Shown: one piece after another, positions 1 to 64,000 of the stretch | Layout of the letters: each line of letters starts with the position of its first letter | How positions within the stretch are numbered: position 1 is the stretch's first letter | Origin: Paenisporosarcina sp. HGH0030 | Lineage (GTDB): Bacteria > Bacillota > Bacilli > Bacillales_A > Planococcaceae | Direction: 5' to 3' | NCBI RefSeq assembly: GCF_000411295.1 | Contig: NZ_KE150422.1 | Location: forward strand, 124,001-188,000 | Length of the DNA: 64,000 bases | Notes under the pieces: model-generated | Told to the model about the DNA's origin: nothing | The model's input: only the letters and a program-made list of their open reading frames with translations | Database searches by the model: none | Made by a program: the position numbers and the translations under genes

Positions 1-437
1 TCCAACCATCCATGTGTAGCAACCATGCCTTCTTTTGCATCAAGGCCTATAACTATTTTCTCTGCACCGAACCTTTGGATTATCGAGACCGCTAGCTCTG
101 GTTGCTGAATAGCCAAGCTTCCGATGATGACTCTTGCCACACCATTATCCAGATAATATTTCACATCTTCTTCAGTGCGTATTCCTCCGCCAATTTGCAC
201 ATTCACACCAAGCTCAGTAGCCGCACGGATTACATCCTTATCATGAATTCGTTTCCCATCTTTCGCGCCATCCAAATCTACCATGTGAATCCACTTTGCT
301 CCTTGGCATGCAAAAGTTTTTGCCATTTCAAAAGGAGATTCCGCATAAACCGTCTCTTGATTATAATCACCTTTAAATAAGCGCACACATTTGCCTCCAC
401 GCATATCAATCGCAGGGAATAATTCAATCACTGTCAT
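1..437 (-). CDS. hisA: HisA, phosphoribosylformimino-AICAR-P isomerase (partial)
   Basis: Catalyses the Amadori rearrangement of ProFAR to PRFAR, the fourth step of histidine synthesis, in the cytoplasm. The reading frame begins at the ATG at 437 (overlapping the hisH stop as ATGA) and stays open to the window edge, so only about the first 145 residues are here. The N-terminus reads as a TIM-barrel start with the family motif [14 protein letters not shown], which carries the catalytic Asp, followed by [11 protein letters not shown] and later IGGGIR, a phosphate-binding loop. It lies downstream of hisH in the operon; hisF and hisI probably follow outside the window. Identification is very secure. 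Confidence 0.95.
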
Positions 438-1087
438 CTTTGTTCACTCCTTTCTTTTACTTGACCGACCCATTTTTTCAACAAGTACTTTCCGAACGGT
501 CCAGACTTTTCAGGGTGAAACTGCATACCAGTGATTGAGTCTTTCTGGACAAGTCCAGGAACAAACTGACCTGCATATGTACTGCTTGCCAGTACTTCTT
601 TTTGCATTGTATTTTGTGCCAAATAGGAATGGACAAAGTAGACATGAGTTGAATCTTCTTTATCGAGACCCTTCAGCCAATCTGGTTGATGTGTAAAAGA
701 TAATGGATTCCATCCCATATGAGGAATTCTGATACGTTTTTGTTCTGTATCCAGTTGTTCAAATTTCTGAATATGACCCGTTAATATACCTAAACCTTCC
801 GTCCATCCATTTTCTGTACTATCTTCATATAGAAGCTGCATGCCCAGACATATGCCAAGTAACGGTTTGTTGGTGTTCTCGATTTGTTTAATATATTGAT
901 CCAATCCAGACTCACGCAGACGACTCATGGCATCTGGAAATGCCCCCACACCTGGTAAAACATAACCATCCATTTGATTTAAGATGTTTGTATCTGCCGT
1001 TATGGAAACTTCACAACCTAGTCGGAGCAGCGCTTGTTCAACACTATACAAATTGCCCATGCCGTAATCGATTACACCAATTTTCAT
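434..1087 (-). CDS. hisH: HisH, imidazole glycerol phosphate synthase glutaminase subunit
   Basis: Class I glutamine amidotransferase that supplies ammonia to HisF for making imidazole glycerol phosphate and AICAR. The 217-residue length is normal. The nucleophile elbow GICLGMQL places the catalytic cysteine at residue 80, and the His-Glu pair lies in QFHPEKSG near residues 191-193. The N-terminal [11 protein letters not shown] segment and the oxyanion-strand sequence LPGVGAF are also typical. It overlaps hisB and hisA by four bases each, implying translational coupling. HisF is expected just beyond the window. Confidence 0.97.
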
Positions 1088-1674
1088 GTTAATAATCCTT
1101 TAGTGGATGGCACTCCTTTGACACGCGGATCAATGGATACCGCTTCATCGAGCGCTCTTGCCAAAGCTTTGAATATGGCTTCAATCATGTGGTGTGTATT
1201 ATGGCCATAATGAAGGATTACATGAACATTCATCCGTGCTTCGAGAGTGAATTTCCATAAAAATTCATGGACAAGTTCCGTATCGAAATTCCCTACTTTT
1301 TCTTTAGGGAATGTCGCTCTGAATTCAAGGTGAGGACGGTTTGAACAATCCACAATCACTTGCGCCAGTGCATCATCCATCGGCACAAATGCATTACCGT
1401 ATCGTCGTATCCCTTTTTTGTCACCTAACGCTTCTTTGACAACTTGCCCGAGTACAATCCCGATATCTTCAGTTGTATGATGATCATCAATATGTGTATC
1501 ACCAGACGCTTGAATGGTCGCATTAAAGAATCCATGTTTCACAAATAAATCAAGCATATGATCCATAAAAGGGACGCCAGTATCAATCGTGGCCTGTCCT
1601 TCTCCATCCAGTTGCATCGTAACTTTCACTTGTGTTTCGTTCGTTTTTCTATTAATCGTTGCTTCGCGTGTCAT
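1084..1674 (-). CDS. hisB: HisB, imidazoleglycerol-phosphate dehydratase
   Basis: Dehydrates imidazole glycerol phosphate to imidazole acetol phosphate, using a di-manganese centre in a 24-mer. The protein has 196 residues, the monofunctional bacterial length with no phosphatase domain fused. Metal-ligand motifs are visible: DHMLDLFVKHG near residue 38, HIDDHHTTED at 61-70, and HNTHHMIEA in the C-terminal repeat. The two halves are the expected duplicated fold. The gene overlaps hisD and hisH by four bases on either side, in a tightly coupled operon. Confidence 0.97.
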   Translation of the reverse strand: MTREATINRKTNETQVKVTMQLDGEGQATIDTGVPFMDHMLDLFVKHGFFNATIQASGDTHIDDHHTTEDIGIVLGQVVKEALGDKKGIRRYGNAFVPMDDALAQVIVDCSNRPHLEFRATFPKEKVGNFDTELVHEFLWKFTLEARMNVHVILHYGHNTHHMIEAIFKALARALDEAVSIDPRVKGVPSTKGLLT

Positions 1675-2957
1675 GATTGATTCATCCCCTTTTTCCAGCC
1701 TCTTGATTCTACAGCTCTTGCATGGGCTTCTAACCCTTCCATTCTAGCCAGTCTTGCTATTTTGTCTGCATGTTGTTGCCATGTTTCTTCTGTGTAAAAA
1801 ATGATGCTTGTCTTTTTGATAAAATCATCCACCGATAATGGACTGGAGAACCGAGCAGTGCTGTTTGTCGGCAAAACATGATTGGTCCCTGCAAAGTAGT
1901 CACCAATTGGTTCCGAACTGTATCGACCGATAAAAATCGCACCTGCATGTCGCACTTGTTGTGCAACTTCATGAGGATTGATTGTCATGATTTCCAAATG
2001 CTCCGGTGCCAATTTATTTACAGCTTTAATAATATCCAGCATTGTTTCTGCAACATAAATTTTCCCGAACTTTTCAACAGCTGCCCGTGCAATCTTCTCA
2101 CGCGGGAGCGTTCGCAATTGTTTCTCCACTTCTATTGCAACTTCCTGAGCAAATACATTGCTCGTCGTCAGTAAAATCGGACAAGCCATCGGATCATGTT
2201 CAGCTTGCGATAATAAATCGGCGGCAATTTCGTCCGCATATGCAGTATCATCTGCGATGATGGCAATTTCACTCGGTCCTGCAATCATATCAATAGCCAC
2301 TTCACCAAATACTTCCCGTTTGGCCAATGCAACAAACACATTACCTGGACCTGTTATTTTATCTACAGGTGCAATGGATTCGGTACCATATGCAAGAGCA
2401 GCGATTGCCTGAGCTCCACCCATTTTATAAATTTCTTCAATTCCTAAAATCGAAGCCGCAACCAATACTGCGTCTGGTAGTGCTCCTTTATCGTTTGGAG
2501 GTGACACAATGACAATTCGTTCAACACCAGCCACTTGTGCCGGAATGACATTCATTAATACCGATGACGGATAAGCAGCGGAACCACCTGGCACGTACAA
2601 ACCAACTGCATCCAATGGACTTACTCGTTGTCCAATAAATGAGCCATTTTTGACGTCAACTTCATAAGATGACCGTTTTTGCATTTCATGAAAAAGGCGG
2701 ATATTTTTTGCCGCTTCTTCCAAATCATTTTTAAGTTCTTCATCAAAATTGGCGAGTGCTTGTTGAATTTCATCCATCGAAACACTAAATTCACTTAGTT
2801 TAATTCCGTCCCATTTCTCGCTATAGTCCGCGACTGCTTGGTCACCGCGTTTTTTGACATCGGACAATACCATTTTCACGGTGTTCAATTGCTCCTCATT
2901 GCCCATTTCCAAAGGTCGTTTTAATGATATATCTTTCGTTAAAGAAACGATTTGCAT
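1671..2957 (-). CDS. hisD: HisD, histidinol dehydrogenase
   Basis: Oxidises L-histidinol to L-histidine in two NAD-dependent steps, the last reactions of the pathway. The 428-residue length is typical. Recognisable segments are the PGGSAAYPSSVLMNVIPA NAD-binding stretch, the GPGNVFVALAK motif, the zinc-ligand region QAEHDPMA, and the catalytic Glu-His pair in LAPEHLEIM. The ATG has a strong ribosome binding site (AAGGAGG, seven bases upstream). It lies 12 bases downstream of hisG and overlaps hisB by four bases. Confidence 0.97.
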   Translation of the reverse strand: MQIVSLTKDISLKRPLEMGNEEQLNTVKMVLSDVKKRGDQAVADYSEKWDGIKLSEFSVSMDEIQQALANFDEELKNDLEEAAKNIRLFHEMQKRSSYEVDVKNGSFIGQRVSPLDAVGLYVPGGSAAYPSSVLMNVIPAQVAGVERIVIVSPPNDKGALPDAVLVAASILGIEEIYKMGGAQAIAALAYGTESIAPVDKITGPGNVFVALAKREVFGEVAIDMIAGPSEIAIIADDTAYADEIAADLLSQAEHDPMACPILLTTSNVFAQEVAIEVEKQLRTLPREKIARAAVEKFGKIYVAETMLDIIKAVNKLAPEHLEIMTINPHEVAQQVRHAGAIFIGRYSSEPIGDYFAGTNHVLPTNSTARFSSPLSVDDFIKKTSIIFYTEETWQQHADKIARLARMEGLEAHARAVESRGWKKGMNQS

Positions 2958-2969
2958 ATAATATCCTCC

Positions 2970-3593
2970 TTACTCCATTGAATCTTTCAGTCGCTTCACC
3001 ATATCGCGGATGCGTTCGCTTTTTAGGCGGTAACTGACGGGATTAGCAATTAACCTCGATGTCACATCCACAATGCGTTCGTATTCAACAAGTCCATTTT
3101 CTTTCAATGTCCGGCCAGAAGATACGATATCCACAATTCGATCGGCCAGCCCAATCATGGGTGCCAGTTCGATTGAACCATTTAATCCAATAATTTCAAC
3201 TTGCTCCCCTTTTTCTTTGTAAAAAGCCGAAGCAATTTCAGGATATTTAGTTGCCACACGAGGCGCAATCTCATTCATGACTGTATTCGGCAAGCCTGCA
3301 GTTGCGATATAGCATTCGCTGATTTTTAAATCCAGCAACTCATGAACAATTCGTTTTTGTTCAAGTAATACATCTTTACCCGCTATTCCTATATCTGCAA
3401 CCCCATGTTCCACATAAACAGGTACATCCATCGGTTTCGCAAGAATAAATCGAATCTTTTCACCAGGAGCTTCAACAATGAGTTTCCGTGATTCTTCAAA
3501 GTCATCCGGCAACTGAAAACCCGCTTTTTGAAGTAACACATAACCTTCTTCAAAAATTCGTCCTTTCGGCATCGCAATTGTCAGTTCACTCAT
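2970..3593 (-). CDS. hisG: HisG, ATP phosphoribosyltransferase catalytic subunit (short form)
   Basis: Condenses ATP and PRPP in the first committed step of histidine synthesis. At about 207 residues this is the short HisG form, which lacks the C-terminal regulatory ACT-like domain and needs HisZ for activity, consistent with hisZ directly upstream. The substrate-binding stretch [16 protein letters not shown] is clear. I chose the ATG at 3593 because AAGGAG lies nine bases upstream; a TTG three codons earlier (3602) is possible but too close to that site. It overlaps hisZ by eight bases. Confidence 0.95.
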
Positions 3594-4770
3594 TATTTCC
3601 AACTCCTTCTGTTAACCACAATACTTCTGTAAAGTTATCCTGATAAGCCTGTCTGTCCTCTACACCATTAACATATTGAATGGTTGTCCGAATCCCTTGC
3701 TGTCTAAATTTATTCGCCTCATTGACTGCTTCCATATAATTAGCTTCATCAAAAAAGATTAACGTATGTGGCTTACGTGTTGCCGATGTAGTCATCACTT
3801 CAAGCAATCTGTCTACTCTCAATCCAAAACCTGTTGCACCGACATCACAATTGAATTCCTGCAACAAACCGTCATAGCGACCTCCATTGCCTATCGGAAA
3901 ACCTGATCCCCTCGCAAAAACTTCAAATAACATCCCAGTGTAATAACTCATTTCACTAGTAAGTGTCAGATCGTATGTGACCAGATTTGAAAGACCTGCA
4001 TTTTCCAGTAATACGGACAAGTCACTAAGATACATAAACATGTTCACTTGCTGAATATTTGATTGGTCGATAAAAGGATGTAATGATTGAATGGATTGCA
4101 CATTCGAAGCATGTCCAATAAATTCAATAAAGCGTTCTTCTTCTACTTTCGATAATCCATACGATTGTACAGCCTCTTCAAATCCAACCATGTTCTTTTC
4201 CACAAGTAATTTACGAAGTTCTTTAACTTGTTCTTTGGATTCGGTAAATTGCGTCAAAATTGATTGCAATAACCCAGCATGTCCGACCGTTAAATGATAT
4301 TCACCAATTCCAAGTTCCTGTACAAAATCCGATGCGGTTATAATCATTTCTGCATCTGCGAAAACCGAAGAATCTCCTATTAACTCCACGCCCATTTGCT
4401 CGAATTCAGCGGGCCTTCCGCCTTCATTTTCCTGTGCACGGAAGACGTTCGCAAAGTATGCTAGACGCAATGGTATTTGTTCCTTCAATAGCTTAGATGT
4501 TGCCACACGAACAATTGGTGTCGTCATATCTGGTCTTAAGACAAGTGTCTCACCTTGGCGATCGACTAATTTAAACAATGATGAATCTGAAATTGCCGAG
4601 GCTTTCCCCACGGTTTCGTAATATTCAACAGTAGGTGTTTTGATAAAATCAAAGCCGTGATTTCGGAAAAACTTTCTGCCGACATCCCGTACTTTTTCCT
4701 TTTTTTCATTTATTAACGGAAATGAGTCTCTCATCCCTAGCGGTTTCTCAAATTTTCGAATTGGCGTCAT
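3586..4770 (-). CDS. hisZ: HisZ, ATP phosphoribosyltransferase regulatory subunit
   Basis: A histidyl-tRNA-synthetase paralogue without aminoacylation role; it forms the hetero-octameric ATP phosphoribosyltransferase with short HisG and mediates feedback inhibition by histidine. The 394 residues show the class II synthetase core: YYETVGK, the motif-2-like [36 protein letters not shown], and GGRYDGLL. No complete tRNA anticodon-binding domain follows, as expected for HisZ. It is the first gene of the his operon, with an AGGAAG ribosome binding site and a strong promoter about 75 bases upstream. Confidence 0.95.
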
Positions 4771-4806
4771 TCTTTCATCACTTCCTAAAATAAGGATATT
4801 TTACTT

Positions 4807-4828
4807 TAGTACACTAGCATGCTACTAC
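4807..4828. promoter_or_regulatory. Palindromic element in the his leader, candidate operator
   Basis: Two overlapping palindromes, TAGTACACTA and TAGCATGCTA, lie just downstream of the his -10 box, where a repressor would block transcription initiation. The location suggests an operator for a histidine repressor. A TrpR-family HisR/YerC-type protein is a guess from what is known of Firmicutes his control, not shown here. Confidence 0.35.
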
Positions 4829-4843
4829 AATGAAATAAAATAT

Positions 4844-4872
4844 ATTTTAACGTAACTAATAGAGTGCGTCAA
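4844..4872 (-). promoter_or_regulatory. Sigma-A promoter of the his operon
   Basis: On the minus strand TTGACG and TAAAAT are separated by exactly 17 bases, a near-consensus vegetative promoter, about 75 bases before the hisZ start codon. No T-box or other long leader structure is visible in the short untranslated region. Confidence 0.8.
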
Positions 4873-4875
4873 TAC

Positions 4876-4919
4876 AAAAGACCTCATGAAGCATTGGAAT
4901 TCTCTTCATGAGGTCTTTT
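4876..4919 (-). terminator. Terminator downstream of yvoF
   Basis: Perfect 16-base inverted repeat AAAAGACCTCATGAAG around a 12-base loop, ending in a U-run. It lies five bases after the yvoF stop codon, so it separates the yvoF group from the his promoter. Confidence 0.85.
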
Positions 4920-4923
4920 CTGG

Positions 4924-5433
4924 TTATATAAGGCGACGTGTCGCCATTTCTTCAGCAGTGTAAATGATTTTCATGGGATTCCCCCCGACAAAACTGCCTT
5001 CTGGTACATCTTTATGCACAAGAGTTGCAGCAGAAACAATCGCACCATCACCAATAGTAACTCCAGGTAATATGGTAGAATTCGCTCCTATAAGAACACG
5101 ATTCCCAATAATGACGTCTCCAATACGATATTCGTCAATTAAGTACTCATGAGCTAAAAGCGTCGTATTGTACCCGACGATTGTATTCTCTCCAATTGTA
5201 ATTCTCTCCGGAAACATGACATCAGGCATAACCATCAAGGCAAATGAAGTTTGCTCTCCAACTTTCATATGTAAAAAGTGTCGGTAGAGGAAATTTTTCA
5301 GTGGTAATGAAGGGCTGTATCTGCCCAGTTGAATAACGATAAAATTTTTCATCACTTTCCAAAAAGGCACCGTTCGGTAAATATGCCACAACGAGTTTGC
5401 CCCTTCTACGGGATAACGTTCCGTCCTTCTCAT
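4924..5433 (-). CDS. yvoF: YvoF-like left-handed beta-helix acyltransferase
   Basis: Probable O-acetyltransferase of the hexapeptide-repeat family. The 169-residue protein has a basic N-terminal helix region and then hexapeptide repeats (IGENTIVGYNTTLL, IGDVIIGNRVLIGANSTILPGVTIGDGAIV) from about residue 85, ending in the GGNPMKII loop common to maltose/galactoside-type acetyltransferases. The substrate is unknown. The gene overlaps ppaX by four bases, and the order yvoF-ppaX-yvoD-lgt-hprK next to his matches B. subtilis, which supports the name. Confidence 0.85.
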   Translation of the reverse strand: MRRTERYPVEGANSLWHIYRTVPFWKVMKNFIVIQLGRYSPSLPLKNFLYRHFLHMKVGEQTSFALMVMPDVMFPERITIGENTIVGYNTTLLAHEYLIDEYRIGDVIIGNRVLIGANSTILPGVTIGDGAIVSAATLVHKDVPEGSFVGGNPMKIIYTAEEMATRRLI

Positions 5434-6086
5434 GAAGATGTTCCGTCCACGATTTCAAGCAAATCCGTTATATGCTGCAACATATATGTTGGGTTAAAAG
5501 TAGCTAAATATGCTTCGCCTTTAGCAGTCCATGCAACACCAGCTGTTCTTACACCTGCGTTTTGACCACCCTCGATATCATGGGAGTTGTCCCCGATCAT
5601 TATTGCCTCTTCTTTCGTTGCATTCAAACACTCAAGTGCCAAAAGAATGGGTTCAGGGTCTGGTTTTGGGGTAACCACGTCGTCGAGTGCAATCACAACA
5701 TCGAAGATGTCCTCAATCCCCATTAATGTTAATCCCTTCTGAATCATACCTTGTCTTTTCGTTGATACAATTGCCATCTTAAGGCCTCGAGCTTTTAATA
5801 TACGGAGAGTATCAGTAACACCATCAAATTCGACAGCCATTTGATCGTGCATTTCAATATTCCATGCGCGGTATTCTTTAATTAGCTCTTCTGTCAATGT
5901 TTCATCAATCGAATCAAAGGTCTGTTTTAAGGACGGTCCTATAAATTGCAGCGCGTCTTCTTTAGTAAATCTTCCGGGATATCTTTTACCCAAAACACTT
6001 AAAAACGTTTGAATGATGAGCTCATTCGTATCCAGCAATGTACCATCAAAATCGAAAAGAAGCGTTGTTATTGGTTGAGATTTCAT
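5430..6086 (-). CDS. ppaX: PpaX, HAD-family pyrophosphatase
   Basis: Hydrolyses the pyrophosphate released when HPr kinase/phosphorylase dephosphorylates P-Ser-HPr, pulling that reaction forward. The 218 residues carry HAD motif I FDFDGTLLDT at residues 11-20 with the nucleophile Asp, a C1 cap domain, motif II VSTK, and motif IV MIGDNSHDIEGGQNAG. It sits in the same gene group as hprK, its functional partner, and overlaps both yvoD and yvoF by four bases. A related phosphoglycolate phosphatase function cannot be excluded by sequence alone, but context favours PpaX. Confidence 0.9.
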   Translation of the reverse strand: MKSQPITTLLFDFDGTLLDTNELIIQTFLSVLGKRYPGRFTKEDALQFIGPSLKQTFDSIDETLTEELIKEYRAWNIEMHDQMAVEFDGVTDTLRILKARGLKMAIVSTKRQGMIQKGLTLMGIEDIFDVVIALDDVVTPKPDPEPILLALECLNATKEEAIMIGDNSHDIEGGQNAGVRTAGVAWTAKGEAYLATFNPTYMLQHITDLLEIVDGTSS

Positions 6087-7021
6087 GATGTAAGTACTTC
6101 CTTTCTTTTCGTTTGCTCAGCTCTTTTCCAAATTGATGCGACCACAATCGTCAATATAAAAGCGATGCCGAGCCTTAGTAAAAATAATGGCCAAATCGGT
6201 ATTCCAAGAGGAATAAAGATAAGCGTATCTTCTACAACTGCGTGACAGGCGACTAAAAAGATAAAGACCAGCGTTGCATCTTTCTTGCTGACCCCGTCCT
6301 CTTGTACTGCCTGAATCATTACGCCTGCACCAAATGCCAACCCGATAACCAATCCAGATACCAGTGTCATCGAAGCATTTGGTTTAATTCCGAGCAACTT
6401 TGTAAAAGGTGCTATTTTTTGTGAAAACTTCTGCAAATACTGTTTGTCTTTCAAATATTGAATGACAACCATTAATGGAATAACGACCAGGGCGAGTTGC
6501 AGTACCCCATAACTTGCTTTTTGCAGTCCGAGTAAGATGATTTCAAGCCACCCTTCAGGCATGGTAGCCATTTTTGGTGCCATCCCATATTGAGCGACTT
6601 GCGAACCACCAGACCACACCAGGTTTATGACGATTGCCGTTATAGCTGCAAGACCAAATCTTACGAGTAAAACTACCCACAATTTTACGCCAACCTTTAA
6701 TGCTACTCCCGTTTCAATAAAAATATTATGTGAGAATGACAACATGACTGCCAGAATAAAGACTTCTTTAACAGTCAATTCGAGTGAAAGTATTCCAGCA
6801 ATCCCTGCATACAAATTGAGAACGTTTCCTAATACTAGCGGAATCGCTGCATCGCCGCGCAATCCGAATAAACCCATGATGGGAGAAACGAAGTCAATAA
6901 TCCACGGAAGAACTGGTGTGTACTGCAAAATAACCAGCAACAATGTAATTGGAAATATGATCTTGCTAAGCGTCCAGGTTGTTTTAAGACCCGCCAGCAG
7001 TCCATTTTTTATTGTAGTCAT
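6083..7021 (-). CDS. yvoD: YvoD-like nucleoside-recognition (gate) domain membrane protein
   Basis: Integral membrane protein of 312 residues with two copies of the nucleoside-recognition/gate fold and roughly eight hydrophobic segments. Visible family features include the repeated LVLGNVLNLYAGIAG and GLVIGLAFGAGVMIQ motifs. Family members are thought to act in transport or as membrane gates, but no substrate is established for YvoD. It is placed between lgt and ppaX exactly as in B. subtilis. Start is the ATG at 7021, preceded by GGAAG. Confidence 0.82.
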   Translation of the reverse strand: MTTIKNGLLAGLKTTWTLSKIIFPITLLLVILQYTPVLPWIIDFVSPIMGLFGLRGDAAIPLVLGNVLNLYAGIAGILSLELTVKEVFILAVMLSFSHNIFIETGVALKVGVKLWVVLLVRFGLAAITAIVINLVWSGGSQVAQYGMAPKMATMPEGWLEIILLGLQKASYGVLQLALVVIPLMVVIQYLKDKQYLQKFSQKIAPFTKLLGIKPNASMTLVSGLVIGLAFGAGVMIQAVQEDGVSKKDATLVFIFLVACHAVVEDTLIFIPLGIPIWPLFLLRLGIAFILTIVVASIWKRAEQTKRKEVLTS

Positions 7022-7038
7022 GTATGATACTTCCTTAT

Positions 7039-7851
7039 TTATGCGTCTTTATAACGCACAGGATCTTTAATGGTCATACGACGGTAAACAACAATCAATA
7101 GTGCAACAACAACTGTAATAAGAGACACTACCTGTGCCGTGCGAAGTTCCCCGAGTAAGTACAGACTGTCAGTCCGCAATCCTTCAATAAAGAAACGTCC
7201 CACAGAATACCAGATAAGATAAAACAAGAACATTTCTCCGCGTAGTAAATTAACTCTACGCAATAATATTAAGATAACAACACCCATGAAATTCCATATA
7301 GATTCATATAAGAAAGTGGGATGGTAATACGTCCCATCAATTCGCATTTGTTCGATAATCCAGTCTGGTAAAAACATATTCTCTAAGAAAGCACGTGATA
7401 CAGGTCCTCCGTGGGCTTCCTGATTCATAAAGTTACCCCAACGTCCTATTGTCTGACCGATTAGGATACTTGGTGCCACTACGTCCGCCAGTTTCAAAAA
7501 TGAGACTTTTCGTTTTTTCGTAAACACATAAGCGGTAACGAATGAAGCAATCAATGCTCCATGTATGGCAAGTCCTCCCTCCCAAACTTGAAGGATATCA
7601 CCGGGATTTTCGGAGTAATACTCCCATTTAAATATTACGTAATAAAGACGCGCCCCAAGAATTGCCAATGGGACAGCCCATATCAATAAATCCGTTAAGA
7701 ATTCTTCGTGAAAACCTCGTTTCAGCATTTCACGCTGTGCTACTAGAAATGCCAAAACAATTCCAAAAGCGATAATGGCGCCGTACCAGCGTACATCAAT
7801 CGGTCCAAGAGAAATCGCGATTGGATCAAATGCTCCAAGTAAAAAATTCAT
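7039..7851 (-). CDS. lgt: Lgt, prolipoprotein diacylglyceryl transferase
   Basis: Transfers diacylglycerol from phosphatidylglycerol to the lipobox cysteine of prolipoproteins, the first step of lipoprotein maturation in the cytoplasmic membrane. The 270-residue, seven-helix protein contains the Lgt signature GRWGNFMNQE at residues 136-145 and the conserved HGALIA segment near residue 97. The ribosome binding site GGAAGGGG precedes the ATG. The hprK-lgt pairing is conserved across Bacillales. Confidence 0.97.
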   Translation of the reverse strand: MNFLLGAFDPIAISLGPIDVRWYGAIIAFGIVLAFLVAQREMLKRGFHEEFLTDLLIWAVPLAILGARLYYVIFKWEYYSENPGDILQVWEGGLAIHGALIASFVTAYVFTKKRKVSFLKLADVVAPSILIGQTIGRWGNFMNQEAHGGPVSRAFLENMFLPDWIIEQMRIDGTYYHPTFLYESIWNFMGVVILILLRRVNLLRGEMFLFYLIWYSVGRFFIEGLRTDSLYLLGELRTAQVVSLITVVVALLIVVYRRMTIKDPVRYKDA

Positions 7852-7878
7852 GTTATACCCCTTCCATACTTCCTGCTT

Positions 7879-8814
7879 TTAATATGTAGCGTCTTCATTT
7901 TGACTAATGACATCGTTCAGACGATTGGAAAATTCCTCTGCTGCATTGACTCCCATACGTTTCAAACGATAGTTCATCGCTGCCACTTCAATAATAACTG
8001 CTAAGTTCCGACCAGGTCGAACGGGAATCGTCAGTCTCGTCAGATCCGTATCAATAATTTTCATTTTTTCTTCCTCGAGCCCGAGACGGTCATACGTTTT
8101 CTGTGCATCCCAAATCTCTAAATCAATTACTAGAGATATCCGTTTGAAGCTGCGTATTGCACTTGCACCGAACAAAGTCATGATATCAATAATGCCCAGT
8201 CCACGGATTTCTAGTAAATGCTCAATCAGTTTTGGTGGATTCCCTACAAGTGTATTTTCGGCTTCTTGTCTGATTTCCACACAATCGTCAGCAACGAGGC
8301 GATGACCTCTTTTGACAAGTTCTAGAGCGGTCTCACTTTTACCGACCCCACTCTTCCCTGTAATCAAAACGCCTACCCCATAAATATCAACGAGTACGCC
8401 GTGTACTGCAGTGGTAGGTGCGAGTTTGCTTTCCAAAAAGTTTGTCAGCAAACTGGAGAACCTCGTAGTTGCCATTTTTGCAGTCAATACCGGTACGTGC
8501 TCTTCATTCGAAGCAATCTTCAGTTCTTCCGGTACGGTCATACCATGTGAAACAATAATAGCTGGTGTATCAGGTGAGCATAACTTTTTCATGCGATCTA
8601 TTCGTTCGTGAGGCAGCAACATATCATAAAATGACAGTTCTGTCGTGCCGAGTAGTTGGACACGGTTTGCTGGGTAGTGTGTAAAATAACCGGCCATTTC
8701 TAACCCTGGTCTTGAGATATCGCTGATGGCAATATGCCTGCCGATGCCTTCCTGGCCACTGACTAGTTTTAAATCGAACATTTCCATTACATCTTTTGTT
8801 GTCACTTGTACCAA
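7879..8814 (-). CDS. hprK: HprK, HPr kinase/phosphorylase
   Basis: Bifunctional sensor enzyme that phosphorylates HPr on Ser46 (ATP or pyrophosphate) and removes that phosphate, controlling CcpA-dependent catabolite repression. The 311 residues include the Walker A loop GKSGVGKS at 153-160 and the HprK signature region around [17 protein letters not shown], with the catalytic His in [11 protein letters not shown] near residue 138. The start is a TTG with AGGTGA just upstream. It heads the hprK-lgt-yvoD-ppaX-yvoF group, so PTS signalling and pyrophosphate removal are coupled. Confidence 0.97.
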
Positions 8815-8861
8815 AATATCACCTGCTTTCTTCGAAATGCGAATTATCCGTCATGTCCTTT

Positions 8862-8891
8862 ATTTTAGCATGCACTTTGAGAAAAGCGCAA
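8862..8891 (-). promoter_or_regulatory. Probable hprK promoter
   Basis: TTGCGC and TAAAAT with an 18-base spacer on the minus strand, about 50 bases before the hprK start. It fits a moderate sigma-A promoter for the hprK-lgt-yvoD-ppaX-yvoF transcript. Confidence 0.55.
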
Positions 8892-8960
8892 AGTGCCGTT
8901 TTGCTGTACATCTTCGCTGGAAGGTTAGGGATGGCAATTGGAGCTAGACAAGCATTTTGA

Positions 8961-8987
8961 TAGTACAACATTAATTTCATTGTACTA
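8961..8987. promoter_or_regulatory. Dyad TAGTACAA-N11-TTGTACTA, candidate operator
   Basis: A perfect 8-base inverted repeat with an 11-base AT-rich centre, in the 247-base divergent region between hprK and the amidase gene. There is no U-run, so it does not look like a terminator. Arm length and spacing suit a dimeric DNA-binding protein. The regulator is unknown. Confidence 0.4.
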
Positions 8988-9061
8988 AATTGAAGGTAAT
9001 CTCTATCGAAATTATCTCTCTTCTTTCATTTTTCCTATGTAAGTATTAGGAGGGATGAAGA

Positions 9062-9604
9062 ATGAAGAAGATAATCATCGATGCTGGACATGGTCCAGAA
9101 ACTTCAGGTAAACGATCGCCTGATGGAGCCTTACGGGAATTCACTTTTAATGTAGCCACGGCTATACATGTCAAGAAACTCTTAACTGCTGAAGGATTTA
9201 CCGTACTATTTTCGCATAATAATTCTTGCGATGTTGCACTTTCAGAACGCATATCTCTAGCGAACAAACTGAAAGTTTCAGCATTTATATCGATTCATGC
9301 GAATGCTTTCGGCAATGATTGGAACCAAGCTCAAGGCATTGAAACGTATACTTGTTTGAACCCAAGCGAAACTTCAACTCGGATGGCTACTTTTGTGCAG
9401 CAAGCTTTGATCATGCGCACAGGTAGAAAAAATCGAGGTGTTAAAAAAGGAGACTTAGCCGTGCTGAGGGAAACGACGATGCCTGCCATATTAGTGGAAT
9501 GTGGATTTATGACAAATAAAAAAGAAGCAGACTTGTTAAAAAGTCTAGGATATCAACAGCAATGTGCACAAGCCATCGTTTTCGGTATACTGTGTTCATT
9601 ATAA
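9062..9604 (+). CDS. N-acetylmuramoyl-L-alanine amidase (Amidase_3), CwlC-like
   Basis: Predicted zinc amidase cleaving the lactyl-L-alanine bond of peptidoglycan. The whole 180-residue protein is one Amidase_3 domain: IIIDAGHGPE carries the first zinc His, an acidic residue follows in ALREFTFNVA, the second His is in SIHANAFG, and ILVECGFMTN holds the catalytic Glu. There is no signal peptide and no SPOR or SLH domain, so it would stay cytoplasmic unless released by lysis, as for mother-cell amidases of the CwlC type or phage endolysins. AGGAGGG precedes the ATG. It is monocistronic, with its own terminator. Confidence 0.88.
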   Translation: MKKIIIDAGHGPETSGKRSPDGALREFTFNVATAIHVKKLLTAEGFTVLFSHNNSCDVALSERISLANKLKVSAFISIHANAFGNDWNQAQGIETYTCLNPSETSTRMATFVQQALIMRTGRKNRGVKKGDLAVLRETTMPAILVECGFMTNKKEADLLKSLGYQQQCAQAIVFGILCSL

Positions 9605-9615
9605 TAAGGAATATA

Positions 9616-9655
9616 AAAATCCCCAAATCGATTGTACTTTCGATTTGGGGATTTT
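9616..9655. terminator. Bidirectional terminator between amidase and yvlB-like gene
   Basis: Perfect 16-base stem AAAATCCCCAAATCGA with an 8-base loop and U-tracts on both strands. It is placed between two convergent genes and can serve both. Confidence 0.9.
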
Positions 9656-9659
9656 CTAG

Positions 9660-10820
9660 TTATTCAGCTGTTGTATAGCGTACGACAATCGAGCCTGTTT
9701 TTGCTTCCCCTTTAATATATAGAGGAGCTGCTGTTGAATCTGTGAGTTCTTTTGTAAAACGGATATTTTTTTGCAAGAAATGCTCTTGCTCATTTAAACG
9801 TGTCACATCCGGCAATGATACGTCCATTTTCCCGAAATTCGAAGCCACTTCTCCTTGCAAGGCAACCGTGGAAGGGACATAAATTTCTACTGTACCAGCC
9901 ACTGCACGTCCCTCAACTTTACGTGCTTCGGGATTTTTCGTGGTGACAACGACATGACCATTCACAGATTGTGCTTCAATATCTTTTAAATGGCCATCAA
10001 TGTAAATACGACCATTTATGGTTTCTGCATCAACCTTGTTTCCAATGGCATCTTTAATATTAATGGCGCCATTGGCAGTCTGGATTTCACCATCCTCCAA
10101 TTGAACATTTTTCAATTCAATTTTGCCATTAGCGGTTTTGACTTTAAAGCGTCCCACTTCTAGATGTTTGCTGATGAAGGCTCCATTGAACAATCGAACC
10201 GATATGGAATCATACATTTGTTTTGGAACATACAAGACGACATTGACAGAAGTTGTTTTCATATCGCTGATAATGCGCAATCTTTGTTGATCCACGACAA
10301 ATACAAATTTTTCAAAGAAATCTTTCTTCCCATCCTCTTCATTGGGAGCACGATACACTTTCACATGGCATTCCGCTCGTACTTGACCGTCTTGTGAAGG
10401 ATAAATTTCGAACTTCCCATTGGCAATGTCGACAGAGACTTCTTTGAAATCTGCCAACTCTTTTGTAAAGGTGTGATGAAATTCGTTCGGTTCACCGAAA
10501 GGCATATCGAAATCGAATGATTTCATTTTACCGACAGCCGTTTGCATAAATTGCATGAAACGGTCGCTGAATTGCGAAAAATCTCTTTTAATATCTTCCA
10601 TAAAATCTTCTGCTTGAGAGGATGTGGTTTTCTTGTTGTGTGTTTCAGAATTTGTATGAGTGGAATGGTTATGCACATCAGACGTTCCCGGTCCAGCGTA
10701 TGCCGACACACTAGGTTTAGCCTTATCATTTCCAAGAGCCTCTAGTAATACCAACGCTTCTTGAGCAGAAATCGTTCCTTTTTCAACTAGATCTAAAATG
10801 CGTTTACGTTCTTCTTGCAT
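9660..10820 (-). CDS. yvlB: YvlB-like DUF4097 adhesin-type beta-helix protein
   Basis: 386-residue cytoplasmic protein of the YvlB/LiaG-like group. A short N-terminal helical segment (ERKRILDLVEKGTISAQEALVLLEALG) is followed by a polar low-complexity linker, and from about residue 130 by repeated beta-strand units (VKTANGKIELKNV, IQTANGAINIKDA, AETINGRIYIDG, AQSVNGHVVVTTK) typical of DUF4097. B. subtilis YvlB belongs to an envelope-stress operon near uvrAB, so context agrees. I chose the ATG at 10820, because AGGAGG lies eight bases upstream and within the coding part of a longer frame starting at 10838. Molecular function is unknown. Confidence 0.82.
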   Translation of the reverse strand: MQEERKRILDLVEKGTISAQEALVLLEALGNDKAKPSVSAYAGPGTSDVHNHSTHTNSETHNKKTTSSQAEDFMEDIKRDFSQFSDRFMQFMQTAVGKMKSFDFDMPFGEPNEFHHTFTKELADFKEVSVDIANGKFEIYPSQDGQVRAECHVKVYRAPNEEDGKKDFFEKFVFVVDQQRLRIISDMKTTSVNVVLYVPKQMYDSISVRLFNGAFISKHLEVGRFKVKTANGKIELKNVQLEDGEIQTANGAINIKDAIGNKVDAETINGRIYIDGHLKDIEAQSVNGHVVVTTKNPEARKVEGRAVAGTVEIYVPSTVALQGEVASNFGKMDVSLPDVTRLNEQEHFLQKNIRFTKELTDSTAAPLYIKGEAKTGSIVVRYTTAE

Positions 10821-10898
10821 ATAGTTGGCCTCCTTCAAAGCCGCTTTGCGCGGAACTTTGTTCTTCCCTTATACATACGGTTCATCCACAAAAAGGTT

Positions 10899-13799
10899 TC
10901 ATTTAGCTGAAACTGTCTCTTTTTTCGCCTTCTTTTTTGTGGAAGCTTTTGCGATTTGATCTTCCATGCGCTGACGGTCACGTTCTAGCACAGGTTTTAA
11001 ATAGCGACCTGTATATGACTTTTTGACATTGGCAATTTCTTCAGGGGTACCCACTGCTAAAATGGTGCCGCCTTTATCGCCACCTTCTGGCCCTAAATCA
11101 ATCAAGTAATCGGAAGTTTTAATAACGTCTAAGTTATGTTCGATTACTAAAACGGTATCGCCGCTTTCAACCAATCGCTGCAAGACAACAAGCAAACGGG
11201 CAATGTCATGTGCATGAAGTCCTGTTGTCGGTTCATCTAAAATATAGAACGATTTTCCGTTTGAGCGTTTATGCAATTCCGAAGCCAACTTAACCCGTTG
11301 TGCTTCACCACCTGATAACGTCGTAGCTGGCTGGCCCAACTCCATATAGCCTAGGCCTACATCGACAATTGTTTGAAGTTTACGGCTGATTTTCGGGATA
11401 TTTTCAAAGAATTTCAGACCGTCTTCCACTGTCATTTTCAATACATCTGCAATATTTTTGTCTTTGTATTTCACTTCCAGTGTTTCACGGTTGTATCGTT
11501 TCCCATGGCAAATCTCACATGGTACATAGACATCCGGCAAGAAATGCATTTCAATCTTGATGATACCGTCACCACGACAAGCTTCACAACGTCCACCTTT
11601 AACGTTAAAACTGAATCGACCTTTTTTGTAGCCACGCACTTTCGCTTCGTTCGTTGACGCATACACATCACGAATATCATCAAATACACCCGTGTAGGTA
11701 GCTGGATTTGATCTTGGTGTTCGGCCAATTGGAGACTGGTCAATATCAATGACTTTTTCCAATTGTTCGATACCTGTTACTTCTATGTGCTGTCCAGGTT
11801 TCGATTTTGCTCGATTTAGCTTTTGAGCGAGAGCTTTATGCAAAATTTCATTTATCAACGTACTTTTCCCTGAACCTGACACACCTGTAACCGAAGTGAA
11901 AACACCCAGCGGAATATCCACGGTAACATTTTTCAAATTGTTTTCTGTCGCTCCCTTGATCGTTATCAAACGACCGTCCGGTTTGCGACGTTCTGTAGGC
12001 AGCGGAATGAATTTCTTCCCGCTTAAATATTGACCGGTAATGGACTTCGTGTTTTTCATGACCTGCGCCGGTGTTCCGGAAGCGACAATTTCTCCACCAT
12101 GTACTCCTGCTCCAGGACCCACGTCAATTAAATAATCTGCAGCCATCATCGTGTCTTCATCATGTTCAACCACAATTAACGTGTTACCGATATCTCGCAT
12201 ATTTTTAAGCGTTGAAATCAAGCGATCATTATCTCGTTGATGCAAGCCGATTGAAGGTTCATCCAAAATGTAAAGTACGCCCGATAAACGCGAACCAATT
12301 TGAGTCGCTAAACGGATACGTTGTGCTTCCCCACCCGACAATGTTCCAGCAGCTCGACTCAACGTTAGATAATCCAGTCCCACATTAATAAGGAACCCAA
12401 GTCGTTCATCGATTTCACGTAAAATGAGTCGTGCAATTTGCATATCTTTTTCGGATAACTCGAGTGATTTGAAAAATGCATCAGCTTCCTGAATGGAGAA
12501 AGACGTCACTTGTCCGACATGTAGTGAAGCTACTTTTACTGCCAATGTTTCAGGTTTCAGACGATAGCCTTCACATGTTGGGCAATCTTGTTGGGCCATA
12601 TATTTTTCCATTTGCTCGCGAATATAATCCGACGACGTTTCTTTATAACGGCGTTCGATATTTTTTAATACGCCTTCAAAATAAATCTCATTGCTCCGAA
12701 CTTGTCCAAAATCATTTTCATAACGGAATGTAATTTTATCCTTGCCAGAGCCATGAAGAATTTTATCCATTTGTTCTTTCGGCAGTTTTTTCACGGGTTT
12801 TTTCATATCGATTTTGTAATGTTTACATACTGCCGCCAAAAGTTGTGGATAGTATTGAGAACTGGTCGGTTCCCACGGTACAATCGCTCCTTCATTCAAC
12901 GATTTTGACCAATCGGGAATCACAAGTTCAGGATCCACTTCAAGCTTCGTACCTAGACCATCACATTCCGGACAGGCTCCAAATGGACTGTTGAATGAAA
13001 ACATGCGTGGTTCTAGTTCCCCAATTGAAAATCCACAAATTGGACATGCATGATGTTCACTGAACAGTAATACTTCATGTTCCATTACATCAATCAAGAC
13101 ACGACCATCCGCCAGTCTTAACGCGGACTCCAATGAATCTGCCAGTCGTGCTGCAACATCATCCTTCATCACGACACGGTCAATAACAATTTCAATGTCA
13201 TGCTTTTTATTTTTGTCTAAATTAATGTCGTCATCCAGATCCATTAAATCACCGTTTACACGCACTCGTACATAGCCTTGCTTCTTCACATCTTCCAGCA
13301 TTTTTGCATGAGTACCTTTACGACCGGAAACAATCGGCGCTAAAATTTGCATCCGCGTACGTTCTGGGAATTCCATCAAACGGTCAACCATTTGCTCAAT
13401 GGTCTGTGATGTAATTTCAGTCCCGTGATTTGGACAGATCGGTTTCCCGACACGTGCAAATAACAGTCGTAAATAATCATAAATTTCCGTTACTGTCCCC
13501 ACAGTGGAACGAGGATTGCGGCTTGTTGTTTTTTGGTCAATGGAAATGGCAGGTGACAAGCCTTCAATGGCATCTACATCCGGTTTATCCATTTGACCTA
13601 AAAACTGTCGTGCATAGGCAGACAATGACTCGACATAACGTCGTTGTCCTTCTGCATAAATCGTATCGAAAGCAAGTGAAGATTTACCCGATCCCGATAA
13701 GCCTGTCATGACAACAAGCTTGTCTCGTGGAATTGTTAAATCTACGTTTTTCAAATTATGTGCACGTGCACCTTGTATACGAATTTCCTGGTTTTTCAA
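10899..13799 (-). CDS. uvrA: UvrA, excinuclease ABC subunit A
   Basis: DNA-damage recognition ATPase of nucleotide excision repair; it loads UvrB at lesions. The 966-residue protein has two ABC modules: Walker A GLSGSGKS near residue 33 with signature [17 protein letters not shown], and a second Walker A GVSGSGKS with [12 protein letters not shown]. Zinc-binding cysteine pairs CPICGF and CPTCEG, and the C-terminal zinc knuckle [24 protein letters not shown] region (read as two CxxC pairs), are present. The start is a TTG preceded by AAGGATG. It lies six bases after uvrB and shares its LexA-controlled transcript. Confidence 0.98.
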
Positions 13800-13805
13800 A
13801 TCGGT

Positions 13806-15788
13806 TCATCCTTCCGCTTTCAGTTCCAAAATCGTGTCACGCAGTTCAGCTGCACGTTCGAAATCGAGTGCTTTCGCTGCGTCTTTCATTTCTTTTTCCA
13901 AAGTCAGCAATAATGTCGCTTTCTCGTCTTTGGTCAATTTTTTGCCTTTTGTTACTTTTTCCATATATGTCGATGTTTCTTCTGCATTATGAGAAGCACG
14001 AATGACATCGCGAATTTTCTTCTGAATTGTTTGTGGGGTAATGCCATGTTTTTCGTTATACTCTATTTGGATATCGCGGCGTCGCTGCGTTTCACCAATT
14101 GCTTTGGTCATCGAATCCGTCATGCGATCCGCATACATGATGACATGTCCATTGGCATTACGTGCTGCCCGTCCAATTGTTTGAATAAGTGAACGCTCGG
14201 AACGTAAAAACCCTTCTTTGTCCGCATCCAAAATCGTCACTAGCGAAACTTCCGGAATATCGAGTCCTTCTCTGAGCAAGTTGATGCCAATCAATACATC
14301 ATACGTACCCATGCGAAGTTCTCTAATAATTTCAATTCGCTCAAGTGTCTTGATTTCTGAGTGCAAATAATTAACTTTAATGCCGATTTCTTTTAAATAA
14401 TCGGTTAAATCCTCTGACATTTTTTTCGTTAATGTGGTCACAAGAACCCGTTCATTACGCTCGGCCCGTTGACGGATTTCATCAATCAAATCATCAATCT
14501 GACCTTCAATCGGACGGACATCGATTGTAGGGTCTAACAAGCCTGTCGGTCTAATGATTTGCTCAACCATGTCAGGTGTGTGTTCCAATTCATAAGGTCC
14601 TGGAGTCGCTGAAACGAATATGGCTTGCCCCATATGACCTTCAAATTCCTGGAATGTCAATGGTCTGTTATCCATGGCTGATGGTAACCGGAACCCATGA
14701 TCCACCAACACTTTCTTACGAGCCTGGTCCCCGTTGAACATCCCCCTTACTTGAGGCAATGTTACGTGGCTTTCATCCACGACCATCAGGAAATCGTCTG
14801 GAAAATAATCAAGTAATGTATATGGGGTGGCCCCAGATTCGCGCAGTGTTAAATGACGTGAATAGTTTTCGATACCTGAACAAAAGCCCATCTCGCGCAT
14901 CATTTCCAAGTCGTAGCGGGTACGTTGTTCCAGACGCTGCGCTTCTAGTAATTTGTCTGCGCCACGTAGAACTTTCAGTTGCTGTTCTAATTCAATTTCA
15001 ATATTTTCTATCGCTTTCAGCAATTTTTCTTCACGGGTAACGAAGTGGGAGTTCGGGAATATCGCTACATGTTCACGGTCTCCGATAATTTCACCTGTTA
15101 AGGCATCCACTTCACGTATCCGGTCGATTTCATCCCCGAAAAACTCAACACGAATGCACCGTTCATCACGGGAAGCCGGGAAAATTTCAACGACATCTCC
15201 TCGCACACGGAACTTCCCGCGGACGAAATTCATATCGTTTCGTTCATATTGAATATCGACCAATCGACGGAGTAATTGATTGCGTTCGATTTCCATTCCC
15301 GTACGAAGGGACAACACCATTTCCCGATATTCTTCGGGATTTCCGAGTCCATATATACATGAAACGGATGCAACAATTAATACATCCTCTCGTTCAAATA
15401 AAGCCGACGTTGCGGAGTGGCGCAATTTATCAATCTCTTCATTAATACTTGAATCTTTTTCGATATACGTATCCGTTTGTGGCACATAAGCCTCCGGTTG
15501 ATAGTAATCGTAGAAACTAACAAAATACTCCACCGCATTATTCGGGAAGAATTCTTTGAACTCACTGTACAGTTGTCCTGCAAGTGTTTTATTGTGAGCC
15601 ATGACTAATGTCGGCTTTTTGATTTCCGTCACTACATTCGACACGGTAAATGTTTTACCTGTTCCTGTTGCACCAAGTAACGTCTGGTATTTCCGACCTT
15701 CTTCAATTCCTTTTACCAATTCGCGAATCGCCTGCGGTTGGTCTCCATCGGGTTTGTAAGGAGCCTGCAAATCAAAATTCTGTACCAT
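13806..15788 (-). CDS. uvrB: UvrB, excinuclease ABC subunit B
   Basis: Helicase-like damage-verification subunit that recruits UvrC for incision. The 660 residues include Walker A GATGTGKT near residue 40, the beta-hairpin region [22 protein letters not shown]-like DESH box, helicase motifs V/VI ([26 protein letters not shown]), and a C-terminal UVR domain ([14 protein letters not shown]) that binds UvrC. A strong AAGGAGG precedes the ATG. It heads the uvrBA operon, which carries a LexA-like box about 120 bases upstream. Confidence 0.98.
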
Positions 15789-15906
15789 AATTTCCTCCTT
15801 GTTTATAAAGCGGAAAGCGCTACTTTTGTTAAGGTTAGCGGGGTTCGGCCATTTTTATTGAATGTTCATATTTTATCATATTCCCCAATGGAACACGAAT
15901 AAAAAG

Positions 15907-15920
15907 CGAACGTATGTTTT
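15907..15920. promoter_or_regulatory. LexA (DinR) box upstream of uvrBA
   Basis: CGAACGTATGTTTT matches the Bacillus SOS box CGAAC-N4-GTTCG pattern at all but the last positions, about 120 bases before uvrB. uvrBA is a known LexA target in B. subtilis, so SOS control is expected. A TAAAAT -10-like hexamer lies between the box and the gene. Confidence 0.7.
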
Positions 15921-15938
15921 TCTGCTAAAAAAACAAAA

Positions 15939-15960
15939 TCCGCTCTTCGCGAAGAGCGGA
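15939..15960 (-). terminator. Terminator after the IDEAL-domain gene
   Basis: A perfect 22-base palindrome (TCCGCTCTTCG and its complement), followed on the minus strand by a long U-rich run, located just after the IDEAL-domain stop codon. Confidence 0.85.
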
Positions 15961-15996
15961 TAATTCACAAGTCTATAGGAACTAATCATCTAATCA

Positions 15997-16236
15997 TTAC
16001 ACACTTTCTTGTTGCAACAGACGTAATTCGCTTGTATATGCCACAAACGATTCTTTATCTTTCAGATCGAGCGCTCCGTCAATCAAGGTCAGCAAGCGTT
16101 CTTTCCGTTGCTCGCGATGCACATGGTTCAAGAACAAATCCATGTAGATATCGTTCAACAGTTTCTCCGCTTCACTAACGGTCTGATTTCGCCCCATCGC
16201 TTTCAGAAAATCAGCATATGAATAATACTTATCCAT
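15997..16236 (-). CDS. IDEAL-domain protein (YhzC-like)
   Basis: Small cytoplasmic protein of 79 residues. An N-terminal helix (MDKYYSYADFLKAMG) is followed by an IDEAL domain at about residues 30-75, with the diagnostic IYMDLFLNHVHREQRKERL and LIDGALDLKDKESF segments. IDEAL domains occur in small Bacillales proteins and in ComK/MecA-related contexts; their biochemical role is unclear. It is divergent from comK, the same arrangement as yhzC beside comK in B. subtilis. I chose the ATG at 16236, which has GAGGTGA upstream; a longer in-frame start at 16293 has no such site. Confidence 0.85.
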   Translation of the reverse strand: MDKYYSYADFLKAMGRNQTVSEAEKLLNDIYMDLFLNHVHREQRKERLLTLIDGALDLKDKESFVAYTSELRLLQQESV

Positions 16237-16263
16237 TGCAATCACCTCGGATGCCTTTTTTCT

Positions 16264-16293
16264 ATTATAAATAAAAAACCCAGGAAGTTGCAA
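16264..16293 (-). promoter_or_regulatory. Promoter of the IDEAL-domain gene
   Basis: On the minus strand TTGCAA and a perfect TATAAT are 18 bases apart, 28 bases before the start codon, giving a short leader with the GAGGTGA ribosome binding site. Confidence 0.6.
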
Positions 16294-16359
16294 ATGTTTT
16301 TTCTGAATATTACGTATGATTTATTTTTTCTTAATATTTGTACTAATTAGTCAAAAGTA

Positions 16360-16387
16360 TTGCAAAATTCCCAATTTTCTCTATAAT
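16360..16387 (+). promoter_or_regulatory. comK promoter with candidate AT-box
   Basis: TTGCAA and TATAAT with a 16-base spacer lie about 35 bases before comK. The inverted repeat AAAATT-CCC-AATTTT falls within the spacer region. ComK binds AAAA-N5-TTTT boxes and activates its own gene in B. subtilis; here the A and T tracts are seven bases apart, so autoregulation is only a possibility. Confidence 0.5.
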
Positions 16388-16420
16388 AGGGTTTGTAGTC
16401 TAAAATAGGGATGTGAATAG

Positions 16421-16969
16421 ATGGATAAAAAAATCTCCGCTGCCTCGAATTACATCGTGTCATTCAACACCATTGCTCTCGTACCGTTCTGGAATGAGAA
16501 TAATCTTTACACTCGTGTCATTGAAAACCATATTGAATTTATCGTTAGAATGAAGCCTGGGGCCATTATAAAAAAATCACTTATTTTTTATGGAAACTCT
16601 TATAAACATGCTACGTTTTTCTCTCGTGAATCCATTGGCCCTTTGCATAAAGTCCCTCTCATCATTTCACATGATTTTGGAGTTCCATTAATCATGATGC
16701 CGACCCTATCTGCCGAATCAGACGGAAATATATGGGTATCCTTTTCTGCTATCGATAGCTATTCAATTAATTCCCACAACCAATGTTTAGTGCATTTCAC
16801 TAATTCGCAGATTCTACCGGTGAATGTTTCGTACACAACGATGTGCAGACAATTTGTGCTTTCCCATTTCCTGACGAATCAATTTCAAAAAACACGCGAT
16901 CAAATGAACCATCCTTTTTCTCAGTCAAAGCTTACATATTTACCAACCCAAACAAATCCTATCAGATAA
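16421..16969 (+). CDS. comK: ComK, competence transcription factor
   Basis: Master activator of natural competence genes; it binds AT-boxes as paired dimers. The 182-residue protein aligns along the ComK family: the N-terminal NYIVSFNTIALVP, VRMKPGAIIKKSLIFYGNSYKHA, the central PLIISHDFGVPLIMMPTLSAESDGNIWVS split across two strands, and the C-terminal VSYTTMCRQFVLSHFLTNQF. It is about ten residues shorter than B. subtilis ComK at the C-terminus. It has its own promoter and terminator and is divergent from the IDEAL-domain gene. No disruption is seen, so the regulator is probably functional. Confidence 0.9.
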   Translation: MDKKISAASNYIVSFNTIALVPFWNENNLYTRVIENHIEFIVRMKPGAIIKKSLIFYGNSYKHATFFSRESIGPLHKVPLIISHDFGVPLIMMPTLSAESDGNIWVSFSAIDSYSINSHNQCLVHFTNSQILPVNVSYTTMCRQFVLSHFLTNQFQKTRDQMNHPFSQSKLTYLPTQTNPIR

Positions 16970-16980
16970 TACATACCCTT

Positions 16981-17005
16981 AAGCCCTTTCTCTGTGAAAG
17001 GGCTT
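16981..17005 (+). terminator. comK terminator
   Basis: Ten-base stem AAGCCCTTTC with a five-base loop, followed by a T-rich stretch, 11 bases after the comK stop. Confidence 0.8.
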
Positions 17006-17039
17006 ATTATTTTGATTTTCACTCAATTTCCCCACTCAC

Positions 17040-17405
17040 TCAATTAGCCTGTTTTGCAATTGACAGATACACACTCAGCAGCTCCTCGACTCGATTTCTC
17101 AAGCGCACGTTCAAATAGCGGCGATGCTCTTCGTATCCACTGTAAAAAAAAACATATTCGGTAAAGGTGTCATCGTGATTGCCTCGAATGACTTTCATAT
17201 TGTGTTGGCGCAAATAGATTTTGGTGTCTTTCAATTCACGCTGCGCTTCCTTCACTGCTTGATCGATCATGGCCACATAAGGTCTCTTCAACTTGAATGG
17301 GCCTTTTTCAACGATTTCCCGGTCGCGCTCCAAAATGGTCAATACCATGGGGAGATAAATCATTTTTTCAAAATAGGGTAAACTATCGGCGGGAATGAGC
17401 GGCAT
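17040..17405 (-). CDS. yhjD: YhjD-like conserved protein, probable SOS gene
   Basis: 121-residue soluble protein of unknown function. It has no membrane segment or signal peptide and is rich in charged helices: the N-terminal LPMVLTILERDREIVEKGPFKLKRPY, a basic middle KEAQRELKDTKIYLRQHNMKV, and a C-terminal YVFFYSGYEEHRRYLNVRLR. These segments resemble what I recall of B. subtilis YhjD. The near-consensus LexA box at 17422-17435, overlapping the transcription start region, is strong evidence for DNA-damage induction. Ribosome binding site AAGGAGG. The molecular role remains unknown. Confidence 0.75.
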   Translation of the reverse strand: MPLIPADSLPYFEKMIYLPMVLTILERDREIVEKGPFKLKRPYVAMIDQAVKEAQRELKDTKIYLRQHNMKVIRGNHDDTFTEYVFFYSGYEEHRRYLNVRLRNRVEELLSVYLSIAKQAN

Positions 17406-17421
17406 GTTTTCGCCTCCTTAA

Positions 17422-17435
17422 AGAACGTTTGTTCG
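17422..17435. promoter_or_regulatory. LexA (DinR) box at the yhjD-like promoter
   Basis: On the minus strand the sequence is CGAACAAACGTTCT, which fits the Bacillus SOS consensus CGAAC-RNRY-GTTYC except at the last base. It starts nine bases downstream of the -10 hexamer and so covers the transcription start, an ideal repressor position. Confidence 0.8.
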
Positions 17436-17443
17436 TATTTTAT

Positions 17444-17471
17444 ATTGTACGCTCATTTTTAAAAAATACAA
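17444..17471 (-). promoter_or_regulatory. Promoter of the yhjD-like gene
   Basis: TTGTAT and TACAAT with a 16-base spacer on the minus strand, directly upstream of the LexA box. Confidence 0.6.
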
Positions 17472-17562
17472 GTGGGAAATCAGGGGAATTTCGCTGGAAG
17501 TGTTGCTGCGTCTCACTTCAAGTTAACCTGATCGTGAGATGACATGAAATATTCATCAAAAA

Positions 17563-17586
17563 AACCACCTCAAAAAAGAGATGGTT
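17563..17586 (-). terminator. Terminator after the ABC1 kinase gene
   Basis: Stem AACCATCTC/GAGGTGGTT with one mismatch and a six-base U-rich loop, followed on the minus strand by a U-run, immediately after the stop codon at 17592. Confidence 0.75.
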
Positions 17587-17591
17587 CAGCG

Positions 17592-19214
17592 TTATTTATG
17601 TGATTTCCCTCGATAAACCCAAGCAGAAGCGATAAAGAAAAATCCGGATGTAACCATTAATGGAGAATGATCATCCCATACCGCATAAAACCCTGTAGCC
17701 AAGGACAAAACAGATATGATTCCGGCAAACATTCGCGTTTGCAGTTGGAATCGTTCCACTTTGGATTCTGCATCCCGAATTTGCATGTATTCCCGCATTC
17801 GAGTCGGTTCATCAAGAAAAGTAATTACTTTTTGTGGGAAAGCACGCAATGGTCCGATTGCATTTAATGCAAAGCGTACCGCATCCTCTTTCGAAAATGA
17901 TTTGTCCCCCTCTTTTTGGGTTGTTGCCCATTCGAGCACACGCGGCCGCGCAATAGCAAGTAAATCCACTTTCGGATCCAGAACATGAAGAACTCCAATA
18001 AAAGTCGAAACTGCCCGCCCGAAAAAGGCGAATTCCGCAGGCAGTTGCACAGGTTGCGTACGGACAATTCCTTTTAAGTCATCCAGTAAACGGTCGACGA
18101 CAAAACTGTCCATTTGCGTCAATTCTTCGGATTCATACGCTGCAACCACTCTGGCAATTGCATCTGCCAGTAAACGGCGGTCTGCCTGCGGCAACAAGAA
18201 TCTCAACTCTTCCAGACCATCCAATACTTGGTCATACTGTTTGAGCAGTATACCTTCAACGACTTTTAACACGGAACGCGCTTCCTCTTTACTGATAGAA
18301 CCGACCATTCCAAAATCAATCAACACAATCGTGCCATCGGGTTTAATTAAGATATTTCCACCGTGTGGATCCGCGTGGAATTGTCCACCATCCAGCACTT
18401 GTTCTAAAAACAACCGAAACAGTCGCTCCGATAAAACGCGACGGTTTATCCCATTAGAATCAATAAATGCAAGGTCGGTTATACGGGCACCTTCAATCCA
18501 TTCCATCACCAGAACGCGACGCGTAGAAAATTCATCATAGTACACAGGGAAACGAACACCCGGCATTGATTCGAAACGGTCCGCAAAGCTGCGCCCATTA
18601 CGTAGTTCCTGTAAAAAATTAAGCTCTGCCCCAACCGTATCGACCATCTCGCTATACAACAGATTGAAATCAATTTGTTTGCCAAAAGCCGTGAAACGTT
18701 TTGCCAGCCAAATCACAATTTTCATGGCACGAAAATCAGCACGTAAAATGCGCTCGATTTCCGGGCGTTGAATTTTCACTGCCACAGGCGTCCCGTCTTT
18801 CAGCGAGCCCTTATAGACTTCACCGATCGATGCAGATGCGACAGGTTTATCCGATAGGTTCATGAGAATATCCGTATGAGTTTCATTCCACTCTTGTTCG
18901 AGAAGATCAATTGCTTTCTCTCTCGGAACAGCAGGAACCCGGTCGGTCAACCCTTCTAGCTCTGCAATAAATGAAGGCGGCATTATGTCCGCACGTGTCG
19001 ATAAAAACTGTCCCATTTTAATCATTAATCCGCCAAGTTTGAGTGCGGTCCGTTTATATTCCTTCGCTTGCCTCGTCACAAGCCGCTCCCATTTTTCGTT
19101 GATTACCGGTGTAAAACGACCTTTATAACGGCGCTGAAAAAGCGTTACTTGTGTAAAAAACTTTACGGACATCCAGACAATGCGATAAATTCGATAAATT
19201 GCTAAACGTTCCAT
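17592..19214 (-). CDS. ABC1/UbiB-family atypical protein kinase
   Basis: 540-residue membrane-associated member of the AarF/UbiB/Coq8 family, atypical kinases linked to isoprenoid-lipid or quinone metabolism. The family KxGQ motif is KMGQ at residues 66-69, the alanine-rich loop is VASASIGEVYKG, the catalytic loop contains HADPHGGNI, and the metal-binding DFG is in VLIDFGMVG. Two hydrophobic segments close the C-terminus (MFAGIISVLSLATGFYAVW and a following one), a membrane anchor typical of bacterial forms. It has a strong AAAGGAGG site and is monocistronic. Substrate is unknown. Confidence 0.9.
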   Translation of the reverse strand: MERLAIYRIYRIVWMSVKFFTQVTLFQRRYKGRFTPVINEKWERLVTRQAKEYKRTALKLGGLMIKMGQFLSTRADIMPPSFIAELEGLTDRVPAVPREKAIDLLEQEWNETHTDILMNLSDKPVASASIGEVYKGSLKDGTPVAVKIQRPEIERILRADFRAMKIVIWLAKRFTAFGKQIDFNLLYSEMVDTVGAELNFLQELRNGRSFADRFESMPGVRFPVYYDEFSTRRVLVMEWIEGARITDLAFIDSNGINRRVLSERLFRLFLEQVLDGGQFHADPHGGNILIKPDGTIVLIDFGMVGSISKEEARSVLKVVEGILLKQYDQVLDGLEELRFLLPQADRRLLADAIARVVAAYESEELTQMDSFVVDRLLDDLKGIVRTQPVQLPAEFAFFGRAVSTFIGVLHVLDPKVDLLAIARPRVLEWATTQKEGDKSFSKEDAVRFALNAIGPLRAFPQKVITFLDEPTRMREYMQIRDAESKVERFQLQTRMFAGIISVLSLATGFYAVWDDHSPLMVTSGFFFIASAWVYRGKSHK

Positions 19215-19329
19215 TTCAAGCGCCTCCTTTGCCTACCATTATAGAGAGAGATGGCGACAACGTCCAAAAAGTGATATGTTTTGAAGGGGAAAACTTTCAA
19301 AATTGTGAACATTATAAGGGGGATTTACC

Positions 19330-20106
19330 ATGGACACCATTCGCTACGAACAAAACGGGAATTTAGCTATCATCACACTCAATCGTCCGGACTCTATGAA
19401 CGCCTTTAACTATGATATGTTACGTGAACTTGGTCAGGTTGCCGAAGCCATTCGCATCAATCCAGACGTTCGTCTCGTTGTTTTCACAGGTTCTGGTGAA
19501 AAAGCATTTAGTGTAGGTGCAGATTTAAAAGAACGCAAAACATTGACAGAGCAACAAGTAAAACGCAATATTTACAAAATCGGTGAAGTATTTTCAGCCA
19601 TTGAAAACTTGCCACAACCTACAATTGCCATGATGAATGGTCACGCATTCGGTGGGGGAATGGAACTTGCACTAGCATGCGATTTCCGAATTGCAGCAGA
19701 TAATATATTACTTGGTCTCACTGAAACGAGCTTAGCCATTATTCCAGGAGCCGGTGGTACACAGCGCCTACCACGCTTGATCGGAGAAGCAAAAGCTCTT
19801 GAATTAATCCTAACTGCACGTCGCTTAACTGCTGATGAAGCTCTGGCTTACGGCGTTTTAACAAAAGTAGTTTCCAGCGGAAGCTTACTAGAAGAAACGG
19901 GGAAATTTGCCAATCTGATTTTAGCAAACGGGCCGATTGCCGTACAACAAGCGAAATTTGCTATTAAACACGGCATGAACGCTGATTTACATACAGGCTT
20001 GAACATTGAACGAAAAGCCTATGAAATAACGATACCTACTGAAGACCGTGTTGAAGCCTTGATTGCATTTGGCGAAAAAAGAAAGCCTGTCTTTAAAGGG
20101 AAATAA
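19330..20106 (+). CDS. Enoyl-CoA hydratase/isomerase family protein
   Basis: Crotonase-fold enzyme of 258 residues, probably an enoyl-CoA hydratase. The oxyanion-hole loops are VGADLKE (residues 62-68) and HAFGGG (105-110), and both catalytic glutamates of hydratases are conserved: Glu112 in GGGMEL and Glu132 in LTETSLAIIPGAGGTQR. The two-glutamate pattern favours hydration over isomerisation; a methylglutaconyl-CoA hydratase of the AUH type is an alternative. GGGGG precedes the ATG. It is alone between an ABC1 kinase gene (divergent) and a strong terminator. Confidence 0.9.
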   Translation: MDTIRYEQNGNLAIITLNRPDSMNAFNYDMLRELGQVAEAIRINPDVRLVVFTGSGEKAFSVGADLKERKTLTEQQVKRNIYKIGEVFSAIENLPQPTIAMMNGHAFGGGMELALACDFRIAADNILLGLTETSLAIIPGAGGTQRLPRLIGEAKALELILTARRLTADEALAYGVLTKVVSSGSLLEETGKFANLILANGPIAVQQAKFAIKHGMNADLHTGLNIERKAYEITIPTEDRVEALIAFGEKRKPVFKGK

Positions 20107-20107
20107 T

Positions 20108-20153
20108 AAAGAGCTATTCCAGAGATTTCACACTACCTCTGGAATAGCTCTTT
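20108..20153. terminator. Bidirectional terminator after enoyl-CoA hydratase gene
   Basis: Perfect 17-base stem AAAGAGCTATTCCAGAG with a 12-base loop and a T-run, two bases after the stop codon. It also faces the convergent monooxygenase gene. Confidence 0.9.
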
Positions 20154-20187
20154 TTGGTAGTATCTTCACTACCACGTTTCAATAGAA

Positions 20188-21225
20188 TCAGTCTTTTAAA
20201 AAAGTCATCACATATTCCGCATCGTCTCCTACACCTTGAAGAATAGCGGATCCTCTTTTACTTTGCCATGGCAAGCCCAAGAAATACAATCCCTTTACTG
20301 GACTGATTCCTCGTTGATGCAGCACTTCATTTTTCTCACTAATGGCTCCATTAATTTGAATACAAGAGTAGTCAGATCTGAATCCTGTGGACCAGATGAT
20401 ATTTTGTATATGTAAGGTGGAATCATCTTGGAATCTTACTTCATTCGCCTTGCACTCAATGAGCCTTGATTTTAGTACAACCCGATTTTGTTTTAGTGCA
20501 TTTTTCAACTCGTGACCAAAAATGAAATCGCCTTTTCGCTGTATGAATTTACCTAGCATGGAATTTGAAGACGCATTTAATATTCCCACTTTATCCAACC
20601 ACCAAAAAATGCTTTTTCCCATGATGAATAACGGCATATAATCGGGGTTTTTACTGACCGCCAAATATGTTTTCTTTGATTTCGATAATTCCACAGCAAT
20701 TTGTGCTCCACTGTTCCCACCACCTACCACCAACACATTGCCTTCCTGCAATTGACTTTCGTTGCGATACTCGGATGAATGCAATTGAACAACATAATCA
20801 TCAATTGATTTAGACATTGAAGGAACAAACTTGTTATGGAAAGGCCCAGTTGCCATGACGAGGTTTTTTGTTTGAAAAACACCATTATTTGTCGTTACCT
20901 TAAACGACTGATCGTCATTTTGAACGACTCCATGAACTTCCGTATTAAATTGAACGGGGAATTGATAATTCTTGGCATACAGTGCTAAGTAGCGGCTGAC
21001 TTCATCTTTCGACGGCAATCCATGCGGCTCTCCGTCCATTATCATGCCTGGAAGGGAATTATAAAGGCGTGGTGTGAAAAGAACCAATGAGTCATATCGA
21101 TTAACCCAACTCTCACCAATGAATGATCCTTTGTCGAGAACAAGAAAATCCTTCTCATTTGACTTTAAAAAATAGCTCATAGCTAATCCAGCCTGACCAG
21201 CACCGACGACAATTGTATGATACAA
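20188..21225 (-). CDS. FAD-dependent monooxygenase-like oxidoreductase (CzcO/FMO type)
   Basis: 345-residue two-dinucleotide-binding flavoprotein. The FAD site is VVGAGQAGLAMSYFL at residues 6-20, followed by GESWVNRYDSLVLFTP, characteristic of flavin-containing monooxygenase-like proteins. A second Rossmann site, VLVVGGGNSGAQIAVEL, lies near residue 165 for NADPH, and IIWSTGFRSDY matches the ATG/TGY motif near the C-terminus. The start is TTG with AGGAGTG upstream. Substrate cannot be inferred; relatives are annotated as metal-resistance associated CzcO or as oxidoreductases. Confidence 0.85.
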   Translation of the reverse strand: MYHTIVVGAGQAGLAMSYFLKSNEKDFLVLDKGSFIGESWVNRYDSLVLFTPRLYNSLPGMIMDGEPHGLPSKDEVSRYLALYAKNYQFPVQFNTEVHGVVQNDDQSFKVTTNNGVFQTKNLVMATGPFHNKFVPSMSKSIDDYVVQLHSSEYRNESQLQEGNVLVVGGGNSGAQIAVELSKSKKTYLAVSKNPDYMPLFIMGKSIFWWLDKVGILNASSNSMLGKFIQRKGDFIFGHELKNALKQNRVVLKSRLIECKANEVRFQDDSTLHIQNIIWSTGFRSDYSCIQINGAISEKNEVLHQRGISPVKGLYFLGLPWQSKRGSAILQGVGDDAEYVMTFLKD

Positions 21226-21325
21226 CTGGGAACACTCCTAAATAGAGATTTAAGTTTTAAATAGACTTCAATAAAAATATAAAATTGTTATCACTCACTG
21301 TCCAGAAAAAAATGGAAATTAAATA

Positions 21326-21709
21326 TCACTCTGAATCAATAGCTTCTAAAGGCATGTCCCATAATAAATAATCGTCTATAAAAATGGCGGTTTCTACCAC
21401 AATCGTATCTTTATTTTTCTTGAAAAATAAGGCCGTTCCTTCTTGTGTTTCATACGACCATCCCAGATCACTCATGATTTTCTTCACATGGTCAAATGTC
21501 GCCTCTTCCGTATATTCAGAAACATAACGTTTCACGTATTCCGTCTCCTGAAACTTTACAGACTCACGTGTAGTGACATCCAAAACTGCAACTGCCAAAC
21601 CAAGTCGAATTGTCCCTTCATCCTGAGCCAAGATATGACCATACCGCACCCCCAAAATTGTGCAAAAGATTACGCACAATAAACAAAGAACCAAACTGAT
21701 TTTTTTCAT
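21326..21709 (-). CDS. Small exported or membrane-anchored hypothetical protein
   Basis: 127 residues with an uncleaved-signal-anchor or signal peptide (KKISLVLCLLCVIFCTILGV) and a soluble remainder of mixed helices and strands with no recognisable motif. It lacks a clear lipobox and type I cleavage site, so a membrane anchor is likely. AGGAGG precedes the ATG. No operon partner: the monooxygenase gene downstream is about 100 bases away. Function unknown. Confidence 0.7.
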   Translation of the reverse strand: MKKISLVLCLLCVIFCTILGVRYGHILAQDEGTIRLGLAVAVLDVTTRESVKFQETEYVKRYVSEYTEEATFDHVKKIMSDLGWSYETQEGTALFFKKNKDTIVVETAIFIDDYLLWDMPLEAIDSE

Positions 21710-21853
21710 GGCGACCTCCTATCCATATTATAGAATATGTTCATAAGGAGGATAAATAGTATCTAATTCATTAAACAAACCGCTCTGTTAATTTTTATTG
21801 ATGAAAGACTATTTTATTATCAGCAACATCGTTTATCATAAGCCAAACAAAAA

Positions 21854-21877
21854 CCACTCCATATCTCGATGGAGTGG
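21854..21877 (-). terminator. Terminator after mccB
   Basis: Stem CCACTCC/GGAGTGG with a ten-base loop and a following U-run on the minus strand, about 17 bases after the mccB stop. Confidence 0.8.
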
Positions 21878-21893
21878 CTGATGTCTACGAATA

Positions 21894-23027
21894 TTAAACT
21901 AACCCTTGCTCTAAATCTTCAATTAAATCTTCAACGTCTTCAATACCAACCGAAATACGAACAAGGCCGTCTAGAATGCCAAGTTCTTGGCGGCGTTCTG
22001 CCGGAATTGACGCATGCGTCATCCGTGCCGGGGTGGAGATCAAGCTTTCCACCGCTCCCAGACTTTCAGCAAGTGTGAAGTATTTTAATTTCTTGATCAG
22101 CTGATCGGCTTTTTCAGTACTGCCCACATCAAATGAAATCATTCCGCCAAAACCAGTTGCCTGTTTCTTCATGATGCCGTGCCCAGCATGTGATTCCAAT
22201 CCTGGATAGAACACGTTTCTAACAGCTTCATGAGCAACTAGGAAATCAGCAATGCGCTTAGCATTTGAATTTGTTTCTTCCATGCGGATTCCGAGTGTCT
22301 TCAAGCCACGAATCAATAACCATGAATCTTGTGGTCCTAAAATTGCCCCTACTGAGTTTTGAACAAAGTGTAGGTCTTTCGCTAACTCTTCTGTCGCAAC
22401 AACTACCAACCCAGCAACTACATCACTATGGCCGCCAATATATTTCGTTGCACTGTGCAACACAATATCCGCTCCAAGTGAAAGTGGCTGTTGCAAGTAA
22501 GGAGTCAAAAACGTGTTATCAACAATAGTCAGTAAACCTTTTACTTTTGCCAATTGTGCAATTTCCGCAATGTCCGTTACTTTCAGCAATGGATTGGTTG
22601 GAGATTCAATAAAGACCGCTTTTGTATTTTCTTTAATTGCCGCTTCAAATTCAGCTACGTTTGAAGAATCAACAAACGTGGATTCAATTCCGAAACGGTT
22701 TAATACTTTTGTCATGACACGGTATGTACCACCGTATACATCATCCGTCATGACGATATGATCACCAGAATTGAAAAGCATCATGACTGAACTAATTGCT
22801 GCCATTCCTGACCCGAAAGCGAAGCCTGCATGGCCACCTTCTAAATCACTAATTAAAACTTCAAGTGCATGGCGAGTCGGATTCCCTGTACGTGAATATT
22901 CATATCCACGGAAATCACCTACGGCATCCTGTTTATACGTGCTTACCTGGTAAATCGGAGTAGAAACGGCACCCGTTGTTTCGTCTCCTACTATTCCAGC
23001 GTGAATTAATTTCGTTTTCGGTCTCAC
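21894..23027 (-). CDS. mccB: MccB, cystathionine gamma-lyase/homocysteine gamma-lyase
   Basis: PLP enzyme cleaving cystathionine to cysteine, 2-oxobutyrate and ammonia in reverse transsulfuration. The 377 residues belong to the Cys/Met metabolism family: YEYSRTGNPTRHALE binds cofactor phosphate from the neighbouring subunit, FGSGMAAI is the glycine loop, and HSATKYIGGHSDVV carries the PLP lysine. The start is GTG overlapping the mccA stop. Family members also act as cystathionine gamma-synthases, but linkage to mccA and luxS favours the lyase role. Confidence 0.9.
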   Translation of the reverse strand: MRPKTKLIHAGIVGDETTGAVSTPIYQVSTYKQDAVGDFRGYEYSRTGNPTRHALEVLISDLEGGHAGFAFGSGMAAISSVMMLFNSGDHIVMTDDVYGGTYRVMTKVLNRFGIESTFVDSSNVAEFEAAIKENTKAVFIESPTNPLLKVTDIAEIAQLAKVKGLLTIVDNTFLTPYLQQPLSLGADIVLHSATKYIGGHSDVVAGLVVVATEELAKDLHFVQNSVGAILGPQDSWLLIRGLKTLGIRMEETNSNAKRIADFLVAHEAVRNVFYPGLESHAGHGIMKKQATGFGGMISFDVGSTEKADQLIKKLKYFTLAESLGAVESLISTPARMTHASIPAERRQELGILDGLVRISVGIEDVEDLIEDLEQGLV

Positions 23028-23962
23028 TCTGCTTCATCCTCCTTCAATAATTCGTAAACTTTTTGACTTAAATAACGTTCGCTTGAATCTGCAAAAATAG
23101 TTACAATATGGCTGCCTGGTTTTGCAACCTTTGCTTCTTCCAGTGCAGCATAAAATGCCGCTCCTGACGAACTGCCTACGAGAAGACCTTCTTCTTTAGC
23201 CAGCACACGCAGTTTTTCAAAAGCGTTCTTATCCGTAACCGTATGGATAGCATTAAAATATGCTTTGTTCATATAGGCTGGTAAAAATTCCATACCGATG
23301 CCTTCTGTGTAATGCGAACCAGGTTCCCCACCATTTAAAATAGAGCCTTCTGGTTCTACGATCACTGTTTTAATATCTGCATTCTGCCCTTTTAAATACT
23401 TCGCAGTTCCCATAAAGGTTCCACCAGAACCTGCGCCTGCGACAAAAACGTCAATTTGACCGTCCAAATCACGCCAAAGTTCAGGTCCTAAAGTATGGAC
23501 ATACGTTTCAGGATTAGCTGGATTTGAAAATTGAGATGGTGAAAAAGCGCATGGTGTTTCTTTGACAAGCTCTGCGGCTTTTTCAATAGCCCCTTTCATT
23601 CCAAGTTCAGTTGGTGTATTGATAATTTCAGCGCCCAATGCGCGCATCAAAGTTTGTTTTTCCATACTGAACTTTTGCGGGACCACAAATTTCACTTGGT
23701 AACCTTTGCCGATGGCGGCAAGAGCCACACCGATTCCTGTGTTGCCAGCGGTCGGCTCAATAATAGTGCCACCTGGTTGAAGTTTTCCCGATTCTTCAGC
23801 ATCTTTTAATAAAGAAACGCCTAATCGATCTTTTACGCTACCACCTGGATTCATGAATTCAAGCTTGGCAAAAATACGGCAATTATTAGGAATTTCACAA
23901 TTTTTAATTTCAACAACCGGTGTATTGCCGATTAATTCATGTACGCTGCCGTATACGTTCAT
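23024..23962 (-). CDS. mccA: MccA, cystathionine beta-synthase (O-acetylserine dependent)
   Basis: PLP enzyme that joins homocysteine and O-acetylserine (or serine) to cystathionine. The 312-residue protein is cysteine-synthase like, without CBS domains: LIGNTPVVEI, the PLP lysine in NPGGSVKDRLGVSLL, the substrate loop EPTAGNTGIG, and the phosphate loop GAGSGGTFMGTAKYL. It overlaps luxS by one base (TAATG) and mccB by four. A cysteine synthase cannot be excluded by sequence, but the operon identifies MccA. Confidence 0.9.
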   Translation of the reverse strand: MNVYGSVHELIGNTPVVEIKNCEIPNNCRIFAKLEFMNPGGSVKDRLGVSLLKDAEESGKLQPGGTIIEPTAGNTGIGVALAAIGKGYQVKFVVPQKFSMEKQTLMRALGAEIINTPTELGMKGAIEKAAELVKETPCAFSPSQFSNPANPETYVHTLGPELWRDLDGQIDVFVAGAGSGGTFMGTAKYLKGQNADIKTVIVEPEGSILNGGEPGSHYTEGIGMEFLPAYMNKAYFNAIHTVTDKNAFEKLRVLAKEEGLLVGSSSGAAFYAALEEAKVAKPGSHIVTIFADSSERYLSQKVYELLKEDEAE

Positions 23963-24432
23963 TATGCTTCCTCCGCAAATACGTTACGCCACTCATCTTT
24001 CTTCGATAGCATGTCGCGTGCAATTTCTTTCGCGCCTTCGAGACTGTGATTTGCAGCCCATCCACATTGGACTTCGTTACAAGCCGGAACTTCCGTAGCT
24101 TGAAGGACATCTTCCAGCGTTTTTTCAAGAATCGTTAGGATTTCCTCATAATTGTCATGGTTGATTACAGCCAAATAGAATCCAGTCTGGCATCCCATTG
24201 GACTCATATCAACCACTTGATCTGTATGGTTGCGAATATTTTCAGCCATTAAATGCTCGATGGAATGCAAACCTGCCATCTCCATATGTTCTTTATTTGG
24301 TTGTTTGAAACGGATATCATATTTCAGGATTTCGTCGCCATTCGTGCCCATTTTACGACCAGCAAGACGTACATAAGGTGCCACTACTTTTGTATGATCT
24401 AAGTTAAAGCTTTCAACATTCATTTGTTTCAT
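23962..24432 (-). CDS. luxS: LuxS, S-ribosylhomocysteine lyase
   Basis: Splits S-ribosylhomocysteine into homocysteine and DPD, the precursor of autoinducer 2. The iron/zinc ligands are HSIEH at residues 56-60 and a cysteine in NEVQCGWA; the catalytic cysteine is Cys81 in SPMGCQTG. The 156-residue length is normal. I chose the ATG at 24432 with AGGAG eight bases upstream; a GTG at 24441 lies in the ribosome binding site. It precedes mccA directly, so homocysteine from the methyl cycle is passed to reverse transsulfuration. Confidence 0.97.
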
Positions 24433-24567
24433 CAAAAACACTCCTTATTTTTTACTCTTTACTGTTGATTTTTATTGAGAAGGTGGGAATCTTTGCGACG
24501 AGTAACCGCAGGAGCAGATGTTTTTTTCACAGATTCCCTGAAGTTCAACAACATTGTTTAACAGAGT

Positions 24568-25203
24568 CTATTTTTTAGTTGCGTCCATTAACCACACATA
24601 ATCATTCATTTGTTCAAACTGAACGTCAAAGCCAGCTTTTTCAAATGCTTGAGTCAAAACAGGAATCGTCGTGTAGTACTCGCGTTCCAAATCATCTGCC
24701 ACATTGTTAAAACCACGTGCACGTTCTTTTGTAATCTGTGCTTGTTTTGCTTCTTCTGAAACAAATACAGTATCTGCAAATACAATTTTCCCACCAACCG
24801 GCAATATAGTAGCATATGTGACCAAAGCATTTTCTTTCTCTAAATCTTTTAAATGATGAAATACATACGAGCTGACAAATGTATCAACCTTCTCGGGTGC
24901 TTCAAATTTCAATAAGTCCCCATCCAGTATTGCTAATTCTGGAAAACGTTTCGCTGTTACCGTACGCATTGCTTTATTTGGTTCGATACCAATAACAGAA
25001 TGACCTGCATCTATTAATTTCGCCGTCAAGTTTCCAGTCCCTGTTCCAAATTCAACAATTGTGCCAAATGATTTAGAAGCAACCGCAGAAAGAATCTCTT
25101 CATATTTTTCAAACACATCACGGTATTCTGGATCTTTTCCGGAAACGGATGCATCATAAGAATGTACCCACTCGTCAAAAATATCTACGAATTCACGTCC
25201 CAT
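24568..25203 (-). CDS. yrrT: YrrT-like class I SAM-dependent methyltransferase
   Basis: 211-residue Rossmann-fold methyltransferase with motif I VEFGTGTGNLTAKLI near residue 47, an acidic loop VIGIEPNKAM, and a C-terminal region matching YrrT. In B. subtilis yrrT heads the yrrT-mtnN-mccA-mccB operon controlled by CymR; here luxS stands in the mtnN position. The substrate is unknown. There are 135 bases between this gene and luxS with no obvious terminator, so read-through is likely. Strong AAGGAGG site. Confidence 0.85.
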   Translation of the reverse strand: MGREFVDIFDEWVHSYDASVSGKDPEYRDVFEKYEEILSAVASKSFGTIVEFGTGTGNLTAKLIDAGHSVIGIEPNKAMRTVTAKRFPELAILDGDLLKFEAPEKVDTFVSSYVFHHLKDLEKENALVTYATILPVGGKIVFADTVFVSEEAKQAQITKERARGFNNVADDLEREYYTTIPVLTQAFEKAGFDVQFEQMNDYVWLMDATKK

Positions 25204-25219
25204 AGTAAATCCTCCTTTT

Positions 25220-25262
25220 TATTTATATATATTATTCCAATAAGTTTACTTGGTATTAGGTT
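25220..25262 (-). promoter_or_regulatory. Candidate CymR-type site upstream of yrrT
   Basis: The minus strand carries an imperfect dyad with TAATACCAAG and TTATTGGAAT, just before an AT-rich TATATA stretch and the yrrT ribosome binding site. Orthologous yrrT operons are repressed by CymR, whose sites contain ATTGGAAT-like sequence as I recall. This is a weak prediction. Confidence 0.25.
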
Positions 25263-25315
25263 AACTGACTTATTTATAACATAGTTTACCCGTTATTTCT
25301 ACTCCTAAATTCCAA

Positions 25316-25348
25316 AAGACCCCTTTCAAATTATGCGAAAGGGGTCTT
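25316..25348 (-). terminator. Terminator after the GNAT gene
   Basis: Perfect 12-base stem AAGACCCCTTTC with a nine-base loop and U-run on the minus strand, five bases after the acetyltransferase stop. Confidence 0.85.
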
Positions 25349-25352
25349 GATA

Positions 25353-25895
25353 TTATTTAGATTGTGCTTCCCATTCTTCACGTAAAATGCCCATGCGAAT
25401 CGAGTCATAGTATGTGCCATTGTAGTAACGAACCTTACGGATACGGGCTTCCATCGTCATGCCAAGCTTTTCCCCTACCCGAATCATCCGATAATTACCG
25501 GACCACGTGGTAAAGCCTACACGTACGAGCGGCATGGTTTTAAAGAGACGATTCGTCCATTTTCTTAAGGCTTCTGCACCGTAGCCTCCGCTCCAATATT
25601 CCGGCTTAAAGATGACGATTCCCAACTCAAGCCATAAAGAAGGTTCATGCTCCCAGTAATAGGACACCATCCCGATTAGTTCGTCATTCACTTCAATCCC
25701 ATACATATGCTCCTTATTGAGATAACGATCTTTATCGGATAAAAATTGTTCAAACGTTTTTGGTGAATATGGATAATAGGGTGCATCCCATTTCTTCCAT
25801 TCGGGATTTTCTTCTTTCGCACTCATTTCCCATAGTCTACATAAATCCTCTTCATAAAAAGGTCGCAAATGGACCTGTGAACTTGCCTCAATCAA
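25353..25895 (-). CDS. GNAT-family N-acetyltransferase (RimJ/RimL type)
   Basis: 180-residue acetyltransferase with the GNAT acceptor fold: VHLRPFYEEDLCRLWEM at the N-terminus, ELGIVIFKPEYWSGGYGAEAL containing the acetyl-CoA pyrophosphate loop (YWSGGYGAEA), and a C-terminal RKVRYYNGTYYDSIRMGILREEW segment typical of RimL-like enzymes acting on protein N-termini or small amines. The start is TTG with GAGGTGA upstream. It begins 11 bases after the S9 peptidase stop and is probably cotranscribed. Substrate unknown. Confidence 0.88.
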   Translation of the reverse strand: MIEASSQVHLRPFYEEDLCRLWEMSAKEENPEWKKWDAPYYPYSPKTFEQFLSDKDRYLNKEHMYGIEVNDELIGMVSYYWEHEPSLWLELGIVIFKPEYWSGGYGAEALRKWTNRLFKTMPLVRVGFTTWSGNYRMIRVGEKLGMTMEARIRKVRYYNGTYYDSIRMGILREEWEAQSK

Positions 25896-25906
25896 ATCAT
25901 TTCACC

Positions 25907-27883
25907 TCATAAATACTTATCAAACCAACCAGTAATTTGCTCTAGTCGGGCATAGCGTAAATTTGGATAACCCGTTCGAGACAAGTTATGATCTGCATCC
26001 GGGAAACGCACAAAGCCCGCTTCTTTTTTCATTTGTTTCAATGTAATGTAAAGTTGCTCTGCCTGCTCAATCGGACAACGGAAATCTTTTTCACTGTGTA
26101 AAATCAATAATGGTGTCTCGATGTTCTTGGCGTACTTCAGAGGGGAATGATTCCACAGTTTTTCAACATCCGTCATATCCGCGCCAATTTGCCATTCGTT
26201 GAAATAATATCCGATATCAGATACCCCAAAGAAGCTGACCCAGTTTGAAATCGATCGTTGAGTGACCGCCGCTTTAAAGCGATTCGTATGACCGACAATC
26301 CAGTTCGTCATGAACCCGCCATAGCTTCCGCCAGTTACTCCAAGACGATTTTCATCAATCCAGTCGTTTTCAGCAAGTACCGAATCGAGGCCTTTCATTA
26401 TGTCTTCATAATCACCGCCGCCATAATCGCCGCGAACCGCATCAACGAATAGCTGACTGTAGCCATGACTGCCACGTGGATTTACATACAGAACGCCATA
26501 ACCCTGTGCTGCTAAAAGCTGAAGCTCATGGAAAAAAGTGTTCGCGTACATAGCATGCGGACCACCATGAATCTCTACAATTAATGGATACTTTTCACCT
26601 TGTACGTAGCCCGCCGGTTTCATTAACCAACCATGAACGTTCCATCCTTCTGCACCTTCATAAACAATTGCCTCAGGTGATACCAATTCCACCTCGTTTT
26701 CAAATGTTTCATTGAATGTCGTTAATGCTTGTCTTTCACCAGTCGCAATCGTTTGTACATATAGTTCGCCAATGCTGGTTGGATTGGACACCGTTACCAG
26801 AGCAAACTCCCCAGATTTTGCAACATCATAGCCATATATATATTCATCGTCGCCAGTCGCCGGATACATTTCCCCTTCCAATGAAGCGGCATATAATCGA
26901 ACGTCCCCCATAGTAGATACTTGGAAATACAAGTGGTCATCTTTCGTCCATACAACGCTAGGCGCATTTGCCCCTTGTTGTGTATCTGCTACGACATAAT
27001 CCCCAACTGGAGCATCAATTCCTTCAGTCAGGTTTTGGCGTGAACCTGACTCGATATCATATACGTATAGTTCTGTATGTGTTGCATTCTTGAAAGATGC
27101 ATCGCTACCGACAAATGCCAGTTTCGAATCATCAAAAGAAAATGCAGCACCACCAAAGTAACCATCTTCTTCAATAACAACCGTTTCTTCCTTCGATTCC
27201 ACATCCACGAAATACAATGATTGACGGAATTCGAAATCCTGGTTTTCAGAACGATTGACACTGAAGACCAGTTTCGATCCATCGTGTGAAACGGACTGTA
27301 GCGAATAAAAATAATTGCCTTCCGTAAATTGTGTTACTTCCCCGTTTTCAAGATTTATTACACCGATATGTTTATAACTGTCTTGAGGCAGCAACCCCGT
27401 ACCGTCCATTTTGTACTTCATTTTATCCACTACGTATGGTTCTGGTTTTTTCTTTTCCTCTTTATCCGGTTCATCAGTAAAGTTCTTTCCTTCTTTTAAG
27501 GAAGCAGAAAACCATATTTTCTTTCCACATGGAGACCACACAAAACTGCTGACTCCTGTTTCAAATGAAGTCACTTTACGTGCTTCCCCGCCTTTTGTGG
27601 ACAATACATAAAGTTGATTCTTATCATCACGAGTAGATAAAAATGCAAGCTGCGTGCCGTCTATGGAATATGTAGGAGAAGAAATCTTCTCTTTGCCATG
27701 TGTCCATTGTGTCAATTTCTTTGAATCCAATTCCACATGCCATAAATTCGCTTGATATGTATTTTCCTTGTCGTCTATTTTTGTATGAACAAAAACTGCT
27801 TCTTTTTGATTTGGTGCTAAAGTAGGCTGAGTAACAGAAACCAATTGATTTAAATCTTCTATAGTTAATTTGCGTTTTGACAT
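25907..27883 (-). CDS. S9-family prolyl oligopeptidase (acylaminoacyl/dipeptidyl peptidase type)
   Basis: 658-residue cytoplasmic serine peptidase. The first ~390 residues are a beta-propeller with repeated strands (SPTYSIDGTQLAFLSTRDDKNQLYV, FSFDDSKLAFVGSD, among others), and the rest is an alpha/beta-hydrolase domain. The catalytic triad is visible: Ser in GVTGGSYGGFMTN, Asp in LILHSEKDFRCP, His in FPDADHNLSR. The oxyanion segment EIHGGPHAMY is also conserved. It probably trims short peptides. GGGAGG precedes the ATG, and a GNAT gene follows in the same operon. Confidence 0.92.
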   Translation of the reverse strand: MSKRKLTIEDLNQLVSVTQPTLAPNQKEAVFVHTKIDDKENTYQANLWHVELDSKKLTQWTHGKEKISSPTYSIDGTQLAFLSTRDDKNQLYVLSTKGGEARKVTSFETGVSSFVWSPCGKKIWFSASLKEGKNFTDEPDKEEKKKPEPYVVDKMKYKMDGTGLLPQDSYKHIGVINLENGEVTQFTEGNYFYSLQSVSHDGSKLVFSVNRSENQDFEFRQSLYFVDVESKEETVVIEEDGYFGGAAFSFDDSKLAFVGSDASFKNATHTELYVYDIESGSRQNLTEGIDAPVGDYVVADTQQGANAPSVVWTKDDHLYFQVSTMGDVRLYAASLEGEMYPATGDDEYIYGYDVAKSGEFALVTVSNPTSIGELYVQTIATGERQALTTFNETFENEVELVSPEAIVYEGAEGWNVHGWLMKPAGYVQGEKYPLIVEIHGGPHAMYANTFFHELQLLAAQGYGVLYVNPRGSHGYSQLFVDAVRGDYGGGDYEDIMKGLDSVLAENDWIDENRLGVTGGSYGGFMTNWIVGHTNRFKAAVTQRSISNWVSFFGVSDIGYYFNEWQIGADMTDVEKLWNHSPLKYAKNIETPLLILHSEKDFRCPIEQAEQLYITLKQMKKEAGFVRFPDADHNLSRTGYPNLRYARLEQITGWFDKYL

Positions 27884-28022
27884 TTAATTTCCTCCCTAGG
27901 TGTCGCATAATTCCTATTTCGACATCCGTAAGAGTTTTCCTTTAATTCTGAACCATAATTTTCCCGTCGATTATTTAAATTTATTGCAGTATGTTATTTA
28001 TATGAAAATTGGAGGTTTTATT

Positions 28023-28298
28023 ATGGCTTGGATACTAGGTGGAATGGCATTGATTCTTCTAGGCTTAGTGGGGATATATTTTTGGGTGTACAAATACGAT
28101 CGTGATAAAGTCGAATTGAATCATATAGACTCTCCTACAACAGACAGCATCATAGTCTCCATTCTTTTCTTTATTGGCGTAATCTTGATTGCAGTATTTT
28201 TCGAAAAACTGCCGATTTGGCTTGCTAGGAGTATTTTATTCCTTGTCTGCCTTTTGCCTATTTTGATCGGGGTTATGATTATTTTGGAAGAAATATAA
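28023..28298 (+). CDS. Small three-helix membrane protein of unknown function
   Basis: 91 residues with three hydrophobic segments: ILGGMALILLGLVGIYFWV, SIIVSILFFIGVILIAVFF and WLARSILFLVCLLPILIGVMII. A short polar loop (KYDRDKVELNHIDSPTTD) separates the first two. I chose the ATG at 28023 because GGAGG lies seven bases upstream; the frame extends to 27900 but without a good site. No homologue recognised. It precedes the YhfW-like gene by about 100 bases. Confidence 0.6.
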   Translation: MAWILGGMALILLGLVGIYFWVYKYDRDKVELNHIDSPTTDSIIVSILFFIGVILIAVFFEKLPIWLARSILFLVCLLPILIGVMIILEEI

Positions 28299-28396
28299 TT
28301 TTCAAACCCTCCTTACAGTTCAAATTCTTCCATCCATGATTGTATTTTCTGGAAACGGGTAATAATGAAGAAACTACGAGCAGGAGGGTTTATATT

Positions 28397-29941
28397 ATGT
28401 GTGCACTTGAATTGCCTAAATTCACAAAATCCTATTGGAGAAAAGTACGATCAAACAAAACATTTCCACAAATAGAATCGGATGTCTCAACAGAAGTATG
28501 TATTATAGGCGCTGGCATTACCGGGGTGACTGCAGCATATGTCCTCGCTAAGGCAGGCGTAAAAGTAATCGTAATTGATGGAAGCAAAATCGCCAGTGGA
28601 ACTACTGGATTTACTACAGCGAAAATAACCGCACAGCACGGAATAATTTACGATGAGTTAATACAGACATTCGGAAAGACCAAGGCACGCCAATATTTTG
28701 ATGCAAATCAACAAGCACGTGAACAAATACAAATGTGGGTAGACGAGCTTTCCATAGATTGTGATTTTGAAGAACGAGATGCCATTCTGTACGCACAAAC
28801 TACACAAGGTGTTGACCAATTACATACGGAGAAAGCAGCTTATGACAAGCTTGGTATTCCTGGTGAACTATCGATATCCTTGGATGAACTCCCATTTCCG
28901 GTAAGTGAAACATTAACCTTACCAAAACAGGCGCAATTTCACCCTGTCAAATATATCAACAGATTAGTTAAAGAAGCACAGAATCTTGGAGTCGTTTTTC
29001 ACGAAGAAACCCGAGCAAGTTCCCTTAAACATAATGATGAAATCATTATCGAAACGACGGAGGGAATGAAAATCACCACCAAGCAAGTCCTTGTTACAAG
29101 TCATTATCCGTTTAACGATAAAGACGGTTTGTATTTTTCAAAATTGTCGCCGCAACGCTCCTACGCGGTGTGTGTCAGAGTTCCAGATGAGCATATGAAC
29201 GGCATGTATATCAATGTAGAAAAACCTACCCGTTCAATTCGAACAGCCAAGGGTGATAAAGGAGAAAGCTACGTGATTGTCGGTGGTGAAGGTCACAAAG
29301 CCGGGCAGTATGAAGATACTACTCATGATGATTCTACCGTTGAACGCTATGAAACACTCGTACAATTTGCCAAACAGCATTTCCCTGTCCAGTCCATCGA
29401 CACTCATTGGTCTGCCCAAGATTTAGAAACGCTCGACCGTATTCCCTATATCGGCGAAATGACATCTGGATTGCCTCATGTATTTGTGGCAACTGGCTTT
29501 GCGAAATGGGGTATGACAAATGGGACGGCCGCAGGTCTATTGTTAGCCGATCTTGCCCAAAATAAATTTAATCCCAATAAAGATTTATACTCACCTACTC
29601 GATCAAAACTAAAACAACATGATACGAAAAACTTTGTAAAAGTAAACTCAAATGTGGCGAAAGAATTAGTAAAAGGAAAATTCACGAGACCTTCTGATAC
29701 CCTTGAGAATTTACAGGTGGACGAAGGCAAAATTGTCATGATTGATCATCACAAGACAGGCGCATATAAAGATGAGCATGGGAAAATACATTTAGTAAAA
29801 CCTACATGTACCCATTTAGGCTGCGATGTTCATTGGAATAACAGTGAGCGTTCATGGGACTGCCCTTGTCACGGTTCACGGTTCTCTTATACAGGAGAAG
29901 TTTTAGAAGGTCCTGCAGTGAAACCATTAGAACGCAGATAA
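28397..29941 (+). CDS. yhfW: YhfW-like FAD-dependent oxidoreductase with C-terminal Rieske domain
   Basis: 514-residue fusion: a DadA-type FAD oxidoreductase (FAD site VCIIGAGITGVTAAYVLAKAG near residue 35; SGTTGFTTAKITAQHG; near residue 370 the DRIPYIGEM and VATGFAKWGMTNGTAAG segments) followed by a Rieske [2Fe-2S] domain, with CTHLGCDVHW and CPCHGSRFSYTGEVLEGPA providing the two Cys-His pairs. B. subtilis YhfW has this architecture; the substrate is unknown. I chose the ATG at 28397, with GGAGGG upstream. A longer frame starting at 28340 includes the untranslated leader. It ends in a terminator. Confidence 0.9.
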   Translation: MCALELPKFTKSYWRKVRSNKTFPQIESDVSTEVCIIGAGITGVTAAYVLAKAGVKVIVIDGSKIASGTTGFTTAKITAQHGIIYDELIQTFGKTKARQYFDANQQAREQIQMWVDELSIDCDFEERDAILYAQTTQGVDQLHTEKAAYDKLGIPGELSISLDELPFPVSETLTLPKQAQFHPVKYINRLVKEAQNLGVVFHEETRASSLKHNDEIIIETTEGMKITTKQVLVTSHYPFNDKDGLYFSKLSPQRSYAVCVRVPDEHMNGMYINVEKPTRSIRTAKGDKGESYVIVGGEGHKAGQYEDTTHDDSTVERYETLVQFAKQHFPVQSIDTHWSAQDLETLDRIPYIGEMTSGLPHVFVATGFAKWGMTNGTAAGLLLADLAQNKFNPNKDLYSPTRSKLKQHDTKNFVKVNSNVAKELVKGKFTRPSDTLENLQVDEGKIVMIDHHKTGAYKDEHGKIHLVKPTCTHLGCDVHWNNSERSWDCPCHGSRFSYTGEVLEGPAVKPLERR

Positions 29942-30016
29942 ATTAACTTTTTGGAAACAACGTCTAGGACATATTCAATAGGACAGTTTTGTATTGAAAG
30001 TTTAAACACACACACT

Positions 30017-30050
30017 AGCAAGTAGCTCTTATAAAGAGTTGCTTGCTTTT
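30017..30050 (+). terminator. Terminator after yhfW
   Basis: Fourteen-base stem AGCAAGTAGCTCTT with two G-U-compatible positions, three-base loop, and a T-run, about 75 bases after the stop codon. Confidence 0.75.
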
Positions 30051-30070
30051 TACATGTTGTTTTTGTAAAT

Positions 30071-30095
30071 GTTTCGAAAAAAATCATATGGGTAA
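30071..30095 (+). promoter_or_regulatory. Sigma-B-type promoter before the truncated alcohol dehydrogenase
   Basis: GTTTCG and GGGTAA are separated by 13 bases, matching the Bacillus sigma-B consensus (GTTTNN, 12-15 bases, GGGWAW). It lies about 40 bases before the ATG of the dehydrogenase remnant. The fit suggests general-stress control of the ancestral gene. Confidence 0.55.
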
Positions 30096-30133
30096 AGTTT
30101 TAGGCGGTGAACACCGTTTGAGGAGGATGGTAT

Positions 30134-30349
30134 ATGAAGGCGATTACGTTTAAAGGCACGAAAGATATCAAAGTCAAAGAAGTGGAAGATCCAAAACGTC
30201 AAAAACGAGATGATATTATTGTTCGTATTACCTCTACAGCCATTTGTGGATCAGATTTACACAAATGGTTTTTCGTTTCAGAATCTGATTACTTCAGTGT
30301 TGATGTGCTTTTTCACAACCGTTACACCTTCACCAAGAATTGGGAGTAG
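30134..30349 (+). pseudogene. Truncated zinc-dependent alcohol dehydrogenase (N-terminal remnant)
   Basis: The first ~44 residues are the N-terminus of a zinc alcohol/formaldehyde dehydrogenase: KAITFKGTKDIKVKEVEDP, then ITSTAICGSDLH with the catalytic zinc cysteine. After about position 30264 similarity stops and the frame runs another 28 codons into sequence shared with the opposite-strand gene. An intact protein would need about 380 residues, so at least 85 percent is lost, including the GHE motif and the NAD-binding fold. A strong GAGGAGG site and a sigma-B-like promoter remain. It looks like a deletion joint beside the accessory regulator region. Confidence 0.8.
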
Positions 30350-30487
30350 ATTTGAAATGGAATAGATCATGAGCAAGGTAAAAAAAGCGAACGCAATTAT
30401 GTGGATGGGTTTCGTGATATTTCTTCTGTTTCTTAGAAGAAAAAAGCCCAAAGCAATTTGAATCAAAATCAATGATGTATTTTTCAT
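30278..30487 (-). CDS. Small membrane protein, unknown function
   Basis: 69 residues with two predicted helices, SLILIQIALGFFLL and PIHIIAFAFFTLLMIYSISNLLPI, joined by a basic loop (RNRRNITK), and a short polar tail. It is preceded by an excellent GGGGAGGTGA site, which strongly supports translation. The 3' end overlaps the tail of the dehydrogenase remnant on the other strand. It is divergent from the first RRNPP-type regulator, sharing the 240-base control region with it. No homologue recognised. Confidence 0.6.
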   Translation of the reverse strand: MKNTSLILIQIALGFFLLRNRRNITKPIHIIAFAFFTLLMIYSISNLLPILGEGVTVVKKHINTEVIRF

Positions 30488-30573
30488 TTCCTACTCACCT
30501 CCCCTTTATATTCTCTCGTTTAATTCCTCTAGTAGTAGTTTACATGAAAAAAACGTCGAAAAATGTCGATAAT

Positions 30574-30588
30574 GTTGGGAAAGTTTTC
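30574..30588. promoter_or_regulatory. GTTGGGAAAGTTTTC element upstream of first regulator
   Basis: The nonamer GTTGGGAAA also occurs upstream of the second regulator (32575), both between divergent small genes and RRNPP-type regulator genes. It follows two ATGTCGA/ACGTCGA-like half repeats at 30553-30570. It is a candidate binding site for one or both regulators. Confidence 0.4.
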
Positions 30589-30634
30589 ACATTCAGGGCA
30601 TATATATATCATTTTTATGAAATAAATTTCTTGA

Positions 30635-30657
30635 TTAAACTTTTGTTTTAAGTTTAA
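30635..30657. promoter_or_regulatory. Dyad TTAAACTT-N7-AAGTTTAA near first regulator promoter
   Basis: A perfect 8-base inverted repeat in the AT-rich promoter region, about 70 bases before the regulator start and next to a TATAGT -10-like hexamer. It is not followed by a U-run, so an operator is more likely than a terminator. Confidence 0.35.
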
Positions 30658-30726
30658 TGAACGTATAGTAGGATAAAGATTGAATTTTAAAGATGTAAAA
30701 TATAAGGAAAGGAGGAAGCTTCGACC

Positions 30727-32016
30727 ATGAATAACTTCGGACATGTGATTAAACTTGAGAGAATTAGAAGGAATATGAAGCAAATTACATTAGCTCAAGG
30801 GATTTGTACTCCCTCCTACCTAAGTAAAATTGAAAACAATTCCATCGTTCCAAGTCAAGAAGTGGTCAATTTACTATTAAGCCGACTCGACATTGCGATC
30901 AACCAAAACAAAAGTTTAGACGACGAAAGTTATCTGAAGCAAATTCGTGAGATATATTTCAATGCCGTCATGAACAAAGACCGCGAACTCACAGCTATAG
31001 CGTTAAAAGAAATTAATAATGAACGTTACTTATTTAAAGATTCTTCAAATTTTTATACATATCAGCTCATGGTGCTCAGATTAACTTTGATTGTGCAAGA
31101 TGTTCAAAATGACACAAGTGAACTGATTATGGCATTATCTGAGCTATCCAGTAACTTTGATAACTACCAGATGTTTTTATTTAATTCTAATGTCGGCAGT
31201 TACTATTCTTTTTTGATGGATTATAACTTAACTCTTCAATCCTATGAAAAGGCAATTTCTTATTACAAAAAAATCAATATTGAGAAATGGGAAGAAGCCG
31301 ATTTCAATTATCTTTTAGGACATTGTTATCTAACTCAGCAGAGATGGGTCATTTCAATAGAATACATCCAAAAATCTCTAGAGTTTTTCAAGAGCGGATT
31401 TTTCAACACTCGTGTGATTGAATGTTACTTAATTTTGGCTTATGCACAAGAATTCTCGTTCCAATATGAAGAAGCTTATGAAAATCTACTGCTCGCACAA
31501 AAAATAGCATCCCAACTTAATCTTGTTGAACACTTCCCAATCATTACACAGAACTTAGGGAATTCTGCGTCAAGAAGGGGTTTGCCAGGTGAAGCAATAG
31601 AATTCTATTTAAAAAGTCTTCAATCGCGCAACACTAACGAAGAAAAATTGCTACCTATATATTCGCTCGTAAAAGAATATTCTAAATTAAGAAACTCGGC
31701 TGAAGTCATTAAATGGTGTAAGGAAGGTTTATCATTAATAGATAATAATCAGAATCCCAGTCAGAAAACATTTTTTCACCATTTAAATGTTTACTTGGCA
31801 AGAGAAACTGACTCAACGATATTCGAAAAAGTAGCTATTGATGCTTATAATTTCTTTCAGGAACTTAAAGATTACCGCCATGCTCATAAATATGCGCAAT
31901 TGTTGGGCAACTTTTATTATGAAAACAATAAATATAAAAACGCAGCCAAATATTTCGTATTATCTAATGCAAGTATGTTTAACAAAAATAAAATGAACCA
32001 TTGGGAAGAATTATAA
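30727..32016 (+). CDS. HTH-TPR regulator of RRNPP type, no adjacent peptide (orphan)
   Basis: 429-residue predicted cytoplasmic regulator. The N-terminal HTH_3/XRE domain (residues ~5-60) reads IKLERIRRNMKQITLAQGIC, then the recognition region TPSYLSKIENNSIVPS. The rest is helical with tetratricopeptide-like units, for example NYLLGHCYLTQQRWVISIEYIQKSLEF, YEEAYENLLLAQKIASQL and RGLPGEAIEFYLKSLQS. This is the PlcR/NprR/Rgg (RRNPP) architecture, where the repeats bind an imported signal peptide. Unlike its paralogue at 32688 there is no pro-peptide gene after it; a 21-base-stem terminator follows immediately. AAAGGAGG precedes the ATG. Confidence 0.82.
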   Translation: MNNFGHVIKLERIRRNMKQITLAQGICTPSYLSKIENNSIVPSQEVVNLLLSRLDIAINQNKSLDDESYLKQIREIYFNAVMNKDRELTAIALKEINNERYLFKDSSNFYTYQLMVLRLTLIVQDVQNDTSELIMALSELSSNFDNYQMFLFNSNVGSYYSFLMDYNLTLQSYEKAISYYKKINIEKWEEADFNYLLGHCYLTQQRWVISIEYIQKSLEFFKSGFFNTRVIECYLILAYAQEFSFQYEEAYENLLLAQKIASQLNLVEHFPIITQNLGNSASRRGLPGEAIEFYLKSLQSRNTNEEKLLPIYSLVKEYSKLRNSAEVIKWCKEGLSLIDNNQNPSQKTFFHHLNVYLARETDSTIFEKVAIDAYNFFQELKDYRHAHKYAQLLGNFYYENNKYKNAAKYFVLSNASMFNKNKMNHWEEL

Positions 32017-32028
32017 AAATTCAAATCA

Positions 32029-32078
32029 AAAAGCCTGTAACTATTTCCCGAGGTCGGGGGAAATAGTTACAGGCTTTT
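32029..32078. terminator. Long-stem bidirectional terminator
   Basis: Perfect 21-base inverted repeat starting AAAAGCCTGTAACTATTT, with an eight-base loop and U-tracts on both strands, between the first regulator and the convergent DUF3006-like gene. Confidence 0.9.
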
Positions 32079-32124
32079 CGGTATATGTCAGAGACACTGG
32101 CGGCAGTGCCTTTGAACGCAAAAA

Positions 32125-32421
32125 TCAGCTAGCCGTTGTATAAACTAAACAACCATGTTCGTAATCAATATAGTAACTGTTAATTTTTTGTGCAGTGGAA
32201 ACAGAATCTGTTTCTTTCTGTTTATTTGCAGCACGTTTGTTCACTTTTGAGATATGAAAGCCTTCTTCCTGAATGTCTACTAATAATACGTCGCCAACTT
32301 TCATATCAGAAGTTAAATCATCTGTTGGAACGACCAATACATTTGATTCACTAGGAAATTCCAAGAGAACTGCTAAATCATCCTGAAATCGATCCAATTT
32401 ATACATTCTACCTGTAAACAT
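32125..32421 (-). CDS. DUF3006-like small protein
   Basis: 98 residues. The first half, MYKLDRFQDDLAVLLEFP followed by VLVVPTDDLTSDMKVGDVLLVDI, is a small beta-barrel resembling DUF3006, proteins often encoded with secreted hydrolases; the second half is a charged tail ending in YYIDYEHGCLVYTTAS. It has no signal peptide. AGGAG lies nine bases upstream of the ATG. It is divergent from the second RRNPP-type regulator and shares its control region, so it may be a target of that circuit. Function unknown. Confidence 0.6.
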   Translation of the reverse strand: MFTGRMYKLDRFQDDLAVLLEFPSESNVLVVPTDDLTSDMKVGDVLLVDIQEEGFHISKVNKRAANKQKETDSVSTAQKINSYYIDYEHGCLVYTTAS

Positions 32422-32574
32422 ACTGAACAGCTCCTTTTTAAATGATAATTTGCTTGTTGAAAGATAAAAATTGCTAAATATTCATAATAAACGTAGAATT
32501 TGAAGAAATACTAATTCATTAACTAGTTACAATATAATCATAATTCGTTAAGATGGAATAAGAAAGAAAAACAG

Positions 32575-32636
32575 GTTGGGAAACTTTTTTCCAAAACACG
32601 CGTTTTATTATAGGTATTTAAGTTTTGTTTCCCAAC
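32575..32636. promoter_or_regulatory. Inverted GTTGGGAAAC elements upstream of the second regulator
   Basis: GTTGGGAAAC at 32575-32584 and its exact complement GTTTCCCAAC at 32627-32636 bracket 42 bases in the divergent region between the DUF3006-like gene and the regulator. GTTGGGAAA also lies before the first regulator. The pairing suggests looping or cooperative binding by a dimeric regulator. Confidence 0.45.
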
Positions 32637-32687
32637 TACAAGTAGTAGATATTACTCAATGACTCTATTAGTATAAAAGGTGGATAT

Positions 32688-33977
32688 ATGAATAATATCG
32701 GTTTGCTCATCAAAATGTCCCGCATACAACAAAATATGAAACAAGTTACGTTAGCAAAAGGAATCTGTTCCACTTCCTATTTAAGCAAGATTGAGAATAA
32801 CCAGACGGTTCCAAGCGAAGATGTCCTGCAGCTTTTATTGGAAAGATTAAATCTGGATTATGAGGATCTCTCCACTGAAGAGGAAACAGAGTTCTTATCT
32901 GAGCTTTATCATCTTTATAAAGATGCAATCATTAATCGAAATAAGGAAGAGATTCTGGAGAAGTTGAATTCATTTAAGGAAAGAAATTTTCTTTTTAAAG
33001 AAGAGACTAACTTTTTCACATATAACCTCTATCTTTTTCGTCTGTTTCTAATTACAGAGACAGAACAGGAAATCTTAAAAAACTTGATGGAAGCATTGGA
33101 TCAAATGAGTGAGAACTTCGATGAGCGCCAACACTTTTTATTTAAGTTTAATTGTGGAATACTTTTACATGTTGAACAGTATTATAAAGAGTCACTTAGT
33201 TATCTTGAATATTGTTTAGAACTTCTTACAGCTTTTCATTTAGAAGACTGGGAAATTGCAGATTTCTATAATGTTTTAAGTATTTCATACCTCGCTAATA
33301 ATCATTTTCTAAATACAATTGAATACTCCACTAAAGCTCTTAATTTTTATAAAGACAATTTAATTTTCAAGAGAGCGATTGATTGCTATATTGTTATAGG
33401 CATTTCTCAGACAATGACTGCAAAGTACAAAAGTGCTGAAGAAAGCTATTTGTTTGCGAAAAAGCTTACAAACGATTTGAAGTTGAGAGAATATGAAGGT
33501 ATAATTACCCAAAATTTAGGTTTCCTTTATGCTCAAAAGAACAATCATATTAAAGCCATAGAATATTATATTGAAAGTTTGAATAGTATGAAAGATACCG
33601 AAGGTTACTTATTAACTATCTTCTCTATTGTAAAAGAATATTCTAAACAGAAAAAAATTGATAAAATTCTTGAGTGGTGTAAAAAAGGATTAGATTTGTT
33701 AGAAGCAAATCCTTCGGAAAAAATCCATTCATATTATTATCACTTTTCGATTTATAGCATTATGCATAACAATGATTTAAAAGATGAATGTCTTTATAAG
33801 ACTTCAATTGAACACTTCGAAAGTACAAAGGATTATCGATATGCCAATAAATATGCTATTAAATTAGCTGATTTATATAGTTACCACAGGAAATACAAAA
33901 ATTCTTCTTTAATGTATCAAAAAGCATTGGAATATCATTTTTCACAAAAATCTATTACTTACTTGGAGGAATTATAA
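32688..33977 (+). CDS. HTH-TPR regulator of RRNPP type with cognate pro-peptide
   Basis: 429-residue paralogue of the protein at 30727; both begin with MNN, share KQ(I/V)TLA(Q/K)GIC and SYLSKIENN in the HTH domain, and end in KYKN...EEL. After the XRE-type HTH (residues ~5-60) the chain is all helical with TPR-like units such as DFYNVLSISYLANNHFLNTIEY, AEESYLFAKKLTNDLK and HIKAIEYYIESLNSM. Its stop codon overlaps the start of a secreted pro-peptide gene, the layout of PlcR-PapR and NprR-NprX systems. It is predicted to bind the re-imported peptide and control transcription of nearby or distant genes. GGTGG precedes the ATG. Confidence 0.85.
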   Translation: MNNIGLLIKMSRIQQNMKQVTLAKGICSTSYLSKIENNQTVPSEDVLQLLLERLNLDYEDLSTEEETEFLSELYHLYKDAIINRNKEEILEKLNSFKERNFLFKEETNFFTYNLYLFRLFLITETEQEILKNLMEALDQMSENFDERQHFLFKFNCGILLHVEQYYKESLSYLEYCLELLTAFHLEDWEIADFYNVLSISYLANNHFLNTIEYSTKALNFYKDNLIFKRAIDCYIVIGISQTMTAKYKSAEESYLFAKKLTNDLKLREYEGIITQNLGFLYAQKNNHIKAIEYYIESLNSMKDTEGYLLTIFSIVKEYSKQKKIDKILEWCKKGLDLLEANPSEKIHSYYYHFSIYSIMHNNDLKDECLYKTSIEHFESTKDYRYANKYAIKLADLYSYHRKYKNSSLMYQKALEYHFSQKSITYLEEL

Positions 33978-34117
33978 TGAAAAAGAAATTAGCAGTTATG
34001 TTATTCGCAGCAGTTATTATTCTTGGGTTTTCTACGCAAGACCGTACTCATGCGGATTTCCAAATACCTAAAATCACAAGTATCAAATCACCTACATTCA
34101 TTGCTCTAAACAACTAA
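33977..34117 (+). CDS. Secreted 46-residue signalling pro-peptide (RRNPP partner)
   Basis: Begins at the ATG overlapping the regulator stop (TAATG), with GGAGG seven bases upstream. The 46 residues are a Sec-type signal peptide (KKK, then LAVMLFAAVIILGF), a polar bridge STQDRTHA, and a mature part DFQIPKITSIKSPTFIALNN. A type I signal peptidase site after THA is plausible. Size, order and export signal match PapR/NprX-type precursors, whose C-terminal segment is processed outside the cell and re-imported by oligopeptide permease. The active peptide is probably within the last 5-10 residues (ending TFIALNN). No homologue recognised. Confidence 0.8.
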   Translation: MKKKLAVMLFAAVIILGFSTQDRTHADFQIPKITSIKSPTFIALNN

Positions 34118-34120
34118 TTA

Positions 34121-34170
34121 AAAAAGCAGAAACTGCCGGGATTTTTATTCCATTGCAGTCTCTGCTTTTT
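34121..34170. terminator. Bidirectional terminator after the pro-peptide gene
   Basis: Sixteen-base stem AAAAAGCAGAAACTGC with one mismatch and an 18-base loop; U-runs on both strands. It begins four bases after the peptide stop codon, and its far arm reaches the stop codon of the convergent small gene. Confidence 0.85.
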
Positions 34171-34331
34171 TATTTGATTTGTTTTTTGGATACGCCCTCT
34201 GATAAAGAGTCTTTTAGTTGGTTGTGATTTTTACGGCTTTTCGAGGACATGAACATATAAATTAAGAGGCCAGTGATGAACACTGGAATGATGAACACAA
34301 TAACCGTGAGAAAGAAGTCACCTATATTCAA
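34170..34331 (-). CDS. Small single-pass membrane protein
   Basis: 53 residues: NIGDFFLTVIVFIIPVFITGLLIYMFM forms one long transmembrane helix, followed by a basic/polar cytoplasmic tail (SSKSRKNHNQLKDSLSEGV). The chosen start is TTG at 34331, with GGGGG seven bases upstream; the frame is open to 34400 but that part has no ribosome binding site. It resembles small DUF4083-type proteins only loosely. Function unknown. It converges on the pro-peptide gene. Confidence 0.5.
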   Translation of the reverse strand: MNIGDFFLTVIVFIIPVFITGLLIYMFMSSKSRKNHNQLKDSLSEGVSKKQIK

Positions 34332-34450
34332 TTTGTTTCCCCCTCTCTTTAAGTTTCTATTTATATATAGAATACGCAATATCTCACATTTGTGTTTCAA
34401 TTATTAACAATTTATTTTTTATAATCAATTGCCCATATAATTGAATGTTA

Positions 34451-34478
34451 AAAGCCACTCTTCTCATAGAGTGGCTTT
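34451..34478 (-). terminator. Terminator embedded in the nifS 3' end
   Basis: Eleven-base stem AAAGCCACTCT with a six-base loop containing the nifS stop codon, followed by a U-run on the minus strand. The last codons of nifS are part of the stem. Confidence 0.8.
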
Positions 34479-35600
34479 CGTATTGTTATCTGTTAAGGAA
34501 TTTTGCACAACGTGTAAAAATGCATTAATTTCTTCCACAGTTGTCTTGTGATTAAAAGAAACTCTTATAAATCTATTTGCCATATCTTGTTCAAGACCCA
34601 TTGCGCTCAAAGCAGAAATTGCTTCTCCATAGCCAATTTTGCAAGCCGTTCCAGTGGAGATGGCAATCTGATGACGATTGCATTCTAGCATCAGCCACTG
34701 CCCTTCTACATGTGGCAAAATTAATCCTTGTATAAAAGGAGACTTAGTCGCTGGGTTTCCTACTAAATGGACAGATTCAGGTAGATTAGCCAAGATAAAA
34801 TCTTGTAAATGACTCGCCTGTTGATAGGCACCATCTTGCTCCGCAAAGGCATATTTTGCCGCGATTGTCGCTGCTACAATTGCTGGGATATCGACTGTGC
34901 CAGCTCGAAATCCACTTTGATGCGTGGTACCTTCATAAACAGATTCCCAGTGTACGGACGGGTCTAAATAAACGATTCCTACCCCTTTAGGTCCTCCAAT
35001 TTTATGCGCTGAGCAAACGACGGACGTTACATTCAATGCACGAACATCCACGGGTATCTTCCCGACTCCCTGCACCATATCGCAATGAATAGGCACGCCA
35101 AATTGCTTGGCATGCGTTGCACATGATACAACCGGTTGAATGGCTCCCATTTCCGAGTTGACTAGCTGCATGATGACTAAAGCGGTATTATGTTTCACCG
35201 ATTTCTTAAACAATGGCAAATCGATTACACCATATTTGTCTACCGGTATGTAGTGAATACGGTAGCCTTCTTTTTCTAATTCGTGCAGTGCGGTTAATAC
35301 GGAAGCATGCTCAAGTTTGGTTGTGACGATATCCCGATATTCAATAGGTCTTCCTCTTAATAAGGATCGAATCGTCAATTGATTTCCTTCTGAAGCATTG
35401 GCTGTAAAGTAAATCCCTTCCGCACGTCCATTTAATAATTTTGCCCACAATTGCTTACAAGATAATAAATATTCTGCAGCGATTGAACCCGCATCGTGCA
35501 AACTTTGTGTGTTTCCAAACGCTATCGTTGCCGCCTCTACATAGGCGTCAATCGCTTCTTTTCTCATTGGTGATGTGGCAGCTGTATCTAAGTAAATCAT
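34464..35600 (-). CDS. nifS: NifS-like cysteine desulfurase of the NAD cluster
   Basis: PLP enzyme that takes sulfur from cysteine, here probably to build the [4Fe-4S] cluster of quinolinate synthase NadA. About 378 residues: N-terminal IYLDTAATSPMR, the PLP-lysine region VVCSAHKIGGPKGVGIVYL, and the mobile loop with ISTGTACKIGYG containing the catalytic cysteine. The start is the ATG at 35600, with GGTGAG upstream. It is divergent from nadBCA, the arrangement of nifS and nadBCA in B. subtilis. Confidence 0.92.
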   Translation of the reverse strand: MIYLDTAATSPMRKEAIDAYVEAATIAFGNTQSLHDAGSIAAEYLLSCKQLWAKLLNGRAEGIYFTANASEGNQLTIRSLLRGRPIEYRDIVTTKLEHASVLTALHELEKEGYRIHYIPVDKYGVIDLPLFKKSVKHNTALVIMQLVNSEMGAIQPVVSCATHAKQFGVPIHCDMVQGVGKIPVDVRALNVTSVVCSAHKIGGPKGVGIVYLDPSVHWESVYEGTTHQSGFRAGTVDIPAIVAATIAAKYAFAEQDGAYQQASHLQDFILANLPESVHLVGNPATKSPFIQGLILPHVEGQWLMLECNRHQIAISTGTACKIGYGEAISALSAMGLEQDMANRFIRVSFNHKTTVEEINAFLHVVQNSLTDNNTKATL

Positions 35601-35671
35601 CAAAACTCACCCATTTTCCTTCCAAAAACGATTTTCTTCTTGTAATCACTGTATCTTTATGTCATTAATAG

Positions 35672-35681
35672 TGTCAAGACA
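35672..35681. promoter_or_regulatory. TGTC-AA-GACA palindrome, candidate NiaR (YrxA) operator
   Basis: The palindrome lies in the nifS-nadB divergent region, 32 bases before nadB. NiaR (YrxA) represses nifS and nadBCA in B. subtilis in response to nicotinate, and a TGTC/GACA core agrees with my recollection of its sites. Prediction from position and core only. Confidence 0.45.
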
Positions 35682-35713
35682 GCTGTAAACTTTTCGAAAA
35701 GTTGGTGTGAAGA

Positions 35714-37252
35714 ATGTTTGATATTTGTATCATCGGTGGTGGAGTCGCAGGGTTAATGCTCGCTCATTCTCTCCCCGCTTCCATGTCCATTGCTATCCTC
35801 ACAAAAGAAAATCCTTTCACTAGTAATACTGCACTTGCTCAAGGTGGAATTGCAGCAGCACTTGCTCCTTATGATTCCCCTGAAACACATGCCGTCGATA
35901 CAATACTTGCTACTGCTGATCATGCGCACTATACACGCGTGGAGCTTCTTGTTCATGAGGGAAAAGTACTCATCGAAAGATTGATGGCACAAGGACTTCC
36001 TTTTGATGCTAACTCGCATGGCTTACCCGATCTTGGTCAAGAAGCAGCACACACACAACGGAGGATTTTACATGCTGGTGGAGATCAGACCGGCAAGATG
36101 TTAATGCATTATTTGCTCGAACAAACACAAGAAAAAGTTACCCGCCTCCCTTTTCATACCGTACTGCAATTGCAAATTGATGACGGGCAATGTACTGGGG
36201 CGTTCGTTAGTGATTCAAATGGTCACAAACATCTTATTAAAGCGAGACATGTTGTTCTTGCGACCGGTGGTATTGGTCAACTTTATAGTCAGACGTCCAA
36301 TTCCCCAGTAGCAACGGGAGATGGGTTATCCCTTGCCTATCATGCGGGTGCTATTTTGGAAGACTTGGAATTTGTTCAATTTCACCCCACCATTTTTACG
36401 TTGAATGGAAAATCGTGCGGTCTTATTTCTGAAGCCGTAAGAGGTGAAGGTGCTTTCCTCGTTAATCAAGACGGAATTCGTGTGATGAAGGATGTTCACC
36501 CGTTGATGGAGCTAGCACCACGGGATATTGTCGCTCGTGTCATTGAGTGGCATTGGCAAAAAAACGACCCCGTTTATTTGGATGCTCGACATATTCACCG
36601 GTTCGATAAAAAATTTCCATCAATCTATGCTAATTGTATGAGTTATGGTGTGAGTCCACTTCATGAGTTATTACCTGTTCGTCCAGGCGCTCACTTTCAT
36701 ATGGGTGGCATACAAACGAATGATATTGGAGAAACATCCATTCCTCAGCTGTATGCAATTGGTGAAGTAGCTTCTACAGGTGTGCATGGAGCGAATCGTT
36801 TAGCTAGTAATTCATTATTGGAAGGTCTCGTTTTTGCAGAACGATTGGCAAAGAGATTGCAAGAAAACGTGATTCGCTCAGGAGTTCAACTTGATGAAGA
36901 AGTAGATTGTTCATTCATTCAGGTCTCTCTAACGACTATGCAACTACGAATGACGGAACAAGTCGGAATTATTCGCACGGGAAACGGTCTTGCAGATTTC
37001 ATTCAAGAATTCCCTCTCTCTCGCCTTGACCTTGCAAACTACACAAAAGAAGAAATACAGCTTATTCACCGTTATACAGCTAGCAGTTTAATTGCAAAAT
37101 CCGCCTTCCTTCGAACTGAAAGCCGAGGAGGTCATTATCGACATGATTATCCAACGTCGGCTGATGAATGGACAGGAAAAGTTATCGAACGTTCCATTCA
37201 AGGGGAATCGACGAGATTACGTGAAATTGAAAGTAAGGAGACTGTAAAATGA
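35714..37252 (+). CDS. nadB: NadB, L-aspartate oxidase
   Basis: FAD enzyme that oxidises aspartate to iminoaspartate for NAD synthesis. 512 residues with the dinucleotide-binding IIGGGVAGLMLAHS at the N-terminus, NTALAQGGIAAAL, the HAGGDQTGKMLMHYLL segment, HPTIF and RPGAHFHMGGIQTN with catalytic residues of the succinate dehydrogenase/fumarate reductase family, and a C-terminal helical domain with SRGGHYRHDYP. It overlaps nadC by four bases. Confidence 0.97.
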   Translation: MFDICIIGGGVAGLMLAHSLPASMSIAILTKENPFTSNTALAQGGIAAALAPYDSPETHAVDTILATADHAHYTRVELLVHEGKVLIERLMAQGLPFDANSHGLPDLGQEAAHTQRRILHAGGDQTGKMLMHYLLEQTQEKVTRLPFHTVLQLQIDDGQCTGAFVSDSNGHKHLIKARHVVLATGGIGQLYSQTSNSPVATGDGLSLAYHAGAILEDLEFVQFHPTIFTLNGKSCGLISEAVRGEGAFLVNQDGIRVMKDVHPLMELAPRDIVARVIEWHWQKNDPVYLDARHIHRFDKKFPSIYANCMSYGVSPLHELLPVRPGAHFHMGGIQTNDIGETSIPQLYAIGEVASTGVHGANRLASNSLLEGLVFAERLAKRLQENVIRSGVQLDEEVDCSFIQVSLTTMQLRMTEQVGIIRTGNGLADFIQEFPLSRLDLANYTKEEIQLIHRYTASSLIAKSAFLRTESRGGHYRHDYPTSADEWTGKVIERSIQGESTRLREIESKETVK

Positions 37253-38103
37253 ATCGTTTAAAAGTAGAAGCTGCGTTAAAAAATTTCTTGATTGAAGATA
37301 TAGGAGATCGTGACGTGTCCTCAGTTCTCTTCCAGGAATCCGACATCGGCGAGGCCATTGTGCGTCTTAAAGAGGATGGAGTGGTAGCTGGTTTGCAGTG
37401 TTTTACATGGGGTTATGGTTTACTGGATAACACAGTGGAAGTAGAACTGTTAAAAAAAGATGGGGATCATGTGGCATCTGGTGAAGCTATTGTTCGATTG
37501 AAGGGTCCGATTTCTTCCTTACTGTCAGGAGAACGCGTGCTATTGAATTTAGTTCAGCGAATGAGTGCCATTGCAACTTTGACAGCTAAATGTGTGGAAG
37601 CACTTGGCTCATCGCATACACGCATTGTGGATACTCGCAAAACTACACCGGGTCTCCGGATGTTTGAAAAATATGCAGTTCGGGCTGGAGGCGGGTTTAA
37701 TCATCGCATCGGTTTATATGATGCGGTGATGTTGAAAGACAATCATATCGCTGCGGCGGGTTCCATTACGCAAGCCGTGGAAAAAGTCCGTGCTTCGCTT
37801 GGTCATATGGTCATGATTGAAGTGGAAGTAGAAACAGAAGAACAATTACTTGAAGCAATTAAGGCAAAACCACATGTCATCATGTTTGATAATCAAACCC
37901 CTGAGACGATGACACGTTGGTCAAAACTTGTGCCAGCTTCCATTCGTACAGAAGCTTCTGGCGGAATTGATTTAAATAAACTTTCATCATACCGTCATAC
38001 TGGAGTCGATGTTATTTCCATTGGCGCTTTAACACATAGTGTCTCAAACATAGACATCAGTATGAATTTAACCGTTTCAAGCAAGGAGGCCGTTTTCGCA
38101 TGA
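37249..38103 (+). CDS. nadC: NadC, quinolinate phosphoribosyltransferase
   Basis: Converts quinolinate and PRPP to nicotinate mononucleotide. The 284 residues show [11 protein letters not shown] near the N-terminus, the core [20 protein letters not shown] with substrate-binding basic residues, [20 protein letters not shown], and the C-terminal barrel segment [20 protein letters not shown]. It overlaps nadB and nadA by four bases, indicating coupled translation. Confidence 0.97.
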
Positions 38104-39194
38104 CATCGTTATTAAAAGAATTACAAATGGCGGATCCAATACCTGCCCATTACTTGAACACGCCTGCAAAAGAACTACATGAACGAGCATTGAAGGCTAA
38201 GAAGTTATTGGGTGAAAGGTTGTACATTTTGGGGCACCATTACCAAAAAGATGAAGTCATTGCCTTCGCAGACGTGACTGGCGACTCGCTTCAGTTATCG
38301 CAAATTGCAGCCAAACAAACGGCCGATTATATTATCTTTTGCGGCGTCCATTTCATGGCGGAAACCGCGGATATATTAACTACTCCAAACCAAGCAGTGA
38401 TTTTGCCTGATATGAGAGCAGGTTGTTCAATGGCGGATATGGCGAACATTGATCAAACAGAACGTGCCTGGATTGAATTACAAAAATGCTTCGGTGATAC
38501 AATTGTTCCTTTGACGTACGTCAATTCTACTGCAGCGATCAAAGCATTTGTCGGTCGCAATGGTGGTGCGACGGTAACTTCTTCTAACGCAGAAGAAATG
38601 GTGGAATGGGCACTTTCCCAGAAAGAGCGCATGCTATTTTTACCTGATCAGCATTTAGGACGCAACACTGCCGTGAAACTTGGCATTCCTTTGGAAACGA
38701 TGGCAATTTGGGATCCGATTAAAAACCAGCTGGAATTGCAATGTGCTTTAGAAGACGTTCGAGTAATTCTATGGAAAGGACATTGCTCGGTGCACATGAA
38801 TTTTTTGCCTAAACACGTGGCAAATTTAAGAGAGAAAGATCCGGATCGCAAAATCTTAGTCCATCCTGAGTGCACATATGAAGTGGTTGCCGCATCTGAT
38901 TATGCTGGTTCCACAAAATACATCATTGATATGATTGAGGCGTCTGAAGTAGGTTCTAAATGGGCAATTGGTACGGAAATGAATTTAGTGAACCGCTTAA
39001 TCGCTACCTATCCTGACCGTGATATCGTGTCCTTGAATCCCTTTATGTGCCCTTGCCTGACGATGAATCGCATTGACTTGCCCCATTTAACGTGGGCTTT
39101 GGAGGAACTCTTAGAGGGTCGCATCATCAACCAAATTTCAGTTGATGAAAAAACAGCTGTGGAAGCAACCATGGCTTTGGAGAAAATGCTGTAA
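38100..39194 (+). CDS. nadA: NadA, quinolinate synthase
   Basis: [4Fe-4S] enzyme condensing iminoaspartate with dihydroxyacetone phosphate to quinolinate. 364 residues, the Bacillus-type long form. Substrate and cluster residues are visible: [26 protein letters not shown], the Cys of [16 protein letters not shown] and the CPCLTMNRI segment near residue 320. The last gene of nadBCA, followed by a terminator. Iron-sulfur supply from the divergent nifS fits its needs. Confidence 0.97.
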
Positions 39195-39200
39195 ATAGAA

Positions 39201-39236
39201 AAAGAAACGATTCCGCATTGATGGAATCGTTTCTTT
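39201..39236. terminator. Bidirectional terminator between nadA and lcfB
   Basis: Stem AAAGAAACGATTCC with an eight-base loop, perfect over 14 pairs, with T-runs on both strands, between two convergent genes. Confidence 0.9.
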
Positions 39237-39249
39237 TCGTTTTGCTCAA

Positions 39250-40803
39250 TTATTTAGCAAGTGCCTGATCTCTTAAAGAACGACGTAAAATTTTACCCGT
39301 CGTGTTTTTCGGTAATTCTGTCAGAAACTCAAAACTACGTGGAATTTTATATTTTGCTAAATGTTCTCCGCAATAGCTGGACAGAACTACACTGTCGAGA
39401 CTTTCGTCTTTCACTACCACATAAGCATGAACAGTCTCTCCGAAGTTGGCATCCGGTAGACCAATCACGGCTGCTTCTACGACACCTGGGTGAGCAAATA
39501 ATACTTCTTCCACTTCACGTGGGTAAACATTGTAGCCCCCAACAATGACTAAATCTTTCTTGCGGTCCACAATATAGAAATATCCATCTTCATCAATTCT
39601 CGCTAAATCACCTGTGTACAACCACCCATCACGGATTGTAGCGGCAGTCTCTTCTGGCATTTTGTAGTAGCCTTTCATCACGTTTGGTCCACGGACAATC
39701 AGTTCGCCAACTTCACCAACCCCTACATCTTCGCCAAGTTCATTCACAACCCGATTTTCAACGTTGCTGATTGAAGTCCCAATTGAGCCTACTTTACGAT
39801 TACGATCTAATGGATTGAAGCAAGTAACGGGTGAAGCTTCTGACAAACCGTATCCTTCCGAAATTTGCACATTGAACTTATCTTCAAAGTTATGCAGTAA
39901 GGCAACAGGTAAAGAAGAACCTCCTGAAATCGCCAAACGAATCGTTGAGAAGTCTTCGACATTTGCCTGCGGGAATTGGTACAGGAAATTGTACATTGTC
40001 GGAACCCCTGCAAAGACAGTTGCTTGCTTTTCCCTCGCTAATTCAAAAACATCTTGCGGGTTAAAGCGAGGCACTAGTAAAATCGTAGCACCTTTTAATA
40101 GTGGCGCATTCACGACAACTGTCAGTGCAAATACGTGAAATACAGGTAAAGTTGCGAGCACTTTATCTGATGAGGAAAAGCCTAAATAGTCAGCTGAATC
40201 ACGTGCATTTGAATACAAGTTTCCGTGCGTTAACATAGCCCCTTTAGGACGACCCGTCGTTCCTGAAGTATATAAAATAACGGCATTGTCATTCTGGTCA
40301 ATATCAACAGGTAAAACGTCAGGTGAAGCAGACATGACTAGTTGTGTAAAAGATTTCACTTTTCCGCGAAGCTCTTTAGGAAGAGCAGCCAGCTTCTCTT
40401 CCATATCTGGAGAAGTTTCACAAATTACATATGTATGGACTGACGGAAATGCTCCTGCTGCTTTCACAACAAATGGCAAAAGCATATCAAGTGCTATTAC
40501 TACTTTCGCGTCACTATCTTGAAGGATGTAGGAAATCTCATCAGGTGTATAGATTGGATTGATTGGTATTACTGTAGCTCCCAAACGCATCGTTGCGTAA
40601 AGAGAAATCAAGAAGTGTGGTGTATTGCCGAGCAATAATGCTACGTGGTCTCCTTTTTCCACACCTTGTTCACGCAAAGCTGACGCAAAACGAGCAATTG
40701 ATTGATCGAATTCTGCATAGGATGTATCTTTCCCCATAAAATGATAAGCCGTTTTAGATGGTTGTTGTAAAGCCGTTTCACGAACCCGAGATACTAAATT
40801 CAT
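39250..40803 (-). CDS. lcfB: Long-chain acyl-CoA synthetase (LcfB/YhfL-like)
   Basis: AMP-forming ligase of 517 residues, activating fatty acids for beta-oxidation or lipid recycling. Motifs: the P-loop YTSGTTGRPKGAML, EGYGLSEASPV, YTGDLARIDEDGYFYIVDRKKD (adenylate-binding), and the C-terminal lysine in PKNTTGKILRR. It has its own promoter and a FadR-like operator in the leader, consistent with the fad regulon of Bacillus. AAAGGGG precedes the ATG. Confidence 0.9.
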   Translation of the reverse strand: MNLVSRVRETALQQPSKTAYHFMGKDTSYAEFDQSIARFASALREQGVEKGDHVALLLGNTPHFLISLYATMRLGATVIPINPIYTPDEISYILQDSDAKVVIALDMLLPFVVKAAGAFPSVHTYVICETSPDMEEKLAALPKELRGKVKSFTQLVMSASPDVLPVDIDQNDNAVILYTSGTTGRPKGAMLTHGNLYSNARDSADYLGFSSSDKVLATLPVFHVFALTVVVNAPLLKGATILLVPRFNPQDVFELAREKQATVFAGVPTMYNFLYQFPQANVEDFSTIRLAISGGSSLPVALLHNFEDKFNVQISEGYGLSEASPVTCFNPLDRNRKVGSIGTSISNVENRVVNELGEDVGVGEVGELIVRGPNVMKGYYKMPEETAATIRDGWLYTGDLARIDEDGYFYIVDRKKDLVIVGGYNVYPREVEEVLFAHPGVVEAAVIGLPDANFGETVHAYVVVKDESLDSVVLSSYCGEHLAKYKIPRSFEFLTELPKNTTGKILRRSLRDQALAK

Positions 40804-40822
40804 TTGACTATCCCCTTTGTAT

Positions 40823-40840
40823 TGAATGAATACTCACTCA
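40823..40840. promoter_or_regulatory. FadR-type operator upstream of lcfB
   Basis: TGAATGA-ATAC-TCACTCA is a near-perfect dyad that fits the Bacillus FadR (YsiA) consensus ATGAATGANTANTCATTCAT. It lies between the promoter and the start codon, as for fad operons repressed until long-chain acyl-CoA appears. Confidence 0.75.
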
Positions 40841-40855
40841 TTTTTCAATATATTC

Positions 40856-40884
40856 ATTATATAAGAAATGTTCAGTCAATACAA
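40856..40884 (-). promoter_or_regulatory. Promoter of lcfB
   Basis: On the minus strand TTGTAT and a perfect TATAAT are 17 bases apart, followed within about 20 bases by the FadR-like operator. Confidence 0.65.
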
Positions 40885-40886
40885 TA

Positions 40887-40910
40887 AGCACCGTGAACTT
40901 TCACGGTGCT
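40887..40910. terminator. 24-base near-perfect palindrome
   Basis: AGCACCGTGAA-CT-TTCACGGTGCT, with 11 complementary pairs. On the minus strand it is followed by a moderately U-rich stretch, so it may be a second terminator for the Bce operon just upstream of the lcfB promoter. Confidence 0.5.
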
Positions 40911-40970
40911 CCTGAGGTTACTCGTCGCAGACAGTTCTTATGCTCCTGCATCGCTTCGCTAGCTTCGTCG

Positions 40971-41012
40971 CATAAAATTTTTCCGCTCGCTTCAGAGCGG
41001 AAAAATTTTATG
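40971..41012 (-). terminator. Terminator overlapping the bceB stop codon
   Basis: Perfect 18-base inverted repeat with a six-base loop (GC-rich CCGCTC stem extended by A/T runs). The TAA of the permease gene at 41008 lies inside the upstream arm, and an A/U-rich tail follows on the minus strand. Confidence 0.8.
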
Positions 41013-42942
41013 CTCGGACATGTGCAATATAACGCCAGCGTATTAAAAAATAATAAACGACCTGAATTAATGTGAAACCAATCAATACTAAAATCATTTC
41101 ACTCAAAATGGAGACTTCCGCCAAGTTCCTCCAAATGACTTGCAGTGATAAAAATGAAAATGCACTGTGTAACATCGCAATCCCCCAGGGTAGGAAAAAC
41201 TGAGGAACCAGTTGACGATTGACGATTTTGATAATTTCCGGTTCGGTCAAGCCCATTCTTTTCAACACATCAAATTGTCGTTTGTCCCGCTCCAGTCCCG
41301 TATACAGTTTGAAGTAAACAAAACTTCCGGCTGCCAATAACAAAACGGCTGCAACCATTAACCCTGTAAACAATAACAACGAGAATGTTGCCCGTATAAC
41401 ACTGTAGTTCAATCCTGGATTTTCAAAGTAAAATGGCAGAGTGGTAAAACCTCCATCATAAATTGCGTTCGTCACTTGAGAGTCTATATCTAATCCGATT
41501 GATTTTGTACGTTCCCATTCGGCTACATGGAAAGCAAAAAATTTATACGATGAGTCAAGCATTGTTCTTCCTGCAAACGGTTCGTCTATCAATCGATAGT
41601 CTATGTCGTCTACTACCACAATGTTTGATCCTATAATCATTGAAGGAAATAACATCTTGGGATACACACCATGGATTTTAATCGGGACATTGCTTTCTTC
41701 CAATACAGTCTGAATTTCTTTACCTTTTAAATTGCCGATTGATTCCTCAGAATACGGAATAAACATGGCTTCTCCAGGAGCCAATTCAATGAGTGGCGAA
41801 CCGAGTGCTAGTGCTAAACTATTGACATCCGACTCTCTTAAAATATCCACCGAGTTCCGTGAAAAGGATGAAGTTTGCTGTTTAATTAAGAACGGCACAA
41901 GCGTGTAGGACAACCCCTGCTCTTCCAATTCCTTACGCAATAATGAAATGTGGTCCGATTCATATGGATTATTCATTTCACTCGAATAGATTAGCGAAAG
42001 CGGGTTTATTTCACGAAACTGCCCTGTATAGGAAGACAGAGATGTTAATGTTCCAACTGATAAAAAAGCAACAGTCGAAACGATGGTGACGATAAAATAC
42101 ATACGTGCATTTTCACGGAGCTTTACAGCCACTTCCGAAACGGCGATCATTCGATACGGATGCCAGTAAAGAGACTTGCGTTTGCGTACTTGATGAAGCA
42201 AAAACAACACACTATGTGTAAAGAAGAAATACGTACCTAGTGCAGCAAGAGGTGGTAAAACAATGGCTAAAGCCAGTACCACATTCATCGATGTAAACGC
42301 GGCCGCTCCGTACGCAAACAATAACATGGCAATGCCTAGAATTGCTTTCACCGTCGAGTAACTTTGTAGTTCATCGTTCTTCCAGTAACCACGTATCAGT
42401 TCGATTATTTTTTGCTCTCGTATGAACACGACGCTCGTCATCGCAATGATGACGAAAAGACTGAAAAATGCCCCAATTGTCAAGGCAAAGGGCTTAACTG
42501 ATACATATAAAGGTAAACTTTCCAATTGAAGCAATTCGCGCACAATCATAAAAAAGAATTTGGAAAAGGCATACCCAAAAAAGATTCCGGTTGCTACAGA
42601 TACAGCACCAATCAACATCGTTTCTAGGAAAATCAATTTATTCAATTGCTTCTTCTCCATACCAAGCTGAAGTAGCAACCCGAACTCTTTGGAACGGGCC
42701 TGTAAAAAAGCGCTCATGGAATAGAACAGGAAAAACAGCGTAAATATGTACAATATTATTTCCGCTACAATCATCCCTGAGGCCGCAAATTCCCTTAAAA
42801 ATTCATCTTCGATTTTCGGATGAAATAGTAACATGGAATACATGAAAAAGACCATGACTGAAAACATACTCGCCATAAAAAAAGCGGCATATATTCGACG
42901 ATTTCGAATGACATTACGATAGGCGAATTGTCGAAAGGTCAT
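41008..42942 (-). CDS. bceB: BceB-type ABC transporter permease
   Basis: Antimicrobial-peptide detoxification and sensing permease of 644 residues. Ten hydrophobic segments are arranged as in BceB: one at the N-terminus, groups of helices around residues 50-290, a large extracellular domain (about residues 310-500) believed to contact peptide antibiotics, and a FtsX-like C-terminal four-helix block. The start is the ATG at 42942 (TFRQFAYRNVIRNRR, the family opening) because AGGAGG lies eight bases upstream. It overlaps bceA by 29 bases. Specificity within the bacitracin/lantibiotic range cannot be read from sequence. Confidence 0.9.
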   Translation of the reverse strand: MTFRQFAYRNVIRNRRIYAAFFMASMFSVMVFFMYSMLLFHPKIEDEFLREFAASGMIVAEIILYIFTLFFLFYSMSAFLQARSKEFGLLLQLGMEKKQLNKLIFLETMLIGAVSVATGIFFGYAFSKFFFMIVRELLQLESLPLYVSVKPFALTIGAFFSLFVIIAMTSVVFIREQKIIELIRGYWKNDELQSYSTVKAILGIAMLLFAYGAAAFTSMNVVLALAIVLPPLAALGTYFFFTHSVLFLLHQVRKRKSLYWHPYRMIAVSEVAVKLRENARMYFIVTIVSTVAFLSVGTLTSLSSYTGQFREINPLSLIYSSEMNNPYESDHISLLRKELEEQGLSYTLVPFLIKQQTSSFSRNSVDILRESDVNSLALALGSPLIELAPGEAMFIPYSEESIGNLKGKEIQTVLEESNVPIKIHGVYPKMLFPSMIIGSNIVVVDDIDYRLIDEPFAGRTMLDSSYKFFAFHVAEWERTKSIGLDIDSQVTNAIYDGGFTTLPFYFENPGLNYSVIRATFSLLLFTGLMVAAVLLLAAGSFVYFKLYTGLERDKRQFDVLKRMGLTEPEIIKIVNRQLVPQFFLPWGIAMLHSAFSFLSLQVIWRNLAEVSILSEMILVLIGFTLIQVVYYFLIRWRYIAHVRA

Positions 42943-43687
42943 TGACATTGCCTCCTAGCAAAGACAGCACGTTCAAAATACGCTGGAAAAAGGTTTGCCT
43001 GCGATTGTCGCTATAAATTTCATTAAAAAACTCACCGTCTTTTATGAAAATGACACGGTCACAGTAACTTGCGGCAATTGGATCATGTGTGACCATGAGT
43101 ATCGTTGTTTTTTGTTCCTGATTTACCTTTGCCAATAGTTCTAGCACATCACGAGAAGCTTTAGAATCCAAGTTCCCGGTTGGCTCATCGGCTAAAATAA
43201 AGGTGGGATGATGAATGAGCGCCCGCCCAATCGCAGTCCGTTGTGCTTGTCCTCCAGAAATTTCATTCGGTCGTTTTTCAAGTATTTGTTCCAAGTTCAA
43301 TTTCTTCGCCAAATCCTCTATACGTCGCTTCATTTCATCTAGTGGAAGTCCATCCAGTGTTAATGGGAGAACCAAGTTTTCTTCCACTGTAAGCATTTGC
43401 AATAAATTAAAATCCTGAAAGACAAAACCGAGCTGTCTCCGACGAAAAAGAGCTAGCTCGGTTTTTGACATTTCATCTGGACGTAGCCCATCAATCGTTA
43501 GGGTACCTGAAGTTGCCGTATCAATCGTTGAAATTAGATTGAGCAGGGTCGTTTTCCCGCTACCTGAAGGGCCCATGACAGCAACAAATTCACCTTTTCC
43601 CACTTCAAAACTTATTTGGTTAATTGCACGATGCGTCACTTTCCCCTCGTACACTTTCGTCACTTCGTCCATTTTCAATATGCTCAT
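42914..43687 (-). CDS. bceA: BceA-type ABC transporter ATPase
   Basis: 257-residue ATPase partner of the BceB-like permease. Walker A GPSGSGKTT near residue 39, Q-loop QDFNLL, ABC signature EISGGQAQR, Walker B with D-loop ILADEPTGNLDS, and the H-loop MVTHDP are all intact. GAGGTG precedes the ATG at about ten bases. It overlaps the histidine kinase gene by 68 bases out of frame, an unusually long overlap, and bceB by 29. It energises peptide removal and flux-sensing through BceS. Confidence 0.93.
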   Translation of the reverse strand: MSILKMDEVTKVYEGKVTHRAINQISFEVGKGEFVAVMGPSGSGKTTLLNLISTIDTATSGTLTIDGLRPDEMSKTELALFRRRQLGFVFQDFNLLQMLTVEENLVLPLTLDGLPLDEMKRRIEDLAKKLNLEQILEKRPNEISGGQAQRTAIGRALIHHPTFILADEPTGNLDSKASRDVLELLAKVNQEQKTTILMVTHDPIAASYCDRVIFIKDGEFFNEIYSDNRRQTFFQRILNVLSLLGGNVNDLSTIRLS

Positions 43688-44699
43688 CTTCTGTTACACC
43701 TCGCTTTGCAGCTTCATGTTTATGGAATAAAACCGATACTGTCGTGCCTTTGCCTTGCTCAGACATTACACTCATTTCATGACCGAGTTTCCCACAAATT
43801 TCATTAGCTAAATATAAGCCCATTCCTGTACTTTCTCCTGTTTTCCGACCATTTTCCCCCGTAAAAAAAGCTTTCAAGACGCGGGGAAGATCGGTCGCAG
43901 GAATACCGATTCCTTCATCTTGAACAGAAAGGAGAACTTGTCCTTGTTGACAGGTTGCTTGAACATTTACTTTCTTGCCTTCTTCAAACGTGTATTTTAC
44001 GGCATTCGTGATAAACTGACCGATCACAAATTTCATCCATTTCTCATCTGTTGGCACGATAAATTCATCATCAATCGCAATCACTGGATACACATGATGT
44101 GTAATGAACAAGCGTTTATTTTCCGACACTACTTCCGACACCAATGTCTTTAGATGTACTTGTTCAATTTGCATATCCTGTTCAAACGTATCCAAGCGGG
44201 CATTCATCAAGACAGAATCAAGTCCGCGCTTCAAGCGGTCAATCTCTTCCTGCATACTTTTCTTATCGACATTGCCATCTTCTTGCAATAGCAATTCCAC
44301 GACAGATAGAGGTGTTTTCATTTGATGCACCCATTGATTCATGAATTGAAGATGGCGATGCTGGTTGGCGTAGAGTGCTTGAACTTCATTTTGGTACAGT
44401 CTATACAAGCCCTGTAAATACGCCTCTATTTGTTGTTGTTCGGGTGATTTCCCATCACGCTGCAAAGCCTCTTCCATGTGCTTGGGTGGAGACAATACTT
44501 TTTGATAAAATGCGTATCGTTTCACGAACCGACCAAATAAAAACGATAAAATCAGTAACGTGCTGATGACAACTGAATAAATAGCCGTATCGACATTGCG
44601 AAATCCATCCAACCAATACAGCAACATAATAAAGAGCACCATAATAAGTTGAAAAATCAAGTAAGCAGCATGTTCTTTCACAAAAAGCCGGAAATTCAT
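43620..44699 (-). CDS. bceS: BceS-type intramembrane-sensing histidine kinase
   Basis: 359-residue kinase with two close N-terminal helices (YLIFQLIMVLFIMLLYWL and YSVVISTLLILSFLFGRF), only a few residues between them and no sensory domain, the hallmark of BceS kinases that are controlled by the transporter. The H-box is HQMKTPLSVVELLLQ with the phosphoacceptor His, followed by N-box FITNAVKYT and ATP-lid motifs (DEGIGIP, GMGLYLAN). The last ~25 residues after VSVLFHKHE are extra and overlap bceA. It overlaps the regulator gene by four bases. Confidence 0.93.
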   Translation of the reverse strand: MNFRLFVKEHAAYLIFQLIMVLFIMLLYWLDGFRNVDTAIYSVVISTLLILSFLFGRFVKRYAFYQKVLSPPKHMEEALQRDGKSPEQQQIEAYLQGLYRLYQNEVQALYANQHRHLQFMNQWVHQMKTPLSVVELLLQEDGNVDKKSMQEEIDRLKRGLDSVLMNARLDTFEQDMQIEQVHLKTLVSEVVSENKRLFITHHVYPVIAIDDEFIVPTDEKWMKFVIGQFITNAVKYTFEEGKKVNVQATCQQGQVLLSVQDEGIGIPATDLPRVLKAFFTGENGRKTGESTGMGLYLANEICGKLGHEMSVMSEQGKGTTVSVLFHKHEAAKRGVTEDEHIENGRSDESVRGESDASCN

Positions 44700-45403
44700 G
44701 ACGACTCCTCCACACTTAATATGAAACGGTACCCAGCCCCTCTTACTGTTTCAATAGTTGAGGTGATTCCGTAGTCCTGTAATTTCTTCCTTACACGAGT
44801 CATATTAACGTTCAATGTGTTCTCATCGACAAACGCTTGGTCGTCCCAAAGTTCTTCCAGTAATTGCTCACGAGTGACCACTTTTGGTGACTGGGTCATT
44901 AATAGCTCAAGTATTGTACACTCACGTTTTTGCAGTGGAATTTCTTGCGAAGAAGTATGAAGTTCCATGCGCTCCAAATATAAACAGAGTTTGCCCGTTT
45001 TTATCGTTCGTTCTTCTTGTTTCGCTGCATATTCACCGTAAGTTCTTCGTAAATGACTTCTTATTTTGGCTAGGACGATTTCATAGTGGAAAGGTTTCGT
45101 GATGAAATCATCCCCGCCATTTTCAAGCGCAAACACTTGGTCCATGTCACCAGAACGTGCTGAGATAAAAATAATCGGGCACGTCGTCTTCATGCGGAAC
45201 TGACGACACCAATAGTATCCATCATAAGAAGGTAAATTAATGTCAAGCAAAATGAGGTGCGGATCGAACGCTTCGAATTCTTCTAAAATCAGTTCAAAGT
45301 CTTGAACCGTTTGCACTTCATAATGATATTTACGTAACGTATCGGCAAGCAGCGAGGCGATTTTCCGATCATCTTCAACGATATAAATGCGATGTGTCGA
45401 CAT
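44696..45403 (-). CDS. bceR: BceR-type OmpR-family response regulator
   Basis: 235-residue regulator: receiver domain with acidic pocket EDD (residues 10-12), phospho-Asp in ILLDINLPSYDG near residue 54, conserved Lys in FITKPFHYE, and a C-terminal winged helix (ECTILELLMTQSPKVVTREQLLEELW, NTLNVNMTRVRKKL). It activates expression of Bce-type transporters. GGGGGAGG precedes the ATG. The dyad TTCTTAA-N6-TTAAGAA lies 25-45 bases upstream of the start. It heads the bceRSAB operon. Confidence 0.93.
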   Translation of the reverse strand: MSTHRIYIVEDDRKIASLLADTLRKYHYEVQTVQDFELILEEFEAFDPHLILLDINLPSYDGYYWCRQFRMKTTCPIIFISARSGDMDQVFALENGGDDFITKPFHYEIVLAKIRSHLRRTYGEYAAKQEERTIKTGKLCLYLERMELHTSSQEIPLQKRECTILELLMTQSPKVVTREQLLEELWDDQAFVDENTLNVNMTRVRKKLQDYGITSTIETVRGAGYRFILSVEESS

Positions 45404-45427
45404 CTTGTCCTCCCCCTTAATATCTTT

Positions 45428-45447
45428 TTCTTAATTGTACTTAAGAA
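45428..45447. promoter_or_regulatory. Dyad TTCTTAA-N6-TTAAGAA before bceR
   Basis: A 7-base inverted repeat about 25-45 bases before the bceR start codon, in the leader or promoter region. It could be an operator for autoregulation, but Bce regulators usually bind direct repeats, so this is uncertain. Confidence 0.3.
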
Positions 45448-45511
45448 CAGCTCGAAGTGCTACTCTATGTAGATTATTCCGATGAAAGGAGAGAATGGAA
45501 CAATGGCGTAA

Positions 45512-45595
45512 TTCCAGGTAGACAGTTTGGTGTTCCGGGTAGACAGAATCGCCTTCTAGGTAGATAGTTTGGCCTTCCAGGTTGCACAAATTGGA
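45512..45595. repeat. 21-bp tandem repeat, four units
   Basis: Four imperfect copies of a 21-base unit run without gaps: TTCCAGGTAGACAGTTTGG-type units at 45512, 45533, 45554 and 45575. Each contains CC(A/G)GGTAGA(C/T)AG or a variant. The array lies in the 263-base gap between bceR and lplJ, between the bceR promoter and the lplJ terminator. A 21-base period is two helical turns and also seven codons. The only frame does not read as a real gene. Similar period appears at 56402. Confidence 0.8.
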
Positions 45596-45631
45596 TTTGG
45601 ACGACCATCCTGCTACCTCTTGTCCATAAAA

Positions 45632-45655
45632 AAAGCCTGACAGAAGTCAGGCTTT
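45632..45655 (-). terminator. lplJ terminator
   Basis: Ten-base stem AAAGCCTGAC with tetraloop and T-run on the minus strand, 11 bases after the lplJ stop. Confidence 0.85.
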
Positions 45656-45666
45656 CGTAATGAATA

Positions 45667-46656
45667 TTAATAAATCAACTGAAGGAATTCTTCTTTTGTA
45701 ATTCCGCCAAGGTACGTTGAGATTTCCATATCACCTAGCGCGTCAGAAATCGCCGCTTTATCGTAAGTCACACCGATGATTCGCTTCTCGATATCTGCAA
45801 CATCGCCTACTCCGAAGAAATCACCATAAATATTAGCATCTTCAATGACTCCGTTTTTCACTTGCAATCTCACGTCAATTCCACCAGTTGGGAATCTTTC
45901 TGAATGGGACATATTGAATGCCGGAGACTTGCCATAATTCCATTCCCAATTTCCATAACGTTTTTTTGATAGGGCTTTGATATTTGCCCAGTCCTCTTCA
46001 GTCAATTCAATTGTTTTAACTTCTTCTCCACCAAAAATTGAGTGGAGCAATTTCACACGAAACTCTTCAATTGTAATTTGCTTGTCCAAAAACTCGGTAA
46101 TATTTGCCACTCGACTGCGAATTGATTTAATTCCTTTTGATTCAATTTTGTCCTTGCGTACTTTTAATGCAGAAACCACTGCATCAATTTCAGTATTGAA
46201 CATTAATGTACCATGACTGAACATACGGCCTTTTGTTGTGAATTGGGCATTTCCAGAAATTTTTCTACCTTCGGCTAAGATATCATTGCGTCCTGACAGT
46301 TCTGCATCAACGCCCATTTCTTTCAGCGCATCCACAATTGGTTGCGTAAATTTCTTAAAGTTTCTGAAGCTGTCCCCATCGTCTTTCGTGATGAAACTGA
46401 AGTTTAAATTACCCAAATCATGATAAACAGCTCCGCCACCAGATAGTCTGCGTACTACGTGAATACCGTTAATATCTACGTAATCTGTATCAATTTCTTC
46501 AATGGTGTTCTGGTTCTTGCCGATAATAATAGCTGGTTCATTGATATAGAACAGAAAGAAAGAATCCTTTTCTATGTCCATTGTTTTTAGTGCATATTCT
46601 TCAATCGCCAAATTTATGCGAGGATCTGTAATTCCTTTGTTATCAATAAAATACAT
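45667..46656 (-). CDS. lplJ: LplJ, lipoate-protein ligase A
   Basis: 329-residue ligase attaching free lipoate (or octanoate) to GcvH and E2 subunits. The lipoate-binding loop is RRLSGGGAVYHDLGNLNFSF, with the catalytic lysine in KISGNAQFTTKGRMFSHGTLM, and the C-terminal accessory domain is present. It is divergent from yhfH, and in B. subtilis lplJ (yhfJ) is also close to yhfH. The start has AGGAGCG upstream. Confidence 0.95.
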   Translation of the reverse strand: MYFIDNKGITDPRINLAIEEYALKTMDIEKDSFFLFYINEPAIIIGKNQNTIEEIDTDYVDINGIHVVRRLSGGGAVYHDLGNLNFSFITKDDGDSFRNFKKFTQPIVDALKEMGVDAELSGRNDILAEGRKISGNAQFTTKGRMFSHGTLMFNTEIDAVVSALKVRKDKIESKGIKSIRSRVANITEFLDKQITIEEFRVKLLHSIFGGEEVKTIELTEEDWANIKALSKKRYGNWEWNYGKSPAFNMSHSERFPTGGIDVRLQVKNGVIEDANIYGDFFGVGDVADIEKRIIGVTYDKAAISDALGDMEISTYLGGITKEEFLQLIY

Positions 46657-46714
46657 GAGGGTATCGCTCCTTTTAGATGTTATTCATATTATATAGGAAT
46701 ATTAGGCGTTTGTG

Positions 46715-46744
46715 TTGACATTCGTTTAACTGTTATAATACAAT
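46715..46744 (+). promoter_or_regulatory. Promoter of yhfH
   Basis: Consensus TTGACA, 18-base spacer, TACAAT; an overlapping TATAAT at 46734-46739 is 13 bases from TTGACA and less well spaced. Transcription would start just before the GGAGGTCACC ribosome binding site. Confidence 0.65.
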
Positions 46745-46790
46745 ACCATATACGATAACAGTACTAGTACAGAAAAAGGAGGTCACCGAC

Positions 46791-46916
46791 ATGATTGAGA
46801 ATGTAGTAGAGTTTTTCAAGAACCTTCCCCCTAAGCAATGTGCCCAATGTGGAGAAAAAATCGAAGAACAGCATGAATGCTACGGTAATACATGCGATAA
46901 ATGTAATACTATTTAA
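46791..46916 (+). CDS. yhfH: YhfH-like 41-residue zinc-ribbon protein
   Basis: A tiny gene with an excellent GGAGGTCACC site. The 41 residues start IENVVEFFKNLPPKQC and carry two CxxC knuckles (CAQC and CDKC) about 18 residues apart, with an EEQHECYGNTC middle, matching the YhfH family and likely binding one zinc. Function unknown. It is divergent from lplJ and has its own promoter and terminator. Confidence 0.85.
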   Translation: MIENVVEFFKNLPPKQCAQCGEKIEEQHECYGNTCDKCNTI

Positions 46917-46927
46917 TTAAAAAAACA

Positions 46928-46955
46928 GCCGTTCAGGATTTACCTCCTGAACGGC
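46928..46955. terminator. Bidirectional terminator after yhfH
   Basis: Perfect 11-base stem GCCGTTCAGGA with a six-base loop and T/A-runs on both sides, between convergent yhfH and yhgE. Confidence 0.9.
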
Positions 46956-46962
46956 CGTTTTT

Positions 46963-49149
46963 TTATGCTTCCTGGACTTTTGAATAGCGTCGCTTGAACA
47001 AAATGACGAAATAAGTCATCGTGCATGCAGCTGCTGCTATAAAGAATGCCAGCAATATTCCGATATTCCACTGAATAAAGTCAATATCCGTTGAGGAAAT
47101 CGCAGCTTTGAATCCTTGTACGGAATAGGTCATCGGCAACCATTGGTTAAATATTTGCAATGGTTGCGGAATCATTTCGAGCGGGAACGTTCCTGCACTT
47201 GTAACCAGTTGCAAAATAAGAATGATGATGGCGACAAATCGACCACTGTCACCAAGAACTGAGACGAGCAATTGCACGATGGCTAAATAGGTGAAACTCG
47301 TCATGATGGCAATCGCAATAAACCATCCAAGATTTTCTGGATCTAATCCTAATCCGAAAATTAGGATTGCTACCGCAATCAGTGCTTGCACAACGCCAAC
47401 GATACCGAGAACGGTCATTTTACTCGTTGCCCATGCAAAACCACTTGTCGGTGGGATAGCTGTTTGTACCAGAGGGAAAACGATCGAAATTAGCAATGCT
47501 CCCACAAACAATCCAAGTGACAAGAAATATGGCGCAAATCCTGTTCCATAGTTTGGCACGTGATTGACAGCTGATTTTGTTACGCCAACTGGAGAAGAAG
47601 CCATGTCAATAGTATCTTCGTTAGCATTTACTGCGCTTGCTTCAGTAGAAGCATCTGCAAGTTTTTCTTGTAAAGAAGACGTACCTTCAGCTAGTTTCGC
47701 TGTCCCATCAACAAGCTCGGTGGATCCAGCAGCAAGTTCTCCAGATTTTGATGCAATTTGTGATGTACCTGAAGTTAACTCGTTCGAACCTTGAACAAGT
47801 TGTTGCAACCCGTTTGAAAGTTCATTACTGCCCGTAGAGGCACTTGCCAACCCGTTTTTCAAATCTCCCAACTTAGTCGAAAGGGTGTCACTTCCAGATG
47901 CTAAAGATGCAGCCCCTGTATTTAAAGCTTCGGAAGATTGAGTTAAGGTAGACAATCCATTCGCAAGCTCCTGATGACCTGTAGCTAATTTCTCTGCACC
48001 AGATGATGCTTGACTCATGCCGCCGCTTAGCTGTTCTGTTCCGACTTGTAACTCACCTAAACCTTGAGAAACTTGTGAACTTCCTTGTTGAAGTTGCTCA
48101 AGTGCCCCTTTTAAAGCGATTTGTTGCTCTTTTGGAAGGGATGCGAGAATCGGAGCCATTTGTTCAGATAAAGTTTCTAAACCAGCTGTTACTTGAGTAG
48201 ACCCCCCTGCCAATTTTCCAACAGATTGATTCGTCATGGTGGCACCTTGTTGCAGTTGGCTTAGCGCTTCATTGAGTTGCTGTTCTTTTTCATTTGCCGC
48301 CGCTAATCCATTTGATACTTTTGCGACACCTTGCGTATAAGACGCAACTCCATCTTGCAGTTGGCCTGCTCCATCTGCTGCTTTGCCAGCACCTTGTTGT
48401 AACTGACCCGCTCCTGCTGTAAGTTTCCCAAGTCCTTCATTTAATTCTGTTGCTCCATTTGATGCTTTTACGGCTCCTGAAGCAAGTGCTGTTGACCCAT
48501 CAGCCAATTGTACCGATCCACTTGCCAATTGTTCCAAGTAACCTTTCAAATCCGTCGCTCCAGAAGTAAGACTATCTGCTCCAGCCGATAATTTCTCAGC
48601 TCCGTCTGCAGCCTCCCCATACCCATTGCCCATTTTAGAAATGGAAGCGAAAAGATTTTCAGAGTAACTAGCGACGACTTGTTTATTTACTTCTGCACGA
48701 ATTTGTTCAATTGCTGACTCACCAATTTGTGCGGATAAGAAATTAAACCCTTCGTTCGGTTTGTATTCAATCATCAATTTTTCAGGTTTCTCATCTAAAA
48801 GTGTCGTTGCATGTTGAGAAAAATTCGAAGGAATCTCAATTACCATATAATAGTCTTGATTTTTCAGAGCTTCTTCTCCCTGTTTTTTTGACACTTCCAC
48901 AAAATGGAACTCTTGACTTTCTACCAGGTTCTTCGTGAGATCCTTCCCGACCGTTATGCGTTCCCCATCCAATTCAGCTCCCGCATCCTCGTTAACTATT
49001 GCTACTGGCAGTTCATTTAACTGTTCATAGGGATCCCAAAACGCCCATAAGAACATCCCCGCATACAATACCGGAATGAATAAAACCGCTAGGATTGGAA
49101 CAAGTAATTTACGGTTCTTAACAATGTTTAGAAATTCTTGTTTTATCAT
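46963..49149 (-). CDS. yhgE: YhgE/Pip-type ABC-2-like membrane protein
   Basis: 728 residues of the YhgE/Pip (phage infection protein) family. One N-terminal transmembrane segment (LLVPILAVLFIPVLYAGMF) leads to an extracellular part: an initial domain to residue ~180, then a long (~330-residue) array of short repeats with L..G...L..GA, ...QLxxGxxxL patterns forming an extended helical stalk. Five or so helices follow at the C-terminus (about residues 550-720). It resembles type VII-associated EsaA-like proteins in architecture. The upstream TetR gene probably controls it. AGGAGG precedes the ATG. Confidence 0.88.
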   Translation of the reverse strand: MIKQEFLNIVKNRKLLVPILAVLFIPVLYAGMFLWAFWDPYEQLNELPVAIVNEDAGAELDGERITVGKDLTKNLVESQEFHFVEVSKKQGEEALKNQDYYMVIEIPSNFSQHATTLLDEKPEKLMIEYKPNEGFNFLSAQIGESAIEQIRAEVNKQVVASYSENLFASISKMGNGYGEAADGAEKLSAGADSLTSGATDLKGYLEQLASGSVQLADGSTALASGAVKASNGATELNEGLGKLTAGAGQLQQGAGKAADGAGQLQDGVASYTQGVAKVSNGLAAANEKEQQLNEALSQLQQGATMTNQSVGKLAGGSTQVTAGLETLSEQMAPILASLPKEQQIALKGALEQLQQGSSQVSQGLGELQVGTEQLSGGMSQASSGAEKLATGHQELANGLSTLTQSSEALNTGAASLASGSDTLSTKLGDLKNGLASASTGSNELSNGLQQLVQGSNELTSGTSQIASKSGELAAGSTELVDGTAKLAEGTSSLQEKLADASTEASAVNANEDTIDMASSPVGVTKSAVNHVPNYGTGFAPYFLSLGLFVGALLISIVFPLVQTAIPPTSGFAWATSKMTVLGIVGVVQALIAVAILIFGLGLDPENLGWFIAIAIMTSFTYLAIVQLLVSVLGDSGRFVAIIILILQLVTSAGTFPLEMIPQPLQIFNQWLPMTYSVQGFKAAISSTDIDFIQWNIGILLAFFIAAAACTMTYFVILFKRRYSKVQEA

Positions 49150-49215
49150 CTAATTTCCTCCTAATACTTATTGACCGAATTTCTCAATTGGTCATTTTAT
49201 TTCAAAAAAAGAGTC

Positions 49216-49785
49216 TCACTTAATGAGACTTCGGAATATAGTGTCACGAAATACATCCACTATTTTTTCTTCCGGCAGCGCTTGCTCATGAGTTTTTTGC
49301 CAATCAACAGCAAAGGCCATATAGGCTTTAAAAATTAAATAGGCGACTAGTTCAACATCTACTACTCTTATTTCATTCTTGGCAATCGCCCGCTCGATAT
49401 GCTCTGCTATATAGCGTACAATTTCTTGTTCAACCTTTACAAGAACAGCCTGAACGACAGGCGTTTTCATATCTTTTTCTTCAGCAATCAACTTTGCAAG
49501 TAAAGCGTGTCGCTCCCGGAATTCCAGCATTTTCATTAATACGAGATGGGCATTTTTCTGGAAAGAGCACTGATCCGAAATGATGGCATCTTTTTCTGCC
49601 TTCATTTCATTAATCATCGTAAAGGCAATTTCATGAAACAATTCTTCTTTATTTGCAAAAAATGTATAAATCGTCCCTTTTCCTACATTTGCAACCTTCG
49701 CCACTTGATCCATGGTGGTCGCTTTATAACCAAATAAAGAAAATGATTTAGTTGCTGCTTCTAAAATTTCATGTCTGCGATCCAA
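49216..49785 (-). CDS. yhgD: YhgD-like TetR-family repressor
   Basis: About 189 residues. The N-terminal HTH is ILEAATKSFSLFGYKATTMDQVAKVANVGKGTIYTFFANKEELF (residues ~5-50; read as a typical TetR motif), the rest a helical ligand domain. I prefer the TTG at 49785 because GAGGTG lies six bases upstream and the protein then starts DRRHEILEAA; GTG at 49794 is the alternative. It sits 66 bases before yhgE and is expected to control it, as in B. subtilis. Confidence 0.85.
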   Translation of the reverse strand: MDRRHEILEAATKSFSLFGYKATTMDQVAKVANVGKGTIYTFFANKEELFHEIAFTMINEMKAEKDAIISDQCSFQKNAHLVLMKMLEFRERHALLAKLIAEEKDMKTPVVQAVLVKVEQEIVRYIAEHIERAIAKNEIRVVDVELVAYLIFKAYMAFAVDWQKTHEQALPEEKIVDVFRDTIFRSLIK

Positions 49786-49899
49786 TTCTTTCACCTCATC
49801 TCATAAAATTGACTAAAAAACCATATTGGTCATCTAGTCATAATCATAATAGATTCTTATGTTTTTTACAATAGGCAATTCATTACTGTCACTATTTGT

Positions 49900-50088
49900 T
49901 CATAAATCATTAATCCTTCTTAATATATAGTATGAACTGATAATGGCTAAAATGGTTGCAATAATGGAGCGAATGAATAGACTCATAATGCCATCAGCAC
50001 CAAAAGGATGGAAAATCATAATCTTCAACAGAAAATCAAAACACCAGATTAAAATGATGAAAATCATAAATTTCATAATAAGATACAT
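49900..50088 (-). CDS. Small two-helix membrane protein
   Basis: 62 residues, mostly hydrophobic: IMKFMIFIILIWCFDFLLKIMIF and SLFIRSIIATILAIISSYYIL are two helices with a short FHPFGADGIM turn and a basic C-terminus. TAGGTGG lies seven bases before the ATG. No homologue recognised. It starts the accessory stretch between yhgD and hemY that is absent from the B. subtilis order. Confidence 0.55.
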   Translation of the reverse strand: MYLIMKFMIFIILIWCFDFLLKIMIFHPFGADGIMSLFIRSIIATILAIISSYYILRRINDL

Positions 50089-50514
50089 AGTTTTCCCACC
50101 TACTATTACAATTTTTGATAGATTTACTAAACACTATAATACAATTTAAAGAGCTTTTTTAAAAAAGCCCTTACTTTCAACAATTGAAAAATCACAAAAC
50201 AGATTAGCGCCAACTATTATAATCAACTTTTATCTGGATTAACTTCCTATGATTCTAATCCTAACCGGAACTCGTGACGACAAAGGTTGAACAAATAAAG
50301 GGAAAAATCCTCAAATCATTACCCAAATTCACTCAATTCCTCACAATCCATTGCTTAAATTCCATCCCAATAAAAATACATTTGTGTTCTGTAACTTAAA
50401 CTTATCTTCTATTAGTTACCTACGATAAGTGAAGGTCTATATGTAAAAATTCGAATGCCTAAACTCATAGTCACCTACTACATACAATGTAAAAAACAAA
50501 AGGATGTTTGTGAA
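50089..50514. other. 426-base non-coding stretch
   Basis: I see no credible gene. It holds a 16-base palindrome GCTTTTTTAAAAAAGC at 50153-50168, an AT-rich centre and the leader of the epimerase remnant. No clear promoter, terminator or repeat otherwise. Confidence 0.5.
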
Positions 50515-50868
50515 TTGAAAGTTGTTGTCACGGGAAAAGCCGGATTTATTAGTTCCCATTTATTTGACGCGTTCATTTTGTCAGGAGTAAGTACGGCGAA
50601 AAAATCTTCCATCAATGAGCTTTTCAAGTTACTGGCAGATATTAATGGTATTAATATGCAACCACTCCATACTGCTTCTCCGGATGTAGATATCAAACAT
50701 AGTTGTCTTTTTAATAAAAACGCACATCAAGGGCTATATTGGGATCCTCTCGTTAAAATCCAAAAGGGAATGAATGATACCTATGCTTTTATCGATCTAA
50801 TTGACCGTTCATTTCTAGGTCCTTTCAATTTTCATTCCGATAGGAGTGGAGGATTTGACGCAAAATAA
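50515..50868 (+). pseudogene. Internally deleted NAD-dependent epimerase (GalE-like) remnant
   Basis: From the TTG start (AAAGGATG site) the frame reads KVVVTGKAGFISSHLFDAF, a slightly degraded Rossmann opening of a UDP-sugar epimerase (usual GGAGFIGSHL). About 17 residues on it jumps to SSINELFKLLADINGI and DVDIKHSCLFNKNAHQGLYWDPLVKIQKGM, the C-terminal third of the same family. The whole central part, with the catalytic SxnYxxxK, is missing, but the frame is preserved. About 117 residues instead of ~310. It overlaps the next gene by 14 bases. Enzymatically dead. Confidence 0.8.
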
Positions 50869-51817
50869 CGAGTCATCAAGCCAGTTCCCGCTAAATGCTA
50901 TACCATTGGGGAAACCGAGGATTTTAATTACAGGAGCAAATGGATTTACGGGGAAACACGCATGCCAATACTTTATGAATGAGAACTATCATGTGATTGC
51001 AGTAACGAGAATGGCAACCAATCAAATTTCAAATCGCTTAATAACCTATGAAAAATGTGAACTTACAGATAAACAGGCAGTTAAAATGCTAATCAAAAAA
51101 ACAAAACCCGATTTTCTTCTTCATTTGGCAGGTCAGAACCATGTTGAAGCATCCTGGAGTGACCCACTTGGCTCTCTCGAGGCAAATGTTTTCTCTACTG
51201 CATATTTATTGGAAGCCCTGCGAAATGAAGAATCTGATTGTAGAATTGTAGTTGTTGGATCCTCGCTGGAATTCAATCCTGCCGACTTCTCCGCTCCTCA
51301 CCATCCCTATGCTTTATCGAAAACTCTTCAAACATTGATTGCACAGTCCTGGGAAATGCTTTATGGAATGAATGTTATTATCGCAAAGCCTTCTAATCTT
51401 ATCGGTCCGGGCATTTCTTTCGGGCAATGCTCAATCCTTGCAAAAAAAGTAGTTGAAATGGAATTCACTAATGCCGAAAAAATACTTAAAGTAATTAACT
51501 TACATGCGAGACTCGATTTTTTGGATGTTAGAGATGCTATTTTGGCGTACGATACATTATTTCAAAAAGGTATTCCTGGCAAAATGTATGTAATATCGTC
51601 TGGAAAATACAAGTACTTAAAAGACCTGATAAATACTCTCCGTCTTTATTCTTCTGTTGAATTTGAGATTCAAACATTGGGCAATTACCTTGAAGTAGTT
51701 AAACCTCTTAGACCTAATTCAATCAATAAACTTGGATGGCAACCTAGCATATCATTTGAGGAGTCAATACAGGACATTCTATCGTATTATCGCGATGTTT
51801 CACTTGGTTTTTCATAA
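50855..51817 (+). CDS. NAD-dependent epimerase/dehydratase (GDP-4-keto-6-deoxymannose reductase-like)
   Basis: About 320-residue extended SDR. Cofactor motif RILITGANGFTGKHACQYF near residue 23, LHLAGQNHVEASW, and the active-site Tyr-Lys in HHPYALSKTLQ place it among RMD-like GDP-4-keto-6-deoxymannose reductases or related nucleotide-sugar enzymes. The start is probably the TTG at 50855 with AGGAG eight bases upstream; GTG at 50846 lies inside that site. It follows the epimerase remnant with translational overlap, so both came from a polysaccharide-sugar locus. The exact substrate is not determinable. Confidence 0.78.
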   Translation: MTQNNESSSQFPLNAIPLGKPRILITGANGFTGKHACQYFMNENYHVIAVTRMATNQISNRLITYEKCELTDKQAVKMLIKKTKPDFLLHLAGQNHVEASWSDPLGSLEANVFSTAYLLEALRNEESDCRIVVVGSSLEFNPADFSAPHHPYALSKTLQTLIAQSWEMLYGMNVIIAKPSNLIGPGISFGQCSILAKKVVEMEFTNAEKILKVINLHARLDFLDVRDAILAYDTLFQKGIPGKMYVISSGKYKYLKDLINTLRLYSSVEFEIQTLGNYLEVVKPLRPNSINKLGWQPSISFEESIQDILSYYRDVSLGFS

Positions 51818-52054
51818 CTTTTTTGTAAATATAGCAGGTACTATTATCCTTGTACTCTCTGCTTAATCAAAAGGCTCCGTTTACTTTTACTATTGATTAT
51901 TTATAGAGGGAATCCGCTCCCTTTCGTGAACTACGTAGAAAAGATTAAGGCCAAAGGTTATTTGGTCATGACCATTCCTCCGAAGCTATCGCAGCGAAAA
52001 ATGGTATTTTATACCACTCTGATCTTTTATAATAACTCTACAATAAACGTAAAC

Positions 52055-52083
52055 AAAAGGACAACTCCGAGGAGTTGCCCTTT
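52055..52083 (-). terminator. hemY terminator
   Basis: Stem AGGGCAACTCC with its imperfect complement, a two-base loop and a U-run on the minus strand, ten bases after the hemY stop. The 275 bases between the reductase gene and hemY hold little else, apart from a weak AGGGA/TCCCT hairpin near 51907. Confidence 0.75.
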
Positions 52084-52092
52084 CACATTCAT

Positions 52093-53511
52093 TTATTTAA
52101 CAAACAAGTCATCCAAAACTTCACTGACAGCTGCTTTCCCTTGATCGACACAATCAGGCAGTCCAAGGCCTTCATAAGAACTTCCTGCTAGCTTAATCAT
52201 TGGAAAACGCTCTTGAATCTCTCTTTTCGCTTTAGCAACGCGCTCTTTATGCCCTACCACATATTGGGGAGAAGCATTTCTCCATCGAGTGACGACCGAA
52301 AATAGAGGTTCTTGATCAATGTTAATCGTTTTGCGTAAGTCCGAGAGAACAATTTTTTCAAGTTCGCTGTCTGATAATTCAACCGCAGACTCATCGCCTG
52401 CCCGACCAACAAATCCTCGAAGCAATACATGCCCGTCTGGTGTTGTTGTTGGCCACTTACGATGTGTCCACGTACAGGCAGTGATGGAGTAATCACTGTT
52501 TCTAGACACTAAGAAGCCAGTGCCTTCTTTATCTTGTTTGACTGCTTCTTCTTTAAAAGCCAGTGCAACAGTCGCCACTGAAGTAGCAGGCATCTCCTCG
52601 AAATCAGCCATCAATCCGTGCTCTTCAAATAATGGCAGAGCGGCGAGATGTGGTGTTGCAAAAATCAATTGATCGAGAAGCATTTCTGAATCGTTGTTTA
52701 GGAACAAATTCACTTGTTCCCCAACTCGTTCGAAACGTTCCACACGGACACCCTTCATAACTGAACCTGGTTCAAGCTGTGCTTCAATTGCTTCCACAAC
52801 AGTTTCCAATCCATTTTTGAATGTACGGAAAATACCTTCTTTTGACTTAACAATCGGCTGTTTTGGTGTCGTTTTTTTCGAACCGATTATCAAACTTCGA
52901 TGTTCCTGTTCCAGTTTATAAAACTGGGGAAACGTAGCCTGAAGGCTCATTTTATCAATGTCTCCTGAGTAGATGCCTGATAATAAAGGTTCAATTAAAT
53001 TTTCAACTACTTCACCGCCGAAACGTCTACGTAAGAATTGTCCAACCGACTGATCTCCGTTAACAGAGGACTTAGGTAAAATAAAATCTCCAGCCGCGCG
53101 AAATTTCCCGCTCCATGAGAACAATCCTGAGGTGACGAAAGGCGATATTTGTGTAGGGATGCCCATGACAGACCCTCCAGGAATTGGGTGCAGCCCGTCA
53201 TTGACCAGAATATATGCCTGTCCAGTTGCATTGCTGACAAGTTGGTCACTGATGCCAAGATCCTCGGCTAAAATGCCAAAGCTTTTTTTACGTGCCAAAA
53301 ACGAGTCAGGTCCCCGTTCAATGACAAATCCATCTTTGCGGACTGTTTGGATTTTCCCTCCGAGTCGATGGGAAGCTTCTATCAAAACTACTTCAAGAGG
53401 ATACCCTTTTTCTTTCGCTTCTTTCTGCAAGTAATATGCAGCTGCCAATCCAGTAATTCCCCCACCAACTATCGCTACTTTTCGTTTTCCTTGAGACACA
53501 GTCATCATCAC
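52093..53511 (-). CDS. hemY: HemY/CgoX, coproporphyrinogen III oxidase (FAD)
   Basis: Flavoprotein oxidising coproporphyrinogen III to coproporphyrin III in the Firmicutes coproporphyrin-dependent heme route. 472 residues: FAD site KVAIVGGGITGLAAAYYLQ, SHRLGGKIQTVRKDGFVIERGPDSFLA split over two strands, a central substrate domain, and C-terminal IKLAGSSYEGLGLPDCVDQGKAA. It follows hemH closely (17 bases) in the hemEHY operon. The ribosome binding site is weak; the second or third Met could also serve. Confidence 0.95.
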   Translation of the reverse strand: MMMTVSQGKRKVAIVGGGITGLAAAYYLQKEAKEKGYPLEVVLIEASHRLGGKIQTVRKDGFVIERGPDSFLARKKSFGILAEDLGISDQLVSNATGQAYILVNDGLHPIPGGSVMGIPTQISPFVTSGLFSWSGKFRAAGDFILPKSSVNGDQSVGQFLRRRFGGEVVENLIEPLLSGIYSGDIDKMSLQATFPQFYKLEQEHRSLIIGSKKTTPKQPIVKSKEGIFRTFKNGLETVVEAIEAQLEPGSVMKGVRVERFERVGEQVNLFLNNDSEMLLDQLIFATPHLAALPLFEEHGLMADFEEMPATSVATVALAFKEEAVKQDKEGTGFLVSRNSDYSITACTWTHRKWPTTTPDGHVLLRGFVGRAGDESAVELSDSELEKIVLSDLRKTINIDQEPLFSVVTRWRNASPQYVVGHKERVAKAKREIQERFPMIKLAGSSYEGLGLPDCVDQGKAAVSEVLDDLFVK

Positions 53512-53528
53512 TTTCGATTTCAGTTTCC

Positions 53529-54464
53529 TTATTTTTTATCTAAATGTTTCAATACAACATCGGACATAGCATCAATAAATAATGGTTGTGTGTTAGGCAT
53601 TTCAGGTCGGTAGTAATTGGCACCGATTTCATCAGTCACCACTTTACACTCATAATCATTGTCGAATAACACTTCTAAATGATCTGCGACAAACCCTACT
53701 GGCGTATAGACAAATGTAGAATAGCCTTTTTGTTCGTGCAATTCATGAGTAAGGTCTTGAACGTCTGGTCCAATCCAAGGTTCTGGCGTTTGACCAGCAC
53801 TTTGCCATCCGACTTCGTAGTTTTCAATACCAGCTGATTGCGCGATTAAGTTGGCCGTTTCTTTTAATTGATCTGGATATGGATCGCCATTTGCGATAAT
53901 TTTTTCAGGTAATGAGTGTGCAGAAACGATTAAACAAGCTTTTTCACGTTGTTCTGCCGACATCGAATTGAAAGTTTCGGAAACCTTTTCAGACCAATAC
54001 TGAATGAATTTTGGTTCATCGTACCAACTCTCTACTGAAGTGATCTGTAGACTACCTAATTTTTCAGCAGTTTCTTGTACGCGCCCGTTATACGACTTAA
54101 TCGAGAATGTTGAGAAATGAGGTGCAAGTACAATGGAAACCGCTTCTGTGATTCCATCCTTATGCATTTGCTCCACGGCATCTTCAACAAACGGTTCAAT
54201 ATGTTTTAACCCAATGTATAATTTGAATTCAATCTCGTCTTGAACGGCATTCAAACGGTCACGAAGTGCAGTCGCTTGGTCGTCTGTAATTTTTGCCAAA
54301 GGAGAAATCCCACCGATTGCACGATAGCGGTCTCTTAAATCGATAAGAGCTTCTGGGCTTGGCGGACGACCATGACGAATATGTGTATAATAACGCTCTA
54401 AATCTTCTTCTTTATAGGGCGTACCGTAAGCCATCACAAGCAGTCCCATTGTTTTTTTAGTCAA
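53529..54464 (-). CDS. hemH: HemH/CpfC, coproporphyrin ferrochelatase
   Basis: Inserts Fe(II) into coproporphyrin III. About 311 residues. The N-terminus ([31 protein letters not shown]) and the metal-binding His in [10 protein letters not shown] are typical, as is [18 protein letters not shown] near residue 220. I chose the TTG at 54464 with GAGGTGA upstream, which gives the usual family start; the ATG at 54482 would place that site inside the gene. Middle gene of the hemEHY group. Confidence 0.95.
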
Positions 54465-54537
54465 CTTGATCACCTCGTTCATTAATTTACAATCTTCATT
54501 TTGCTAGGTTCAATTTCATTGCGCGAACATGTAAGCC

Positions 54538-55587
54538 TTATGAATGTGCTTTGATTTGTGCACGGCTGTATTCATGGACAAATGACGTCAATCGTTTTAA
54601 TGTATCTGGATTTACTTCAGGGAATACGCCATGTCCTAAATTGAAAATGTGTGAAGGATGAGCGATTCCTTGATCGATGATTTCTTTAGCACGTTCTTCA
54701 ATGACAGACCAATCTGCCAACAAAAGAGATGGGTCCAAGTTTCCTTGAAGCGTTTTTGTTAAGCCCATTGCTCGAGCTTCTTTGATTGATAAGCGCCAGT
54801 CTAGACCTATTACGTCCACCGGCAGATCATGCCACTCTTTTGCTAAATGACTTGCACCAACACCAAATGTCGTTACAGGTACACCTTGTTCTTTAATAGC
54901 AGTAAAAATTCGTGTCATTACCGGTTTGATGAAAATACGGTAATCTTCAATATTCAATGCGCCAACCCATGAATCAAAAATTTGAATGGCTTTAGCACCA
55001 GCATCGATTTGTGCTTTAGTATAAATGATAATCATATCAGCAAGCTTGTCCATTAATGCAAACCACGCTTGAGGCTCAGAAACCATGAATGCTTTCGTTT
55101 TGTTGTAATTTTTAGAAGGACCGCCTTCAATCATGTAACTTGCAAGCGTGAACGGAGCTCCAGAGAAACCGATTAACGGAACATCCAGTTGTTCTTCAGT
55201 CAAAATTTTGATGGTTTCAAGAACAAATGGGATGTGATCTTGAGGCGAAAGTTCACCAAGTTTTTCTACATCTTGCACTGTTCGAATCGGATTAGAAATA
55301 ACAGGACCCACGCCTGATTTGATTTTCACATCAACGCCGATTCCAGGAAGTGGTGTCACGATATCTTTATATAAAATCGCGGCATCCACATTGTAATTTT
55401 CAACCGGTAAGCGTGTGACGTATGCACAAAGTTCTGGTTGATGCGTGATTTCTTCTAAAGAATATTTTTCTTTAATTTTGCGATATTCCGGTTGTGAACG
55501 TCCTGCTTGACGCATATACCATACAGGTGTGTAATCTACTTTCTCGCCTCTCGCTGCGCGTAAAAAAGTGTCGTTAATCTGTCTCAT
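54538..55587 (-). CDS. hemE: HemE, uroporphyrinogen decarboxylase
   Basis: Decarboxylates uroporphyrinogen III to coproporphyrinogen III. 349-residue TIM barrel with the signatures [16 protein letters not shown] at residues 21-36, the substrate Asp in [16 protein letters not shown], and [17 protein letters not shown]. The C-terminal [11 protein letters not shown] motif is also conserved. It is the first gene of the hem operon on this strand, divergent from hmoB. Confidence 0.97.
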
Positions 55588-55799
55588 GAATTGCCTTCCT
55601 GCCTTTCAACATTACATATTTGGGGTCGTCCTTGTTATATTCGTTCTAAATATAGACGTTCTCTACACTATTGTATAGATTTCAAGTGCAATTGTCATAG
55701 AATTGTCTTGATTCAACGACACTCTTTTGACAAAGTGTTGTTTTGAGCACTTTTAACTGGGGAAGATTATAATGTACATATAGAATGGAGGGATTTTGA

Positions 55800-56312
55800 G
55801 TGAATATTTATTTGACGTCAGGTACACCTGAATTCATGAATTCTTTAAAGGAAAAACATGCAGGAGAAAAGATGGTCGTCCTACACGGACAAGGAAATGC
55901 AGTGCTACTTCATGAAACAAGTGGCAAAACAGTTTTTCAAACACCGCGTAAGTATGAAGTCATCGACTCTTCAGGTGAATTAAGTGACCAGGGCTACTTC
56001 GTTTTCAACAATATCCCAGTAACGGAAGAAGGTCGCCCGATTTTTGAACACCGATTCACAAATCGTCCGCGTGCTATTGAAAATGAGCCAGGATTTATTG
56101 CAATCCGCGTATTGCGTCCAGTCGGTTCGGACACATACATCATTTTGACGGAATGGACTGGTGCAGGCTCATTCGAAGCTTGGCAGAATTCACAAGCTTA
56201 TAACAAGGCACATGAAAAACGCGGTACCGATGAAGGCATCGACAAACGTCCAAATATCTTCTCAAGTGCTTCTTATGTTACAACTTATAAAACTGCAAAA
56301 AAGACAGACTAA
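55800..56312 (+). CDS. hmoB: HmoB-like heme monooxygenase
   Basis: 170-residue protein with an antibiotic-biosynthesis-monooxygenase (ABM) fold in the second half: FIAIRVLRPVGSDTYIILTEWTGAGSFEAWQNSQAYNKAHEKR. B. subtilis HmoB (YhgC) degrades heme to biliverdin-like products, and it lies beside the hem genes there too. The start is GTG with GGAGGG seven bases upstream. It is divergent from hemE, so heme synthesis and turnover are adjacent. Whether this protein is active on heme or serves as a heme-sensing chaperone is unknown. Confidence 0.82.
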   Translation: MNIYLTSGTPEFMNSLKEKHAGEKMVVLHGQGNAVLLHETSGKTVFQTPRKYEVIDSSGELSDQGYFVFNNIPVTEEGRPIFEHRFTNRPRAIENEPGFIAIRVLRPVGSDTYIILTEWTGAGSFEAWQNSQAYNKAHEKRGTDEGIDKRPNIFSSASYVTTYKTAKKTD

Positions 56313-56326
56313 GCTTAATAATATTG

Positions 56327-56360
56327 AAAAGCGCCTATTCCCAAGGGAACGGCGCTTTTT
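56327..56360 (+). terminator. hmoB terminator
   Basis: GC-rich stem AAAAGCGCC paired with GGCGCTTTT, plus TTCCC/GGGAA inside, with a T-run, 15 bases after the stop codon. Confidence 0.85.
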
Positions 56361-56401
56361 TGATGGCTATGGATTTCTTAATAATAATTTCGTGAAATTT
56401 T

Positions 56402-56462
56402 TATCGCTCAAATTAGAGGATTTATCAATCAAACTAGAAATTTATCGCTCAAACTCGGTTCA
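56402..56462. repeat. Tandem repeat of about 21 bp, three units
   Basis: TATCGCTCAAA-type units start at 56402, 56423 and 56443, so the period is 21 and then 20 bases. The middle unit is diverged (TATCAATCAAA). It lies between the hmoB terminator and the convergent Mn catalase gene. Sequence differs from the 45512 array, but the period and intergenic placement are alike. Confidence 0.7.
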
Positions 56463-56498
56463 CAAGCAAGTTAACTTCTTGAGAAATCGTTTAAAACC

Positions 56499-57392
56499 CT
56501 ACATGTTAGCCATTAAACGTTTGGCAATTTGTTGATATTCATCCGGCCCAATTCCTGGCGCGAATTCTTCAGGTAAATCGTCAAGATCCGGAATTGGTCC
56601 ACCTTTAGGAATGCCATCTTGTACAACAAGTGGCTGACCATTACTCGGATTATCGCCTTTCCAGATAGAGCGGATATCTTTATACTGCCCTTCATCATTC
56701 CATGTAAAGAGAACATTTCCTAACCCACGATCTTCAAATTTTACCGCATGATCAAATGACCGATTATCCAGATTCGGTATTGGAAGCATTCTTGTTAAAT
56801 CAACACCAGTGGCCATTTCAATTGCTTTAGCATACGCAAGTACGTGTGTACCGCCTCGTACTAATAGATATCCAATCATTTCTCTCGCTGTTTCGTGACT
56901 CGTCATTTCATAAACGCGCATTTTATGGGTTCTTGCTCCACATTCCAAGAAGAAATTATGCAACAGATCCAGCACTAAGTTTCCGCTAGAAAACACATGG
57001 TCACCGCGCCATGGATTACCCATGGAATCCCCTGCCATCGAAGTTTGGGCGGTTGCTATGAGCGCGTACGTATTTCGTAAATCTTTACCATTCTGCAATG
57101 GTGTCAAATCAGGATCACCTGCAAAGGAAATACCTTTGTTCAAGATATTGATGGTATTGGATACCAGCTCAACATGTCCAAATTCTTCAGCGGTAATACT
57201 TGCGACTAAGTCATAAAATGGTTTAAATTTCGTTTTTTGACGAAAATTGAATGACTGATACATATAGTTATTCAAAGTCGACATTTCTCCGAATTTACCA
57301 CCCAAAAGTTCTTGAACGGCTGCGGCAGCGTTTGCATCGCCATATTCGGGTACAGGCAACTCGATTGCCAGCCTATTTACGCGTTTAAACAT
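56499..57392 (-). CDS. Manganese catalase
   Basis: Di-manganese enzyme decomposing hydrogen peroxide. 297 residues; ferritin-like helices with metal ligands in ELLGGKFGEMSTLNNYMYQ, SITAEEFGHVELV, LECGARTHKMRVYEM and the HETAREM segment. The start is the ATG at 57392, with AGGAG upstream; the frame extends to 57410 without support. It stands apart from the heme-dependent catalases and could protect cells when heme is limiting. A CotJC-type coat protein is related, but the length and ligands favour catalase. Confidence 0.88.
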   Translation of the reverse strand: MFKRVNRLAIELPVPEYGDANAAAAVQELLGGKFGEMSTLNNYMYQSFNFRQKTKFKPFYDLVASITAEEFGHVELVSNTINILNKGISFAGDPDLTPLQNGKDLRNTYALIATAQTSMAGDSMGNPWRGDHVFSSGNLVLDLLHNFFLECGARTHKMRVYEMTSHETAREMIGYLLVRGGTHVLAYAKAIEMATGVDLTRMLPIPNLDNRSFDHAVKFEDRGLGNVLFTWNDEGQYKDIRSIWKGDNPSNGQPLVVQDGIPKGGPIPDLDDLPEEFAPGIGPDEYQQIAKRLMANM

Positions 57393-57482
57393 GGAATCTC
57401 CTTCTCTCAAATTTGATAATTAAACGAATTCGACTCTTCCCGTTTATGTTTATGACTCCCAGTAAGTGAATATGTTCAATTA

Positions 57483-57716
57483 TTATTTATGAGAAGCTGG
57501 AGACACCCAAATAATTTGTTGGATACGAACGTAAAATGGTGTTCCATTTTTTTCTACTACGATATGATCGGGCACAACCTCTTTAAGTACACCTGTGACC
57601 ACACTGTTATTTGATAATTGAACAACAATTTTTCCTCCTACAGCAGATGTTAATGTCTGGTACACAAAAGGATCAAAATTGCTGACAAATTCTACGGACT
57701 GTTGTTGATCATCCAT
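57483..57716 (-). CDS. yuzF: YuzF-like DUF2642 protein
   Basis: 77-residue small Sm-like beta-barrel: VGGKIVVQLSNNSVVTGVLKEVVPDHIVVEKNGTPFYVRIQQIIWV reads as alternating strands with the DUF2642 pattern. B. subtilis YuzF is of unknown function; other DUF2642 members are spore-coat related. AAAGGAGTG precedes the ATG. It lies 90 bases upstream of the Mn catalase gene on the same strand and may be cotranscribed. Confidence 0.75.
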   Translation of the reverse strand: MDDQQQSVEFVSNFDPFVYQTLTSAVGGKIVVQLSNNSVVTGVLKEVVPDHIVVEKNGTPFYVRIQQIIWVSPASHK

Positions 57717-57817
57717 TCATGCCACACTCCTTTCAATCAATACCCATATTGTATGGAAGGACTGTGGCAAAGGTGATATAAAATTTCCAATCCTCGAAAT
57801 TTGAAATGTCCACAGGC

Positions 57818-58294
57818 TTATTCTGACTTCATTTCCCTCATTCGTAATTCTGCCAGATGCTTTAGCTCATTCGAACGGGATTCAATAAATCCTTGCATGT
57901 ACTTTTCCAAAAACAGTTTATCTGCCACGCGCCCAATGATGCCGAATGGTGCATGATAGACAAATGTATCTTTCATCATTGTTCCGTAATGGATTTCCGT
58001 AAATTCGTGCGTATGTGTAAATGATTGAAAAGCTCCTTTAACTTGAACATCTATAAAAAAATTGGGTCTAACCATCTCTATAATTTTGGCAGTTAACCTC
58101 TGTTTCACTCCAAAATGAGTGGCTTCCCAAGTGACACAATCACCTTTTTCAAATAATCCTGTTATTACGCCATCAACTGCCCTTTCATTTGTTTGAGAGG
58201 TAGTTTTCATATGCGCTTCAACGCTTCTGGCAAGATTGAAACACACTTCAATCGGTGCTTTTATGTAAGTAATGTGTATGATAACAGGCATCAT
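57818..58294 (-). CDS. SRPBCC-family (START-like) protein
   Basis: 158-residue ligand-binding helix-grip fold: IHITYIKAPIEVCFNLARSVEAHM at the start and YGTMMKDTFVYHAPFGIIGRVADKLFLEKYMQGFIESRS at the end are typical of SRPBCC/polyketide-cyclase-like proteins. No catalytic residues are evident. GAGGAGTG precedes the start. It begins 27 bases after liaR and may be the last gene of the liaFSR transcript, which would be an unusual addition. Ligand unknown. Confidence 0.78.
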   Translation of the reverse strand: MMPVIIHITYIKAPIEVCFNLARSVEAHMKTTSQTNERAVDGVITGLFEKGDCVTWEATHFGVKQRLTAKIIEMVRPNFFIDVQVKGAFQSFTHTHEFTEIHYGTMMKDTFVYHAPFGIIGRVADKLFLEKYMQGFIESRSNELKHLAELRMREMKSE

Positions 58295-58321
58295 TCGACA
58301 CTCCTCAATGTGAAAGTCAGT

Positions 58322-58966
58322 TTATTCTTTCCCGTGCAAGATCCCATTACGATTGGCATAAACAGCCGCTTGAGTGCGGTCGGCACATTCAAGCTTCCCT
58401 AAAATATTGCTCACGTGAGTCTTCACCGTTTTGATGCCAATGAATAACTTTTCCCCAATTTCCTGGTTACTAAGCCCGTCCCCTAGGCACTTTAATACAT
58501 CCAATTCCCGCTCCGTTAAATCATCGTGAAGAAACCGCTCTTTAGGACGCAGCTTTTTCATCATCAAGTCAGTCACTTTAGGGGCAATCGTCGCCTGCCC
58601 TTTAATGGCATCATGAATCGCCTCAGAAATTTTATGGGCCGGCAATGTTTTCAATAAATAGCTGAAAGCCCCTGCTTCTAGCGCTGGAAATACTTGTTCT
58701 TCATCATAATAGCTCGTTAATATCATGATTTTACATGTTGGATGAAAAGTCAGGATTTCTTTTGTGGCTTCGATTCCATTGCCATCTTCCATTAACAAGT
58801 CCATCAGCATCACATCGGGCAGATGTTTTTTAGCTAAGGCGATTCCTTCTTTACCACTTCTCGCTTCTCCAACAACTTCGATTCCAGGTTCTGTCATAAA
58901 ATAAGATACCAATCCCAGTCGGACCATTTCATGATCATCCGTTATGCCAATTCGAATCGGTTTCAT
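58322..58966 (-). CDS. liaR: LiaR/VraR-type NarL-family response regulator
   Basis: 214-residue regulator of the cell-envelope stress response to lipid II antibiotics. Receiver: ITDDHEMVRLG, phospho-Asp in PDVMLMDLLMEDGNG near residue 55, and Lys in the FSYLLKTLPA loop. C-terminal LuxR-type HTH: LTERELDVLKCLGDGLSNQEIG and IKTVKTHVSNILGKL. I chose the ATG at 58966 with AAAGGAGG eight bases upstream. It overlaps liaS by 32 bases. Confidence 0.93.
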   Translation of the reverse strand: MKPIRIGITDDHEMVRLGLVSYFMTEPGIEVVGEARSGKEGIALAKKHLPDVMLMDLLMEDGNGIEATKEILTFHPTCKIMILTSYYDEEQVFPALEAGAFSYLLKTLPAHKISEAIHDAIKGQATIAPKVTDLMMKKLRPKERFLHDDLTERELDVLKCLGDGLSNQEIGEKLFIGIKTVKTHVSNILGKLECADRTQAAVYANRNGILHGKE

Positions 58967-60008
58967 CACGCATACCTCCTTTTAAAGGTTGGCAAGGAAT
59001 CTGGAAAAGCCACTCCGTTCCTTCCCCTTCTTTTGAGTGCAAACGGGCAGTTCCGCCTATTTCTTCACAGCGTTCTCGTATCGTCATCAATCCATATGAT
59101 GTTTGCTTCTTCTTTGCCGAATCAAACCCTCTGCCGTCGTCTCTGATGGTCAATACAAATTGTGAACTACTGAGCTCAGCTAAAATTTTCACATATGTAG
59201 CTTCTGCATGACGAAGACAATTGGCAAGCACTTCCTGCACAATTCTGTACACATGCTCTTCACTTCCTTGAGACAAGCAGGACTCTTCTGGGAATTTAAG
59301 GTCGAATTTAACATCAGTCCTCGTCTCCAACTCTTCGAGTAACTCTGAAAGTGCCACAAAGAGGGTTTTATTTTGTAAATCCATTGGTCTTAAATGAAGC
59401 AATAGAGCTCGCATTTCATTGAGGGTTTTAACGGATAGAACAGATATTTGCTGAATAATGGATACAGCTCGTTCAGGATTTTGTAGAACTGTTCTCTCTG
59501 CAGCAGAGGACAGCATCGATAAGGCAAACAATTGCTGACTGACAGCATCATGCAATTCACGTGCAATTTTTTGACGTTCTTCCGTCATTGCAGCTTGTTC
59601 AGCTTGTTTGATCATCATGACATTCTGATCCACTAGACGTTGTAAAGTTCTTAATTGGACATTCATTTGTTCTGCCAACTCATTAAAACCTTCTTCGAGC
59701 AACCCAAGCTCGTCATTTCCTTGAACTGGAAGGCGGGTACGGTATTTGCCGTTTTGCAACATACCAAAACCGGCCAGTAGATCGCGGTGGCGACTTGATA
59801 AATGATTGTCCCTTCGATATCCCCGGATCATTTCGTACGTAGCGATTACTATAAAAACGATGATGGGCACTACAATAGAACCTTTTATAGTAATAAATGT
59901 GTACGGAATGAAATAAACATATAGTTGAAGAATAGCGAATAGGAAAATGGAGACATCACGTGCAAGCCGCCAGCCTTGTTTAATGGATTCAACATGAAAT
60001 GACTTCAT
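58935..60008 (-). CDS. liaS: LiaS/VraS-type sensor histidine kinase
   Basis: 357-residue HisKA_3 kinase. Two N-terminal helices (VSIFLFAILQLYVYFIPYTFI and GSIVVPIIVFIVIATYEMI) flank a tiny loop, then a HAMP-like segment (YRTRLPVQGNDELGLLEEGFNELAEQM). The phosphoacceptor box is EERQKIARELHDAVSQQLFAL, and the ATP-binding part has RDDGRGFD and YGLMTIRERCEEIGG. It lacks an extracellular sensing domain, so it depends on LiaF. GGAAGG precedes the ATG. Confidence 0.93.
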   Translation of the reverse strand: MKSFHVESIKQGWRLARDVSIFLFAILQLYVYFIPYTFITIKGSIVVPIIVFIVIATYEMIRGYRRDNHLSSRHRDLLAGFGMLQNGKYRTRLPVQGNDELGLLEEGFNELAEQMNVQLRTLQRLVDQNVMMIKQAEQAAMTEERQKIARELHDAVSQQLFALSMLSSAAERTVLQNPERAVSIIQQISVLSVKTLNEMRALLLHLRPMDLQNKTLFVALSELLEELETRTDVKFDLKFPEESCLSQGSEEHVYRIVQEVLANCLRHAEATYVKILAELSSSQFVLTIRDDGRGFDSAKKKQTSYGLMTIRERCEEIGGTARLHSKEGEGTEWLFQIPCQPLKGGMRDETDSNWHNG

Positions 60009-60023
60009 TCCTACTCTTCCTTC

Positions 60024-60752
60024 CTAGACACCATGAATTTTAACATCGACAACATTGTACTTAATGAATATTCGCAGACGTTTTTCTGAAGTTTCAAAGT
60101 TTGGTGTTTCATAAACGAGGTCTGCACCAAGTCCTTTATCCAGTTGGTCGAATAATTCAACTGCACCTACATTCGCTTTAATCGTAATATGAGCACCGAT
60201 ATGTTCAGGGATTAACATATGGATGTCTCCTACAAAACCAGTTAATTGAATCGGAGTCTCGCCAGGCGGAATAATTGCCTTTGAAAAGTCAAAAAAATAT
60301 TCAGCCACATTTTTTGTTAATTGTAGAGGCCCTAATTCCCAATCAGGACTGTGAAAAGACTTCTTTTCACTATTTTTTGATGTATTAATTGTAATGATTT
60401 TCTTCTTTTTCTCTTGTAAAGGCCGTTTGAATAGTTGATGTACACCGAAAGCAACAAATAAAATCGGCCATAATTTCAACCAGTCTCTATATGCAAATTC
60501 AAAATAATCCAGAATTCCCAATGTAATGAGAATTCCGTACAAAACGGCAAACATTCCCCAAACTAAGGAAATACCTTGGCGATCTTTTTTGATATAACTA
60601 TCCAGAGCAATCAATCCAAGCACAATAAGGATTCCCGGAATAATAAAAGTTTTCCAGGAGGTCTCTCGTAAGTTAAATACACCTAAATTCAAACTAAGTA
60701 AAATCGCACCCATCCCAATAAAAAAAAACGTGGACAATAATGGCCTTTTCAT
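60024..60752 (-). CDS. liaF: LiaF-like inhibitor membrane protein
   Basis: 242 residues. Four hydrophobic segments in the first ~110 residues (FFFIGMGAILLSLNLGVF, FIIPGILIVLGLIAL, LVWGMFAVLYGILITLGIL, KLWPILFVAFGVHQLF) are followed by a cytoplasmic beta-rich DUF2154 domain with FVGDIHMLIPEHIGAHITIKANVGAVELFDQ split over several strands. LiaF holds the LiaS kinase off in unstressed cells. It is the first gene of liaFSR, 15 bases upstream of liaS. Confidence 0.92.
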   Translation of the reverse strand: MKRPLLSTFFFIGMGAILLSLNLGVFNLRETSWKTFIIPGILIVLGLIALDSYIKKDRQGISLVWGMFAVLYGILITLGILDYFEFAYRDWLKLWPILFVAFGVHQLFKRPLQEKKKKIITINTSKNSEKKSFHSPDWELGPLQLTKNVAEYFFDFSKAIIPPGETPIQLTGFVGDIHMLIPEHIGAHITIKANVGAVELFDQLDKGLGADLVYETPNFETSEKRLRIFIKYNVVDVKIHGV

Positions 60753-60961
60753 GTTTTTACCACCAATCTAAAATTTCTTATACCCTTTATTCTAACTAAA
60801 TCGTATGCGAATACTTCTCTCGCTAGTGGGATGTGTTCTCCGCCTTAAGACGGAATTTGCTTTGTTTGGTGAATTTATTAAACTTCAATTGTTCTGATGT
60901 TCCCTCAATGATATAATAACAAACATTCAAACTATTTCGACAGTCGAAAGGAGATTTTTTT

Positions 60962-62134
60962 GTGAAGAATCAATTATTTGAAAAACTAGATGCGGCATTT
61001 GAGGAAATGCTAGTCATCCGCAGATATTTACATATGCATCCTGAAGTTTCATTTCAAGAGACAAATACAGCAAAATACATTCAAGATTACTATGCAGATT
61101 TAGGTATTGAGTTCACAGCAAATGTTGGCGGAAATGGTGTAGTTGCACGAGTCAAAGGTGCTTTGCCAGGTAAAACTGTTGCCCTGCGTGCGGACTTCGA
61201 TGCATTGCCAATTCAGGACGAGAAAGATGTATCGTATAAATCGACGGTTCCTGGCGTTATGCATGCTTGCGGTCACGATGGTCATACCGCTACTTTATTA
61301 GTTCTTGGAAAAACATTGCATCAAATGCGCGAACAACTTACCGGAGAATACGTACTCATTCATCAACATGCAGAAGAGTATGCGCCTGGTGGAGCGAAGC
61401 CAATGATTGAGGCAGGCTGTTTAGAGGGTGTCGATGCCATTTTTGGTACACATTTGTGGTCACTGACTCCTGCAGGAACGATTGAATACAGAGTCGGACC
61501 GGTCATGGCCGCAGCTGACCGATTCGAAATTACAATTCAAGGTCGCGGAGGACACGGAGCCAGCCCCCACCAAACAAAAGATTCAGTCGTAATCGGTGCT
61601 CAACTAGTTACTAACCTGCAACAAATCGTCTCTCGTCGAGTGAGTCCAGTGGAATCGGCCGTATTATCTGTGGGTTCTTTTGTAGCCGAGAATGCATTCA
61701 ATGTCATTGCTGATTCAGCGAAGTTAATAGGAACAGTCCGTACATTCAATCCTGAAGTCCGTGATCTTATTGAAAAAGAAATGGAACGTGTCATTCAAGG
61801 AACATGCCATTCGAATGATTGCACATACGAATTTTTATATGAGCGTGGTTACAATGCCGTCGTTAACCATGTTGCTGAAACTCAATTTTTGAAAGAACTG
61901 GCTGAACATGTGCCTGGTGTCAGTGAAGTGCGTGAAACGGAACAACATATGGGCGGTGAAGATTTTGGTTACTATTTGGAAAAAGTACCAGGTACATTCT
62001 TCTTTACCGGGGCGCAACCACAAGGAGAAATGTTCCCACATCATCATCCCAAATTTGATTTTGATGAAAGTGCCATGTTGATTGCGGCAAAAACATTAGG
62101 TGTAGCAGTTGTAGATTATCAAGACGTAAAATAA
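60962..62134 (+). CDS. M20-family amidohydrolase (N-acyl-amino acid hydrolase, YhaA-like)
   Basis: 390-residue di-metal peptidase of the HipO/AmaA group, removing acyl groups from amino acids or cleaving indole- or hippurate-type conjugates. Metal ligands are in MHACGHDGHTATLL, HQHAEEYAPGGAKP and QHMGGEDFGYYLEKVPG; ADFDALPIQDE is the family entry. The dimerisation domain starts near residue 185. The start is GTG with AAAGGAGA upstream. It is monocistronic; a yhaA gene is near hem and ecs in B. subtilis. Substrate not determinable. Confidence 0.9.
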   Translation: MKNQLFEKLDAAFEEMLVIRRYLHMHPEVSFQETNTAKYIQDYYADLGIEFTANVGGNGVVARVKGALPGKTVALRADFDALPIQDEKDVSYKSTVPGVMHACGHDGHTATLLVLGKTLHQMREQLTGEYVLIHQHAEEYAPGGAKPMIEAGCLEGVDAIFGTHLWSLTPAGTIEYRVGPVMAAADRFEITIQGRGGHGASPHQTKDSVVIGAQLVTNLQQIVSRRVSPVESAVLSVGSFVAENAFNVIADSAKLIGTVRTFNPEVRDLIEKEMERVIQGTCHSNDCTYEFLYERGYNAVVNHVAETQFLKELAEHVPGVSEVRETEQHMGGEDFGYYLEKVPGTFFFTGAQPQGEMFPHHHPKFDFDESAMLIAAKTLGVAVVDYQDVK

Positions 62135-62384
62135 ATGAGAATTCGACATCAGTATGATGGTGTCGGGTTCTTTTTTTAGTGGCTCTGTTAACTTTCACGG
62201 TTGATTTAATAAAAAAGAAGGAGTATGTGCCCTTTCTGCGGATGAAAACAGGTAAGCCTCCATCAAATTACTTCTTATAAGAAGTAGCTTTTATTAATTT
62301 CCGGTTCGTGCTTTCATGCCAAACTTCGAATAATTAAAAGGATTAGGCATATGATTTTAAAACCATGTCTAATTGGAGGTTGCG

Positions 62385-62777
62385 ATGAGAAGGTCAAAAA
62401 AAGGAGTAATGTTGCTAGGTTTCTTATTTATCAGTCTGGTAGTCGTGATTATAATTCTATCGTCTTTGACTAGCGAATCGGATCAGGACCTTTATTTGCG
62501 AGATGTGAAAGAAGTTGAAGCCGTCACCAGTAAATTGACCGAGACGAACTTTCAGCAACAACTTATTACATCATTAAAAAATGAAGGATATAAACCTACT
62601 GGAAGCATTGCGTACACGATTTTCAGTATGGATAAAAAGGAATTAACGATCATTTTGCATGGAATCGATACGAGTCAAAGAAAAGCAGAAAACTACATAC
62701 AGGATCTTACCAACAAACTTTCCACTTCGATGGGTCTTGGAACTTTTGAGGTAACGGTTATAGAGGATAAAGATTAG
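62385..62777 (+). CDS. Exported/membrane-anchored hypothetical protein
   Basis: 130 residues. One N-terminal anchor (GVMLLGFLFISLVVVIIILSSL) after a basic MRRSKK start, then an extracellular mixed alpha/beta domain with no known motif (LTIILHGIDTSQRKAENYIQDLTNKL is a candidate helix). The start is the ATG at 62385, four bases after GGAGGT; the frame is open to a TTG at 62373. It is followed 24 bases later by a DUF3298-like gene, and the two may act together. Function unknown. Confidence 0.65.
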   Translation: MRRSKKGVMLLGFLFISLVVVIIILSSLTSESDQDLYLRDVKEVEAVTSKLTETNFQQQLITSLKNEGYKPTGSIAYTIFSMDKKELTIILHGIDTSQRKAENYIQDLTNKLSTSMGLGTFEVTVIEDKD

Positions 62778-62801
62778 ACATGTTTTAGAAAGGATGAACG
62801 A

Positions 62802-63410
62802 ATGGATTTACCTGTTACGATAGCTCACAAAGTTCTTCAAAAACAAACACCTAAAGTTAACGTATACTATCCTTTTGTAATTGGTCTCGCCAATCGACAA
62901 GCGGAAATGAAAATCAATTCCGTCATTGTTTCAACAATGAATAACACGATGGTCGAACTTGGATTTCATGAGCCATTTCTACAGGAAATGATCGGACAAT
63001 TTGAAATCAAGACAAACGAACGAAATATATTAAGTCTGACATTAACCGTTTATGGGTTTACCGGTGGCGCTCACGGCAATACCATAGTCAAAGCACTGTC
63101 GTTTGATGTAACTACAGGAAGACAGTATGAATTAAAAGATTTATTTAAACCAGATAGTGATTACGTCACGGTTTTATCGAAAATCATTGGACAGAAAGTC
63201 AAAGATTGGGATATTCAATTGCTTGAACCATTCACAAAAATCAGGCCAGATCAAGATTTCTACTTTGCTGACCATTCACTGGTCATTTACTTCCAGCAAT
63301 ATGAAATCACCGCTTATGTCTGGGGCTTCCCATACTTCCCTATTCCGATTCTCGACATTCAAAATATCATTCAGCCAGATGGTCCACTCGAAAAATTACT
63401 GCCCTTCTGA
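62802..63410 (+). CDS. DUF3298-domain protein
   Basis: 202 residues, of which the C-terminal half is a DUF3298-like domain (YGFTGGAHGNTIVKALSFDVTTGRQYELKDLF, then YFQQYEITAYVWGFPYFPIPI). Such domains are extracellular parts of RsiV-type anti-sigma factors and lipoproteins; here no transmembrane helix or signal peptide is visible, so the protein would be cytoplasmic unless exported otherwise. AAAGGATG precedes the ATG. It may form a pair with the anchored protein upstream. Confidence 0.75.
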   Translation: MDLPVTIAHKVLQKQTPKVNVYYPFVIGLANRQAEMKINSVIVSTMNNTMVELGFHEPFLQEMIGQFEIKTNERNILSLTLTVYGFTGGAHGNTIVKALSFDVTTGRQYELKDLFKPDSDYVTVLSKIIGQKVKDWDIQLLEPFTKIRPDQDFYFADHSLVIYFQQYEITAYVWGFPYFPIPILDIQNIIQPDGPLEKLLPF

Positions 63411-63442
63411 AAAAAGTAATTTCTATTACCAATTGTATTAGA

Positions 63443-63485
63443 AAAAGGTCTCATAACCCCCATGTAATGGGCTATGAGACCTTTT
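63443..63485. terminator. Bidirectional terminator between DUF3298 gene and ecsB
   Basis: Stem AAAAGGTCTCATA-CCC paired with GGG-TATGAGACCTTTT, with one mismatch and a nine-base loop, U-runs on both strands. Confidence 0.85.
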
Positions 63486-63493
63486 AAAATCCC

Positions 63494-64000
63494 CTATTTA
63501 CTCATCCTTAATGTAATCTCACTAACTACTACGACAATTAGAGGCAAAGTATATAAAATGCCTTGCTCTACGCCAATAAGAAGCACAGCAATCAGTACGA
63601 TTATTGCTTGCAAAACTTGTACAACTCTTACTAATTTCAACACCGCTTTCTTCCGTGCACTTTCGACCAAGGGATAAAGCATATCCATTCGGAATTCACT
63701 AGATGACGATAGGGCTTGTTTGATTTGAATAGCAGAAGCAAATGCCAAAGCTCCTACGAAAATCATTACAACAACAGGAATGCCAATAAATGCCGCACCT
63801 ATTGCAGAAAGTGCAGTTAAGCGAAGCCATAAGTAGAAAGTATCATCTGTACGAACAAAAGTACGAAACACTAAGTAATTTTGTGCGTTTCCCTCTTGGA
63901 ATGGAATCAATCGATACATGACATCCATCCAGGGACGACGGTGAATGCTTCCCCGTACATGAGGAACATCCGTGAAATAATTAGCAAATCTATAAAAACG
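63494..64000 (-). CDS. ecsB: EcsB, ABC transporter membrane subunit (C-terminal part)
   Basis: The frame is open through the window edge: the last 24 codons, read from position 64000, give RFYRFANYFTDVPHVRGSI and then HRRPWMDVMYRLIPF, the EcsB loop characteristic of the family. The following QEGNAQNYLVFRTFVRTDD and the three or four helices to the C-terminus (AAFIGIPVVVMIFVGALAFA, LQAIIVLIAVLLIGV, LYTLPLIVVVVSEITL) match the final third of EcsB. About 169 residues are present of an expected ~400. EcsB with the ATPase EcsA affects secretion and lipoprotein/intramembrane protease activity. The N-terminal part is outside the window. Confidence 0.85.
   Translation of the reverse strand, partial: RFYRFANYFTDVPHVRGSIHRRPWMDVMYRLIPFQEGNAQNYLVFRTFVRTDDTFYLWLRLTALSAIGAAFIGIPVVVMIFVGALAFASAIQIKQALSSSSEFRMDMLYPLVESARKKAVLKLVRVVQVLQAIIVLIAVLLIGVEQGILYTLPLIVVVVSEITLRMSK

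Follow-up and report, generated by a model that had tools for sequence, protein, structure and literature searches.

At the locus, in a window of 64,000 nucleotides from Paenisporosarcina sp. HGH0030, a receptor gene (32688 to 33977, forward strand) is followed by a 46-codon propeptide gene (33977 to 34117, forward strand), and the two share one base: within the TAATG overlap, the last A of the receptor's TAA stop codon (33975-33977) is the A of the propeptide's ATG. The GGAGG ribosome site of the small gene (33965 to 33969, forward strand) falls within the last codons of the receptor gene. The receptor, 429 amino acids long, joins an HTH domain (residues 8-61) to a sensing domain of the nine-TPR type, as seen from its fold match, an AF2 model and Pfam, where HTH_3 (7.5e-11; 42.3 bits, cut-off 23) and TPR_12 (1.6e-07) lie above their cut-offs. 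The 46-residue protein begins with a signal sequence (about residues 1-26) and has no match to any Pfam or NCBIfam model at an E value of 1; the case for its gene comes from co-conservation. The overlap, the domains, the GGAGG site and the secreted-type small ORF had been described in a sequence-only reading of this DNA, and ORF positions, Pfam matches and gene layout bear them out. That receptor and propeptide form a real pair, beyond chance, is confirmed.

The same reading, right about the pair, overlooked a tandem orphan receptor, a candidate operator and a within-species exchange. The orphan (30727 to 32016, forward strand) also has 429 amino acids, is 36% identical to the paired receptor and has no peptide gene; directly behind it, at the place expected for one, is a 20-pair stem-loop (32030 to 32077). 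A DUF3006 gene (32125 to 32421, reverse strand) lies between the two receptors and is kept in seven genomes, as are two Spo0A-box-like heptamers before the orphan (CGTCGAA and TGTCGAT; 30554 to 30570, forward strand). Orphan, DUF3006 gene and paired receptor occur together in seven of nine Paenisporosarcina genomes, the locus being absent from G002 and from G008, an assembly 81% complete. The genome has another receptor-propeptide pair of this family elsewhere (L002; G000:C1:2183270-2184517), whose propeptide ends in EEEIPRPVIELK.

Co-conservation of the propeptide gene and its core

Relatives of the receptor were sought in 261 genomes of the family, 76 of which gave a match at 1e-40, and in 398 genomes of the class, 66 of which did so at 1e-15; plasmid records added 10 more. 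Twelve of 134 receptors were excluded for scoring below 110 bits or for odd length (for example, the broken L147), which gave a set of 122; five loci without a usable match (L005, L006, L007, L015, and L032) were left out, the stop-broken L117 was not counted as a receptor, and of the nine weakest places from the family-genome search, not included at first, one (L146) was added later. A propeptide was scored where an ORF of 25 to 75 codons started between −5 and +11 of the receptor stop and had Lys or Arg in its first 8 residues and a hydrophobic stretch. Such an ORF lies at the stop codon of 79 of 100 distinct related receptors above 150 bits. Among 180 unrelated ORFs from these loci, each 150 codons or longer, it lies behind 5, and the stop-broken family receptor L117 accounts for one of them. 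The GGAGG site is present in 78 of these 79 receptors (L095 lacks it) and in 8 of the 180 control ORFs; 18 of the 100 receptors have neither ORF nor GGAGG, and three (L028, L102, and L106) have GGAGG alone. The propeptide starts between −4 and +3 relative to the receptor stop in 80 of 84 paired receptors. The conserved C-terminal Glu codon that forms the GGAGG is spelled GAG in all 78 scorable paired receptors (baseline, 28% of all Glu codons in paired receptors) whereas 12 of 15 receptors with no peptide gene have GAA (Fisher 1e-12). The count leaves aside 29 of the 122 rows, in which the motif is missing. From the ORF counts and the spelling of this codon, we infer that the small gene is translated and maintained by selection.

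The prospect raised in the sequence-only reading, that homologues might consistently lack a secreted ORF, is answered by the 122-row tree, on which 84 receptors have a peptide gene and the 38 without one are confined to a few clades (their distribution takes 7 changes, or 5 at the least when counted by starred branches, versus about 33 for shuffled labels), on a tree that was built by a quick method, has several long branches and is not independent of kinship. Genus g34 of family f16 (L127-L145) is orphan throughout, all 16 intact receptors being without a peptide gene and having the forward operator box described below at 128 to 132 bp upstream. Two further loci are broken: a stop truncates the propeptide gene of L106, and at L117 an intact propeptide gene follows a receptor with an internal stop.

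The 83 distinct propeptides have in common a positive start, then a hydrophobic stretch and then a shared core. The pattern P[RKE]x[TIVKSLFM], picked after viewing the sequences, occurs behind the hydrophobic stretch in 75 of the 83, against a mean of 12.3 and a maximum of 25 when the sequence after residue 18 was shuffled 2000 times. The window's version of this core is QIPKITSI (propeptide residues 29-36; 34061 to 34084, forward strand), which is likely the pheromone region and which plausibly sits directly after the signal-peptidase site; IPKITSI is the part common across the receptor family. The end of the propeptide varies between genera while the core stays. TFIALNN, which had been read from the sequence as the mature tail, is thus not the family-wide conserved part: of the seven orthologues in the genus, six keep it loosely and L012 lacks it, and we demoted it as sole candidate peptide in favor of the core. 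Two distant propeptides from another family (L148 and L149; f14/g58) have SEPDHPKIV in three tandem copies, which points to the same core; repeats within nprX genes are known (PMC5199041), and the known NprX peptide is SKPDIVG (PMC5641580). The receptors of L148 and L149 have a box pair of the operator type upstream.

Placement of the receptor in the NprR/Rap clade

A single-sequence PDB search with the paired receptor placed NprR at the top (2.7e-9) and PlcR lower (1.9e-4). In a search with the family profile, a designed TPR repeat protein outscored all natural chains, among which NprR reached 2.1e-33, Rap 7.5e-31 and PlcR 2.6e-13. The AF2 model of the paired receptor (pLDDT 92.4) forms a TPR superhelix that matches NprR over 346 residues (Z 32.3, rmsd 3.3; aligned residues 64-418), a tie with the best two Rap matches (Z 32.0 and 31.1); AimR matches more weakly (Z about 19-20), yet is still among the best matches, and PlcR stands at Foldseek rank 46. 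The peptide-anchoring asparagine of RNPP proteins corresponds to Asn276 (codon at 33513 to 33515, forward strand), aligned with Asn275 of NprR by hand count, and is Asn in 121 of 122 receptors (84/84 paired, 7/7 tandem-orphan, 16/16 g34-orphan, and 14/15 other orphan receptors). In RapF, the equivalent residue is needed for peptide binding and has been described as strictly conserved in RNPP proteins (PMC3601957).

The receptor therefore shows sequence, fold and layout features of the superfamily (a C-terminal TPR superhelix, the anchoring Asn and an adjoining exported-propeptide gene) and of the NprR/Rap clade (a domain of the nine-TPR type whose closest solved relatives are NprR or Rap), plus an N-terminal HTH domain, a feature of NprR as against Rap. 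The nine-TPR clan of RRNPPA receptors has been described as comprising NprR of the Bacillus cereus group, Rap and QssR (PMC12700828). We conclude that the receptor is an RRNPP receptor from a divergent branch of the NprR/Rap clade. The earlier assignment to an RRNPP-type pair holds: gene layout and fold favor it, as do the RNPP asparagine and the joint conservation of the two genes in many species. The choice of PlcR-PapR as the model is not supported, and the word "undescribed" is right only in part, in that NprR-NprX is a described subfamily and the present system a divergent branch of that clade.

In PlcR-PapR, the peptide is the C-terminal end of the propeptide. A pair of this type, with a five-TPR receptor and TFIALNN as the peptide, would share the gene order seen here (a receptor with HTH and TPRs, and an exported peptide encoded behind it), could explain why PlcR is found by sequence and would give meaning to the loose conservation of the propeptide end within the genus. 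It is scarcely credible given a receptor of 429 residues whose residues 64-418 align with NprR, the far weaker profile and fold ranking of PlcR, and an end that changes between genera around a constant core; the five TPRs of PlcR in the literature differ from the nine-TPR type seen here, and PlcR was ruled out as nearest relative. Rap-Phr resembles the present system in its equal fold match to the TPR part and its downstream peptide gene, but Rap lacks an HTH domain, whereas the receptor here has one and a candidate operator as well; the HTH domain rules out Rap proper.

NprR-NprX is alike in most of its layout: an HTH domain and a TPR superhelix of similar length (423 residues there, 429 here) with the RNPP asparagine, an exported propeptide encoded directly behind the receptor (43 and 46 residues), and a small peptide with a central Pro (SKPDIVG and QIPKITSI). 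It is unlike the present system in sequence, with about 17-28% identity and several NprX-contacting residues that differ, and in that a tandem orphan twin and a two-box operator with a 42-bp spacer are found here. Identity is 28.2% over 99% to a plasmid-encoded receptor of Priestia koreensis FS-1, for which plasmid NprR-NprX systems have been reported; the reference NprR was compared by structure only (17-18%). For comparison, the NprR limit of RRNPP_detector is a best cluster hit of at least 30% identity over 80% to the reference NprR.

A full bifunctional NprR would go further, blocking sporulation through Spo0F without peptide and activating genes with it, as the nearest family does (PMC4970707). 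Four NprR positions (D107, Y118, E188, and Y223) are each reported to abolish the effect on sporulation when changed to Ala (PMC4970707). E188 alone among them is kept, as Glu in 82 of 84 paired receptors, and the positions of D107, Y118 and Y223 hold mostly other residues, in a remote alignment that may be off by at least one residue. Spo0A is encoded in the genome and, with the Glu, speaks for such a function; with three of four Spo0F-contact positions not kept, the receptor appears to lack the residue set of the bifunctional Spo0F phosphatase, so that we regard this reading as unlikely and do not claim a Rap-like second function.

NprR has been reported from 21 genera (PMC9765709), and RRNPP_detector yielded 34 high-confidence clusters (PMC10075063). 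The main text of the latter paper does not name Planococcaceae, Sporosarcina or Lysinibacillus, and in the open-licence literature we found no paper on Planococcaceae with RRNPP or on Sporosarcina with NprR. The present data extend NprR-type signaling to a broad family branch, with dozens of readable receptor-peptide pairs. In a tethered (read-through) model of receptor and propeptide of L050, the peptide was not placed (pLDDT below 50) and gave no docking.

A candidate operator at the receptor promoters

An alignment of seven upstream regions brought out a 10-bp inverted repeat with a 42-bp spacer before the paired receptor, GTTGGGAAAC (32575-32584) and GTTTCCCAAC (32627-32636), which we consider its candidate operator (32575 to 32636). 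The candidate operator of the orphan (30574 to 30635) combines GTTGGGAAAG (30574-30583) with the weaker TTTCTTGAT (30627-30635). The half-site GTTGGGAMA, picked after viewing the sequences and allowed one mismatch on either strand within 350 bp upstream, is found at 88 of 122 receptors, compared with a mean of 14.1 and a maximum of 23 in 100 rounds of first-order resampling (not an exact dinucleotide shuffle); one of the 122 upstream stretches is only 126 bases long. On the forward strand alone it is found at 86 of 122 (60/84 paired and 26/38 unpaired receptors), and it is missing on both strands in 34, including L002, the second pair of the same genome. All 15 upstreams with convergent box pairs, seven of them genus orthologues, have a distance of 52 to 54 bp. 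A second box matching at least 6 of 9 bases occurs at offsets 52, 53 and 54 in 42, 23 and 8 of 87 cases, respectively, and at 0 to 3 for each other offset from 40 to 65; the best second box between offsets 20 and 99 falls uniquely at 52-54 in 46 of 86, ties in 19 and lies elsewhere in 21, a signal that is weak outside a few clades.

The box sequence varies with the HTH helix, in a manner that also follows kinship: Lys34 is present in 84 of 86 receptors with the forward box and 24 of 36 without it, and Asn38 in 79 of 86 and 10 of 36, respectively. In one clade of 13 receptors, 11 lack GTTGGGAMA and have SYLSRIENG as the helix; all 13 have GAAAG/CTTTC at 46 to 48 bp, against 0 of 109 other upstreams and a resampled mean of 0.025; counted from full box ends, this spacing equals that of the GTTGGGAMA boxes. 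A distance of 52 to 54 bp is about five DNA turns, which would place the two boxes on the same side of the helix. Together with its peptide, NprR forms a tetramer that is thought to bind two DNA sites (PMC4970707), and the AimR operator has two inverted boxes 25 bp apart (PMC6458997), so that a wide two-box operator fits the family. AimR-AimP, the arbitrium system, is alike in its HTH receptor and in an operator whose two inverted boxes stand unusually far apart (PMC6458997), and unlike in the length of the spacer (25 bp there versus 42-45 bp here), in being a phage system and in its weaker fold match. By title and abstract, the open-licence literature yielded no NprR counterpart for a two-box operator with a long spacer. 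We take these patterns as strong sequence evidence that the receptors may bind two-box elements at their own promoters, and a concrete operator with a spacer longer than that of AimR lets the DNA-bound state of an NprR-type receptor be tested.

The repeat could instead be the site of another regulator or a leader RNA hairpin, since a conserved TATAAT at 32533 would place it inside the transcript and, within the genus, the two 10-base arms match perfectly and could form a stem. We find this quite unlikely: beyond the genus the two arms are no longer equal and mostly fail to pair, no Rfam match exceeds the curated threshold, the box sequence tracks the HTH helix while the spacing stays, and the boxes accompany the receptors through three families at varied distances to the gene. 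The RNA leader was rejected on the Rfam result and the unequal arms.

Returning to the repeat as a receptor operator, the strict pattern occurs at only two places in the window's genome, both of them receptor promoters. Among 22 other genomes, three have no match at all, and the total is 17 matches before receptors and 9 elsewhere, versus 10 for a backward control, so that no further target is claimed; nine genus genomes were scanned as well. A looser pattern gives five places in the window's genome, including the receptor promoter, versus one for the control. In a model-free scan for inverted repeats, offsets 46-52 are highest, with a small effect. The plasmid relatives L120-L123 show no such box pair save a doubtful one far upstream of L122, and a promoter scan found 18 promoter-like sites versus 20.7 in shuffles, no excess. 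Several clades also have a short conserved TTAnCATG-like element about 34 to 35 bp before the forward box (16 of 86 at −35/−34; 23 matches overall). Two operator-pattern matches away from receptors (G126:C1:2066300 and G139:C1:2062622) are similar to each other and possibly belong to one conserved coding stretch.

Exchanged sensing domains and the proposed circuit

The window was compared, 100 bp at a time, with the corresponding region of G006, a genome catalogued under the same species. From 24.5 to 39.5 kb, this one genome pair is 92-100% identical save in three forward-strand segments: the sensing part of the orphan (31101 to 32000; 52-87% identical per 100 bp), the sensing part of the paired receptor (33001 to 33900; 67-85%) and the middle of the propeptide (34001 to 34100; 79%). 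Feature by feature, both HTH domains are 98.6% identical, residues 161-429 of the orphan 56.3%, and residues 71-160 and 161-429 of the paired receptor 78.5% and 79.7%, respectively; the propeptide is at 85.1%, the operator region at 99.6%, DUF3006 at 98.3%, the FAD-Rieske gene at 99.5% and NadB at 99.9%. Along the paired receptor, dS jumps from 0.07 to 1.6, and along the orphan from 0.02 to saturation; dN/dS of the paired sensing part between the two genomes is 0.07. The second receptor-peptide pair of both genomes shows no jump (dS 0.035 overall). The orphan of G006 groups with the orphans of two other species and that of the window with those of three others. We read this, for one genome pair, as suggesting that divergent functional alleles have been imported at the ligand-sensing parts alone, the orphan's included, as in pherotype switching. 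Such a pair of conspecific strains, with local differences almost confined to the sensing modules, amounts to a natural experiment on a change of signal specificity.

The exchange also bears on the standing of the orphan. The seven tandem orphans form one clade on the 122-row tree (support 100), and their ribosome-site position reads GGAAG in six of seven genomes, which, with the missing peptide gene, might mark the orphan as a decaying leftover without function. This is very unlikely: the ORF is open and Asn276 present in all seven genomes, dN/dS is 0.01-0.15 in between-species comparisons with unsaturated dS, the operator is kept, and the sensing part has been exchanged rather than eroded. 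Old orphan Rap receptors are known (PMC5199041), and an exchanged orphan sensing domain makes the question of what orphan receptors hear directly testable.

In our view, this is probably a quorum-sensing locus of the RRNPP type, belonging to the NprR/Rap clade, that combines one pheromone with two receptors. Conservation shows that the propeptide is translated from the ribosome site inside the receptor's end; it would then presumably leave the cell through Sec and be processed into a short peptide around QIPKITSI. An oligopeptide permease would re-import the peptide, the genome holding seven binding proteins of the SBP_bac_5 peptide-transporter type as candidates, and the peptide would bind in the TPR groove with the help of Asn276 and alter the receptor's hold on DNA. 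Each receptor would act at its own promoter through a pair of inverted boxes separated by about five helical turns and, as the orphan shares the box pair and has nearly the same HTH helix, the two probably regulate each other. Because the exchange between strains involves the sensing domains and the peptide and leaves the HTH domain and operator fixed, the signal may change with the output unchanged. More tentatively, and with somewhat more doubt than confidence, we suggest that the paired receptor and a conserved peptide-less listener share the same five-turn operator, that strains recombine sensing domains and peptide, and that the orphan could be an allele-typed receptor for eavesdropping or kin recognition.

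Four loci of the genus (L022, L025, L027, and L030) encode more distant HTH-TPR regulators of 405 residues. Each is followed by a small secreted-type ORF with the ending IRPPV or HPPV, and these ORFs are candidates for a second peptide family.
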